Below are positions 1 to 64,000 of a DNA stretch of 64,000 nt, one piece after another. The notes beneath the pieces are model-generated. The model was not told the origin of the DNA. It did not search any database and was given only the letters and a program-made list of their open reading frames with translations. This stretch comes from Daphnia pulex (Eukaryota > Arthropoda > Branchiopoda > Diplostraca > Daphniidae): the NCBI RefSeq assembly GCF_021134715.1, contig NC_060027.1, forward strand, positions 1,736,001 through 1,800,000, in the 5' to 3' direction. A program made the position numbers and the translations under genes. The stretch's first letter is position 1. Every line of letters begins with the position of its first letter.

Positions 1-241
1 CAGGGCAAATCCAAGCGTCACTTGCTGCATGTGTTTTTTATTTTTCGACTATAATTTACTACATTTACCAATCCGCTCCGATGACCATCAGCACTAACAA
101 TCTCATTTACCCAACACGGCAACACCTTTTCAAATACTTATCGGCTTGGTCGTAGCCTATGGTTCACTACAAGATTATGTTGATTGTTTACTTTATTGGT
201 TTGGATATGAGATCATCTGGCGAATCTAATATATTTGTTGC

Positions 242-290
242 CTTATCGTTTTACATAAATAGTCGATGCCTCGGTATAAACACTCAATAA
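242..290 (+). promoter_or_regulatory. TATA-box core promoter with GATA site, first C1q gene
   Basis: A CTTATCG motif (reverse of a GATA site) at 242-248 is followed by CATAAATAG at about 254-262. A second copy of the same arrangement stands before the tandem paralogue at 3.5 kb. Spacing to the ATG at 332 fits a TATA-driven start near 285-295. The motifs are seen; promoter function is inferred from their conservation between the two copies. Confidence 0.5.
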
Positions 291-331
291 TCGAGTCAAG
301 TTCGGGAAATTGTAAGCCGGGCGTGTTTGAA

Positions 332-2933
332 ATGGCGCATTTATTAGACGCAACTTTCATTTGCTTATTCTCTTTCCTGATTTTGAGCTGTTTCAGATCT
401 TCTAACTCGTTTGACGCTGACGCAACAAATCTCCAAGAACAAATACAACAATTACGAGGAAATTATGTAAGTGTACCTTCTCAGTCAAACTCTAGCCAAG
501 TCACTTTTACTTTTTCTTCCCATACAATTCTGCATAAAAGCAAGTAATAATCAATAAGTGTGCTTCTTTTCAATTTGTTATTCGTAATAGGAACGCATGG
601 AAGTAAAAGTCAGTGAACTGACGGAGAAAGTCACCCAATTGGAGACCCAACTTCATAAGGTAACTTCCTCACTCTTATCAAATCTTGTTCAAAGTGATTT
701 CATAATTTATTTCCAAGGAAACATCAATCAAGACTAAAGTTCTCGGGAGTGAAAACGACATGAGAAGATCGTGCAGTGAGATCAAATCAGCATACCCTGA
801 AATGGATTCAGGAATGTACTGGATCGATCCGGACGGCCAAGAAGTTGGCGACGACCCCATTGAAGTCCATTGTGACATGAATTTAGGTGACAATTAATGC
901 ACAATAACCCCTCAAATTGCCCCAAAATAGTATAAGAGATTGTTTATACTCCTAGGTATTACAAGTATTTTACACGACAGCGAAGAATACGTGGAAGTGG
1001 ATAACTGTTACGATCCCGGATGCTACAGCAGAGACATTCACTATTCAGCCAGCGATAGGCAGATTACAAAGTTAATTGAGCTGTCAAACGAATGTCACCA
1101 GTACTTTGAAGTAGGTAACTCTATCCTAATTTCAAAAGACCACCTATACACATAAGCAGAGGAATTTGATTCCTTTATTTTAAATGAATGTGTGAATATA
1201 GTACGATTGCATCGAAGCACCGTTCGAGTTCGATGGCCAACAGGTTTCATGGTGGGACGACCGACATGGAGACCAGCAACACTTTTGGTCCGGAAAACAC
1301 ACAAGTGGTCACACATGTGACTGCGGCATCAACAGTAACTGTTTGGATTCATCCGCCGAAAAATGCAACTGTGACTCAAAATTATCATCCCCGCAATCCG
1401 ATGAAGGTAATTGATTGCCTATAACGATAAGATTTATTTTCTAATTGTAATTTAATGTCGTACCTTTCTATTCGATAACTGTGTAGGAATCATCACCGAC
1501 AAGAGCATCTTACCAATCAAACGTCTTCATTTCGGCCATACCTCCACCGGATCTGGCGGACACACTCTGGGGAGATTTCAGTGCTCGGGCGAGACGGCGA
1601 ATGAAATTGTTAACGAAAGGGCGAGCTCATGTGCAGACTTGAGAGCATTGGGGCATTCCTCTAGCGGATTCTATTTAGTCCAAGGAGCCGAAATAGTCGA
1701 AACGGTTTACTGTGATTTCTCAAAATTACAGAGCGAAGAAGGTTCAATTGATAAATTATTCTATTAAAAATTAGCTGGGGGATATGTTTTCATTATTTTA
1801 TAATGAATTCGTTTTTAGGTTTTGAGACTTGGGTCGGATACGCCGATCTCAAACCGGAACCAACTCATTCCGGAATGCCAACGTCCTGTGCCGATTTGAG
1901 GGGAATAGGACACACTTCTTTCTCCAGCGGATTTTATCCCATTATGGGGGAGAAGTTGGTGGAAATGGTTTACTGCGAATTCCCCATATCTCCGCAAAAA
2001 GAAGGTCTAACTACAACTCTTTCAATCAAATCCTTTTGACTAATACCTGTAAATAAAAAATAAATAAAAAGTTATTATTTTTTAATTCTTTTTCAGTGCT
2101 TGAGGAATGGATGGGGTACGCGGATCTCAAGCCGGAACCCACATTCGCTGGATTGCCAAGGTCCTGTGATGATTTGTTGGGAATAGGACACACGACCTTC
2201 TCAAGTGGATTTTATCCCATTTTGGGGGAGACGTTTGTCGAAATGGTTTACTGCAACTTTGACACATCACCAAAAAGTACCATCGGTAAGATCAATTGGA
2301 ATTTAATACGCCTCTACTAATTTACGTACATATGCACACGTATTCAATTTGTGTTCCTATAACATCCATTCAGATTCCCAGATCGATTTGGGAGTCATTG
2401 ACGTCAAATCAAACTCAACCTTTTTCTACGGTCAGAGAACTACCCCATACGTCCCAAAACCTGGCCTTACTCCGAATATACCATTCGACGCTCCCCCATA
2501 CAGCCCACTTAATTTTAATGTGCTCAACATCGGTAGTGGATGAGACGCATTATTCGACCACTTTCAGGCCCCAGTCAAAGGTCGATACTTTTTCTCCGTG
2601 TCCGGAATTGCAACTTGTCGAACCGCTACGTTGACATGCAAGTGCACCGCATCCCTGAGGAAAAAAACTACCGCAGGTGTCGACCCATCCACGGTTGGGA
2701 GTGCAATGGGCGAGGTCGACATGGAGAGGCGAGATAAAACCAGCACCGACTCGGAAACGTTTTCTATTCAAGCGACGCTCGATTTGAACAAGGGCGATAA
2801 AATCTGGTTGGAAGTTGACTTGCTGACTTCCTCGCCCGTAGCAAATTTGTACGACGACTTCAGACATTTCACTCATTTCACCGCAATATTGCTACAGGAA
2901 GACATAATCGATTCACTGGAATTGTATCTGTAG
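332..2933 (+). CDS. Secreted fibrinogen-like/C1q domain protein, copy 1, with premature stop
   Basis: Nine-exon model: 332-466, 591-659, 718-886, 956-1110, 1202-1406, 1487-1741, 1819-2004, 2097-2285, 2374-2933. Order: signal peptide, short coiled coil (exon 2), fibrinogen N-terminal-type motif (SGMYWIDPDG, then VHCDM), a contactin-associated/neurexin-IV-like fibrinogen region (WWDDRHG, HFWSGKHTSGHTCDCGI), three SCADLR-type modules, then C1q. Exon lengths match the tandem copy at 3.6-6.4 kb almost base for base. A TGA at 2541-2543 stands where the paralogue has a Trp codon, so translation stops after about 510 residues at the start of C1q. The frame then runs open to 2933 with conserved C1q sequence. 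It either makes a C1q-less protein, is a young pseudogene, or carries a sequencing error. Role inferred: extracellular lectin-like recognition. Confidence 0.8.
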
Positions 2934-3510
2934 ATACAGCATTTTTATAGCGCCTTCGAGACCGTTTTTAAATTTTCTATTAAAATTAATTCACCTGCTT
3001 GACAAATGACTAAAGGGACGCTAACTACACGAAACTGTTGATCTACATAAGCGTGCATAAATTCACATAGTATAAGGGGGAAACCCGAATTTTACCAAAA
3101 TGCCAATACAAATATTTAACTGATAAGTGCGTGTTGCTGACAAGACATTTATCTCAGTTGTTTGCGTTAATTTTTCATTGTACATTCGTGCTTTGTACAC
3201 CAACACAAAAAATTCCTGATAAAGTCATCGGGGTCAGTACAAATAAAACCGTCACTTTCTGGGATTTGTTTCGTATTTAGTATTCACCGCTGTATTGTAA
3301 TCCGCCATAATAAATCCTATTAACCCAGCTCCTTTCAAATACTTATCCGATATGCCACATCTAATTTGTATCCACACGAATTTGTGTACCTCCTGAGTAT
3401 GATTATAGAATCGTACGAGTTGAACAATCAGTTAGTACTGCATATTGATTTATATAACACATGCACGAATTGTCGGTTTCTTTTAAGCTCTGTGGCCAAT
3501 TTATTGCGGC
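2934..3510. other. Intergenic spacer between tandem C1q genes
   Basis: No open frame with coding character was seen. The stretch holds the 3' flank of the first C1q gene and the upstream region of the second, and is AT-rich. The proximal promoter of the second gene begins at its right end. Confidence 0.4.
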
Positions 3511-3560
3511 CTTATCGCTCTCATAAATAGAGGAAGCCTCGTCATTCGACACGCAGTCGA
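3511..3560 (+). promoter_or_regulatory. TATA-box core promoter with GATA site, second C1q gene
   Basis: CTTATCG at 3511-3517 followed by CATAAATAG at 3522-3530 repeats the layout before the first C1q gene. The flanking GCCTTATCG and the CCTCG after the TATA are shared too. An initiator-like CAGTC lies near 3552. Conservation between duplicates supports function; no direct evidence of transcription is available. Confidence 0.5.
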
Positions 3561-3608
3561 GTCAACAGGAAATTTTGGATTGGGGCTTGTTCCCGATGAA
3601 AGTTTGAA

Positions 3609-6414
3609 ATGGCTCGTTTATTCGACGCAATTTGGATTCCTTTTTGTTTTCTAGTTATTTCGTCGGCTTACTGTCAAACTTCTTACTCGTTTGACGCCGA
3701 TGCGAAAAACTTACTAGAACAAATCCAACACTTAAGAGGAAACTATGTAAGTGTATTTCGCAAACCAATTCAGTCCGCTATAAAACGAATAGCTAACTGC
3801 AATTGAGTAACCAATACATTATTTTGTTTTTCTTTCTTCTATTTTCTATTGAATAAAGGATCGCATGGAAGCAAAAGTCGGTGAACTGACGGCGAAAGTA
3901 ACCCAATTGGAAAAACAACTTCTTAAAGTGAGTTATTCTCTGTTATAAAATTACGGTAAAAAACGAGGAGGTGACTGTGTGGCGGTAGGGTTCTCTTGGT
4001 AATATAATTTTTCACTTGCACTCGCTTGATTGAAGTGTTTAAAGTCAAAACCTTTTTGAATTTGAGTTATACAGTATTTAAATTTAAATTTTAAGTTTCC
4101 CACTTCCATTGGTTATTTAATGAACCAAGAACAGGCTCGAACAAAATTGACACACAGGGTGAATCACAGCCTTGTGGCCGTTACTGAAGTAGGCTATGCT
4201 ATTAAATAACCCATCGGTAGAAATAAAATCGACAATAAATCCAGAATAATACTTGAATATTTCCAAGGAAACATCATCGAAGACCAAAACTCGAGGGGCT
4301 CAAACCGACATGAGAAGATCGTGCAGTGAGATTAAATCAGCAAACCCTGGTCTTAATTCAGGAATGTACTGGATCGATCCGGACGGCCAAGACGTTGGCG
4401 ACGACCCCATCGAAGTCCACTGTGACATGACTTCAGGTATTCATTAATGCACAATAACCCCCTCTATTTGTTCAGCAAAAAATAAAAATATGAAATTGTT
4501 TAAACTTTAGGTATCACTAGCATTTTACACGACAGCGAAGAATACGTGGAAGTGGATAACTGTTTCGATCCCGGATGCTACAGCAGGGACATCCACTATT
4601 CAGCAAGTGACAGACAGATAACAAAATTAATCGAGTTGTCCAACGAATGTCACCAGTACTTTAAAGTATGCATCTCTATCCTAATTTCAAAAATTCTGCC
4701 AATCTTTTAAAATTTAAAAATGAATTCAGTATGACTGCATCGAAGCACCGTTCGAGTTTAACGGCCAACAGGTTTCGTGGTGGGACGACCGACATGGAAA
4801 CCCGCAACACTTTTGGTCCGGAAAACACACAAGTGGTCACACCTGCGATTGTGGCATCAACAGAAACTGCATTGGTGGGTCAACCAAAAAATGCCATTGC
4901 GACTCAAGATTATCTTACTCGGAGTCCGATCACGGTAACTTTCCTAAATGTAGAAAAGAATTATTTCTGCTCTGGTCTGTCGATCTTACTTGCCCAATAT
5001 GTATTCAATTAAACTCTGTAGGAATCATCACGGATAAGAGCGTTTTACCAATCAAACGTCTACATTTCGGGCATACTTCGACTGGCTCCGGCGGACACAC
5101 TCTGGGGAGATTCCAGTGTTCGGGACAGATGGCCAATCAAATCGTTAATAAAATACCAACCTCATGCGCAGACCTGAGAGCATTGGGACATGCCTCAAGC
5201 GGATTTTATTTCATCCAAGGAACCCAAAAAATCGAAACAGTGTACTGTGAATTCACGAAATTATTGACAGAAGCAGGTCTAACTGAAAAATATTAAAAGA
5301 AATAATGAGAAATTCATCTAATATTATATCATTATTATAACATCCTTTTAGGTTTTGAGACTTGGGTCGGATACGCGGATCTCAAGCCGGAACCAACTCA
5401 TTCCGGAATGCCAACGTCCTGTGCCGATTTGAGGGGAATAGGACACACTTCGTTCTCCAGCGGAATGTATTCCATCATGGGAAGGAAGTTTGTGGAAGTG
5501 GTTTTTTGCGATTTCACCAAATCCCAGGACGATAAAGGTCTATACTCCAATATTTTCGATGAAATATCAATTTTCATTAGAACCATCTCAAATCAATTAA
5601 TTTGTTTTCTATTCGTTTCCAGGCTTCCAGACATGGATGGGCTACGCGGACCTCAAGCCGGAACCCAGGTACTCGGGAGTGCCAAAGTCCTGTGCTGATT
5701 TGAAGGACATAGGACACACGACCTTCTCGAGCGGATTGTATCCCATTTTCGGGGAGAAATTCGTCGAGATGGTTTACTGCGACTTTGACAAACCATCGAT
5801 CATGATAGGTAATTGATAAGCTCGGTTTAAATCAATCTATTTTGATTACGTTAAAACATCACGTGTGTTTAGGTCTCCAGAGAAATATTGGAATTGTTGA
5901 TGTTAAATCAAAGCCCACCTTTTTCTATGGGCAGCGGAACACTCCTTTCACCACCTACGGCAGCATACCGTTCGACGTCCCTTCAAACAGTGTAAGCAAT
6001 CAGAATGTGCTCAACATCGGCAACGCCTGGAAGACCAGTTCAGATCGCTTCGAGGCCCCAGTCAAAGGTCGTTACTTTTTCTCCGTGTCCGGTATTGCGA
6101 CGTGCCGGACGGGAGCGCTGACGTGCAAATTCAGTATCTTCCTGGAGAGAAGCTCTGTTGTTGGTGGAATTGGACATGCAATGGGCGAGGTCGACATGGA
6201 GAGGCGAGATAAAACCAGCAAAGACTCGGAAACGTTTTCCATTCAAGCGACGCTCGATTTGAAAAAGGGCGAAACCGTCTGGCTTCATATCGATCCTAAA
6301 TATTCTTCGCCTGTAGCGACATTGTACGACGACCCTAGGCATTACACTCACTTTATTGGCATATTACTGCAAGAAGACATTGGTGATTCTTTCGGATTGT
6401 ATCGGCATGCATAG
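3609..6414 (+). CDS. Secreted fibrinogen-like/C1q domain protein, copy 2 (intact)
   Basis: Nine exons: 3609-3746, 3859-3927, 4268-4436, 4511-4665, 4730-4934, 5022-5276, 5352-5537, 5623-5808, 5873-6414; they join without a stop into 634 residues. A signal peptide (hydrophobic core FCFLVISSAYC) is followed by heptad sequence, a fibrinogen N-terminal-like motif (GMYWIDPDG), a contactin-associated-type fibrinogen region rich in paired Cys, three repeats of an SCADLR..GH..SGFY..VE.VYCDF module, and a C-terminal C1q domain (FEAPVKGRYFFSV, ending HFIGILLQEDI). C1q proteins usually trimerise and bind ligands through this domain; that is family knowledge. The ligand is unknown. The start codon follows GTTTGAA exactly as in copy 1. 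Intron 2 is longer than the others (about 340 bases). Confidence 0.88.
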
Positions 6415-6795
6415 ACTAACGTTAAGGTTCGATCACCCTTTTTTTTTTTAATTTGATTCTTTCCATAAAATTCTGAATGATTATCCAAATCGATCCAAAT
6501 AACAAATACACACAAGCAAACCCCTTGGAAGTCTTATTTTGATAATGAACCAAATTCTTTCAGCGAATAAACTAAAACCCAACAAAGCCGTTAAAATATT
6601 TACGGAAACCTTTATTGCGCTTTATTGTATAAAATTACTATGCGTGAACACTTTTTTAATTACCAAGCGCTGGATATTTATTGATAGCATAAATTTTATT
6701 ACATGGCGATTATACACATGGCGAGATAGAACACGTTTTTTTTCTACCTTATGACAGGTAACAATTCAGCTCATTTTGATCCTCGTATTTAACCC
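6415..6795. other. Convergent intergenic region
   Basis: AT-rich spacer between the 3' ends of the + strand C1q gene and the - strand LRR gene. No coding character was seen in it. It must hold both 3' untranslated ends. A similar AT-rich tail lies beside the second LRR copy near 12.3 kb, including a shared ATTACATGG.GATTAT stretch. Confidence 0.4.
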
Positions 6796-8994
6796 TTATG
6801 GCATTGAAAATTCAACTTTTTTAAATCCTTGTACGCGACCAGTTAATCCGCCAGTTGGCGGATCCGGAGATGGAGGATTTCTAGCGGGTTGACGCTGTTG
6901 ATAGGGCGTGGTAATCACAGCAGGACCTCTGTAGGATTGTCCTGCACTCTGCTGGTAGTTTCTAATCCATCCGCCATACAGAAAATTAATTATTTTGTAC
7001 AATAACAGAATGCAACACAAGAACATTATTTACATCATTTACCCTAAATAATTGTAAGGGGATGTTGGCGGACGAGGTTCCGGCATTCGGACGTAATTTC
7101 TTTGCTCCACGGAATGAGAATCGTGCATTTCAGGATCCATAAATCCCGAAAAGGAAGAGCCACAAGAAGAAGAATTATCGAAACTTGTCCTTGCCCTTAA
7201 TGCCCTCCGTCTCCTGTGCGACAATTCAATTGGATTAAAAACTTATGTTGTTAAATGAACATTTGATGAAGAAGGAAACTGACTGGTAATCCAGAAAGAT
7301 GAATCCAATAATCAAAATTAAGGCGATGCCACCTAAAATGCCGTAAAGGATGTAAAAGAAAATGTCGTAATTAATTTCGGCAGGTGGATCCGGCGCTTGG
7401 GTGGTGCTGCCGGAACCGGATGAAGTCGATAGCGTGGTTGTGCTACTATGGGAATTCTCAGTCGTCGTTGGGCTGACGACATCCCTTGTCACTGTTGGCG
7501 ATCCTGTGGAGGCCATTGTTGATTCACTATTAAGGCTTGTTGGATTAGTAATAGTCGACGACGTAGTGGACAGCTGGACGCTAGTCGTTGGTTGTTTGGT
7601 AGTGGTAGTCAGCACGGATTTGCAGAGTTGGTCATCGTACCAACTGGGATTGAGATCCTGAAATTCTGTTGCGTTTGAACAGTTTCCGGTGACGAATGGC
7701 AGCAGCTCTCGATAGTCGCGGATGAGCCAGGCCATTTGGCAATCGTCGCATTTTACGGGGTCTGTAATATTTGGTAACGTGCATGCATAGAAATTAAAAT
7801 TATGATGTTATTACGCAATCAGATGTAAGACGTTTTAACTGTTTCTAATGGAGACACTGCCAGGTGTTTTGGAAGTTTGCATTTCCGCCAGGATTTTCTT
7901 GTAGACGGTCGAACTAAATTTTGTCAACTGGTTGCCGTCGAGTGAAACTTTTGCGTTGCCATAATAACCTTGATATGGAATAGAATAACATTTAAAAAAG
8001 ACTTACTTTAACTCTATGAACTTAATATTAAATACCTTTTTCGAAAGAGTCATCAGAGATGTCTGATAGAGAATTTTTCGTGAGGTCTAGCGATTTGACA
8101 TCGGCGGAGAAGGAAAGAGAGCCGGAAGAGATGGAATTTATGTCACACAAGGAAACATCCAACGAATGTAAAGCGACTAAATTGGCCAACGTATTCGGGA
8201 TGGCGGTGATCGATGGGTTTATTTTTCAAAGACACAATTTCTAAATTACTAGCCCCATTCAACGTTGCTAGGATCGACTCTGCTTTTCCATCAGTCAGTT
8301 CCACATTTTCCGTCATGATGAGGTTTTCCAAGCCACCGAGAGATGACCCAGGGAAATTAAGTGAACTGAATCCTTTGCAATTGTTGACGGCTAGCCATTT
8401 GAGACTGGGAAGTGAAGGTAAATTTCCCAGGGATTGGATATTGATGGCACCTTCCAATTGCAACAAGTTTACACTAGTAAAACTGTCCAAAAATGTCCAC
8501 ACCAAAGATGCAATGTTGCAATCGTAGACAACAAACTCTTCCATGGTGGTAGCAGACGACTGGAAAGCATTGCGACGGATTGTCATTAACTTATCTCCGC
8601 AACTGGCAAGACGAATAATCCGTGCTGTATGGATGCCCAACAGTCCAGCAGGTATTTGAGTGTCTCCAATTTTCGGTACCATATCGAAACGATTAATATT
8701 AACAAATCCCGTGTTTCCAGTGAAGGTGTTTTGTATCTCTGTGAAGGGAATTCCAAGGCAAATGACATTCTGGTAACCCGTGTCGACATCTGCGCTACAA
8801 AAGCAATTGCCGCAATCAACAGCATCTGTTCGACCGATGCTACCCAATAACAAAAACAGCTACCACAATTATAAAAGTAAGTTAACACTTTAATTAGACG
8901 CAATAATTAGTAGTGGAATCACGTAAGAAATACTTACAAAGAATGGAACAGCAATAAAAGTGCTGGGAAGATGATCATTTCCTTTCCCATTCAT
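6796..8994 (-). CDS. LRR single-pass membrane protein, copy A, frameshifted
   Basis: Six exons read right to left: 8994-8938, 8859-8036, 7968-7840, 7761-7284, 7213-7043, 6961-6796. The parts are a signal peptide formed across the first splice, a Cys-rich N-cap (CGNCFC), leucine-rich repeats, an LRR C-cap (NPVKCDDCQMAWLIRD), a Ser/Thr-rich stalk, one membrane helix (FFYILYGILGGIALILIIGF), and a basic then Pro-rich cytoplasmic tail. The large LRR exon is 824 bases against 823 in the tandem copy. The extra base lies in the T/A run at about 8216-8225 and shifts the frame into an early stop. Without it the exons would give about 607 residues. The rest is intact, so this may be a recent pseudogene or a sequencing error. 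The cytoplasmic tail is unknown to me. Confidence 0.75.
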
Positions 8995-9821
8995 TATGGA
9001 CGAGGTTTTGGTTTTGACCATGCAGCACAAACGACCCAGACTCCAACTCGGGATAATCTTGAATGTGCAATTGTAAGTCACTTTGAATTTTTCAAGTCCG
9101 TTTGGTATCACTATCCACCTGTTACGGTTTCAGTTCAGTCCACTTTCACACTCAGAAAAATATTGTGCGTATCACCGCGAACTTAAGCCAAGGATTACTG
9201 ACTGGTGTTAACGTTTCCAATGCCCTCGCCATAAAACTAGGTAATTCGATGTCGTTATCTCCACTTGTACGTTTTGTAATCGCCTTAAAGAAAGTCAGTC
9301 GTCGTCATTCAGAAACTGGCAATAGTGAAATCGTCATCACTTAAGCTTGTCTATATCTCGATTCTCTGCGGAATTCTTTGATTTATTTAGTATTCCGGCC
9401 CTTAAACCTTAGGTGGATGCTGCTCCAAATGTTTAACAAAACAAAATTTGGTTTTCTTATCCGTGTTGATCCGTGTTTGTATTTCTCCAATTTCTATTTT
9501 CTTTATCTCGGAATTGGTCCTATCGTAAAATGACGATGCCTTCTATTGCGCACAGTAGCATCCACTTTAAAGTTCTCGTTATTCATTCAACAAAAACCGA
9601 ATTCTTATTGCGCAGTATTAGTTTATTGGCCTTCTAAACCTGCCGCAATTTCGCAGAGGTGGAAGTGACCGATCCTTATCGCGTTGTCATATTGCTCGTA
9701 AGCTTATCACAAGGAGGAATGACTCAGAAATATTTGATTCATTTTTCATCGTGTATTATCTTTTTTCTATCCGGAAGCGAAAATCGAACTTTGATACAAA
9801 TTAAGTTATGCTTGTGTTATA
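8995..9821. other. Intergenic region upstream of LRR copy A
   Basis: No gene was seen. Blocks here match the upstream flank of LRR copy B, for example the phrase TTATCCGTGTTGATCCGTG near 9458 and 15290, so the duplication took in several hundred bases of 5' flank. The 3' end of the - strand C1q gene lies at the right edge. Confidence 0.45.
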
Positions 9822-11637
9822 TTATATAACTGTGAAAATTTCTTCTTCAAGCAGAATGCCTGTAAAATGTAGCAACGGTCCGTACAAATTATTACTGAAA
9901 AGCGTTCCGACTGTCGGGGAAATTGACAATTTCACCTCGTCGCCCTTATTCAGATGCCAAATAGACGGAAGTGTCACAGTGAACTGGCGCAAATCATCAG
10001 CAAACGAAGACCCCTTTTGAACGCCGTTGACATAAAAGACGACACTGAAAACTCCCGTGGAGGGCTCGCTGACTCCAGAGAAGTCGAACAAGTACGTGCC
10101 GGACTTTGGGGCGGTGAATATGCCCGTTGAAATGTCCATAGCGCCTCCCTCATTAAGTACCGTGACGTTGAAAATAATCGGAGAATCTTTATTGGGCACA
10201 GAGATACTCGTTGAACTTTGCACGTAAAATTGGACAGGTTCCGATTTGACGTCCACGTATCCAATTCTATTTTGCGCCACATTTTGCCCTGGTGATTAAT
10301 TGAACGGTTACACTTAAGAAACGATAAAAGCTCCAGCTATTTTCTGTTACCTAACGTGAAATCACAGTGGACAAACTCGACGTGTTTGTCTCCTTGAATG
10401 GGATACAGTCCGTTGAGGGTGTAGCCAATCCGCCACAAATCCGCACAAGATCTTGGATAAACAGGAGAAATCGACTTGCCGGAACATATCAATTTTCCCA
10501 GGGTGTGGCTTCCTCCGTTATGAATCGTTCGTCCGAAATTCAATTTGGTTACCGGCAGAACGTTTTTAAGCGTAATTTTTCCTGTATTACATCAGTAGAA
10601 AATTAAGATATTAAGTCTTGGCAAACATATTAAGGCTAAAATACGATACCGTTATCTGATAATGGGACAGCCACATTAGCGTCGCAATTGCATTCCAGAT
10701 CGGGACGGACGCAATAATCATCAATGCCACACTGACAGGTGTGAACGGTGGCGTCAGAACCAGACCAAAATGTTTGAATTTCGCCATCCACATCGTTCCA
10801 CCAAGCGTAGTCGATGCCTTCTACCGTAAAAGGTCCCCCAAGACAATTCACCTGCAATTTACTATTGAAATAAGAACCAAACAATTTTATAATTCTATTG
10901 AATCCAATTGTACTTGAATAGTTTGATGACACTCTGCTGAAAATTCGGCCAGAGCTTTCGCTTGTTTGGCAGTTGTGTTTTGGTAAAGGATCGATCTCGA
11001 ATAACAACCAGGATCGGTGCATTTGGGTATCTCAATTGTCTCTTCGCTATCGTGTCCAAGGGAAGTTGTTCCTGAATAATCAATTAATCTAAATTTAAAT
11101 TTCCCTCTGAAAGTGTCATCCATTTTCTCAAAATTCACCTGTTTTCATGTCGCAATGAACGTAAATGGCTCCATCGCCTATGCCGATTCCATCCGGATCA
11201 ATCCAGTACATTCCGGACTCTTTGAATTCCGGCAGGCCACTGTCTCGGGCTTCCAGGCACGTCCTCGGCGAGAATATGGCCGAATAAGGTGAGACACCAA
11301 TTACTTTACTGGTTTTATCCTCCGTTATTCGAGACTTTAAATTGTTGGAAATGTTGACCAGCAAGACGGACTCGAGTCGCTGGACTTGCTCCTTTAAGGA
11401 ATTGATTTGATCGTTGGCGGAATTCAGTTGAAGTTCTTGGTCCAGAACTTTGGCTTCCAGCTGATCCAATCTGGCCATGACTGTGCCCTGAAAAGATTCC
11501 TACATTTGGCGTAGCAGAGTAAATTAACCTGATGATAAAAATATTCTTACGTCATATTGCGGCTGAAAATCGTAGGGTGTGTCTTGGGCGCTCGAAATCA
11601 CCAGCACCAAACAGCTGACGAAAATTCTGACCAACAT
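9822..11637 (-). CDS. Secreted fibrinogen-like/C1q domain protein, third member
   Basis: Six exons: 11637-11551, 11487-11139, 11071-10914, 10851-10650, 10581-10351, 10288-9822, giving 497 residues with no break. A signal peptide (FVSCLVLVISSAQ) leads to a heptad-rich stretch, the fibrinogen N-terminal motif (SGMYWIDPDG), a contactin-associated-like Cys region (WWNDVDG, FWSGSDATVHTCQCGI), one SCADL module, and a C1q domain ending HFTGILLEEEI. It has one SCADL module where the + strand pair has three, so it may resemble the unexpanded form. It sits between the two LRR copies and is divergent in sequence from the + strand pair. TATA-like CATAAAAGG lies about 30 bases upstream of the ATG, which would leave a very short leader. 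Confidence 0.87.
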
Positions 11638-12427
11638 TGTCTATTAGACGTTTGGAACTAAATGCCTTTTATGCTAGCGCTTTTCGTGTGTAGTAATCAA
11701 TTCGAACTTGGAAAATTAGAATAGGTTATTTCAACATGGGGTCGACATTTCTGTAAATATGCTATCAACACTATAGCTTTGTGTGTCAAAGAAAAGCCTG
11801 GCTTAAAACTTCGTGCCCAACAAAGACGGCCGACCACACAGATTAATCCCTAGTGAAATGTTAGGCCGTCAAGCGACGGATTACAAAACTGCCCTTATCA
11901 ATCGAAAAAACCAAACCGGCTGGACAAATACACTGGGTATATTATGGAAAAAAAAGTCCCCAGGTGATGTCTGGCCTAGAACCAAAAATACCTGTGTTTT
12001 GGAATATCCAATAATTCCAATACGTTACGTGTCGTTTTGTAAATGAAATTCTAGGACATAAGAAAAAATGTTTTATAGTTTATTTCTTGCAAGAGGTGTT
12101 CAAGTATTAGCTTGTTTATTGTTGGTGCTTATCAAATTATTTTCTGCGCATGTGCAACATTAAAGAACACACACGCGCAAACAACGTACCCGGAAACCTT
12201 AATTGCACAAATTAATTTTCCTCCATTGCTTCATTTTTTTGTTGCCTGTTACCTTTTTATTTCCCGGATATAATTTTGCTGGTGTAACTTTTTACTGTAT
12301 AACGCTTCATCACGCACATTAGATATTTACTGATGATAGCATACATTTTATTACATGGTGATTATGTACACGGCGTGATAAATCACGTTTCTTTGTTTGT
12401 TTTAGATGTCTTAGATGTTGTGGAAAA
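11638..12427. other. Intergenic region
   Basis: Upstream of the - strand C1q gene and downstream of LRR copy B. Short open frames exist but have no recognisable domain and no splice context. Nothing further is seen apart from the TATA-like element next to the C1q start. Confidence 0.35.
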
Positions 12428-14766
12428 TTAGAATCCAGCTCTTCTTAATCCTCTTACTCGACCAGTTGGCGGAACCGGAGGTGGTTGATTCTTGGCGGAT
12501 GGCGGCTGTTGATAGGGCGTGGTAATCGTAGCAGGACCCCTGTAGGGTTGTCCTGCACTCTGCGGGTAATTTCTGATCCATCACCAATAATTAATTCGAT
12601 GTAACCCAATTGAAAAATAACAACATTATATCGAAAACTCACCTCAAATAATTGTCGGTAGATGTTGGCGGACGAGGTTCCGGCATTCGGACGTAATTTC
12701 TTTGCTCCAGGGATCGAGGATTGTAGTTTTCAGGATCCATCCGTCGAGGTAAGGATGAGTCACGCGAAGAAGAATTATTGAAACTTGTCCTTGCCCTTAA
12801 TGCTCTCCTTCTCCTGTGCGACAATTCAATTGGATTAAAAACTTATGTTGTTAAATGAACATTTAATGAAGAAGGAAACTGACTGGTAATCCAGAAAGAT
12901 GAATCCAATAATCAAAATTAAGGCGATGCCACCTAAAATGCCGTAAAGGATGTAAAAGAAAATGTCGTAATTAATTTCGGCAGGTGGATCCGGCGCTTGG
13001 GTGGTGCTAGAACCGGAACTGGATGAAGTCGATGTCGTAGTTATGCTACTATTGGGATTCCCAGTCGTCGTTGTTGAGTTAACATCACTAGTCGCTGTTG
13101 ACGATCCTGTGGAAGACGTTGTCATTCCACTACTGAGGCTTGTGGGGTTTGTAGTTGTCTGTGAATCGGTTGGCATTGACGATGATGACGTAGTGGACAC
13201 TTGAACGACAGTCGTGTCGATAGATATTGTGCTATTTGCAGTGGTTTGGGTGGTCGATTCAGATATTGTTGACTGTACAGTTTCTGTTGTTGATTCAGTT
13301 TCTTGAGTCGTTTCAAACGTTGTAGTCGAATCAGACGATGTTGTTGGTTCAAATGTTGTTGTGGGTTCAAATGTTGTCGTCGGTTGTTCGGTGGTAGTCA
13401 AGGCTTCACAGAGTTGATCATCGTACCAACTGGGATTGAGATCCTGAAAGTCCGTTGCGTTGGAACATTGTCCGGAGACGAATGGCAGCAGCTCTGGATA
13501 GTCGCGGATGAGCCAGGCCATTTGGCAATCGTCGCATTTTACGGGGTCTGTTATTTTAATTAAATAGTTAGAATGATACTTGCAAATCAAATGCAAAATA
13601 GTTTTAACTGTTTCTAATGGAGACACTGCCAGGTGTTTTGGAAGTTTGCATTTCCGCCAGGATTTTCAGGAAAACGGTCGAACTGAATTTTGTCAATTGG
13701 TTACCATCGAGTGAAACGTTCGCGTTGCCATAATAACCTTGATATAGAATAGAATAACATTTAAAAAAGACTTACTTTGTCTCTATGAACTTAATATTAA
13801 ATACCTTTTTCGAAAGAGTCATCAGAGATGTCTGATAGAGAATTTTTCGTGAGGTCTAGCAATTTGACATCGGCGGAGAAGGAAAGAGAGCCGGAAGAGA
13901 TGGAATTTATGTCACACAAGGAAACATCCAACGAATGTAAAGTGACTAAATTGGCCATCGTATTCGGAATGGCTGTGATCGATGGGTTGTTTTTCAAAGA
14001 AACAATTTCTAATTTACTAGCCCCATTCAACGTTGCTAGGATCGACTCAGCTTTTCCATCAGTCAGTTCCACATTTTCCGTCATGATGAGGTTTTGCAAG
14101 CCACCGAGAGATGACCCAGGAAAATTGAGTGAACTGAATCCTTTGCAATCGGTGATGGACAGCCATTTGAGACTGGGAAGTGAAGGTAAATTTCCCAGGG
14201 ATTGGATACCGGTAGCACCTTCCAACTGCAACAGGTTTACACTAGTAAAACTGTCCAAAAATGTCCACACCAAAGACGCAACGTTGCAATCGTAGACAAC
14301 AAACTCTTCCATGGTGGTAGCAGACGACTGGAAAGCATTGCGATCGATTTCCATGAGATTATTTCCGCAACTGGCAAGATGAATGATCCGTGCTTTATGG
14401 ATGCCCAGCAGTCCAGCAGGTATTTGAGTGTCTCCAATTTTCGGTACCATATCGAAACGATTAATATTAACAAATCCCGTGTTTCCAGTGAAGGTGTTTT
14501 GTATCTCTGTGAAGGGAACTCCAAGGCAAATTACGTTCTGGTAACCCGTGACGACATCTTCACTGCAAAAGCAATTTCCGCAATCAACAGCATCTGTTCG
14601 ACCGACCGAGCTCAATAAGAAAAGCAGCTGCCACAATTTGAAAAGTAAGTTAAAACCTTATTATGTAGACTCAATAAGTAGTAGTAAAATCACGTTAAAG
14701 TGGACTTACAAAGAAAGGAACAGTTACAACAGTTCTAGGATGATGAATAGTCCCAGTCAGTTTCAT
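12428..14766 (-). CDS. LRR single-pass membrane protein, copy B (intact)
   Basis: Six exons: 14766-14710, 14627-13805, 13737-13609, 13547-12884, 12813-12643, 12572-12428, joining to 662 residues. The signal peptide spans the first splice (VVTVPFF joined to LLFLLSSVGRTDA). Then come an N-terminal Cys cap (CGNCFC), about eight leucine-rich repeats, an LRR C-terminal cap (KCDDCQMAWLIRD), a long Ser/Thr stalk with repeated TTFEPTT units, one transmembrane helix, an Arg-rich stop-transfer (RRRRALRARTSF) and a Pro-rich tail. The stalk is about 60 residues longer than in copy A; the rest is close to identical. LRR ectodomains bind proteins or glycans. Receptor function is inferred; there is no TIR or other known signalling domain. 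Confidence 0.86.
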
Positions 14767-15765
14767 TGTAGATGATTTTTTTTTGTTCACCATGCAACAA
14801 TAAAGATCAATTCAACTCGGGATAGTCTTGAATGTTGAACTGTTCTTCCCTTTTTTTGGTTTTATTTTTTCGTGTGTGTGGTTCCACTATGCAAACCCAA
14901 AAGTTTCAATCCACGCTTTACACTGAAACCAATTTTTGTGTAACTCTGTGACTTGAGTCAGAGCAAGGATTGTCAGGGGTAGTGTTTTCCAAGCTAGCTA
15001 AGCTATATGAACCAACGGATTTTTTGTTTTTATCTCCACTTTTGTTTTGTAATCGTCCAGAAACGAAAGTCAGTTGTCGTCGTACAGAAGCTGGCTAGTG
15101 AAATCGCCATCACTTGCTTCATCTGTCACTGCTATCTCGATTCTTTCCGGATGTCTTTTACGTCGGCAACTGCACAGTAGGATAAGAACTGACAAAAGAA
15201 AATCCTAAATGATTTGTTGCCCCAAACATTTAAGAAAACAAAAGTTGTAAGCCCTAAAGAATAGCTTGCATGTGAAAAGTCACAAGTCTTATCCGTGTTG
15301 ATCCGTGTTTGTTTTTCTCCACTTTTTATTTATTTCTCACGAAACTGGGCCTGTGCGATTTCATCTATTGCGTATAGGCCTAATAGTTTAAACTTTAAAT
15401 CTCGTCGTTATTCTTTTAATAGAATCAAATTCTTGCTTCAGTAATTTTATTGGTGTTCTAAGTACTGTTCTAAACCCGACACAATTTCTCAGAATTGGAA
15501 ATGATCCTTTTCACTATCATTTTTCTGTTAGCATCCACGGATCGGTTCGTTGCAACAACAAAGAAATGAACAAACGAAAGGGATTTTTTTTTTTGCTTTA
15601 GAACAATTTGTATTGCGAGTTCTATTTTCAGTTTAAAAATGTCTGGTATTGTAGAGTGTAATAGGAATCAATTCTGAAAGATAAAACTCGAAATACACAA
15701 AACTTTTTCGCCAATACTGATCCTACTTTTGTTGCATTCACGAAGGAGCATACACACAGTGTAGT
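14767..15765. other. Intergenic region upstream of LRR copy B
   Basis: No gene was found. The left part is homologous to the 5' flank of LRR copy A at 9.0-9.6 kb. The right part carries the 3' untranslated region of the kinase gene that ends at 15766. Confidence 0.4.
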
Positions 15766-17977
15766 TCATTTCATTTTGCGGTTGTCCTGCAGGACGAAAT
15801 AAGGATGAAGCAACACTTGGAACATATCAGGGCGTTTTCCAGGATCTTTGTCGACTAACTTGAGAATCAAGTCAATCAGATCCCAACTTAGGTTTGGAAG
15901 ATTTGGTGGAACCAGACCTTTAATCATTGATATGTTTCGCCAGGTTTTATTAGAACTGAAAGGATGTTTTCCTTTGAGTACAATCCGCGCAATTGTAATC
16001 CCCAAAGCGTAAACATCGCTAGCGAAAGAGGCTGGGTAGGCGTCTTCGGGAGCATTGAGAAGTTCGGGTGCCATGTAAGTCTCTGTGCCGGGATGCGAAG
16101 TCTCACTGAATTCGGTTTTGCCCCGTTCCAGTTCTATAGCGAATCCGAAATCGGCAATTTTGGCTAAAACCAAACGAGGGGAGTGGCGCTTGAGGAGAAT
16201 ATTTTCCAGTTTCAAATCCTTGTGAATTATTCCCTTGTTGTGAATGTAAGCGAGACCAAGAATGACTTGTCTCACAAGGATCTTTTCATCTAGGGAGTCT
16301 TTAGGGATCCATTTTAACTTCCCTTCGAAGTAATCCTTTAAAGATCCCTCGCACAACTCCATCACAATGATTCTGATTCAAGAAACCAATAAAGTCTCAA
16401 TTACGATTGAAATAAGCTGGTAGATAGTGTCAATACTTTGCTGGACCCTTTTCGACGGCATCAAGATATTTGACGATGGACAAGTGATCTAGTTTACGAA
16501 GGGTCTCAATTTCTCTCTTAAACACGCCCTCGGCTTCTGGCTTTGGATTGTACTTCTTGCAAGCAGCCGGGAATACGTTTCCATTTCCATCAGTATACTT
16601 GCATTTGTACACTTTGCCGTAAGTTCCTTTTCCCAGTTCTTCTTGTATTTCAATGGAATAGGTCTAAAAAGTAAAAAAAAAGTTTCACACAGACTTAACA
16701 AGCCTTAGTAAATTTGTGAATGATTCTTACCTTATCATTTTCCTTGGGCACGATGCCAGATCCAGATCGGGCGGTACTATGACAAATATATTCTGATAAT
16801 GATTGAGGTGTGGTTTTTAATACCTCGTTCTCTATGTTGGTCGTGACATGAACCTTGGAGAAAAACTTAAAATCAATTTGATAAAATCAATTCATCCCGT
16901 ATTATTTGCTCAACTTACGTCAGGGAGCTTCCTCTCTCCCCTCTCTCCTTGCGTGTGTTGACAGATTAAATTAATGAGCCATTTTTTTACTTTTGTTGAA
17001 GTCATTCTCTTTTCTGGATCACATTCAATCATTCCTTTAATAAGACTTTTAATATCTTCAAAATGATTACAATGAAGCAACCCTAAAAGAACAATAGTTA
17101 TTTTTATTGTTTTACAGTGATTTGACCACCCTTCTAGTGAATGGGAAAAGAAAACGTCGATGCGAATTAAGTTATACTTACTCTCCATATTTACTGGTTT
17201 ACCCTGGCGAATATTGAGCTGTACTTCGATATGGTCAACCGTATCTCCAAACGGGTGAACCACCCCATTTTCTCGCACGAGGAATTCAAAAAAGACGCAA
17301 CCACTTGAAAAAACGTCACATTTCGGTGTTGCTTTGATGTGTTCGTTATTGCCACGTAATTCAGGCGCCATCCACAGAAGAGTCCCTTTAGTTCCACTCA
17401 TGGAACAGGTGTCTCGTGTGCTGATTTCTTTACTTAACCCGAAATCCGATAATTTCATGTGACCTTTCAAGGAAATCAAAATGTTTTCCGGTTTGATGTC
17501 GCGGTGAATCACTTTTTCCGAGTGCATGTATTCAAGGCCGTTGGCAATTTGGTACATGACTTCTATGTCGGTTGACAGCGCTGGACCTTGATACTTTTTG
17601 GCAATCACTTCTTCGAGTGTCCCTGCACACAATTCTAGGACGATGTATCTGTTTTTACAATATTTCAATGGAAATGAACTTCTGAAATGTGAATTAATTT
17701 AAAATGATAATTATTACCTGAAAATTTCATCCTCTTCAGCTGCTAAAATTTTGAGAACGTTTTCATGCTCAAATTTTATTTGAAACTTGATTTCACGGTC
17801 CTTTACATCTAGTCTGTGTAACTCGAGTCTTTTGACAGCTACTTCTTTGTCTTGATGATAACCACGAAAAACAATACCATAACTGCCTTTACCAAGCACA
17901 TCATTTTTCATGTAACTGGTACCGGTTTCCTTGATAAAAGTTATTGGGCACGACGAAGTTTTCTTTGACTCAGCCAT
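15766..17977 (-). CDS. Tandem double protein kinase, IRE1-like first domain
   Basis: Six exons: 17977-17718, 17648-17182, 17082-16919, 16853-16731, 16663-16437, 16372-15766; 615 residues. Kinase 1 (about residues 20-290) has LGKGSYGIV, VAVKR, IHRDIKPEN, DFGLS and APEL. Its ELCAGTLEE and KCDVFSSGCVFFEF segments resemble the IRE1 kinase. Kinase 2 (about 350-605) has LGKGTYGKV, the AACKK lysine, IHKDLKLEN (Lys for Arg in HRD), DFGFA and APELL. It stops right after the kinase (HPYFVLQDNRKMK). No signal peptide, membrane helix or KEN RNase domain is seen, so it is probably cytosolic. The linker and kinase 2 are close to those of the 18.5-23.7 kb gene, so the two are tandem duplicates and this one lacks the ankyrin part. 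Substrates are unknown. Confidence 0.85.
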
Positions 17978-18103
17978 AACAGTTCACAAGTTCACAATCA
18001 CCTTCATTTTTACAAATGGAAACAGAGTCGAAAAGTTGCAATTGATTTTTCTTTCAGCCCCAACTAATGTAACTTTTTTCTGTAGACAAGTTGTGCTTCT
18101 CAT

Positions 18104-18146
18104 CGAGATAAGCTGATAAACAGATAAGCGGTTTACTATACTATCA
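18104..18146 (-). promoter_or_regulatory. GATA-motif cluster upstream of the double kinase gene
   Basis: Three GATA motifs in about 25 bases (GAGATAAG, CTGATAAA, AGATAAG), with a fourth CTATCAG close by. They lie about 130 bases upstream of the ATG at 17977. The kinase-ankyrin gene has a similar cluster at a similar distance. Regulatory function is inferred. Confidence 0.35.
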
Positions 18147-18534
18147 GTAGCCTAGTGATGATGAAACGCAATGGAACAATGTACATTGTACAAGTAGCAA
18201 AGCAGCTGTTTTGTAAACGCAATTTCAGAGTAGAAGTGATTCAATCACTATCATGTTCTTGTTAATTTTTTGTTTGAATAACCGTTCAAAAGGGGGAAAA
18301 AATTTATTTTTAGAAGAATGTATATATAATTTGTATTGCAGCTAGCATTTTCGATGTCCAGAGGTCGTTGTGTGTAGAAATGAAAGTACTTTGATTTTTT
18401 AATTTGCCATTAATGAATCCAGTACAAGATAGATTTTAAAAAATTCATAGACCAGAACTTAATTAGAATATTGGCTTGTATGTGCTGTACAATATACAGT
18501 GTACATAGGCGCAGCAAGCATATAAATTGTTAAT
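18147..18534. other. Intergenic spacer
   Basis: AT-rich sequence between the double kinase promoter and the 3' end of the kinase-ankyrin gene. No coding character was seen. Confidence 0.35.
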
Positions 18535-21500
18535 TTATTTCATTTTACGGTATGTTTTTACTATCAATTTTTTAACTTCGGGATGGCAATATTGCTTGTT
18601 TCCTATTTGAGTGGCTAAACGGTACGGCGTCTGTCCTAACTTGTCTTCCTGCAAGATGCTTCCACCGTGTTCTAGTAGAAATGTCAACACATTCAACGAA
18701 CTACTTCTATTAGCTGGAATGACATAGTGGACTGGTGTCATTCCCATTCTGTCACTAGCATTTGGGTTTCCTCCATTTTCAAGTAATAACTTGATCGTGT
18801 CTAATCTTGATTGGTCGTTTTTACTTAGGATTGCTATATGGAGAGGTATGCGCTTATTAAAGTCGGAAATATTAGGATTCGCTCCGTGTTCAAGCAACAG
18901 TCTCGTTAGTTTAGTCCCGTGAATTCCCAGATTCGCAGCAGCAAAATGAAGTGGCGTTGTCCCGTTTAAACCCCTTACGTTTGCATCTCCACCATTTTCT
19001 AGGAGGATCTTCATTTGTTCAGGTGCTGTTTCGTTGACGCTATCGGCTGCATAGTGAATGGGAAAGCATTGTTCCTTTTTATCGATAAGATTAGGATCTC
19101 CCCCATTTTTCAACAGCATCTGCAAATTGGATAAGACAACAGTTTCCTTCTGGAATACTGCGGTGTGTACAGGGGAGCGTCCAAACTCATCCACAGCATT
19201 GGGATTGCCTCCGTATTCGATTAGGATTTCTATCAGTTTGGTTCCGTGGATTCCCAAATTCGCTCCGGCCATATGTAGGGGAGTAAGACCGTTGTTACCA
19301 CTAACGTTTGCGTCTCCGCCATTTTCTAGAAGGATCTTAATCTTTTCAGGTGCTGATTCACTGACGCAATCGGCTGCAAAGTGAACAGGAGTGGTTCGTT
19401 TTTTATCAGGAAGATTAGGGTCTCCTCCGTTTTGAAGCAGCCGTTGCAAAACAGCCAAACAAGCACTTGATTCATTTTGATTAACAGCGTAGTGAACAGG
19501 AGAGCGTCCAAGGATATCCACAGCATTGGGATTCCCTCCATTATCAAGTATTAGTTGAACATGTTTAATTTGATCATCACATGATAGATCAACATTTCCA
19601 CTAATCCGATGAAGAAGTGTTTCTCCGTTGTTATTGAGAGGAGTATTCGCTTTTTTTTCATCGACACCGACTAGTTTCCTTATTTCATTACCACAAAGGC
19701 CAATATTCAGTAAGGCGTAATGAACAGGAGTGAGTTCTTCTAAATCTTTAATAGTCAAATCCCCCCCAGAAGCTAATAAAAGTTTCACCTTTTCGTGAGC
19801 GAATTCTCCTTCGTTCTCAGTTGCGTAATGGACTGGTGTTTGACCCAATTCGTCAACGGCATTAGGATCGCTGCCATTTTCTAAAAGAATAGTTATAATT
19901 TCAATATCCTGATGCTCTTCGTTGTCGACTGCTCGATGAAGTGGTGTGCGTTTCTTTTTATCACAAATGTTTGGATTTGCGCCGTTTTCAATCAATTTTT
20001 TCAGGATTTTTGATCCGCAATCTCCATTGTTTAATATTGCTAAATGGACTAACGATATTCCAGTGTGTTCAGTAATGAAGTTGATGTCTTGTTGCAAAGC
20101 TTGTTTTTTCTTAAGAAGCAAATCTAATAATTCCAAAGCAGATTCTCCAATGTTCATCGTTGCTAAATGAATTGGTTCTATAAACCCGTCGTTTCCTTTA
20201 ACGACTGCATCAAAAGCGCCTCCACTGTCAAGGAGTTGCTTCAAAATCTCAGCCGCATCGTCCCCTTGGTTAAGCGCTGCGAAGTGGATAGCCGTGAGTT
20301 CAATTAATGTTTGCTTAGCATTTGGATCTCCCCCCTGTCGAAGAAGAAGCTCCACAATTTTCGGTCCCTGATGAGATGGGTTTTGAACCGCGCAGTGAAG
20401 TGGAGTGCATCCGTTAGGTGGAGAGGGCGCGTTCGGATGTCCTCCATGTTTCAAAACTACTTGCATTATTTCAGCAGCCCAGTCTCCTCCATTACAGGCA
20501 GTAATTTGAACTATTTTTGACATTCCCTCGGTGATCCCACATCTTTGTAAAATCATTTCAGTAACTTTAGCAGCATTATGGGCGTTGCTTTGAATTGCAC
20601 TGTAAACCAATGCTGCTGCAGCTTTCACCCCATACTGATTTAGTAACGAAGACCATACTCGTTCTGAAACGTTGCATTTGCGCAATGTTCCAATAGTTTC
20701 GCTGATAGTTTCTCTATCATTTTCAGAGTTTTCCGAGTACTTGATGCTCCATAGCTCGTCAATGAGTTCCTCGTCGTCGTAGTACAAACTACTCCATTCT
20801 AACTCTGGAATAATCTGCTGATAAAAAGAGAGGTGAAAGGACTAGTACATAAGAAATTAGATAAAAAGCTAGTAACATGTTACCGAATTTCCCAATGGGT
20901 TTGAATGACTGACTAAAATGTCTGGTAGATGAGACCAAAAATAAGGTACGAAAAGCTTTGGTGCGCGTTGAATCAACTTGTATAATCGATGCCAAGAAAG
21001 ATTTTGTGGAATTCCTTGTTCCGCAACCATCTGTAATAAGAAAGGAAATTCAGAATATTATTACATTACCTACACGTAATATATTTACAAATTCAATTTT
21101 ATTTGCAACCTGATTGATTTTATTTTTGGGGTCATATTCGGATTTGATGGCTTCCTTAATTGTTTTTTGGTATTGTTTTGTAGGGAATAGAGTGTCAGTA
21201 TGAACGCCAGGTCGTAACTAGAATATTGAATGTAGTTACAGATACTAGTAGCTACTGACTACCGTATTATCTCAAAAAATACTCACGCTTGTAAACAAAT
21301 TAAAGGTATTGGTCATATTTTCAATTTCTTTTGTAGTTTTCGGCTTGTCTTTGAAGAGAGTTTCATACCATTCTTGGAAATTGCGATTGCTGAATATTTC
21401 GTTCTTCCGTTTTATTTCATCTTTCTCCGGAAGAAACGTGAAAGCAGCCCAAAGTTGATCGGAAAAATGTCGTTTGGTTCGGTCGTTCGTCAAAACAAAA

Positions 21501-23703
21501 TAAGGATGACGCAACACTAGGATCATCTTAGGACGTTTTCCAGGATCTTTGTCGGTTAACTTGAGAATCAGGTCAATCAAATCCCAACTTAGATTTTGAA
21601 GATTTGGTGGAACCAGACCTTTAACCATGGATATGTTTCGCCAAATTTCGTTGGAACTGAAAAGATGTTTTCCTTTGAGTACAATCCGCGCAATTGTAAT
21701 TCCAAAAGCGTAAACATCGCTAGCGAACGAGGCTGGGTAGGTTTCACCAGGAGCACTGAGTAGTTCGGGTGCCATGTAAGTCGGTGTGCCGGGATGTTCA
21801 GTTTCACTGAACTCGGATCTGCCCGGTTTAAGTTCCTTGGCGAATCCGAAATCGGCAATTTTGGCTAAAACCAAACGAGGGGAGTGGCGCTTGAGGAGAA
21901 CATTTTCCAGTTTCAAATCCTTGTGAATTATTCCCTTGTCGTGTATGTAGGCGAGACCAAGGGCAACTTGGCCGATAAGGATCTTTTCATCTAGCGAGTC
22001 TTTAGGGATTCGTTCCAACTTCCCTTCGACGTAATCTTTTAAAGATCCTTCGCACAACTCCATCACAATGAATCTAATTCAAGAAACCAATACCAATATT
22101 CAAGTTACAATTACGATTTAACTACTAATTGATGCTGGTAAAATGTAAATACGTTTTAGAATGCTTTTCGGTAACATCAAGATATTTGACGACGAACAAG
22201 TGATTTAGTTTACGAAGGGTCTCAATTTCTCTCTTAAACACGTCCTCGGCTTCTGGCTTCGGATTGCACTTCTTGCAAGCAGCTGAGAATGCGTTTCCAT
22301 ATCCGTCCGTATAATCGCATTTGTAAACTTTGCCGTAAGTTCCTTTTCCAAGTTCTTCTTGTATTTCTATGGAGTGGGGCTAAAAAAAAGACTTCGCTAA
22401 AAAAAAAAAAAAAAAAAAAATCAGTGAACAACGTAACAAGAGTTCTTACTTTATTATTTCCTTTGGGCACGACGATGGGCGTTTCTCCAGTTCTAATGGT
22501 GCAATGCCAAATATATTCAGAGAATAATCTAGGTGTGGTTTTGAAAGCTTCACCCACTATTTTGAAGCTGTCTATAGTTTCTGATTCAAGAAGCTAATAA
22601 AAAACAACTTAGGAGCGTACAAATTTGTAAATAATGGAAAATATTTTTTCATTCCATCTTCTGACTTACAATTTCCTTTAAATCGTCAAATTCTTCATCT
22701 TGGAACTTGCCCTCATCTACTGACTCGAACCATTTCTGCAGCTTTTCTTCATCGTTCAATATCAGACCCACTTTATCATCCATTAAATCTTGGATCAGCC
22801 TTGATCGTCCTTCGTCTGTGAAACGGGTAAATAAAGGGTGTCGCAGTATTGTGCCTGCTTCGACGACACTGTTTGAAAGGCATCCATGAACAAGAAGGCT
22901 GATTAAATCAAAGGCGAGGGCTCTGAAGTTAGCATCGATTTCAGTAAGACTGTCAAGAGGGACGGATTCATTCGGCTCGGCTTCTTCTTTAGTTGCAGCA
23001 GAGTAAAACAAGCAACCGAGTTGGAATAGATCGGTTTTGGCATCCTGCAATTATTAAAGGTAAAGAGCATTGTACCCTATCACTACACTGCTGAGTGTCA
23101 ATAAATTATTACCTTGCATCCGTATCCTGCTAATTTCACAACAACCCGCTTGGATTTTGAATCTCTTTTCCAAAACAGGACATTTTCCAACTTTAAATTT
23201 CCGTGCTGGAATTTTTGGCGGTGAAGATAATCAAGACCGCAGGCTATTTGCCACATGACATCAGTTGCTTTGACATGCGATGCAACACTCTCGTCAAGTG
23301 TTTTGCGGCAATAGTCCAGCATTGATCCCTGACATAATTCCATCACAAGGTAACTGTAAATATATGCATCAAGAAAATCCTTCAGAGCCCATATTTCAGA
23401 ATTTAAAATTAAATGATTAATTAATGCTAGTAGAAATAGTGTGTTTTACCGGATATCATCTTGGATGCTACACTGTAAGTACTGAACTAGATTATTGTAA
23501 CACAATTTGAGCAACTTTTCCCAGTGCTGCTCATCTTGGTGCCCACTTATCTGACTATCCGTGCTGTTCACTAAAAATTGTTTCACAGCGACTGGCTGAC
23601 CTTTAAAAGTTCCTTTGAAGACTCCTTGGCCGTTGCCGTCACTTCCCAAAAGGTTGGCTGAAGACGCACTGAATTGTAAATCTCCAAAACAAATTTCTGC
23701 CAT
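18535..23703 (-). CDS. Pseudokinase-kinase-KEN-like-ankyrin repeat protein
   Basis: Nine exons: 23703-23450, 23353-23113, 23044-22670, 22593-22450, 22379-22153, 22073-21287, 21217-21110, 21030-20884, 20817-18535; they join in frame to about 1521 residues. Domain 1 (1-230) keeps VAVK but has QHGNLK for HRD and AGYG for DFG, so it should be a pseudokinase. A tail (HPLFTRF...RLIQDLMDD) follows, resembling the start of a KEN region. Domain 2 (about 340-605) has LGKGTYGKV, AACKK, IHKDLKLEN, DFGFA and APELL. Residues 605-760 include FVPYFWSHLPDILVSH, recalling the end of the IRE1/RNase L KEN domain, but I see no counterpart of its catalytic N/H segment. The last exon carries about 17 ankyrin repeats (TPLH/SPVH phrases). 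Exon 9 could be a separate gene; acceptor and phase favour one protein. No signal peptide. Confidence 0.75.
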
Positions 23704-23847
23704 TTTCTCTTAATCATCTAAGAATACAGAACGTTAGAATTTCTGTACATGGCCGTCCGCTGTAAGTGACCGCGCTATTGAAACTGATATCAAACATCGA
23801 CATGGAAGAAAAGGCTGGATAACGCAACATATGCTTATTTTCAGTTG

Positions 23848-23877
23848 TTATCTTCATCTTATCCAAGATCTTATCTT
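23848..23877 (-). promoter_or_regulatory. GATA-motif cluster upstream of the kinase-ankyrin gene
   Basis: Four TTATC motifs (reverse of GATAA) occur in about 30 bases, some 145-175 bases upstream of the ATG at 23703. This matches the cluster ahead of the related double kinase. Function is inferred. Confidence 0.35.
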
Positions 23878-24107
23878 ATGTATGCATGTTCGCATCAGTA
23901 ATTTAAAGTCGTTTAAATCCAGCATTGAAATTATCTTTTTTTTTAATTATTATTTTGAAACATAGCATAGCGCAAGGTGAACGTTGGAGTGTTCCATGTA
24001 AGATAGAATACGTTTGGGAATTTTTGTGAATTCTAGTGTATGGTTTTATAATTTTCTAAGTCAAATAGCAGCACTTAAGAAGAACTTGGTGGTCCTTGAT
24101 TCATGTC

Positions 24108-24300
24108 AATTGGTGAGAAGACTGCCAGTAAACAACTCAGGTATTATTTGTTTAACATGCTTTAAGCGTACGGCAAATTTCCCCTCTTAGTCTTACCGGC
24201 TTTACCGTATTAACCATATTTTTTCTTTTTAATTATTGATTCAGGTTCTCTCTCTTGGATTGGTCACATGAAATGAGAAACACTCTTCAGGTTACCACAG
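24108..24300 (+). pseudogene. Fragment of a DUF4470-MYND gene (end of exon 1, intron 1, start of exon 2)
   Basis: The stretch aligns by eye to 31092-31240 of the downstream DUF4470-MYND gene. It keeps TGGTGAGAAGACT, an ACTCAG/GTATT splice donor, the intron phrase TTAACATGCTTT, a CAG/GTTCTCT acceptor and AACTCTTCAGG. A one-base shift after the GGATT phrase brings a stop codon, and no downstream exons follow. It is therefore a dead remnant. It shows that the family array once extended, or was copied, further left. Confidence 0.6.
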
Positions 24301-24700
24301 CGATCCTACCCTCACAAATACTAGGTTAAGTTCTCTTTACTTTTAACCCTTTTACCAATATTGCACACGGAGTTCATCTTTCCCTTTAGTTGAAGAGGAA
24401 TCGTATTTCTCTTTTCCAAAATCCCTTGGGATCTCAGTATGAGCCAAAATTGTATTTCACTTTTCATTGTTTGAACGATAGAATAATTGGGGAGTTGCCT
24501 CATATCATCGCGTGAATGTTACATAGCGGTTGTAGTTATACTGAGATGAAACACTGATATTGAAGTCTCAGACTACAACATTGGCCCGTGTAATATTAAT
24601 GTGTCAAATTTAGTCAAATTTTAAATCCAATACCGGCAGATAAAATTAATAGGAATATATGTGGATCAGTTTCTTAATTAAAATTGAAATGTTAAGCTGT

Positions 24701-25644
24701 TCACATGACCGCCCACTTGCATCTAAACCAGTCTTTGCTACCGAATTGAGACACCACGGCCATCTTATTGGAGGTTGAATTGTACACCGTGTTCACGACT
24801 GGGGTGTTGGAGTTAGCGACCTTTTCTCCCAAGTTACATTCACTTACATTTTCCATTTCAATGGCCTCGTAAAACTAAAAAGAAAGAAGTATTTCAAAGG
24901 ACTTCATAAAACATAAGATTTTGATTGCGGAGATACTATCATATTATGGAAATGGTCTTACATTCAACGACGAACCGCTAGTAATATTGAGCGATGAGCA
25001 AGAGATTTGAACACGCGTAGCAGTCGGCGAAAAGATAAAGAATAGGCAAGAACTCGTCCCACCGGTTGTTGCGTTGTAATACGGTTGAATGACGCCGTTG
25101 CTAGCCGTAGAATTCGTATCGACGCAAACTGAAAATTAAAAATTAACAAAGTCAAGTTATTATGAAGCGTATAGATGTGCTTAAACATTTTAAATAATGA
25201 CGTCTAGATGTAGATAATGGCGGGAATGGAGTTGTTGATCTAATAGTTGTTTTTGTGGTTAGTTTTGCTGTTGTTTTTAGAGTGGTTGTTGGTTTTGTAG
25301 TTGTTTTTAGTGTTGTTGGTTTTGTAGTTGTTTTTAGAGTTGTTGGTTTTGTGGTTTTCAAAGTTGTTGGATTTTTAGTTGTTTTTAGAATGGTTGTTGG
25401 CTTGGTAGTTGTCTTCAAAGTTGTCGTTGGTTTCACAGTTGTTGCCTTAAGGGTTGTTGATCGCAAAGTTGTCTTCTTAAGCGTTGTTTGTCCGTACTGT
25501 TTTATACAAATGCAAATTTCTTTCGTGATTCAGATTATATAGGCAGGTAGAATATCAATATCAAACTATACAGTGAACGGAACATACCCCACTTGGAGCA
25601 TTAGAGATGACGGCAAACAGGACAAATATCGCGATCACTTTCAT
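24701..25644 (-). CDS. Small secreted Thr-rich/CUB-like protein
   Basis: Four exons: 25644-25588, 25496-25202, 25128-24962, 24874-24701; in frame, 230 residues. Exon 1 is exactly a signal peptide (MKVIAIFVLFAVISNAPSG). Exon 2 is a low-complexity stretch of repeated TTLK/TTTKP units, probably O-glycosylated. Exons 3 and 4 form a compact Cys-containing module (CVDTN, SSCLFFIFSP, VQISCSSLN, ending FRCKWAVM) that looks like a CUB or CUB-like fold. The order of Cys and the FxIxxP turn support CUB, but the match is weak. It is likely an extracellular or cuticle/gut mucin-type protein; the function is unknown. Confidence 0.65.
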
Positions 25645-26505
25645 TCTATCCACGAAAAATATAGTGAGAACTGAGAAAGGAATTAGGCTAATTGGATTAA
25701 AAAGTAAAAAATATCAAAAACTGCAAACCTTTTTCGATTCAATCAAGGCTAGCGCAAATGACGTCAAATTATTTTTTCTCTCTAAAAGCGGATATAGGTT
25801 TTGGCTTGTAACTGGTCTAGCATCTAAACAGCAAAACGTCCTATGTCTTTCTAACTAATAAATAGAAAAAAGACGAAAACTTGCAGTCAACTTCAACCAG
25901 ATACAGATGCAACTTACATATGTCGCTCTCGAATATGGCAACCAAACCAACGAAGCGTAAACTATTCGTAACATATGGAGAAACACTATCTGTGGCCCAA
26001 CAAAGGCAATGAAACACTTTTTTCTCTGTTATGTAATGTTTAATTTTGTTACGAATTTTTTCGTAGTAGACGTTCAATATGAAAGATGAGAATAATCAAT
26101 TACTGCAACAAGCGGTCATATCTCATAAGACCTTCAGTTATTTTAAATACAAAGCCATTCGTAAACTTTCGAAAATTTCGTTGAAGTATTTATTCTTTAA
26201 AATTGTTAATATTAAAAAAAAAAAATTATGAAAATGTTCAAAAACCTTAGCAAACTCGCAACGCCACACATACCAAATTGCGGAATGTGGTATGCTGCAA
26301 GTCTCACCGTTTTTCCAGAATCGTCTGCTAAAAAAACATGTTCGGCTTCGGCATGCTGAGCAAAAACCACGTTTATGGAGTTAAAGAGTTCTGAATTTAC
26401 CCTATAAAAACCTAAGGTATATAAAGGCAAAAGATATCATTTTAGTTATTTACTATTCTCGGGTCATATTGTTTGATCAGCAGTGTATGTGAATTTGTCG
26501 AGAAA
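25645..26505. other. Intergenic region
   Basis: AT-rich, with only short open frames that lack domain or splice support. Upstream of the CUB-like gene on one strand and of the first DUF4470-MYND gene on the other, so both promoters should lie here. No clear TATA pair was identified. Confidence 0.3.
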
Positions 26506-29500
26506 ATGTTAACTACGGTTAGAAATGAGCTGATGAGCAGCGATTGTAATACGGAAACGGAATATTACCCTTTTGGGAACACGCGAGTTCGAAACGTGTT
26601 CAAGGATTTCTATTTAGGAGGGAAAATCTATAGTAACGTGAATCAAGTGACTAAGGTATTTACTTTGCGACCAACTATTATCAATTTCTTGTATATCTTT
26701 AGACTTTATTGTTGAGGCAGTCACCAATTTACGTTTGTTATTTAGGTTCTCTTATTGGGTTGTGGTGATCTAAGAAATACCTTTCAAGCAACAACTTCCA
26801 AGAATCCTAAAAATTTAGAAATTCATCTCAATGATATTCATCCTTCTGTCTTGGCTCGAAATATCATAATTTTGAAAATTGTGTCAGCACGTGATTTCAA
26901 TCCTGACAATGATGAAGATTTTTGTTTTCTGTGGGATGTGTGGTACAATATTGATTGGCCAGAAGAAACCAGGAAGAGGTTTCTTACTGTTGTAAAGGAA
27001 TTGATGAATGAGAAATTACCGGATAATGTCTCAATTCCCAACAATAGTCACTTTGAAAAGATTAAGAATTTGTGGAGCAACTGGCATTCCGTTTCCTCTA
27101 GGAACAAAACTGATGGTGAATCACTCATGAAAAAAATCTGGGGACAAAGGTAACTTTATTAAAAGTAACTAAATAAGTTTACGAGTGGCATGTTAGACTA
27201 ATACTTATATATTATTTATCAGGAATCAGTGCTTGTTGGACTTGTGGGAAGTCTTGTATCCAGGATATTTACAAGAAAAAGCAACATTAAAAAATGCTGA
27301 TCTCTACACTACCTCAGTAAATGAACTGGCTGAACAGTTTCATAATCGTGAAGGGTTTACAGGATTGGCTCCTTGTGTTAAAAAAAAAATTTACAATGAA
27401 GTGCTCAAATGCTACAGAAATGGCAGTAGCCGCCTTCAAAATGACGACAAATTGGTGTGCGTCAACCCAACTATGCTGAACCCCGAGACCCATGATTGGA
27501 AACTCTTCTGCTTATTAACTCCGTTTGAAGGTTATCTGCCGATGGAAAAAGGAGAGCTGATAACTTCAGTTGAAGAAATCATGAACCAATCCTGCTCCAA
27601 AATACTCAAGAGATTGGTGTCTTCCTATCTCAGACGAATTGAAACAATCGAAATCGTTTTTCATTTGGAAGAAGCCATAAAACATTGCTATTCAGACGCA
27701 AACAAGTTTGACGTCATCGACTGCTCTAATTTCGTGGATCATGTAGGGTTAGCCAATTTAGTTGTTGCATGCTGCCAAAAGTTGTCAGATAACCCGAATG
27801 CAGTTTTTTATACCGAAATAATGACTGACCGTCATCATTCGGCCAACACAATCGTCGAGACATCCCTTTGTGTTCCATTGAGTTTGATTCCCACCATTTA
27901 CGGGTTAAGATTGGCTGACCATGTTGAATTAAGGGATTCTGCCGTAGATTACTTACGTTGCATCACCCTTCAAAGAGGACGCCCAGTGAATCTCTGCTGG
28001 CAAAAAGTACCACACTTTCAGAACATCAAATTGATTCCTTCTCCTGATTTAAGTCGATGCCTAACAAAGCTGGCCAAATTCTGCCATCTAACAACATTTC
28101 CAAAACCTGCCTCTCTAACAAGCAGTGCTGGAAGTGAAATCTACTACACTCCCCTAACATTCAACTATATTTTGGATTCAATGATCAAGAGACTGGGACA
28201 TGATTTTTTGTTACCAGACATATGTCAGCTTGAAATCGCTCCCCAATTCAGACTGGCTCGAAGATTTCTGGAGGATTGGAAGAACGGGAAGAAAATGAAG
28301 AAATTTTCTGCTGGTTTTGTGTCCACAGTGAAGTCTGCAGTTAGCGAAAAATCTACCACTCTACTTCGGCTAGTTTTTGTCCGAAAAGCTTCTTATAAGC
28401 TTAATCCTGACTTATCCGGACCTGATGTTCATTTCATCGACAATTTTGAACTTGAATTGAAACATTCTTCAAAAGGAACAACAGTGGAGGCGGTGTCGTT
28501 TTTACTGGCTCATGATCATAGTTTCGATGATTCGTACGGTGCATTTATTTTCAATGCGTTGAATGGAACGCCACTCCTACTCTTAGAGTGTTTTGAATCG
28601 ATGCGGGTAGAGGAATATAGTGTACCGTACCCGATTGAACAAAACAAATCTCAAATTTCGCTGGATCCTAAAGAAAAAATGTACATGAAGGTTGAAAGTT
28701 GTATCGAGTCAGAAGAACTGTACACTCTTAGGATGACCATTGAATGTAATGGAAATGTTTCAGGTGAATAATTTTACATTTCAAATGGGTATTGATGTTG
28801 TAAGTACCCATTTTTAATCTTTCCATTTTTACAGGATTGAAGATATCCACCAACGAGCAGGCCCCCTGCGAATCCTCCCATGACGTCACAGTTTCATTGA
28901 CTCAACCCAACAAAATCAAACCGTTGTCCTTAACATTTCCATTTCCGATCCTTGCGAAAAATATTCAAGCGACGCTCCATCGAAAAAGTCAACATGTCGA
29001 TTTGTTGGTGAAGAAATCCCTGCTGGAACCTTGGCCATGCGAGTTTCACACTAAAAAGTCTAAATGGATAATTGACGATTTAGTTCCCTGGAAAAACGAG
29101 TCACTCAAGTCTGAAAATGTGTTCAACAGTGTGGAACACCATCTGAGCAGCCAGTTTTTATCTAAGGATTTCGATGTAGACCATTATCTTGATTCGAAGA
29201 GTTCTGCTTTGGAAAGCTTGCGCTTTAAGCTTGTAGCATTGATGTTCGATAATTCTGAGTTTGTCAGTTACGGTCGAAATGACGATTGGTACCTGTTGAA
29301 ACTCCATCGGCCCCTTCTTACTTCACCAATGGGAAGCCCCATATTGCTGATTACTGCTCTCGATGATAACTATACAAAAAATATTTCGAAGAAAATATCT
29401 CTAAACCCAACTGTGCTTAAAGAAGTTATGGATCACTTTAAGATTTACGAGAAAGTTTTTCCACTTGGCACACCCAAGGACAAGTTGGATTTGGATGCCG

Positions 29501-29890
29501 AGACCGAAGAAGAGTTTCAATTGTTTCGTTTTCTCCTGCGTTTGAACTCAACTAGGTAATCCACTTACTAGCTTGCTTAAAGTTCGTTCCTACATAACTG
29601 ATTTTCTGTTCACACAACTCAGAATCGAGCCCAGCAAATGGCAGAAGGAGAATATTCCTCTAGGAGGTAGCAGTCCTTGGCTTGCTACTTTCCTTTCGCC
29701 TCTCTACCAGGATTCCGTATCGACGGAAAGCATCAAGGATGAACCAGCTGACGAGAAGTGCTGTGCCGCTTGTAAGAAAATCCCTGAGAAGTTGAAGATT
29801 TGCAGTCGTTGCCGTTCCACTGTTTACTGCAGTGTCGAGTGTCAACATTCTCATTGGCCAATGCACAAACTCATTTGCAAGAAATTGTAA
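26506..29890 (+). CDS. DUF4470-MYND zinc finger protein, copy 1
   Basis: Five exons: 26506-26655, 26746-27149, 27223-28763, 28835-29555, 29623-29890; 1027 residues. Residues 50-180 match the DUF4470 pattern (VLLLGCGDLRNTF, IHLNDIHPSVLARNIIILKI, FLWDVWYN), a domain also found at the N terminus of the dynein assembly factor DNAAF3. The C terminus is a MYND zinc finger with the expected Cys/His order (CAAC, CSRC, YCSVEC, H...C). The middle, about 700 residues, is shared with the next gene and is not recognised. MYND fingers bind proline-rich partners; the role of this architecture is unknown to me. The start chosen is the first ATG of exon 1. An alternative start a few codons downstream is possible. 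Confidence 0.85.
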
Positions 29891-30986
29891 TTTTGCCAAA
29901 ACTTCATCCAGACTCTGATCAAGCAGCTTCATCCGTGAGTTTATTCTGAGTTATTGAATGGCCAGATAACTGATTGACCTGTTAAACTTAAAAATTCAGA
30001 TATTGCTGTAATCAAAAGCATCGCTGCATTATTGAAGAGCAAGTTTTTTTTTTTTTTTTTAATTTGTTTTTTTGGGTTGGATTAGTTCATGAACAACTCT
30101 TGATGCATCATTTAAACTTTTTTGTATTGAAAATCAAGATTACATTTAATATTGTAACAATTTTAATATTTAAAAAAAAAATTTTGATTTTTAAAAGTGC
30201 AGTAAATGCAAAATTTCTTCGAAATTTGCGTTCCGAACGTATCGAGCTTCCGTCAACGCCCTTTGGTATAATCTATTGGATTCCGAATAATACGGAATAT
30301 ATGTATTGTAACTTTATTTTTAGACGCGGAGCGCTATATGCTGCTGTAATGATCGGGAGAAGATAAAGTTTTATTAACGCGTCTTATTGACGGAGAAATC
30401 CAATTCTCTTCTTCTTCTTCCCGTCCTTAAAACATTTGTTTTGATTCGATTGGTTCAGCAGCTAATAGTACCGCCGTTTTATCTGCTTTTTAATAGCGTA
30501 AGCGCATTTACGCATTTCATAATGATTTATTTAAAAATAATCCGGTTGACATTTCTTTATTTTACTTACACAATTCAAACAATGGTAAAGAAACCCGAAT
30601 ACGTATAATGCAACAGCTATGACCGGCCGTGTCTAGGTGGGGGGTTTATTAACTAGTGTAGTGTCTAGGTTTACGGACTCCAATAGCACTTTTTGCCGTT
30701 ATTAGAGTGGTTCTGATTACGGGCTCCAATATTTGACATTGGAGAAGTTTCGCTGACGTTGACGCTATCTTCATCCTTTGCCGTCTGGAGCGCTGTTACA
30801 TCAAACGATAGGGTGGCGTTTTCCTTGCTCCGCCTTCGTTAACAATAGAAAAACGTTAGGTGTGAAATCATTTTCGTAGTCAAAACGCAGTAGGCGCCTA
30901 ATGTAGAAGCCATTTTCCTTGGTCGTGTTTGATTGTTATTCCAATCCAAGTTTTCTTAATTTACTTAACCTTAGACAAAAACAAAA
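29891..30986. other. Intergenic region between the two DUF4470-MYND genes
   Basis: AT-rich with a long T run near 30044-30060 and no supported gene. Short open frames here have no domain. The promoter of the second gene should lie in the last 150 bases; no TATA was recognised. Confidence 0.35.
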
Positions 30987-33900
30987 ATGATTAGTCCTAC
31001 ACGATGCCAACCCCTGGAAGATTTCCCTCTTTATTACCCATTTGGAAGCACTCGAGTTCGAAACGTTCTGAAATATTTCAAAGATCAAAGCTCTGGTGAG
31101 AAGACTAATAGTAAAACTACTCAGGTATTTTGTTTGACATGCTTTCAGTGTGGTCTTAGTCTTACCATGTTGACCGTAATTAATTTATCTAGGTTCTCTT
31201 TCTTGGATCTGGGGACATGAGGGAAACTCTTCAGGCAACAACAGCTGAGCATGTCCACAATTTTCACTTCCATCTTAATGATAATTGTCCATCAATTGTG
31301 GCTCGCAACATCATGATCTTGAAAATTCTGTCAGCTCAAGGTTTTGATCCCAATAAGGAAGAAGATTTCAGCTTTCTGTGGGATGTTTGGTATAATACCG
31401 AGTGGTCAGAGATCACTAGAAAACGATTTCTCATTGTTTTAAATGATCTGTTGGATGAGAAGTTACCAGAAAATGTTATTGTTCCTGATCCAAACCATTA
31501 CAAAAGTCTGAAGAAAATATGGAAAGTTTGGCACACTATTTCTTCAAGAAGCCAATCAGATTCTGAAACGCTGTTGTGTGAAGCCAAGAAAAAGAGGTAA
31601 CTCAATTTCAATTACATTCTTTAACTTATATCTAAATTGAAAACATTCACACTCTAGATCTGAACTTCTTGTGACATCACACGAATTTACCGTTAACCCC
31701 CCTCGCAATTCAGATGAAAAAATAACCCATGCCAAAGCTTATTCAAGAGCAGTAAACGAGATCACCCAGTATTTAATGAAGAGAAATGCGATTGGAGACC
31801 TGGAAGACTCTGTGGGGCGGATAATTGAGCAGGAATTTCAAGCGTTTTACAAAAGAGGCAACTGCCGATTCAAAAATGAATTGAAAACGGTGTGTATTAA
31901 TCCGACGTTTCTAAATCCTGACACCGAGCAATGGCAAGTCCACTACTCATCGTGCCCTTTCCTTGGCTATCTTCCATTATCGCAAGAAGAACTAATAACG
32001 TCAGTCAAAGACAAAATTCTTCTACCCACCTGCCAGAAAATTCTGAAAAACACACTGGCTTCCTACCGAAGTCGTATTGCAGACATCCAAGTATTTTTCC
32101 ACTTAGAAGATGCCCTGGAATTTTGTTTCACGGACGCAAACAAGTTTGACGTCATCGACTGTTCTAACCTCGTGGATCGTGTCGGACTTGCTAATCTCCT
32201 CAACGCTGCAAGTGGAAAATTGTCGAATAATCCGGGAGCCATTTTGTTTACTGTAAGTAGGGGTTGGACCGAATTCGCTCCTACTGTAGAGATGTACGTC
32301 GAGCATGTTCTTTGCTGCCCTTTGAGGATGATCCCCACAATTTATGGATTCAAACTGAATGAGCACGTGGAACTTGGATCTCGGTGTCCCCCCAGTTTGC
32401 ATTTTGCCATCCCGGCTAACCTTTCCTGGCAGAAAGCAATTCCTTTTCAGAACATTGTTATGTCTCCTTCCTCCTCTTTAACGGATTTTTTGAACAAGCT
32501 GGCCCAGAAATGTTTTGTTGGTGAGCGCTTTCCAAACCCCAGTCAGGTTTTAAGTTACCAATTGGCAGTGTCAGAGAGGCATCATTTCTCTCCGCTAACA
32601 TTTCACTACATCGTCAGCTCCATGAGGCAGCGCCTTGGAGGAGATCACTGGATTAAATATGCTCTCCTATCGGAAATTTCTCCCCTTTTCAACATGACAA
32701 GACGTACATCGGAGGCCTGGGAAAAGGGCCTGGGAATTTTGAAGATGACAGCAGAAATACCCATCAACTCTATTAATAGAGATGCATTAAAGGTTTTAAT
32801 TCCGCAATTGGGTTTAGCCACTTTTCGCTTGGCTCTTATGCCATGTAGTCCTTCTACAAGCCATTTTATTCACGGAATCACTCGCAAGTATACAAACATC
32901 ACTTTTTCCGGTACTATTGGATCTTACATCATCGACAATTTCTCACTAGAAATTAACGAAAAAAGCGAGAAAATTGTCGCTACCTTTTTAATTGCGTCTG
33001 ATCACAACCTTCCTGAAGTGTACAGTGGATACGTGATTGAAAGTGTGAATCATTGTCCTGTGCTCAGTTTCGGTTCTCTGAAATCCATGCTCACTGAAAC
33101 GTTTCATCTTCCTTACCCGTTTTCTCGTCCAGTACCTTCCCCTGTGTTTGTTCCCAGTCCTGGTGTATCGTTCATGAAAGTCGCCAGCTGTACCGAGTGC
33201 GAGCATCAATTTAAACTGAAGATAATCTTCAATTGCAACGAAACTGTTACAGGTAAACTTTTGTTGCGTTTATCGCTAAGCTAATAATTTAAATTCTTTT
33301 TCGTTCGATTTCAGGACTAACGCTTTCCACCGATCAATTACTACCGTGCAAGTCTGCACATCAAGTTACTCTATCTCTAAACCAGCCTTCCAAATCGAAT
33401 TCTTTGACTTTGTCATTTCCTTATCCTATTCTTGTCCCTGGACTCAGCGTTACTCTTCATCTTAAAGACCGTTTTATTGACCTTATATTGAAGAAAGGAT
33501 GGTGGGAGCCGTGGCCGGTTGAGTTCCAATCGAACGAAGAATGGAAATGGAATGTTGATTCTTTGAAACCTTGGAAAAATTATGTGAGCCGTTCCATTCC
33601 GGGAGTTGACTGCACCACGTTGAATTTCCATCTCCAATCGCAATTTATCTTGGATTTTAAATTGAATGATCCAAGACCAAGAGATGTATCTCCAGTCATA
33701 GAACCTTCCCACTGGAATTTAAGGGCTGAGCAATTGAACGAGAGAGAAGCTTTGCAATCTCTCCGGCAAAGGTTGAAATCGCTACTTTTTGACCCAGCTA
33801 CAGAGGATCGCGAATGTTTTGGCATTCAAACAATTGATGAATCGTCAACTACGGATTGGCGCATCTTGGTTTTAATCCACAAGCCCCTTCTCATATCTCC

Positions 33901-34390
33901 TCTGGGCAGTCCGATTCGATTGTTGACTGTGATTGACAAACAGATGGCTAATGTCCTTATGGAACAGAAAATGTTAAATGAGGAGACATACGCGAAGGGA
34001 TACAATGGAATTATCGGCTGTATTACAGGAAAAACGGTCGAAATGATCTCTGTTGAACCCTACGAATTGCTGCTATGGAACTTGATTTTGAGACTCAACT
34101 CGACTAAAATCGTGCCCGGTTCAGAGCAAACAAGACTCCTTCCTTCGGGAATGAACAGCTTTTGGTTGTTTGCTACCTTCATGTCTCCGCTTTACGCCTA
34201 TGCTCCTGCTCATCCAAATAGTATCCGCGCGGTGTTGTCTACACTTGCCGACGAAAATCGCTGTGGAGCTTGCAAGAAAGACCCCCAAATTCCGAAGCGT
34301 TGCAGTCGCTGCCGTTCCATCGTTTATTGCAGTGTCGAGTGTCAGCGCAGTAATTGGCCGCAACACAAACTGCTGTGTAAGCGCAAGTAG
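30987..34390 (+). CDS. DUF4470-MYND zinc finger protein, copy 2
   Basis: Four exons: 30987-31124, 31193-31596, 31658-33252, 33315-34390; 1070 residues. It begins like copy 1 (YYPFGSTRVRNV), has the DUF4470 block (VLFLGSGDMRETL, HLNDNCPSIVARNIMILKI, FLWDVWYN), and ends with a MYND finger (CGACKK, CSRCRSIVYCSVEC, H...C). The first three introns sit at the same places as in copy 1. The fourth intron of copy 1, just before the IEPSKW segment, is absent here and the last exon reads straight through. Tandem duplicate, same strand, about 1.1 kb apart. Function unknown; see copy 1 for the domain family. Confidence 0.86.
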
Positions 34391-37143
34391 TAAAAACAAA
34401 CCAGCACATCCCAAGTCCGTTCTTGTTCAATTTTTCATTGTTAATTTTGCGGTAAATTTAATTTTTCGTACCGCAATCTTATTGGAACGTTGATAAGCAA
34501 GTGTTTGATTGTCGCTGACTGTTTTTTCATGGAAATTGGTATAACTTGTTGAATTCAGAATAAAATCTTCATTCAGAAAAAGAATCTCGTGGTTACAGTA
34601 CTGAAGTTCGATATTTATCCGAACTCGCGTTGCAACAGCAACAGAGTGACCCTACTTTTTCAATGAGTAAACAGAGTCTGGAGTTTAAAACGTTGTACAA
34701 GTTAGTGAACTATAATAATCTATTAGCTTTAAACCTTGTGTCTGTGTAATACTTTCTAAATCAGGCCCTTTTTGCGAGTTGCAAACGAATTGTTACTTGC
34801 ACGTTTATTTTAGCTAACGATGGCTTTATCATAGCCTTGTATCATTTTGAGCTGTCAAATTAGTCAGTTTCAGCTACTTTGTCCTTCCCTGTAAAAATGT
34901 ATCGGCAGTTATTGTGTGTTAACTTTTTGGTGATGACTGACGATAGCTATTCCACCAACAAAGCTCACTTGTTAATTGTTCGATGATGGTTTTTTTTTCC
35001 TACTAAATCTATTTCACGGAGATGACGAATATTTTGGTTTATTTTTTTTCCGTCCCACTCTTATGTCCGTGGATGCTAAGGGCTGTCACTAGGTGGCTAA
35101 ATATTTCAGTGTGTTTAGGGATTCAGCCCTTCTATTTTGTGTTGGTATTGGGGGAGGGGATCAAAGTTTTGAGACGACTGACTTTCAACTAGTTCTTTAC
35201 CATCGAGACGCTGGCCGAGAAGGTTACTTTAGTTATTTCTGGGTACTGTCTTTCCCGACATTGTTCTTCATAAAAAAGGTAATTACTGCTTTAATTCTAA
35301 ATGTATGTTTTTTATAGTTAATTTACGATCTTAAATTCATACTAGCCAATTCAAAGTGGCCATGCCTGTTGTACACTTGTTCAAAATGTCGTCTCTTGCT
35401 CCATGTTGCACGTTTCGTCACACGTCAAAGTACTTCAGAACAGTGCAAATAATAATGTTGAATAACTTAATAATCCTAAGACTTTGTTTCCATATTAAAA
35501 TTCTGTAATTGAGTTTGAGATTGAGTTTTTTAGATAACTAATTATTAAACATTTGTTATCTAAAGTTACACATCATTTGGAAATAGTTTCTGTGATTTGT
35601 TTTGTGAATTTTTGCAGTTGAGAGATGCACTTGGATAAAGCTTGCGAAAGCATGCACAGTTAAGAATAATTAGAGAAGTTTCTTTTACTAATCTAATTTA
35701 TTTTTTGACAGGTTGGTGGAGATGTTTCTCAATGTGCAGTGCAGATGAGTGCCCCAAGTCAGCAAGATGCCTGTTGCCCCCAAGTGTTGCGAGATGAAAA
35801 TGGGAAGAAAATGGAAATCTGAAATGGTAACCATTTATGTGAAAAACACCTTCAGTGGGTTTGCATTTTGCTTAACTTGTTGTCTCTGTTCTGTGCTTAG
35901 AAATAAGTAGGGCATAATACTTTGATTTAGATGACATTTGACAGTTACTAATTGTGTCTAATTAGAGCCTTTGTGAAAAGTTGTAATTTTCTTTAAACAA
36001 TAACTTTCTTAGACAGAATTGAATTTTCATTTTTTTATTTGTTTGAAAATGTTTTGGGTTAACTCGTGTTCTTTTGCTTTATTAGATTCCTTGGTAGATT
36101 TGGTGTTGAAGCTGTTAATGGTGGTGATTTCTGGTGTGCAGTGGTGTGGAAGTCATTTTCGAGAAATGCACTGATATGAAGTTTCTGCAGACTTGCTGTT
36201 CAACATCAGACTTCGTAAAACAATGTTGGTGTTGATGCAGTGTTGAGCTGTCGTGAAAAATAGTTCGTGTTGCCAGATGACTTTCTGGCATTTTGTTGGT
36301 GTGTTCTTCTGCTTCCTGTACACATGTTGAGGTAATGCTGGATGAAAAGTTTATTCAATTATCGACTTTAACTAAATCTCTGTTCTTGATTCAGTTCAAT
36401 CGGACGCCGCCGTTTCAAACTTGATCCACTGGTGAAGCTAAGGAGAAGTTGCTGTTATTCAAGACTGAGATTATTCAGATTTATTGACAAATTAAAAATG
36501 CAAATCTATTGTCCCTTTTCCCTAAGTAAACAAAATGACCTTACTTGTGTGAAAACAAGGAATGTTGTCATGGAATGGGGAATTGTAAAGAGATTATATA
36601 TTATCTATGAAATAAGTTAAACCACAAACTGAAATGTTCCTCTGCTTTTAATCAATAACATGAACTCATTAAAAAAATAAACCATTGTAATCAAAAATGT
36701 TTTCTCCTGCAAATTAATCACTACACATACTCTTAAATCACAACATTCAATAATTTTTTTTGTAAATAACTACCAGCCCAAATTTTTATTAAATTTTAAA
36801 ATTTGCTAAAAACAACCACCATTTATTATTTTACTAAGTCTTTTTCGCAAAAAATTGTCCCATGTTTTTTTTTTGTTTATAAAATTAAAACAATTTTTAT
36901 ATTTATTATTCTTTTATTTATTTTAACACAACCACATATATATTTTTTGGCCCCCAGGGAGGGGGGGGCCTGTGACTTTCCCAACCGCGATAATAACATG
37001 TGCCGTTATTATTTTGTTGGTGCGGAAAGCCGGAATTTAATCTAGCAGTTGTCGAGTGTATCAAAACTGACATAGAATCAGTTTGCCACAGTCGTATACT
37101 GCCCAAGTAAAAAGACAAAAGACAACAGATGAAACCAATTCAA
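34391..37143. other. Gene-poor region, possible non-coding transcript
   Basis: No protein gene is supported. Some intron-like boundaries occur, for example a pyrimidine tract plus CAG at about 35711 followed by an open run to 35821, and AAAAAG/GTAAT at about 35278. These could belong to a spliced non-coding RNA on the + strand. That is a guess. A G-rich stretch lies at 36957-36969. Confidence 0.25.
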
Positions 37144-37295
37144 GTCAGCAACTCACTGGCAGAGCAAAACCACAAATAAAAACGGATAAAAATATTTAAA
37201 GTCAGCAACATGAGATACCACTTGCAAAGCAAATAACACAAATGAGAACAGAGAAAAATATTTAAAGTCAGCAACCGGGATATCACTGGCAACTT
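37144..37295. repeat. Imperfect tandem repeat, about 60-base unit
   Basis: Units begin with GTCAGCAAC at 37144, 37201 and 37267, and the first two end in AAAAATATTTAAA. The first two units are about 57 and 66 bases; the third is partial (CACTGGCAA shared). No coding potential. Probably a small minisatellite. Confidence 0.6.
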
Positions 37296-38549
37296 CAGGC
37301 TTCAGGCTACTTTAGGAAACTGCCAGCACAGCTACTTCTGGATAACACAGGAACCAACGCTGCATACAACAGTTCAATTAGTCTTCATCACATCTTACAC
37401 CATCAGGCTGCAACAAGGTAACCAACAGCAGACCTATTAAAGAAAATAAAAAAATTACCATTGGGGAAACACAGTGTGTACAAACAGGACTCATTATGAC
37501 AAAAGAATACAAGGAGTAAGACAAACTACGCAGTCCAACAGATCTCTCCGATATCTCAAATTTTACAAAGGAAGTTAGAATTGGCAAAGTATTCAAATTG
37601 CAAATTGATCTCTAGTCATATTAACAAAGTACTTTAGTAGGAATTCTAGGAAATTGGATAAAAATAATTACGTTTGCTTTTGCATGGGACGAGACGTACG
37701 GGTACAGGCAGCAAGACACACGAGGTACGACATTTCGGCAAAATGAACAGGCACTCAAGTCCGAGTTAGATGATTTGAAAAATTGGTATTGAACCTGTAA
37801 ATTTACACATCGAAATTTAACATTAAATATTTATAACCCTAAGAAATTAACAAAGAATACCTTTACATTTTCATCATGCGAAACGTCACGACCGACTTCT
37901 GCTGCTTTAGAAATCAAAATGGCCGAATTTGGGCCTTGAAGACACTTGCGCCACCTGGTGGACATCAATTGGATTGCTTGCTTGCTGACAGCACGCAGCA
38001 GCTAAATGCTAAACTTTTCATTCGAATTCTTCACGCCATTCACTAGCTGGCACGAAATGAATCAAGTGGGGATGGACACTAGATTACTCCAGCAGCTTTC
38101 CCAACACACAAATTCTTTAGTTAGCAATTTCAGATCATTCTCCTAACTACCAACATCAATAGATACTCCAAATAATTACGATGAATATTAACTATAAATG
38201 TAAATCTAGGTATTCACACAATTGTGACTAAGCTGTTATGGGTTTTTACCTGTATTAATAGAAGCATTCAGCAGAACGACGATTTATAATGAAAGAATTG
38301 ATTGTAGGCTACTTCGCCTACTTGTAGTTTCAGTTGCCTTTCGCGTTCCTTCCTACACATTGAAATAATAAATATGTAAGCTGATCAAACACACATAGGC
38401 CTAAATCACATTACAAACAAGTTGCACAGAAATAAACTTGAAGTGATGAATTCATCGGTAACTTTCATGGAAAAAATAAGGAAAACTTTTGACAACCCCT
38501 GACTCAACAATCGGCCATCACATGACAAACAAGAACACCTATGTCATCT

Positions 38550-38820
38550 ATGGGGCTCTTCGGGATCTGTTTTATTTAGCCGATTTATCTGGCAACGCAG
38601 CATGGCGCCAGTCTTTTTTGAGGGAAGAACGGGGAGAAGAGGGAGAATGGGACGAGTGGGAGGGAGGAGGGCGTACGAAAAAAAAGGGGACCCACGTTTC
38701 CTCTTCTCCCCCATTCGTCCCATTCTCCCTCTTCTCCCCGTTCTTCCCTCAAAAAAGACTGGCGCCATGCTGCGTTGCCAGATAAATCGGCTAAATAAAA
38801 CAGATCCCGAAGAGCCCCAT
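38550..38820. repeat. Near-perfect 271-base palindrome (foldback/MITE-like)
   Basis: The left arm 38550-38655 and the right arm 38715-38820 are perfect reverse complements over 106 bases, starting ATGGGGCTCTTCGGG. Weaker purine/pyrimidine complementarity continues into the 59-base centre. No target-site duplication is clear at the ends and no transposase is nearby. It looks like a non-autonomous foldback element or a recently made inverted duplication. A transcript through it would form a long hairpin. Confidence 0.85.
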
Positions 38821-39004
38821 TGGACACCTTTGACACTTCAAATCCCAAAAACGCAATTTAGTTTTTTTGAGACACAACATTGAATTTTTGAATTCTAGTG
38901 ATATTGTAGATCTTAAATAACATTACTGATTTGCATTAAAAATATTACATATATAGAGTACCTCAGTACCAAAAATGTTTTCACCGCTAGTGTGATCGGT
39001 ATGG

Positions 39005-39137
39005 CGACAGTAGAACTCCAAAAACATAAGAACTCCTTTTTTAGATATTATTAAAAATACCCGACAATAGAACTCCAGTGCCCGACAGTTAAAAAATTAT
39101 TGGAGTTCTATTGTCGCGTAGTGGAGTTCTACTGTCG
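39005..39137. repeat. Nested inverted repeats of a 16-base unit
   Basis: The unit CGACARTAGAACTCCA occurs forward at 39005 and 39062 and reversed at 39101 and 39122. The adjoining GTGCCCGACAG at 39078 is matched by CTGTCGGGCAC at 39132. Together they make a small cruciform-capable cluster. Origin unknown; possibly a decayed transposon end. Confidence 0.6.
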
Positions 39138-39429
39138 GGCACTGGAGAAACTTTCTATTGTCGATGACGATGCCTGGCATAAATAAGTTAAGTCATTAAT
39201 TGTGCATGCCGATCCCTTGCTTCGCGCGCGAGTTTCCCGATAGGGTTTTTTTTTGCGGAGTTTGTGTCTTTTTAGCTTTGGGTTCGATGTTTTTGTTCGA
39301 TTAATCGTTTTGTAGGGATAAAAAAAAGCCTCATAACAATAGGAACGGGAAAAAAAATTGCTAACCGAAATGAATCCGCCCCAAAAATTAGAAACCTACG
39401 CGCGAGTTTGACTCGAAAGTATGGGGTGT

Positions 39430-39512
39430 GACAACTTTCTTTATTGACACGACAGCAATGTTGGGTCTTGTATGTTGACATATTGGTATAGCTGATGTGA
39501 TATTTCCACCAA
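39430..39512. repeat. Inverted copy of 41712-41794
   Basis: About 83 bases match the reverse complement of 41712-41794 with only a few differences, from ACAACTTTCTTTATTGACAC to the phrase TTTCCACCA. The partner lies at the 5' edge of the first cyclin G-like exon and its flank. The two copies face each other across 2.2 kb. Confidence 0.7.
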
Positions 39513-40395
39513 TCAACAAATTCTCATGAAACATTTTAATGGCATTAAAATAGATTCTTTAATGTGGAGGGAACCCTTATGATGCAGTGTCATTGGCTGA
39601 GAAATCGGCTCTTTTTTTGCAACACAAATTCCATCTATTAAAATAGCAACCATGGACGGATATCAACCTGATGTGGAGCTCTCAGATGATCCTTATGATA
39701 CCAAGAGACTAAACACAGAGAACATTCCTTGTGTACTGACTTTGATGAAGGTTTGTAGGTTAAAACTTTAAATTTGAAATAAATAGTCTAATAGTAAGTT
39801 TTCACTTTCAGATTGGAAACCCTTTCCTAGTAGTTCCAACACCTAGAAATGCTGCAGCTTTTCTGGTATTAAAATGATTACTGCTGTTAGGAAAATTGCC
39901 AGTTGTAAGACATCAGCTATGACATTCTTAAAGATGGAACTTTTAGAGAAATAACATTTAAGCGGTGATATGAATCTTCCAAGAGTTCACCTTTACTTAT
40001 CTCTTTGTAACCTAGGTTGACTATATAATTTCTTTACCATCGCCCCTTGTCTGAATTAAAGTGTTTTTGGTATAAAAAAGAAACGGCAAATAAAGCGGCA
40101 ATTCAAGCATTTATTGTAAATAGGACAGGAGATTTTGCTTTTATAATTGTGGGCTATATAAGTTCATGAATAGGTCAAAGCCGATACTTATGATTCGGGT
40201 GGTTATCAAGTCATACTCGACGTATGACGTCATGACGTAACATCGAAATTACGTAAAATTACAGAAGTCTTGTTGCTTTTTTCAGTTAATTTCGAACCAT
40301 TATTTATAGTATTTAAATTTATATAAATAACATATAAGGTTAATAATCACCCTAAAAAAGATAAGATTTTTGATAGATTAATTGAACGTTTATAG

Positions 40396-40677
40396 GATGA
40401 AATTTCGGCTCTATTTCTCTTATCTATGAAGGGAATTTTGACTAAAATTTTCGACCGCACACTTGGAGAAACTTCTGATGTAGTGAGTAAAGAAATATAT
40501 AGTTTTCTTGTTAAGAGTGGTAATCATGTATCACTGAGACCCGAATTTACACAGGCTCAACAAGTAAGTGGTATAGGACTAGAAAAAGCTAGGCATTTTG
40601 CTTTACTAAAGGCAAAACTTATTATAAATGGTTTAGAAGGCAAAGAAATAGTAGAAAAAGGACAACTTCCAGGTAAG
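40396..40677 (+). pseudogene. hisS: Bacterial-type histidyl-tRNA synthetase fragment
   Basis: The open frame from 40396 carries the class II HisRS motif-1 region: [19 protein letters not shown], then [12 protein letters not shown]. Bacterial HisRS has GE.(T/S)DVV.KEMY.F and LRPE.T at this spacing; the animal cytosolic enzyme reads differently here. The match covers about 40 residues. The following residues (to about 40677) are Lys/Leu-rich and I cannot place them. A stop at 40393 and the lack of the rest of the enzyme show it is a fragment. The codons are AT-rich, as in intracellular alphaproteobacteria, which suggests transferred endosymbiont DNA; the donor is inference. No bacterial signals were seen in the flanks. 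Confidence 0.5.
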
Positions 40678-40799
40678 TCGTTGACGTTGAGACGGATTGC
40701 TTTGGGCATAGCCATCGTAAGGTGCCATTGCCGAAGTGACCATTCTTATACACTCCTTCAACTAGTCATCTTTGACCTAGAGGTAAAATATCAGCAATA

Positions 40800-41720
40800 C
40801 AAAATTGGAATCAACAAACAAGCACAACCACTAAATACCTGAACAAGTCGCTGAAGTTCTAGTAAAACGTCTCTGATAATAACCTCGATGGCCTGCTGGT
40901 GACACTTTATTTCGACAAACAGTAGGACGAAAGTCAAAAGAGATGAGGGAAAGGCAGCATTATTTTGCGTCACAGCAAATGGTCTCCTGCTTGCATGAAA
41001 GAATAATAAGAAGGTCTTGCTCTTGCTGAAGAGCGGCAGGTAAAAAGTCGTCGAGAGAAGTGAGTGATACAGGTTGAGGAATGTTAAGGTCGTGACCGGT
41101 TCTTTTTGGGGTAGACAAGCTATCTTGGCTTCGACAATTTTTTCCATCCGGTTGATGTCTCCGGCGGTACATTTACATTAAGATATCGTTACCAGATATT
41201 GAGGTTCAGGAACAATCTATTAATTCAAATTTATTAGACAACCTGAATACTAGCCAATTAAAACTGTCAACATACCTACATTGGACTCTGAATGGAAGAT
41301 ACCTCAATGTTGTTCTGTTTAATCCTCTCCACCCATTGGCAAGCTGCTAGATGGAAGGAGCTGATTGCTATGCATGAGAGGTGTTTAGGAGTGCTTTCAT
41401 GCGGCTCATGAACCAGTCCATCATGTTGAGAGCATCCAGAAGAACTGCATAAGGAAGATCATACCAGACTTTCATGCAGCGAAGAACATGAGCAGCTCCA
41501 TCCCTCATTGCACACATAATTTCACCGCTTTCCTAAAATACAAACAACAAATTACAAATTAGTTTGTATTCTCAATAGAAGAAGCATTACAGAATACTTA
41601 CTCCTGTATTGCTGGCTGTTGAGTGTTGACAGAAGTTGAAGCTTTGGTTGGAATTTAGCTTCAAGGGCCAAGGCTTGTCGTAGACTCTGCACCAGTGTTG
41701 ATACATCAGGACTGGTGGAA
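40800..41720 (-). pseudogene. CycG: Cyclin G-like gene copy with frameshifts
   Basis: Three coding blocks in order on the - strand resemble arthropod cyclin G. Block 1 (about 41710-41590): TLVQSLRQALALEAKFQPKL. Block 2 (about 41534-41280): AAHVLRCMKVWYDLPYAVLL, then DWFMSRMK, then in another frame PKHLSCIAISSFHLAACQW. Block 3 (about 41160-40840): RMEKIVEAKI, PVTTLTFLNLYHSLL, SLLTFVLLFVEIKCHQQAIE. Blocks 1 and 2 are separated by an intron, so it is not a processed copy. The frame breaks inside block 2 at about 41385, and block 3 seems to switch frame twice at about 41055 and 40975. No single product can be read. It is probably a decaying duplicate; an assembly with base errors is the alternative. 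Confidence 0.6.
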
Positions 41721-41799
41721 AAATCACATCAGCTATATCAATATGTCAACATACAAGACCCAATGTTGCTGTCGTGTCAATAAAGAAAGTTGACATAAA

Positions 41800-43660
41800 T
41801 TAATTGTATCACCTGAAGCATAGGATCTTTGTAGGAATTTGCAAATTTCATTTTCCAGATGTTGATGAGTTTGCAAGTCTCAGCCTTGCCGATCCACTGG
41901 CATTGGAAACTAATGTAGTTTCAAGAATTATAGGGTGGTAATCCAGCATTGTTCTACCATCACATCGTAAATCATCCTTTGATGTATCCAAAGTTGAATT
42001 TCGTTAAGTAAGGACAATTTTATTTCAATAAGAGACCAACAGAATTTAATTATACCTGGACTCCATGATGAATGAATGCTTTTCGGTATATAAAAAACCG
42101 TACGGCTATTGTACCAGCTTTACGTAGTAGGGAAAATAATTTACAATCAAAGGATTATACTCCCTACATTATTTAAAATTTGACTACATTTTGCTTTAAA
42201 CTTGCCTTGGTTCAGTTGATTGATTAGCAGCCAGCCTTGTTTTGTTTTTGTTTTGTTTTTGAATCCAATCCAAGGCCGCGTTGAAGTTCGTCGGCCTTGA
42301 ATTATGGATTGGCGTCAGAACTACCTGTCGGGAGAAAAACTAACTAAAAATAAGCGATTCTTTTTTACATTTAAATCACACCGACCCCATTATGTCAATC
42401 AAAGCGGGATCACGACGTTGCAATGTAAAAGCATCCCCTCTACAAGACGGTGGCAATTTGAATACCGTGACGAAAACCCCCGCAAATCGCATAAAAGAAC
42501 AATGGAACCCCCCAAACGAAAATCGTTTCCCTATCTCTCCGAGAGGAACAGCGCCACCTCCCAGAGAGAAATCGAGTAAAAAACCCCGAAAACAGCTATC
42601 GAGCCGTAGAAGAAAGAGACGTCGTCGCACAGTCGGAGTAGGAGGTGGGTAGAGTGGGGTCGGGTGGGGTGGGGTGTGGGAGGACAGGGTCGTTTGCCGA
42701 TAAATCCCTATCGGGAAATTTTCGACTGAACCATGTGGGTAGAAAAATAAAAATTCTTTATCCGCTTACTCCCTTGTAGTTGTTAATTTTGAAATAAATT
42801 ATTCAATATTTCAATTCTCGATCGATGAATTAGAATTAGATTTTTGTAATTATTATTTAAAGACGTTACCTGCAATCAGCTGTTCGCTGTACAATGAATA
42901 ATTTGTCCAATGCTGTCGTCCTAGAAAAAGAAATGTAACGGTTGAATCTGTCCCTGAAAAATTGATGAATCACGTTACCATATTATTATTACAGGCACAA
43001 TGCCAGTTACACCCACTACTGACAGAGGTCAAAGTCGAAATTCCTCGTCGATTGTCTGCTCAGAATTCTTTGAGACGGACCTAGAAAATGGGTCAGGTGA
43101 AGCCTGACCAAATTGCTATGCAGCAATGCGAGGTTATCTACAAATTCCAAACGAGCCCAAAAGGAAAAAATTCGTCCATCTCAAGTGGATGAATATTCAA
43201 ACAGATTACGGAAAGCAAATTCAATCGAAAGTAGGCTAATACCCTCAGGTCTGGAAATCAATCAAGATTTGTCTATTGTACCCATTTGGCATTGTGATAC
43301 AAATGTAAGGGGGGACGGGCACTGCGAATGACTTTTGGAACAACATTTTGGCGGATCACCGAGAAAAAAAGAGATAAATTCGATTTCGACGTTATTGCAT
43401 TTACAAGGCGAGATAGCTGTACTGCTGCAGCTCTATTGTGCAAGTCACTTAAATCACTTTTTTGGCAATAACTATTACACAGCGACGAGCGGGACAGCAA
43501 ACACACATATATATATATATAGTCAGATCGATCGACGCTATAAAAGTACAGGCCCTTCTGGGCCATTACGTGGGGCATTGTATGTTCAAAAAGATTGCAC
43601 CAGAGAGAGAGAAGCGTAAGAGGATGAAGCCCAACTCTTCTCTCTCTCTCTCTTCTTCTT
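41800..43660. other. Region without a supported gene
   Basis: AT-rich to 42.3 kb, then mixed. Exon-like pieces with splice signals appear on the + strand: an acceptor TTATTATTACAG just before about 43003 with an open run to a possible donor near 43099, and an open run to ACAAAT/GTAAGG near 43302. I could not join them in one frame. A (TA)n tract lies near 43507-43522. Confidence 0.25.
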
Positions 43661-43668
43661 TTTTCCAG

Positions 43669-43783
43669 CTTTGACATTGTCATCGACGTGGAAGAAATGA
43701 CTAGCAGCCAATACACGGGCTACATGTCGTACATCACAAGAGTTCAATCAGGACGAGCTGTTCAACCCCTCCCGAAAAAATAA
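43669..43783 (+). CDS. Possible terminal exon of an unidentified gene
   Basis: A strong pyrimidine tract (TCTCTC...CTTTTTTCCAG) ends at 43668. It is followed by an open frame of 37 codons and a TAA at 43781-43783. The peptide (for example VEEMTSSQYTGYMSYITRVQ, ending PLPKK) has natural-looking composition. It needs two bases from an upstream exon, which I could not identify. It may belong with the exon-like pieces at 43.0-43.3 kb. No family recognised. Confidence 0.3.
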
Positions 43784-44445
43784 GTACAACCCAGAAAAAA
43801 AGAAGAGGAGAAATAAAATATTTTCTTTTTCTGCCTTTTGAAATGAATGACAAACTATTACGGGGTGTGATTGCGTTGCTTATTTATCGGATGGCACCTC
43901 TTTTTATTATTATTTTTTATTAAGTAGAATTTTCTTTTTCCGTCGTCCAACTTTTTTTTTTCACTTTGGAAGAGCTCTTACATGCTCAGCGGCGAAAAAC
44001 AACGACCGATGTTGTTGACATTTTGACACGAACTTTGAGCGGTCCTAAAAATGATTTATAACGGCCATAAAAGCGGCCGCCAAATGTCGGCCACACCGAC
44101 AGGGGAATCGCACACATTTTTTGCTTCCGGGTTGGAGAGATGTTGCGCCGCAAGCGCCGGAGCGCCCACTAAAATAAAACCTAAAATACTAATAGCTAAC
44201 TCCCGTACATAGAGACTAAGGGGGTGATGGCGGCCAACAAATCGTTATTTATTGTGTTTCAAAGCAAATTACCAAGACAGCGTTTCGGATATATATATAT
44301 GTTGCAGTCGTTTGCTATCGATCGCAGTTGCGCGCGCGCACCTGAAGCAATTTCAATTTTCAACTTTCTCTCATCTCGCTCGGCGATACAAGTGCGATAC
44401 TACAACTTCGTTTCTCAGCAGCAGCAGCAGCACACCGACAATGCT

Positions 44446-44461
44446 CCCCCCCCCCCCCCCC
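44446..44461. repeat. Poly-C tract
   Basis: A run of 16 C follows a (GCA)n run. It may be length-variable or an assembly weak point. Confidence 0.8.
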
Positions 44462-44793
44462 AATTAGATTAGCTGGCGGGAGGTAAAGCTAACAAATAAA
44501 GTAGAGAGACTAAAGTTGTGTGTTTTTGGAGAAGTAAACAACGACGAACTGTTTTCACATTAATCCGGCAAGCAGCACCCGACCCCCCCAGCACGAATGA
44601 CGCAATATATCTGTCTATAGGGACCGATGCCATCCTTCTTCCTCTCCATGGATAAAATATCCCCGGGATTTCATCACTCAAGTGTATGTACTCGGAACCA
44701 CTTGGGGCGGCGGCGGGAGTAAAAATAGAGGTCCAAGAAAGAGAAGGGAGCAAAAAAAAAAAAACATTTCCGACAAAGATATCTTACCACCAA

Positions 44794-46141
44794 CTAATTG
44801 GTACTTGTCGTGAGATGTGTGATGCATTCCCAATCGAGTCGGTCTTCAAGTCCGGCAGCTGCCACGGCGCCAGCAGTTGCGGCGGCCGTCCGGAAACAGG
44901 AAGCCGAGCAGAATAGTAAAGAGCAGACCACCGACTGGAGGTCCTGGACGGCACGTTCGTTTTCAACGATGAATTTGGAAAGAAAGACCGGATAAGCCGG
45001 CCCGCGGAAGATGAACGCCCCACATGACAAGCAGATGGCGGCTGGGCCGTCCCGCAAAAGTTGAATTAGAGTCGACGGTAGACAAAATTCGCCGATACGT
45101 CGGTCGTAGGCGAGGTGATAGTTGGACTGGAAGTGGTGGAGGTGGTTCTTCCGGTCAAAACTCGTGTCGAGCGGCTCGTTAAAGATTCGCAAACAAATGG
45201 ACCGCAAAGTGAGCTCAAGCAAACTGGGCGGCGCATTGGAGCCATGAAGGTCGATAATATCCGGCAGGAAACGGAGAGCTACTCCTTCTGGTGAATCTTT
45301 GACGAGAACATTGGGCGCCAGCACTTGGTCTCTTCGCTTTCCGGATGGCTTGAAACATCCATGGCAAGAAATGTGCAGAACGTTACGAGTGGCCAGCGGC
45401 AGGGCTGGCGGTCGATTCATCTGGCAAGCCAGCGGGTAAGGTAGGTAAGTTAGGTTGGGATTGTTATCGCAGAGGAAACGCTCCAAGCTGGCGAAGGGTA
45501 GGTGAGGCAGTTGTGTAAGCTGATTAGAGCAGACTGATAATCGCTGGAGCCGTGGAAGGCGTGTCAGGAAACTTGGTAAACTAGTAAAGTTGTTGAAGTC
45601 AATTTGGAGGGTCTCCAAATGGAGGCACCGGTGCAACGAATCTGGCAGCTGAGCTAATCTGTTGCTACTCAAAAGTAGTGTTGTGAGGTGTGGAAGATTT
45701 CCCAGCGAGTTGGGCAGACAACTTAGTTTGTTTTGAGTCAGTATGATGCTCCTCAGTTCCACAAGTTTCCCTATCGATGCTGGAATTTGGGACAGATGAT
45801 TCTGGCTGACATCCAGCGTCTTCAAACTGGTTAGAAACTGAATCGCTTCAGGCAACTCTGTCAGGTAATTGGCTTGAAGGTAGATGTTTGTCAAATTTGT
45901 CATGGTATCAATCCAATCTGGCTGTGAGAAGAACGAAAAATGAGTCTAAACGGGGAAATGAGGCCACCACTTTGTGTGTACTCACCAGGCGTGTAATGTT
46001 GTTGTATTTCAGATACAGCTCACACACATGACTACCACAGACGCACAATTCGTCTGGAAATGAGGAAAATCCACGATAGTTCCAATGAAGGATAAGTCTT
46101 TCTGAGATTTCCTGAACCATTTCTAAATCCAAGCAATACAT
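44794..46141 (-). CDS. LRRC28: LRRC28 orthologue, leucine-rich repeat protein
   Basis: Two exons, 46141-45986 and 45921-44794, give 427 residues. No signal peptide. Residues 30-210 are cytosolic-type leucine-rich repeats of about 23 residues (LPxxLxxLxxLxxLxLSxNxL). The C-terminal half has paired Cys (ISCHGCF; CLSCGAF; LLFCSASCF) and the LPSTLIQLL segment. The same order, with a late Cys-rich module after SLPRSLLELL, is characteristic of vertebrate LRRC28, and the length is near the family's. The function of LRRC28 is poorly known; it has been linked in the literature to degradation pathways, which I do not assert here. It is divergent from the neighbouring SLC37 gene, starts about 500 bases apart. 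Confidence 0.82.
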
Positions 46142-46648
46142 GGTGATTAGACAATGTGCACAACCTCTATTGAATATCTTGGCCGATCGTCAAGTGGCCA
46201 AGCGAAAATCTCTATATTTACCTCGGTGGTTTGTTTATTTGCTCGTGCTAAATTTAGATTACAGATATTCGTAAAATAAATCCGTTCGATCGTTCGACTC
46301 CACGCGTATGGTTGCTACGGCGCCTGCGTTTGTTTTCATATGCAGACGACAGCAATCAGCTGATTGTAATCCGACTGCCCAAAAATGTCAATAAAAAGAG
46401 ATTTTTTACGTTCCTAAACGTTTCAACATTATTAACATGTGAATAGTTCCTTGAACATTTTGTAAAATAGTATTTATTTACCTTGTTCCTCCTTCCGTAA
46501 AAATCTAGTCAACAGCATTAGGTAAGCTGCATATGGTGTTTTATGTTGCTCGATTTCTAGTTGTCACAGCAATACCGCTGAGTTCGCATTTTCGTGCTAC
46601 GAACCTAATGTCGTCCATTTTAATTCCCTGTATGTTTCAGGGTAAGCC
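46142..46648. promoter_or_regulatory. Shared divergent promoter region, LRRC28 and SLC37-like
   Basis: 507 bases separate the two start codons. The interval holds both leaders; the SLC37-like ATG follows a TTTCAG/GGTAAGCC acceptor at about 46640, so a non-coding first exon lies within. No TATA box was seen near either start, which fits a housekeeping-type bidirectional promoter. Confidence 0.4.
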
Positions 46649-48080
46649 ATGGATATCCTGGCAGAGAGTCATTGGGCACTGGTCCACCCTCTGCGGTCCA
46701 TGTCCAAGAAATCCTACCGAATTCTAGTCTTTGTTGTGTTGTGGTTTGGCTTTGGCTCAACGTACCTGTTGAAGAAACCTTTGGGTGTCATCAAATCAGA
46801 CATTGCCGAGGATTTGCATTTGTCAAAGTTTGAACTGGGCATACTGGACACTGCTTTGCTGCTACCGTATGCTGTGATGCAAGTCTTTCTAGGACCTCTA
46901 GCCGACCACCAAGGCCCAAGGAAAACCATGGCCTGTTGTCTCTTCTCGGCAGGACTCTCCATGGCTTTCTTTGGATTGGCCAACTCGTTTCACTTCTCCC
47001 TCCTGATGCTGTTCCTCTGCGGCACTTGCCTGGCTCCCACCTGGCCAGCCTGTTCCAAATGTCTGGCTTCCTACTTTGACAAGCAGAGGGACACCATCTT
47101 TGGCATTTTCTCGACGGCCGGCTCTGTGGGCGGCATATGCGGGACTGGGCTCGCCGTCTGGACATTGAGCGTTTACGGGTGGCAACTGTCTTATCTGTTA
47201 CCGTCCAGCTTTTCCATCTTGATGTCCCTGTTAACGCTGGGGCTGGTTTACAGTCCCGAGGAGATGGGACAGGGCCCAGCTCGGCCGTCGTCGTCGTCGT
47301 CGTCCAGTCAAATAATCGCCGCTCGTAAAAAGACGTCGACGATAAAATCGTGGTTGAGTCTGTGGGCGATCCCGTTGATCCCCGAGATCACGCTGGCCGT
47401 TTTCACGCTCAAAGTCGTCCGCTACTGCATGTACATGTGGCTGCCGCTGTTCCTGCTCGACTATTTGAACTACGACAAAGTTCAAGCCGGCCTGATGTCG
47501 ACGGCCTTCGAAGTGGGCGGCGGACTGGGCAGCGCTCTGGTGGGTTTCCTGACGCCCAGACTCTTCGCCGGCCGATCGCTTCCCACGCTCTGTCTATTGA
47601 CCATCTTGAGCAGTTTGTCTTTGCTCCTGTTTGCCCTGACCGCCCAATTGGGAGCCGCAATCAATATCATCTGCCTGGTGCTGGCCGGCGCCACCAATGC
47701 CGGACCCGACTCGCTTCTCAGCGGATCCATTCCAGCCAGATTGGGTGAACGAAACGGACTAGGAGCCGGAGCTGCTTTGACAGGTTCGATTTTTATCTTT
47801 TTTTGGTTTGTTATTTAAACTTTGACCTGGATATTTTCTTTTGTTTCGGGGTTTTGTTTGTCCAGGACTTGTAAACGGAGCCGGGAGTGTAGGCACGGTC
47901 ATCGAGGGTCCCATCATTGGTCTGGTTGCCCATCGCTGGGGATGGATGGGCGTTCTCCTGCTAATGGTGGTGCTGTCATCGCTAGGAGCTGTGGCTCTGT
48001 TACGTGCCGCCTTGAGCGACTCGAGTCAGGCCAGCAGTAACGATGACGACGACGACGAACCGACAAGCCGCCCAGTCTGA
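46649..48080 (+). CDS. SLC37-family sugar-phosphate transporter (MFS)
   Basis: Two coding exons, 46649-47783 and 47866-48080, give 449 residues. The ATG is in good context (GCCATGG). About 12 hydrophobic segments are arranged as two six-helix halves with a hydrophilic, Ser-rich central loop (after YSPEEMG). Family features seen are KKPLGVIKSDI after helix 1, LGPLADHQGPRKT between helices 2 and 3, PTWPACSKCLASYF, and GLVNGAGSVGTVIEGPIIG near the end. SLC37 proteins exchange phosphate-linked sugars across the endoplasmic reticulum membrane; specificity cannot be read from sequence. It is closer to the SLC37A1-3 type than to SLC37A4. An Asp-rich tail (DDDDDEP) ends the protein. The second exon joins in phase 1 (ACA G/GA). 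Confidence 0.85.
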
Positions 48081-48169
48081 CTTTTCTCCTGCCTCCTCTA
48101 CAACCGCACTATAATGGCACCTTAGGCACCTTTAAGAAATCTATAAATATATCCATCGCACAAGTAAAG

Positions 48170-48175
48170 AATAAA
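48170..48175 (+). terminator. Poly(A) signal AATAAA of the SLC37-like gene
   Basis: AATAAA lies 90 bases after the stop codon, followed by an A-rich stretch. Its position fits a short 3' untranslated region. Confidence 0.5.
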
Positions 48176-48180
48176 AAAAA

Positions 48181-49439
48181 GAACACACAACCGACAACAA
48201 TTACCCGATACAATGGAGCCCCGCCCGTTGCCATGACAATAGGAGAGAAAAAAAATAGAGAGATCCCTTCCTTCTTTTCAGCTGCCTCCCAGAGTTTCTT
48301 CTCGGTGGATCTTTCACGACGCCATTTTCAATTATTCACGAAGAAGGTAAACTAAAAAAAAAAAAAGAAGAAGAAAAAATCGACTTTTCTTTACTTCGCT
48401 TATAGAAACCCCACACGGAGGGTAAGAAAAAAGAGCAACTTGAATGTGATGCATAATAGAAAAGGGTAGAGAGAGAGAGAGAGGGTCTTTGTTTGATGTT
48501 TTTCTTTGTTGTTGTTGTTGTTGTATGTGTGTACAGTTTGTATGTATGAATGTATGTACGTATGGAAGTTAAGTCGAAATAAAGTTGCCTTTTTCTTCTT
48601 TTTCCCAAAGTCCTCGACTTGGCACGTGCCCGAAACCCAACAGATCGCAGACGGCCCCTTTTCCTTCTATCCCATCTCGGGGGTCGTATAATACGTTTCG
48701 ATTTGAATATCACACAATAAAGATGATCTCCATATCAATAGCTCTCGGCTGTTTCCACACAGTCTACCGCCCATTTTTTTTTTTTTTTCGTTTCTATTCG
48801 CTGCCATTTGGAAATGGCATCGGTTGGTAGTCGACAAGGCAAATCAAATGAAAAGAAAGAAGATGGTTAGAAATTATCTTTTATCGCATTCTCCTTTTTT
48901 TTGGTGGGCGGGGTTGGGTTTTTCTTCTTCACAGCGTCTCTCCTCCGGCAAATACAAATTTGTTCCGAAAAAAAAAAAAACAGAAAAATGTTAAAAAAAG
49001 GAGCTCATTTCATATTCATCATTATATAATATTGGATGGGTTGTGGTTTTGTAAGTTTGGTGAGGGTGAGATATAGTTTTTTTTGCTATTAATATTGAAG
49101 GACGTTAAACAAAGTGGACAGTTAAGGGAACACAAAGGAAAAGGAATTTGTATGTATAGAATAATAATAATAATAGGTTAAGTGATGAGAAAGAGATCAT
49201 GAAAAAGACAATAATAATATTATTACAGGTTTTTTGGTTGTTGAAAGAAATTTGCCATCGATGACTGTTTGGGGTTTTGATCGACAAGAATTTCCAATAA
49301 AATTATTCAAAACTTTTTTTTAGACTAAAAAAAAAGAAGAAGAAAAAAGACATTGAAAAAAAAAATTAATTTTTTTTTGTTGAACTTTTTTTTTCTTATT
49401 TTAGGAGGTGATGGTTCACGTGGCAAGTGGTCAAAGTGG
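48181..49439. other. Intergenic, simple-sequence rich
   Basis: Contains (GA)n near 48465-48483, TTG repeats on the + strand near 48506-48523, and several A or T runs. The right part is the 3' flank of the dpr-type gene. No gene seen. Confidence 0.4.
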
Positions 49440-52400
49440 TCAAGTGACGTGGCAGAGCTGAAATCGAGTCAACCACGACGATGAAACGGCCAATGTGACG
49501 AGCGCCGTCCAGCAGGACGTGGCGGAACTGCCGGTAGTTGATTTCGTGGTCAGGCCAGGCAGAGAACTCCACCAAGGTGTCGCCATGCAGCCAGCGTTAT
49601 CCCTCTGCATCGCCGCTGGTTGTTCACCTGAAAAAAAAAATTAAGAAAAATTTTTTTTTTAATTCCGGCCGGAATTGATTCCGGAATTATTATTTTTTTC
49701 TTGGTACACCCTCTAAAAGAAAATAGGGGAAGGAAATAAACGATGAATATCCATTTGTATGATGATCAACTCTTGTGAAGGAATAAATGATGGAAATGTG
49801 GGCGATAAAAATGAGATGTTGTATACTAAGACGGATCGCGGAAAACTATCGAGCTCTCAAAGTGCCTGTTTCACGTCCAAATGGTGTCGTTATCCATCAA
49901 GAGGATACGACCTCCTCCCCCTTTTTTCCTTATTCCGTCACCACCAAAAAGGAAGGAGGAAAACAGCGGAGCGACTGGTTCAAAAAAATTAAAAATCTTT
50001 TTTCATCTTTTTTTTTTTCAAAACTCGACTTTGATTCTGTGATTCTGCCGTGTACATTATTTCCTTTAAAGAGTTGGACTGTTGTATTGATCGTCGACTG
50101 CTACACTCACGGTCCAATACCCGGAAAAAAGTCGACTCCTCCCTTTTTTTGTTGGCTGTTTTCATCTGACCTGAACATTAGTCGCTTCTTGCGTCACGAC
50201 GGCACTCACTGATTGCCGATCGTATAACCGATTAAAGAGATTATCACGAAGAATCCCGGCAACTGCAGAGAAAAGGTCCTTCGCCGAAGAAACTTATCAA
50301 TTGTAAATCAAGTCAAAAAGGTCAGAGCCATCTGCTGTGGCTCCTCCCATTTTTTCTTCTTCTTTCTTATTTGGCGAATTGATTTATATGGCTGATTCAA
50401 TTCCCGGCAAAGTTACGATTATTAACATGAAACAAGAAAGAGAAAAAGGGAAGGAAAATTGGGCGCGCACGATATTGTCTGGCTCATCTGTTACCGTTGA
50501 GGACGTGGACGGTGACAGAGGCCGGTGTGGCTCCCGGTCCGGGCACGCACGTGTAATTGCCAGAATCACGAGGACCCGCTCTGGCCAGCAGGAGTCGACT
50601 TTGACCATCGATTGTGTCCGTCGTCACGCTCATCCCGCCGCGGGCCGAATAATTCAACACCTAAAAGAACATCGAACGTCGGACGGACGGACGGAAAAGA
50701 GAACAAAATTATTTCTTTTTTCTTTTTTTTAATCCGCTGGCGGTCGAACACGCAATTATTCAAATTGGATTTATTTATTTTTCATTTACCTGTCCATTGT
50801 GGTGCCAGGTGAAGTAGTGCGGCGTCTTGTTGCCGGGCGGGCTGGCGGTCAGAAGCCCCGACGGCGGCTGCTGGTGCTCGTCCGTCACCGTGACGCAAGT
50901 CAAATTGATGTCGCTGCCTTTTTTGACAAACAGCTCGGCACTGCCCAGGATCGACGCCTTCGACACTGGCGGAAATGACAAAACAAAAAGAAAAATGGCG
51001 TCAAATTGGAATCAATTGGCAATTTTATTATTTGATGAGGGGGAGGAGGTCGACGACGTAATAGGCCACCACCCACGAAATTCGGCCGGAATTCTCTTGC
51101 AGGGAGAATATAACCAAGGCAAGAAGTTTTGACGTGTAAAACTTAACGAGTTGGATAGGATCGGATCGAAATCGATTTATTCGTAAGAAAAGCCCAGTTG
51201 AATATTCCTGGAATATCCAATTAACCTTCCCACACGTTTCACAACCCTCCCCCCAAAAAAAGAAAAGTGAAAAGAAAAATGTCGGCTCCTTTTTATTCTT
51301 CCATCATTTCCCAGACGTTTTTTCCGCAGCCGGAAACGATGGCGGAGTGAAATCGACTTTTGTGCTCCTGCGCTCGTTGGAAAAAAATAAATTTCCAGGA
51401 ATAACTGGATAATACAATACCAACCCTGCCGTACACCCCGCGCCCGTCTAAACGTAAACGCAATTTTTCCCAACTGGATGTGAAAAGGTGGAAGAAACTC
51501 TACCGGAAGAAATTTTTCCTTTCTCTGGTCGGAATCGATTCGTGACAGAGACGGGCAATAAAAACTGACGGGGATGGAACCAAAACATTTCACCGGCCGC
51601 AAAAAATAAAAAACTTGTGGCCCGTCTGAGAACCCGGGCCGTTCACAAAAGTCTCCCAAAAAGGGGAGAAACACGCCATTGACGTTTTTGAAATAGGAAA
51701 GGGCGCCAAAGTGAATTCAATTCAATTGGCATTTATGAACGAGGAGAATAAGAGGAGCCGACACGTGATGGCATTACTTATAGGAGTCGCTCCTTATAAG
51801 TAACTCTTCAAAGAAAGTGACTCCTAGATCCAGTAAAGGAGAAGAAGAAGAACAAGTGAGAGAGAGAGAGAATGAGTCACTTTTGCGCCCCAACTTTTGG
51901 TGTGTTGTTGGCCAGCCAGCGCCAGCTCGGGCCAGGAGCGAGCCAGCAGCAGCACTTGCTCCGGCGGGGCAAAACTCCTCATTAATAAATAAGAGCCGGC
52001 CGCCGCCGAGTGTGTGTGGGGAGGCCCGGCAGCAGTGGCGGAAGACACAAAAGGAAGGAAGGAATAAAACCCTCACAGACTATTTCGAGAGAGCCGGCGA
52101 ATATGATTAGCTCATAAAGCTCTCGACGCTTCATCCATATCAAAACCAAGTCAAACCGACCGAGTGTGTGTGTCTCTTTCTTCTTCTTATTTCCCAGACA
52201 CAAACAACAACAACAGCGGAGAAGGAGGGGGATAAGGTGCGGGATCCAATCAATTTCAACTACTAAAGATAAGAGCTCGTATAAACGAAGAGCTCTCTGC
52301 CGGCCCGGCAAATGGCCGACCATCAAATCGACTAAGAAAACAAAACGAAACAAATGAGACTGAAAGAAAATTCCAATTCAATCCGGGGAATAATCTCCTT

Positions 52401-55400
52401 AGATCGATGGGTTGGTTGGTGTGTCGAGTGCGCGTTAATCATCAATCGGAAAGAGCGTGCGGTGATAATGATGACGGCGACCGACAATCCCAGCAACAAA
52501 AGAAAAGAAGAAGAAGCTCTGCCGGGCAGGCCAGCAGCTGTAAAATTGATGTTGTGACGAGGGACTTGGCAGCCCCGAGGCCCCGGGAGCCTTATCGTAT
52601 TATATATATACCCCCTAAAGAGTCGTGGGGGTGGGTCGAATGGGTTTATTGTATCCGCCTGGGGTCATCAATAAAAGAATAAAAATACAAGAAGAAGAAG
52701 AAGAAAGACAAGAGAAGGAAATCGTGTAACGTGTAGAAAAAAAGAAACACGACAGACGAAGCTCAAACCACCCGTGGAATTTGTTGTAGCCCAGCCAAAA
52801 AAATGTTCTCCTTTTTTTCTTTTTGATAGAAGATAACAATCGATTCGATATGGATCGCATTAACACCCGGCCCAAAATGTTCGACACACAGCTCCCCCCA
52901 CCCCCCTTGACAAATGACTAACGTTGAGCACAGTTGGATGGCAAGTTGCGGGAGGGGAAAAGTCTCGGAGTGACGGATGGATCCTCGTTTTTACTGGAAT
53001 TGATAAAAAGAAACCAAGAACAGTTTTCCATCCGATCCTTTTTATATTTTTTGTTTCTTCTGCAAAAAGGAAAAAACAGAAAGAGAGAAAAGAGGATTGG
53101 CAGCTTTTTTCTCTCTCTCATTCGTCTGTGTTTTTGTTTCTAGACAAGTCGACGACGGGCGTCTGTTTATTTGGTGAGCGATTTGATGTGCAGAGTGGCT
53201 CGACACTGTTGAATCATTCACGAGGGGTTCCCGCCCCTCAGGGATGTGTGTGTGTACAACAGTGTGCGGATTATTTATTATTGAAAAATAAGATTCGACT
53301 CTCTCTCTCGATGGAAAAGAGTCCCCAGTCGGACGTTAAATCGCAACGGCACCCCGGCCACCCACCATATTATAACGGAGACGCTTATCAATAAAAAAGC
53401 AGCCGAAAATGTCACGTCGACATCGTAACACGCCATTATCGTTTCTTCTATCGACTCTCTGAAAAAGAAACAAGAAGAAAGGCGAATTGCGAAAATGAAA
53501 AAAACGGGAACCCGAAATTCTCGTGTCGGATTCAAAGTCACGCTCAGCAGCGGGACTGCTGTTGCCGCCGGGTGATTATCAATAAAATCGGAAGGAGTCG
53601 ACGACGACTTTGGGGTGGTAATAACTCGAAATCGCGTCCAGCTCACGACGACGACCGACGACCGACTCTTTCACCCACTCTGGAAAATCAAAAGCAAATA
53701 AGAGAAAATCCCGCACGCGACGATCGGGAGCCAACCCCTCCACTTCCTAGTGTGTACAAGGATCGATCCTTTGCCCGTTTTTTTTTTCTTTTTGTGACTT
53801 TTTTTTATTATTTGTTAGACGCGTCTATAAAAATTTCGACGACATCAAACGACGCGCCCCGACGCTTCTCTTCTTCTTCTATTTTGATACGGCGCCGTAA
53901 AATAAATAAAAACGGCCAGAAAACTGTCAAATCCCTCCCGAGTTTAATCAAATAAAACGTCGCCATGTTTCACAGCGGGACCCAGGAAAAATGAGAAGAC
54001 GGGAAAATCGGCCGGGAGGAGCTTACCGACGACGTGCAGTCGGTAGATCTTGGAGATTTTCGGCTCAGTGCTCACTTGACATTCGTAAAGGCCGGCGTCT
54101 CTGGCCTCTGTCGAGCGAATCCTCTGCAATACAACAGCAACAACAACAAGGAAATGATGAACGAGAGAGATCCTAGCACGTCACATTATCACGATTAGAG
54201 AGCCGGCCAGTGTATCATACCAGGGTCCATTCACTCCAGACGCCTTCCTCGTCGTCCCAGACGGAAGAATCGCCACCAGGAGTCGAAGAGTTTCTCGATC
54301 CTGCCGACCTGGATCCCGTTGGCACCACCGCCGACGGCGAGGCAGGAAAGCTGCTGCTGCTGCTGCTGGATTTGATTGGGCCGGAATGGGGAGGCTGGCG
54401 GACCGTGACGTGGACGGCCGAAATCCTCCAGTCGTTGGTGTACGTGTGAAGACCCGAAGTCAAAATGTGGAGATCCCTCTGACGCATCCAAAGGACCTAA
54501 TCCATTTTTTCGGATAAAAGAAATAATCAAATCAAATCAAATTTAAAAAAATAGAAAGAGATTAGACACGTCAGAGAGCGAGTGGGAAAAAAGGCAGTTG
54601 GCCGCTCCAGGTGAAGGAGAAGGGGAGGTCAATATAATACAAACTACACACACAATATCGCCTCAACAACAAGAAAAAATCCTAGCAAGAGTTGTCGGGT
54701 GGTTGGGAGGGGGATCCATAAATCGTCAATCACGGCAGTTTGACGTCACGCTGGTAGTGGCCAGGTGAAGAGGATTTGATAGGGTTTCATTGGGGCCGGC
54801 ACGCCAACGAGTGAGTGGAGTCAAAGCGGCGGGTGCATTTATTAGACACGCACAGCTCACAGCCAAGTGAAAAAAAAGGAAGAGAAATAACGAAACAGGA
54901 ATAAGACAAAAAATAAAAGGGTCGTGATAGCAACGGTCGCTCCTGGTAACCGGAGCAGCAGTCAAAGCCGATTGAGGTTAAAAATAATAAGCATCGGTGA
55001 TCTGTTCCGGGCTCGGGTTCGGGCAAATTGATTCCGGCCGACACAATGCCGGCGCCCTCCGTCAGTCCCAAAAGGGGAAAGAAGAAAGAAGAAGAAAATG
55101 TGTGACGGAAACAAAACTTTGATCCCTGCAGGCAATCATAAATGCAGACGGAATATTACATGAATGGGATCCTATAGACTCGGCGGCCCGTCTGCAAAAG
55201 GTAAAAAAGAAGAAGAGGCAAAAGAGAAAAGTTGAGAAGCCTCTCTCTCTCTCTCTGGAGGAAGATTGCTTCTTCTTCTTCTTCTTTAGACAAAGTTGAC
55301 TATTCTCGGTTGCTCAGCAGGATCTAAGATCCTGCTGGAAAATAAAAAATAAAAAAATCCTACTCTCCCAATTTCAGCCAATCTCGCTATTTTTTATTCT

Positions 55401-56269
55401 TATGCATGTAATCTTTTATGCCGATACCCAACCACCCACACGAGCACTGTGCGTGTGCACATTCACGAGTAAGCGGAATAGACGGAATATATAAAAATGG
55501 ATCAGATCAAATAACACACAGTCGCATGTACTTCTCCTACTTCCTATTCTCGCCCGTTTGTGTCAATAAAAAAATAAACGCAGCTGCATCTTTCTCTCTA
55601 CCTTGGACTCCCCCATCCATCCGGTCGGAGTGCATCTAGCCCCCACCCAGAAGAAGATCCTTTGATTCCTTCTGCCGGCGCAGTGCACTGCTTACGAATG
55701 AGCTTCAATTTGTGCTATCGCCTATAGAGAGCTCCTATAGTGCTATATACACTTAAGCACTTGCCTCAGCTGGGACCCACCCCACTCTCAATGTGGTGCC
55801 GACACCCCCCCCCTTTTTCTTTTCCGGCCGGAATCAAAAATCGATTTATTCAAATTTGGCGGTTGGTGGCGTCATCGATCCAGGAAAAATTTTCAAATTT
55901 GGTTTTTTACTCTGCGGTCGGCCAGGTAACGGACTCGGCAATGGAGGAAGGCCGTTTGGCCCAGGGTGGTCGTCACTTCTTGAATGCTATGATGCTGGCC
56001 GGCGTCGCCCGTCTTTGGTTGATCCGACGACGATGCCCATGAAGTGGCCGATGGTCCAGCACTGGAGGCGTTCGATTCCCAGTCAAAGAGCGGCGCTCGC
56101 TGATGGCCAGCCGCTGATTCATTGCTGGCGTTGCCGCCACTGTAACTCTTGTCCACGTTGTTATCCCAATGCTGGGACGCGCCCAGCAGGGTGCTGGCCA
56201 CTCCGCCTCCTCCTTTGGCGCTGTGATGGCGACCCTTGTGGGCTTCAATCATCAAGTGCCAGTCGAATC
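49440..56269 (-). CDS. dpr-type two-Ig neuronal cell-surface protein (5' end not resolved)
   Basis: Six exons join in frame: 56269-55911, 54496-54221, 54123-54027, 50965-50790, 50660-50495, 49627-49440; 419 residues with 5' exons missing. A low-complexity N-terminal linker is followed by Ig1: TLGQTAFLHCRV, VLWMRQRDLHILTSG, then DAGLYECQVSTEPKI. Ig2 has KKGSDINLTCV, FTWHHNGQ, and DSGNYTCVPGP. The end is a hydrophobic tail (TALVTLAVSSSWL) that could be a GPI-anchor signal. The RDLHILT and ELFVK.GSDINLTC phrases are hallmarks of arthropod Dpr proteins, which pair with DIP receptors in synapse specificity. Odd: about 55 Ser/Pro/Gly-rich residues interrupt Ig1 between the D strand and WTL. Introns are long (up to 3 kb). 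Which dpr this is cannot be said. Confidence 0.85.
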
Positions 56270-59200
56270 CTGCGGAAGAAGAAAAATAGAAAAAAGAAAT
56301 GGTTGAAATCAATTCTTTAGTCCTCATTTGCCTACGTGACGTCACAGCGTTGGCCAATTGCCGATTGAGAAGGAAGAGGAAAGAGCAAAATCTCGTTGGC
56401 CGTTCGACTGACACATTCAAATCGCCTTCATTCGACATGCCTCCCACGTAGACAACAAATTCCATCCCAGGACTTTGCCTTCATGAATAATTCAGACTCC
56501 CCTGGACTGGACTGGGGGGAAGGAATCACTGAAAAATGGGCCAAAAATCAAATCCCATTCAATTCGGACTCTCGCCGGCCAATTGATTGCTGGAAACGGC
56601 CGTCCTACACCATGGGCCGTCACGCGAATCACCATCCAACTTTTTTTTTCTCTCTCTTTCCTTTTTTCCGATCCTGGCCAAAAGTTTCTGTAAGGTCTGA
56701 ACGCCAAAGACCCCTGAAAGGTTGTGTGGAATAATCTCCACGGCATAAAAGAAAAGTTCGATAAGCTCCTCCTCAATTATTGGGATCGACACACACAGAA
56801 GAAGAAGAATACAAATAAAAAAGAAATCTGAAAAAGACAAAAAAAAAGTTCGATTTTTTTCGATCCTGGCCGAAAAGTTTGTTGCTTCTATTGTTTCTTG
56901 ACGTGCGCTCGCATGCAGAGACTCTCTCCTCTCGCTCTTTATAAAATGGAAAACAATGAGAGAGATATTATAAATAGAAAACCGAGTCGTGTGTGTTGGC
57001 GAAGGATCGATCCATCATTAAGGGCGAGTGCTGGGGCTGGGAGGCTACGACTCATTATAATGGCCGCGGTTGGCTGGGCATACGTACGGCGGGAAATACG
57101 AAATCAAGCGAAGGAAATGTAGAAAAATAAATAATCGGCTAGGATTCATAAAAAAGGATTGATGTATACTAATAAGAGTTTAGGCACTGTAGATCGCAAT
57201 CAAATTCGGGATCAAATTTAGATAAAGGATCGGCAGTCGACAAACATTGACGGGCGAACCAACAGCAAACACGACGGGGAAAAAAAAGGCCAACCCTCCC
57301 GTGGGAAAGAAGTAAAAAAAATCCTTGCAACTTCTTTTTTAGTGTCGTCAATTGAATTTGGGATCTCGAGGACCAACAGCAAATAACACGTTGTTGCCAC
57401 TTTCAATGCGATCCTTTTGATTGCGTCTCATTCTTTACCGAGAACATCTTTACACACACACAAATAGGAAGGCGATCCTTGGGCTGACACAAGAAGAAAA
57501 AAAAAAGGAATCGATAGGCCACCGAATAAAAAAGAGGATCGTACTACAACCACAGGCCAGCGGGACAAACGACGAAGGATCACAAAAAAGAAAAGAATAA
57601 TCCCTGAAGAATGTCATGTAAAACTTTTTCCTTTTTTTTTTTTTTTTGCTAAAGGAGGAAAATCGTTCCAGTTGTTTACGACCGACAGGAGTCCCGGTCC
57701 CCCCTCCTCCTCCTTGTTTTTTTGTTGTTGCATCCGAGATGATTATCATCATCCGCCCAAAGGGCAAGACTCTCTCTCCATTCCCGGGAAGAACAACAAC
57801 AACATTTTTCACGACACACAAAAAAGGAAAAAAAGTCAAAATTGTTTGGCCGTCACGTGACCTCCGGCGGGCGGGGGGCTCACATAACATGACGAGCAAT
57901 GTGCATCGTCTAATATTCCCAGCCGTTAACCCGTCCGAGAGAAACAAAAACAGGACCCAAAATAGGATTTTCTTTGCTTTTTGTTGGCCCCCATGTAAAA
58001 ATGAGAAGAGGAGGAGCGACATGGGGGGGGGAAATGTCATCTCTGCATCCTGTGTGTATCTGATGGCAGGATCACAATGTCATTTCTGATTGAAAAAGAT
58101 CAAACACGGTTGTTAGCGTCGTTATTTTTATTATTGAAGAAAAGTCCACCAGACAGACAGTCTCGACTTGTGTTTTTCTCGTCTCATTGAAATATTCACG
58201 ACAAACCAAGTTAGACCGGGAGCGACAGCCAAACGGGTGGGGAAGGATCTTTTATTGAAAATACTCCTCTTCCTCCTCCTGTCGTGTCCCGTTTGGCGGA
58301 TGATGAGACTGCAGATAAAATAATTGAACAGTCAAGACACCCGAAAAATACAAAAACAAACTTTTCCGCCTTCTTGTTTTTATATTTTATTTCATTTTAA
58401 AATCCCCCCCACCCACCCACCCACGAGTAAAAAATGCTGACGTAATCAATAACTCGTCGCGCTGCAAGTAAACAAAAAGCAGTGGAGAAAAAGGAGATTG
58501 ATGAAACAAAAAAGAATGGCAAAAGGATCTTGATTATCATTTTTAAGGGGAAAAAAAAAAGAAGAAATGTAAGTCGTGGGTTTTTGAAGGTTTCCAGGGC
58601 AACGGGATCGACTCCTTAACGGAGCGCGGCTCCCCCTCCTCAAATTAGATGATGATGGATCATCATCGTCAGCGTAAAAAGCGCGGCAACGGGCAAATCC
58701 TCTTTGCCTTCGTATACACACACACAAGTTTGACGGCCTTAAAAAACTCGCGCGGACCGGCGGCGGACCCCCGTTTCTCCTCCCCCCCAAGAGGCGGTTT
58801 TTGTTCCCTCAACTGGAATAACATTTCATCATCATCATCATCGTCGGTGGCGGCGAGAGCTTTTACACGAAAATCCCACGGAATAAGCAAAAATAATCAC
58901 AAGATCCTGATTCTCAAGTGATTAAATTAAAACAAAACCAAAAGGATTTGAATCGATTTGAATTTAGTTTTCGAATTTCCTGTTGTCGTCGAGTGGCGCA
59001 AAGACAAGAAGCACAGGATCCTTTTTTGTTTTCCTGATTTCTAGGCGGATGAACAAACAACAACCCCCCTCAGTCTTTGTGTGCGTAGAAAAGCGGATGG
59101 AATGTATTGAAACATTTCCAATTCAAATTTTGTGTCTGTGCCCGGGAATCCTCGCAGCAGTAATAATAACATCAGCAGTGGAATATAAGACAACACACAC

Positions 59201-60411
59201 AGACACAACAGAAAACCCGCGGCGGAAAAACATTTTCCAGTGCGACAGTCGCAGGATATTTCCCTTTTCTTTTTCTTTTATTATTTTGATCCATTCGAAC
59301 GGAAACGACGACGACGACATTCACCCACCCAAGTCTCTTTTGGCGAAAAATAGGAGAAGTAGGAGGAGGAATTGTTGTGTGTCCGCCTAGTCTGGTGTAG
59401 TGTAGCGTTCACAATTCACTGATCACTAGGCCAGAACGACCATGGCTCTTCCAGCAACATAGCATAGACGGTGGATATCGACCGGAACCGGATATCGACG
59501 CAACCGATCCATCCCTTCTTTTACGCTTCTACCTTCCAGTCGCCTATCCGAGCAGAAAGAAAAGAAAAACATTGGCCAATACAAACGGGAAAAAAATTCC
59601 AGCCCTCCTCCGGAAGAAAAATGATTTCGACAGGAGCTAATCCGCAAAAAAAGAAAAATAGATGGAAGAGCTGGATCCGGATTTGCGGCAACGTCAAAAC
59701 GGCGGAATAAAATGATTTAAAAAAAAACTTGTGTTAATTCGATTGGCCAAGAAAGGCGCAGTCGACTGAGCGGCAGCTAAAAGATCCTTCAAGGCAAAAG
59801 AAATGCAACTATTCATCCGGAGTTGTTGTGTATACACACACCCCTGGATGGAAGAAGGAAGAAAAACTTGGGATCCCATCCATCGATCCATCTGTGAAAA
59901 AGAAAGGAGCCGGCTGCTGCTGCTGCTGCTGCCCGGAAAAAAGATGACGGATGATATTTCGATGGTCCCAGCCCAGTTTAGACTGGCAAACAAAATCAAA
60001 TGGAGAAAGAAGAAGAAAAGACGAAAGCAAATGTTGCGCGTGATCCGATCTTGCCACTGGTGGTGACAGATCGGCACAGCACTGATGGATCCCCCCTGCC
60101 GCTTTCGCTCCGGCTCCGGGTTCTAAATAATATTTATGTGTAATATGTTTACTGCCCAGCAGCTCCTCCCATCGCTCCACACCCCATTTTTCTAGACGGC
60201 CGGGATTCTGGTTTGGCTGGTCTAATCCATCACACGGTCGGATGAATAACGGAATATTATGGCCGCTCGCATAAATACGCCATGAATTTATCCAGGATCT
60301 TTTACGGAGAAGGGCAAAGTCGGACCGACGGGGCGCCAAAGATAAATGGAATCAATCAATAAAATAGCGCGCCCGTCCGCCACACACACACACACGTACG
60401 CATTTACTCAC
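56270..60411. other. Probable long intron of the dpr-type gene
   Basis: No convincing exon. The stretch is rich in short A, T, GA and CCA tracts; several short open frames on both strands are of low-complexity composition. It is assigned to the dpr-type gene because the exon at 56269 needs an upstream exon on the - strand. Confidence 0.45.
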
Positions 60412-60440
60412 GTCCAATATCTCCCGCGGCCGCCAATGTC
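60412..60440 (-). CDS. Candidate 29-base microexon of the dpr-type gene
   Basis: On the - strand a pyrimidine tract ending TTTCTTTCAG at 60441 and a GTGAGTAAA donor at 60411 bracket 29 bases. Joined to the exon at 56269 in its required phase, it stays open and reads TLAAAGDIGRFDW. The splice sites are strong. Membership in the gene is inferred from phase only. Confidence 0.35.
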
Positions 60441-63400
60441 CTGAAAGAAAAAGGGGGAAGGATCCGACATCTGCGCCCAACAACATTTCCAATCATTTCC
60501 CTCTTATGACAACCCGTCGGGACTGACAAAATTCGAATTAAAAAAGATAAAAGAAACGGCGGGAATTTCTTGTTTTTTTAAAAGAATAAGAAAAAAGAAA
60601 ATGGTGTCCAATGTCGGAAAGTGAAACGCCGTTTCCAGGGCGACATGAAAGAGGATCGACCACAAACAGGAAGACACTGTGTGTTGTCCGGCAGCGAAAC
60701 AACAACAACAACAACAACGTTTCACATGATATCTATAATCAAAATATTATATATAGTGGATGGGATGGAAAAGAGCCGGGGTATTACTCTTTGCGTGTAA
60801 GAGGATTGGATATAAGAAATGATTCCCGGCCTTTTTCCTCCTTTCCGGCTTACACGGAATTTCAGTTTATTATATTAGATATATCTCGACTTTTATTATC
60901 TACGAGGTTAGGAAGGCTAGTGTTTTATTTTCCCCTGTATCATATAGAACCAGGGTAGGCAGCTCTTAACGAATTGATGGAAAGCGCAAAAGAGAGTTAA
61001 GACGGTCCTCTATATCATCTCAGGTGAAGAAGGACAGTAGTAGTAGTGGTAGTAAAAAGGTTGTCCTAAGATCCATCACGTTCATCTTTCATATTGAATG
61101 TGATGGATGATAGCGAGCAGCAGCTTCAGACCCAGATGGATGTAAAACCTTTCGCCAAAAATGTGTCTACCATCTCTCGTCGTCCTCTCCGTCTGCTGGT
61201 TTATTTAGTTGAGCACATCTAAGTGCATTAGATGGACTCTGTCTGCTCCTCCTCGGCAGCAGGAGGAGCTTCGTGCAAAAAGAGGCAGAGAGAATAAAGG
61301 GGACCTTGATGTCGACAGCGTTTCTTCTTATTATTTTCTTTTTCCCGATAGCCCAACGAAGAAGAAAAAGAGATCGATGGTATTTTCTCGTACTCGATTC
61401 ACGGCTGCTTCCCAAAACGGATCGATAATATCGACGATTCCATACACACGCTGGGCGAAATCATTTCTTGTCTTTTTTATTTTCTTATTCTTTTCTCAAC
61501 AACTGTCAGAAACGAAAACGGGAGGGCTGTGCATTAGCGTCAACTGCCATTGAATGCGATTTGCCATTGTCGGATGGGTCGACTGGTGGGGGAGAGAAAA
61601 TAACACGGCGTCAAAGTCTGCCAAAAAAAAAGACCAAATCGAATCGACGTGTGGTGCCAGCCGCATATCATCTAATAATAAAGGGTCTCACCATCCGACG
61701 ACGACAAGGGCGAAACAGAATTGAATAAATTGGTTCAATTTGTGTGTGTGTGTGTGTGTCTCTTTCCCACGCGTTTTACATGTCAAAATCGAGTCACTAA
61801 CGGGGGACTAGACGAATGTGGGACGAAGAGTCGGAATTGAGTCCTCCCGGCAACTGTTCCAATTATCTCTGGCCGGGCAACTTGTTGATCGGATGACTCG
61901 TTCAACTTTCTTCTCATCCAGAACAGAAATTTGGTTGCATTTATGAGAAATTGGAAGCCCATTTTTCCTCTCATGGCATTTCTCTCTGTACCGACCGAGG
62001 GGGGGATAAAAGTTTCCAGTTCTTAGGGAGTAACTCGACTCACATCTGGAGGAGAAGAACAAAAATATAATCCGCCAGGTAACAGCAAAGTCGTCGTCGT
62101 CGTAGTCAACGGCAACCCGAGCAGTTGACTATACCGAATGAAAAAATAAATAAGACAAAAATTTTTGCTCTTCAAATGGGGGGGGGGGGGGGGGGGGGGA
62201 AGGTCGTCCGGTTCTAAATTCACGCCCCTTAAGACGCAAGTTGGAAATTCTTTTCAAGTGACTTTTTATCGGGCAATCTCAATTTTTCAACAGGGGGAAA
62301 AAAAAGGAAAGCCGATTTTCTATAGAAGAAAAGAAAAAGAACAAATGTCTAGATTAAGTGTAATCCAATAAAGATACTTAGGGAAGGGGGACTTTGCAGT
62401 GCTGCATACACACACACACAGCGACTGCAAATGGAGTTTTCCGAGTGACTGGCCGTTCGGAGAAGATAATCAAGTTACCTCGCGATGGGCAGCACAAACA
62501 CAAACACACGGGGAAAGAGAGACGAGAGAGAGAGAAAAAAAAGTTGCACAAGCGTATATTGAACACAAGTGGAGGGGGGCTTTAGCGATAACATTTACCT
62601 TAGACTCTCTCTCTCTTCACTCTATTGTTTACAAGGAGGAAAAAAGGGGCGCCACTTGATGTCCGTCGAGGGTGGCAAATCGATCAAAAACGGCTTATTC
62701 CACTATAGTACAACACAGCAGTCGTATGACCATCTTCTTCTCTATCCACCCCATGTCACTCATCGATCACACAGACACACAAACCACACATGTTGTTGTA
62801 CAACAACAACATCCATCCATCCATCGCCAGAAAAAAAGGAAGCCAAGACCCCATCACCCCCCATGGCTCTCTCACTGTCACGACAACAATCAACCAGAAT
62901 CCCAATTCAATAGATCCTTGCTACACAATCACCCCTTTTGTGTTTGTGTAGGGGGGAGAGAAAGTCCCGGTGGTGGAGTCGGAAGGATGTTAATATTTCA
63001 CGATGACCTCATCCCCAACGGCCTTACTAATTCAAAATCCCCCCTCATCTCAATCTGCTGTTTAATAAGCAAGTCTAATCCCGAGTTTAGAACGGACCAC
63101 ACCGTTCAATCTTCCCCCTTCCTTGTTCATCGCAGAGTTCGTGTGGGTGTGCAACACTAATTAAAAGGGTTCCCACCCACCACCACCACCTACCCAGACC
63201 CAGTTATTTACCTGGAAAACAACAACGAGCCGCGATGGATCGACCGAAGGGGGAAAATTCGGGGTATAGGCGCACCAAAAGGGAATTGGTTTGACCCGCC
63301 ATCATGTCGTTCAATCACGAAAATATGGAAATCTCATTCGACTTGTACTGGAGGGAGAAAACGGAAAGATTCCTGATGGAATAGGCCATCACCGCCACGC

Positions 63401-64000
63401 ATTGCGGTTCTCTTTTTCCATTTCCCGATGGAATGGATTTTCTCTATCCACCCGCCGCCCGTCGTGACATGCAACTTCCGGTCAATCACAGCTGGTGGGG
63501 GTGGGATCCAATCCCGAAAAACTCTTAATGCAAACGCGCATCCCCCCCTTCTTCAGTGTCTGATTGCAAACGTCCATCTGCTCGATTCGCTTCGACTCAA
63601 CTCAACTCAGACGGGCGCATATTTGGATACGTTCAAGCGACTGACCCAATAAGATGAAGGCGAGGCGCAGTAGGGCGAATCCAGGCGAAGACGACCATCG
63701 ATTCATTGTTTTATTAAAAATTCAAATTTTTCAAATTTCTTCCAAATCAATCAGCAAACAAATTAAATTTTGTTTTTTTTCCAACTTTCAAAAAATGAAC
63801 GGCACATCCATCGCGTCACTTTTTGAGATTTTTCACCCAGAAATTTAGAAAAACACTTTGGCTTCACTCGCACAAAAAGAAGACACGGGTTAAAGAAGCG
63901 ACCGGTTTCAACTGCGTCACGTTGACGACTGACTGTGTGTGGACGGACGTAAGTGGAAGCAGACACTAACGCGGCGCCGTGAAACGGTAGAGCGGCAAAC
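60441..64000. other. Simple-sequence-rich region, probably dpr 5' intron or flank
   Basis: No supported exon. One alternative 5' exon is 63305-63212 on the - strand (ATG, open, ending CCAG/GTAAAT), which would join the exon at 56269 in phase but shows no signal peptide. A TCAGTCGTC initiator-like motif on the - strand near 63935 could mark a start site. Contains (TG)n at 61741-61759. Confidence 0.3.
62178..62199. repeat. Poly-G tract
   Basis: 22 consecutive G on the + strand. It could form a quadruplex and is likely length-variable. Confidence 0.85.

Follow-up and report, generated by a model that had tools for sequence, protein, structure and literature searches.

The question raised by this locus is whether the known parts of RNase L and IRE1 have been joined in a new order in a crustacean genome, forming a sensor that acts by RNA decay. 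The preliminary description of the window (the whole stretch of 64,000 nucleotides analysed here) had proposed one gene on the minus strand, in which nine exons with correct phases encode two kinase domains, a segment with weak KEN similarity and about 17 ankyrin repeats. We rebuilt the gene model from the DNA. The nine exons joined with consistent phases into a protein of 1521 amino acids with no internal stops, all the introns were bordered by GT-AG, and a spliced protein-to-genome aligner that was given the hand model gave back identical exons. The proposed gene was thus borne out, and the junctions 20884/20817 and 21110/21030 are present in the rebuilt model. The order from the N- to the C-terminus is a pseudokinase, an active-looking kinase, a segment of ~155 amino acids (segment 2, the supposed KEN domain), a linker and an array of ankyrin repeats. 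The coordinates are collected in Table 1.

Table 1. Positions of the gene, its exons and its domains in the window, and of one paralogue in the genome.
Feature	Position	Strand	Remarks
Whole coding span	18535..23703	-	9 exons, 1521 aa
Exon 1	23703-23450	-	
Exon 2	23353-23113	-	
Exon 3	23044-22670	-	
Exon 4	22593-22450	-	
Exon 5	22379-22153	-	
Exon 6	22073-21287	-	
Exon 7	21217-21110	-	
Exon 8	21030-20884	-	
Exon 9	20817-18535	-	
Pseudokinase 1	22820..23703	-	~aa 1-240, exons 1-3; HGN, AGYG, activation segment missing
Segment 1	22450..22819	-	~aa 241-338, ends of exons 3 and 4, after the pseudokinase; resembles segment 2, assigned to no family
Active-looking kinase 2	21500..22379	-	~aa 339-605, exon 5 and most of exon 6
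Segment 2 (supposed KEN)	20884..21499	-	~aa 606-761, end of exon 6 and exons 7, 8
Linker	20506..20817	-	~105 aa, ~aa 762-865; no Pfam family in the exon besides ankyrins
Ankyrin array	18535..20505	-	17 repeats, ~aa 866-1521, and stop codon
L022	G000:C11:1906400-1912700		paralogue with the same domain order

The donor of exon 7 (GTTGCA) is weak, and the use of an alternative phase-0 donor after 21074, 36 bases downstream, would lengthen the protein by 12 residues. As exon 7 ends at the same residue in the paralogue L022 and within one residue of it in the paralogue L021, we favour the donor at 21110. An alternative acceptor of exon 5, located 17 bases upstream, was rejected, since it broke the frame.

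The Pfam Pkinase family matched the N-terminal domain at 3.5e-18 over residues 23-163. The HRD motif is replaced there by HGN (YGN in L021) and the DFG motif by AGYG (AGSYG in L021), while the activation segment, from DFG to the Asp of the F-helix, is missing in all three copies (the window gene, L021 and L022). The VAVK lysine is also lost in the pseudokinase of L022. Meanwhile, kinase 2 was matched by the same family at 2.2e-10 in exon 5 and at 2.3e-36 in exon 6, and its Gly loop, Lys, HKD, DFG and APE motifs are kept in all three copies. The motifs therefore agree with the pseudokinase and the active-looking kinase that had been proposed, and each of the three copies carries a degenerate kinase followed by one with intact motifs, that is, a pseudokinase-kinase tandem.

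A comparison with the PDB showed that IRE1 was the closest chain to both domains: it scored 41.5 bits with the pseudokinase (34.8 bits for the next chain) and 97.5 bits with kinase 2, the latter with a small margin over TYK2 at 91.0 bits. When the genome was queried with the IRE1 kinase-KEN region, kinase 2 of all three copies was found among the best non-IRE1 rows. In L026, the IRE1 of the same genome, the strand Y-IALELC is immediately preceded by a phase-2 intron, and both kinases of the window gene have an intron at the same place and in the same phase. The kinase tree of 29 rows, which left out two short pseudokinase pieces, a partial IRE1 ORF and the C4 gene, had long branches, and its deep forks were unresolved. 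Judged by their sequences, the kinases of the window gene appear to belong to the IRE1-type kinase group.

The ankyrin exon matched Pfam Ank_2 at 4.9e-94, and the 17 repeats comprise 15 pattern matches and two more visible in the repeat register. All the NCBIfam matches of the ankyrins and kinases were far below the cut-offs. No hydrophobic stretch of the membrane type was found in the window protein, in which the best 19-residue hydropathy mean was 1.59. The two kinase domains, the C-terminal ankyrins, about 17 in number, and the lack of a membrane anchor thus stood as first described, the order being conserved in two paralogues. L022 ends in a hydrophobic tail that is missing from the window gene and L021, and it may be located on a membrane via this putative tail anchor.

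For the search of relatives, the genome (133,188,837 bases in 13 contigs) was queried with the post-kinase region. Three clear relatives were found: L021 and L022, located on contig C11 like the window gene, at distances of ~1.5 Mb and ~0.15 Mb from it, respectively, and L023 on C7. L021 and L022 have neither a frameshift nor a stop and share the nine-exon layout and domain order of the window gene, with 7 of 8 and 8 of 8 exon-end phases in agreement. The first 26-27 residues of both are unaligned, but there is an ATG in frame further upstream. Frameshifts interrupt L023; its kinases, segment 2 and linker are still together. A fifth locus, L024 on C9, has a partial trace that covers a portion of the kinase and the beginning of segment 2, while segment 2 together with the linker reached confident scores in four gene copies only. 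No relatives were confirmed in the collections of viral contigs and genome contigs. Domain by domain, L021 and L022 share 41-76% identity with the window gene, and the synonymous divergence among the three copies is 1.1-1.6 overall. The dN/dS values of 0.09-0.36, obtained for every domain in three pairs, are rough ratios with synonymous sites near saturation. The unbroken order in L021 and L022, together with the low dN/dS, indicates therefore long conservation of a protein with such an order. It is unlikely that the window gene is a mis-join or a decaying copy: the dead kinase, the working-looking kinase and the 17 ankyrins form a real single gene.

The weak KEN similarity reported for residues 605-761 fared differently. 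Pfam Ribonuc_2-5A (PF06479), the profile named for checking residues 605-760, had no match at E<=10 in segment 2 of any of the three copies, and the same search detected KEN in two other genes of the genome. When the PDB was searched with a profile of the three segment 2 copies, none of the matches at E<=10 was a KEN chain. The hhalign probabilities against KEN were 1.3 and 0.5, and that of segment 1 against segment 2 was 4.2. The similarity of segment 2 to IRE1 was no better than chance, and block-shuffle p values ranged from 0.05 to 0.86. In a decoy test with 204 unrelated ORF segments, from which pieces of the window gene were excluded, human RNase L ranked 4th of 205 against segment 2, Daphnia IRE1 39th, the C4 KEN gene 91st and human IRE1 133rd; two true KEN pairs ranked 1st in the same test. 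With a set of 224 decoys including the pieces of the window gene, the ranks were a few places different, and the exclusion slightly favours a decayed KEN. Taken together, these searches gave at best weak hints.

Neither segment 1 nor segment 2 contains the KEN catalytic motif R-N-x3-H (Arg-polar-x3-His) in any of the three copies. The strict form occurs in human RNase L and in Daphnia IRE1, and the C4 KEN gene lacks it as well. Loose Rx4-6H matches were seen only in L021 and L022, at differing places. The AlphaFold2 models of segment 2 had a pLDDT of 35.5 (single-sequence) and 38.7 (four window-only rows), too low to assign a fold. L027 (G000:C4:1980500-1986500) is an IRE1-like gene with a KEN domain lacking R-N-x3-H and a degenerate HGN kinase.

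The reading that we prefer, at about even chances, is a soluble receptor-like kinase of the IRE1-type group, in which the ankyrins sense, the pseudokinase regulates and the output is phosphorylation, RNA cleavage not being expected. The pseudokinases of JAKs and GCN2 are known to hold or help the neighbouring active kinase. The structure of the gene, the order of its domains and their conservation, the motifs of the kinases and their affinity to the IRE1 type, and the lack of a recognisable KEN domain or motif are observations; we infer that the ankyrins sense a ligand, that the pseudokinase is regulatory and what the output is, as follows. The 17 repeats would bind a protein or another ligand; the pseudokinase without an activation segment may, by analogy, hold or help the adjacent active kinase; and upon binding or clustering, kinase 2 would phosphorylate itself and its targets, phosphorylation thus being the presumed output. 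This reading is supported by the kinase 2 motifs kept and the pseudokinase activation segment lost in all three copies, by the nine-exon order intact in two paralogues at the dN/dS given above, by IRE1 as the best PDB match and the shared phase-2 intron of both kinases, and by the absence of a detectable nuclease. The small IRE1 margin of kinase 2 and the unresolved deep forks of the tree count against it. With both AlphaFold2 models at a low pLDDT, segment 2 could conceivably be a folded nuclease that sequence searches fail to recognise.

Compatible with a phosphorylating kinase is the view that segments 2 and 1 are decayed KEN domains: an IRE1 kinase-KEN unit would have been duplicated within the gene and would have lost its nuclease site, leaving a remnant for packing, dimerisation or RNA binding. 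We regard this as possible and, on balance, doubtful, since neither Pfam nor the PDB profile gave a match, the hhalign and shuffle values were those described above and true KEN pairs rank first where segment 2 does not. An active RNA-decay sensor of the RNase L or IRE1 kind, with rearranged parts, is highly improbable: the kinase, pseudokinase and ankyrin parts are all there, but KEN escaped Pfam, the PDB profile, the shuffles and the decoys, R-N-x3-H is absent from both segments of the three copies, and a search of the genome for OAS, which had no positive control, gave no match. With KEN undetectable and its catalytic motif absent, the cytosolic RNA-decay sensor of the preliminary description is unsupported. 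Just as slight is the chance that two adjacent genes, one for the double kinase and another for the ankyrins, were wrongly joined. The weak exon-7 donor would fit this, as would the partial kinase copy without ankyrins that adjoins at 16835-15769; against it, the exon order is the same in two C11 paralogues at a synonymous divergence of 1.1-1.6, and the frameshifted C7 copy also has the kinases, segment 2 and linker together.

Compared with known systems, the soluble kinase proposed here shares with IRE1 (ERN1), the kinase-KEN protein of the unfolded protein response, the kinase type and the phase-2 intron in the same place. It differs by an extra pseudokinase and ankyrins and by having neither a membrane segment, a detectable KEN nor a lumenal sensor; no lumenal part was found in its 1521 amino acids. 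Like RNase L, it is a soluble protein in which a pseudokinase is combined with ankyrins. However, the ankyrins of RNase L are N-terminal and bind 2-5A, whereas those of the window gene are C-terminal and accompany a second, active-looking kinase, with no KEN or KEN catalytic motif found. JAKs and GCN2 are pseudokinase-kinase tandems, and they resemble the window gene, as do L028, L032, L035 and L040, in a degenerate kinase placed directly before an intact-looking one; unlike them, the window gene has ankyrins, and Pfam recognised in it none of the accessory domains of JAK or GCN2. An IRE1-type kinase is also followed by ankyrins in other genes of the genome, for example L031, L034, L036, L037, L038, L046 and L047. 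Those looked at differ in having one kinase exon before ankyrins of another style, while segment 2 with the linker is confined to four loci, with a partial segment 2 in L024.

The window gene is a special form within a big local expansion of IRE1-like kinases, the genome containing ~100 IRE1-type kinase exons, counted as exon-level copies. With the kinase exon of one kinase-ankyrin gene as the query, at least 128 matches were found at E<=1e-12, and with kinase 2, at least 136 at E<=1e-6; both numbers are at the exon level and include the family of the window gene, a few doubled rows and probably other kinases at the weak end. Of the 103 rows examined (of the 128), at least 28 had same-strand ankyrins of matching style no more than 2.5 kb downstream, and 4 had them upstream. 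None of the 30 rows on C11 had downstream ankyrins with that ankyrin query. One representative of the expansion matched IRE1 in the PDB at 1.5e-19 and GCN2 at 1.4e-13, a wide margin. IRE1-type kinases of the genome frequently have C-terminal ankyrins, which are thus not a single rearrangement of RNase L. In L028, L032, L035 and L040, a pseudokinase with HGN, HGQ or HGD in place of HRD is followed within ~2 kb by another IRE1-type kinase; this order recalls the window gene, without nearby ankyrins.

We consider it conceivable, though rather unlikely, that a large lineage-specific radiation of ~100 exon-level copies took place, in which IRE1-derived kinases shed the RNase, gained C-terminal ankyrin arrays or pseudokinase partners and became a varied set of receptors for stress or immunity inside the cell. 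The double-kinase form would then be represented by the window gene and its two relatives, in which KEN has degenerated or a new helical domain stands in its place. The accessible part of a review of HEPN domains lists kinase-KEN fusions with ankyrins, lineage-specific KEN expansions in Oikopleura and monocots and, in Daphnia, an expansion of a different HEPN domain with 46 copies; no mention of an IRE1-type kinase expansion in Daphnia was found in that part (PMC3710099). A search of PMC2685406 for five terms was likewise without a match, and no publication on an IRE1-type kinase expansion or a kinase-ankyrin group of this kind in Daphnia was found in a literature thin on subscription journals. 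The supposed new RNase L gives way to a cleaner question, namely how, in the genome of one crustacean, an IRE1-type kinase lost its nuclease, multiplied many times and acquired ankyrins and pseudokinases as partners. What these proteins sense is the second question, and the group would offer a natural test of the role of an IRE1 kinase without KEN.

Several other features were noted in the window. The partial kinase 2 copy at 15769-16835 on the minus strand is 82-83% identical; a stop directly follows its kinase, and it has neither segment 2 nor ankyrins. A separate IRE1-type kinase of the large expansion lies on the same strand at 16910-17977; among the rows compared, L044 comes closest to it, at 71% identity. 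Also on the minus strand, 8146-8859 and 13800-14657 encode two similar predicted proteins, the latter with a leucine-rich repeat match just below the Pfam cut-off, and an ORF at 9825-10295 contains a C1q domain (Pfam 1.4e-13). On the plus strand, 26746-29556 and 31193-34387 are similar gene-sized stretches in tandem; the former begins with DUF4470, and the latter looks alike.
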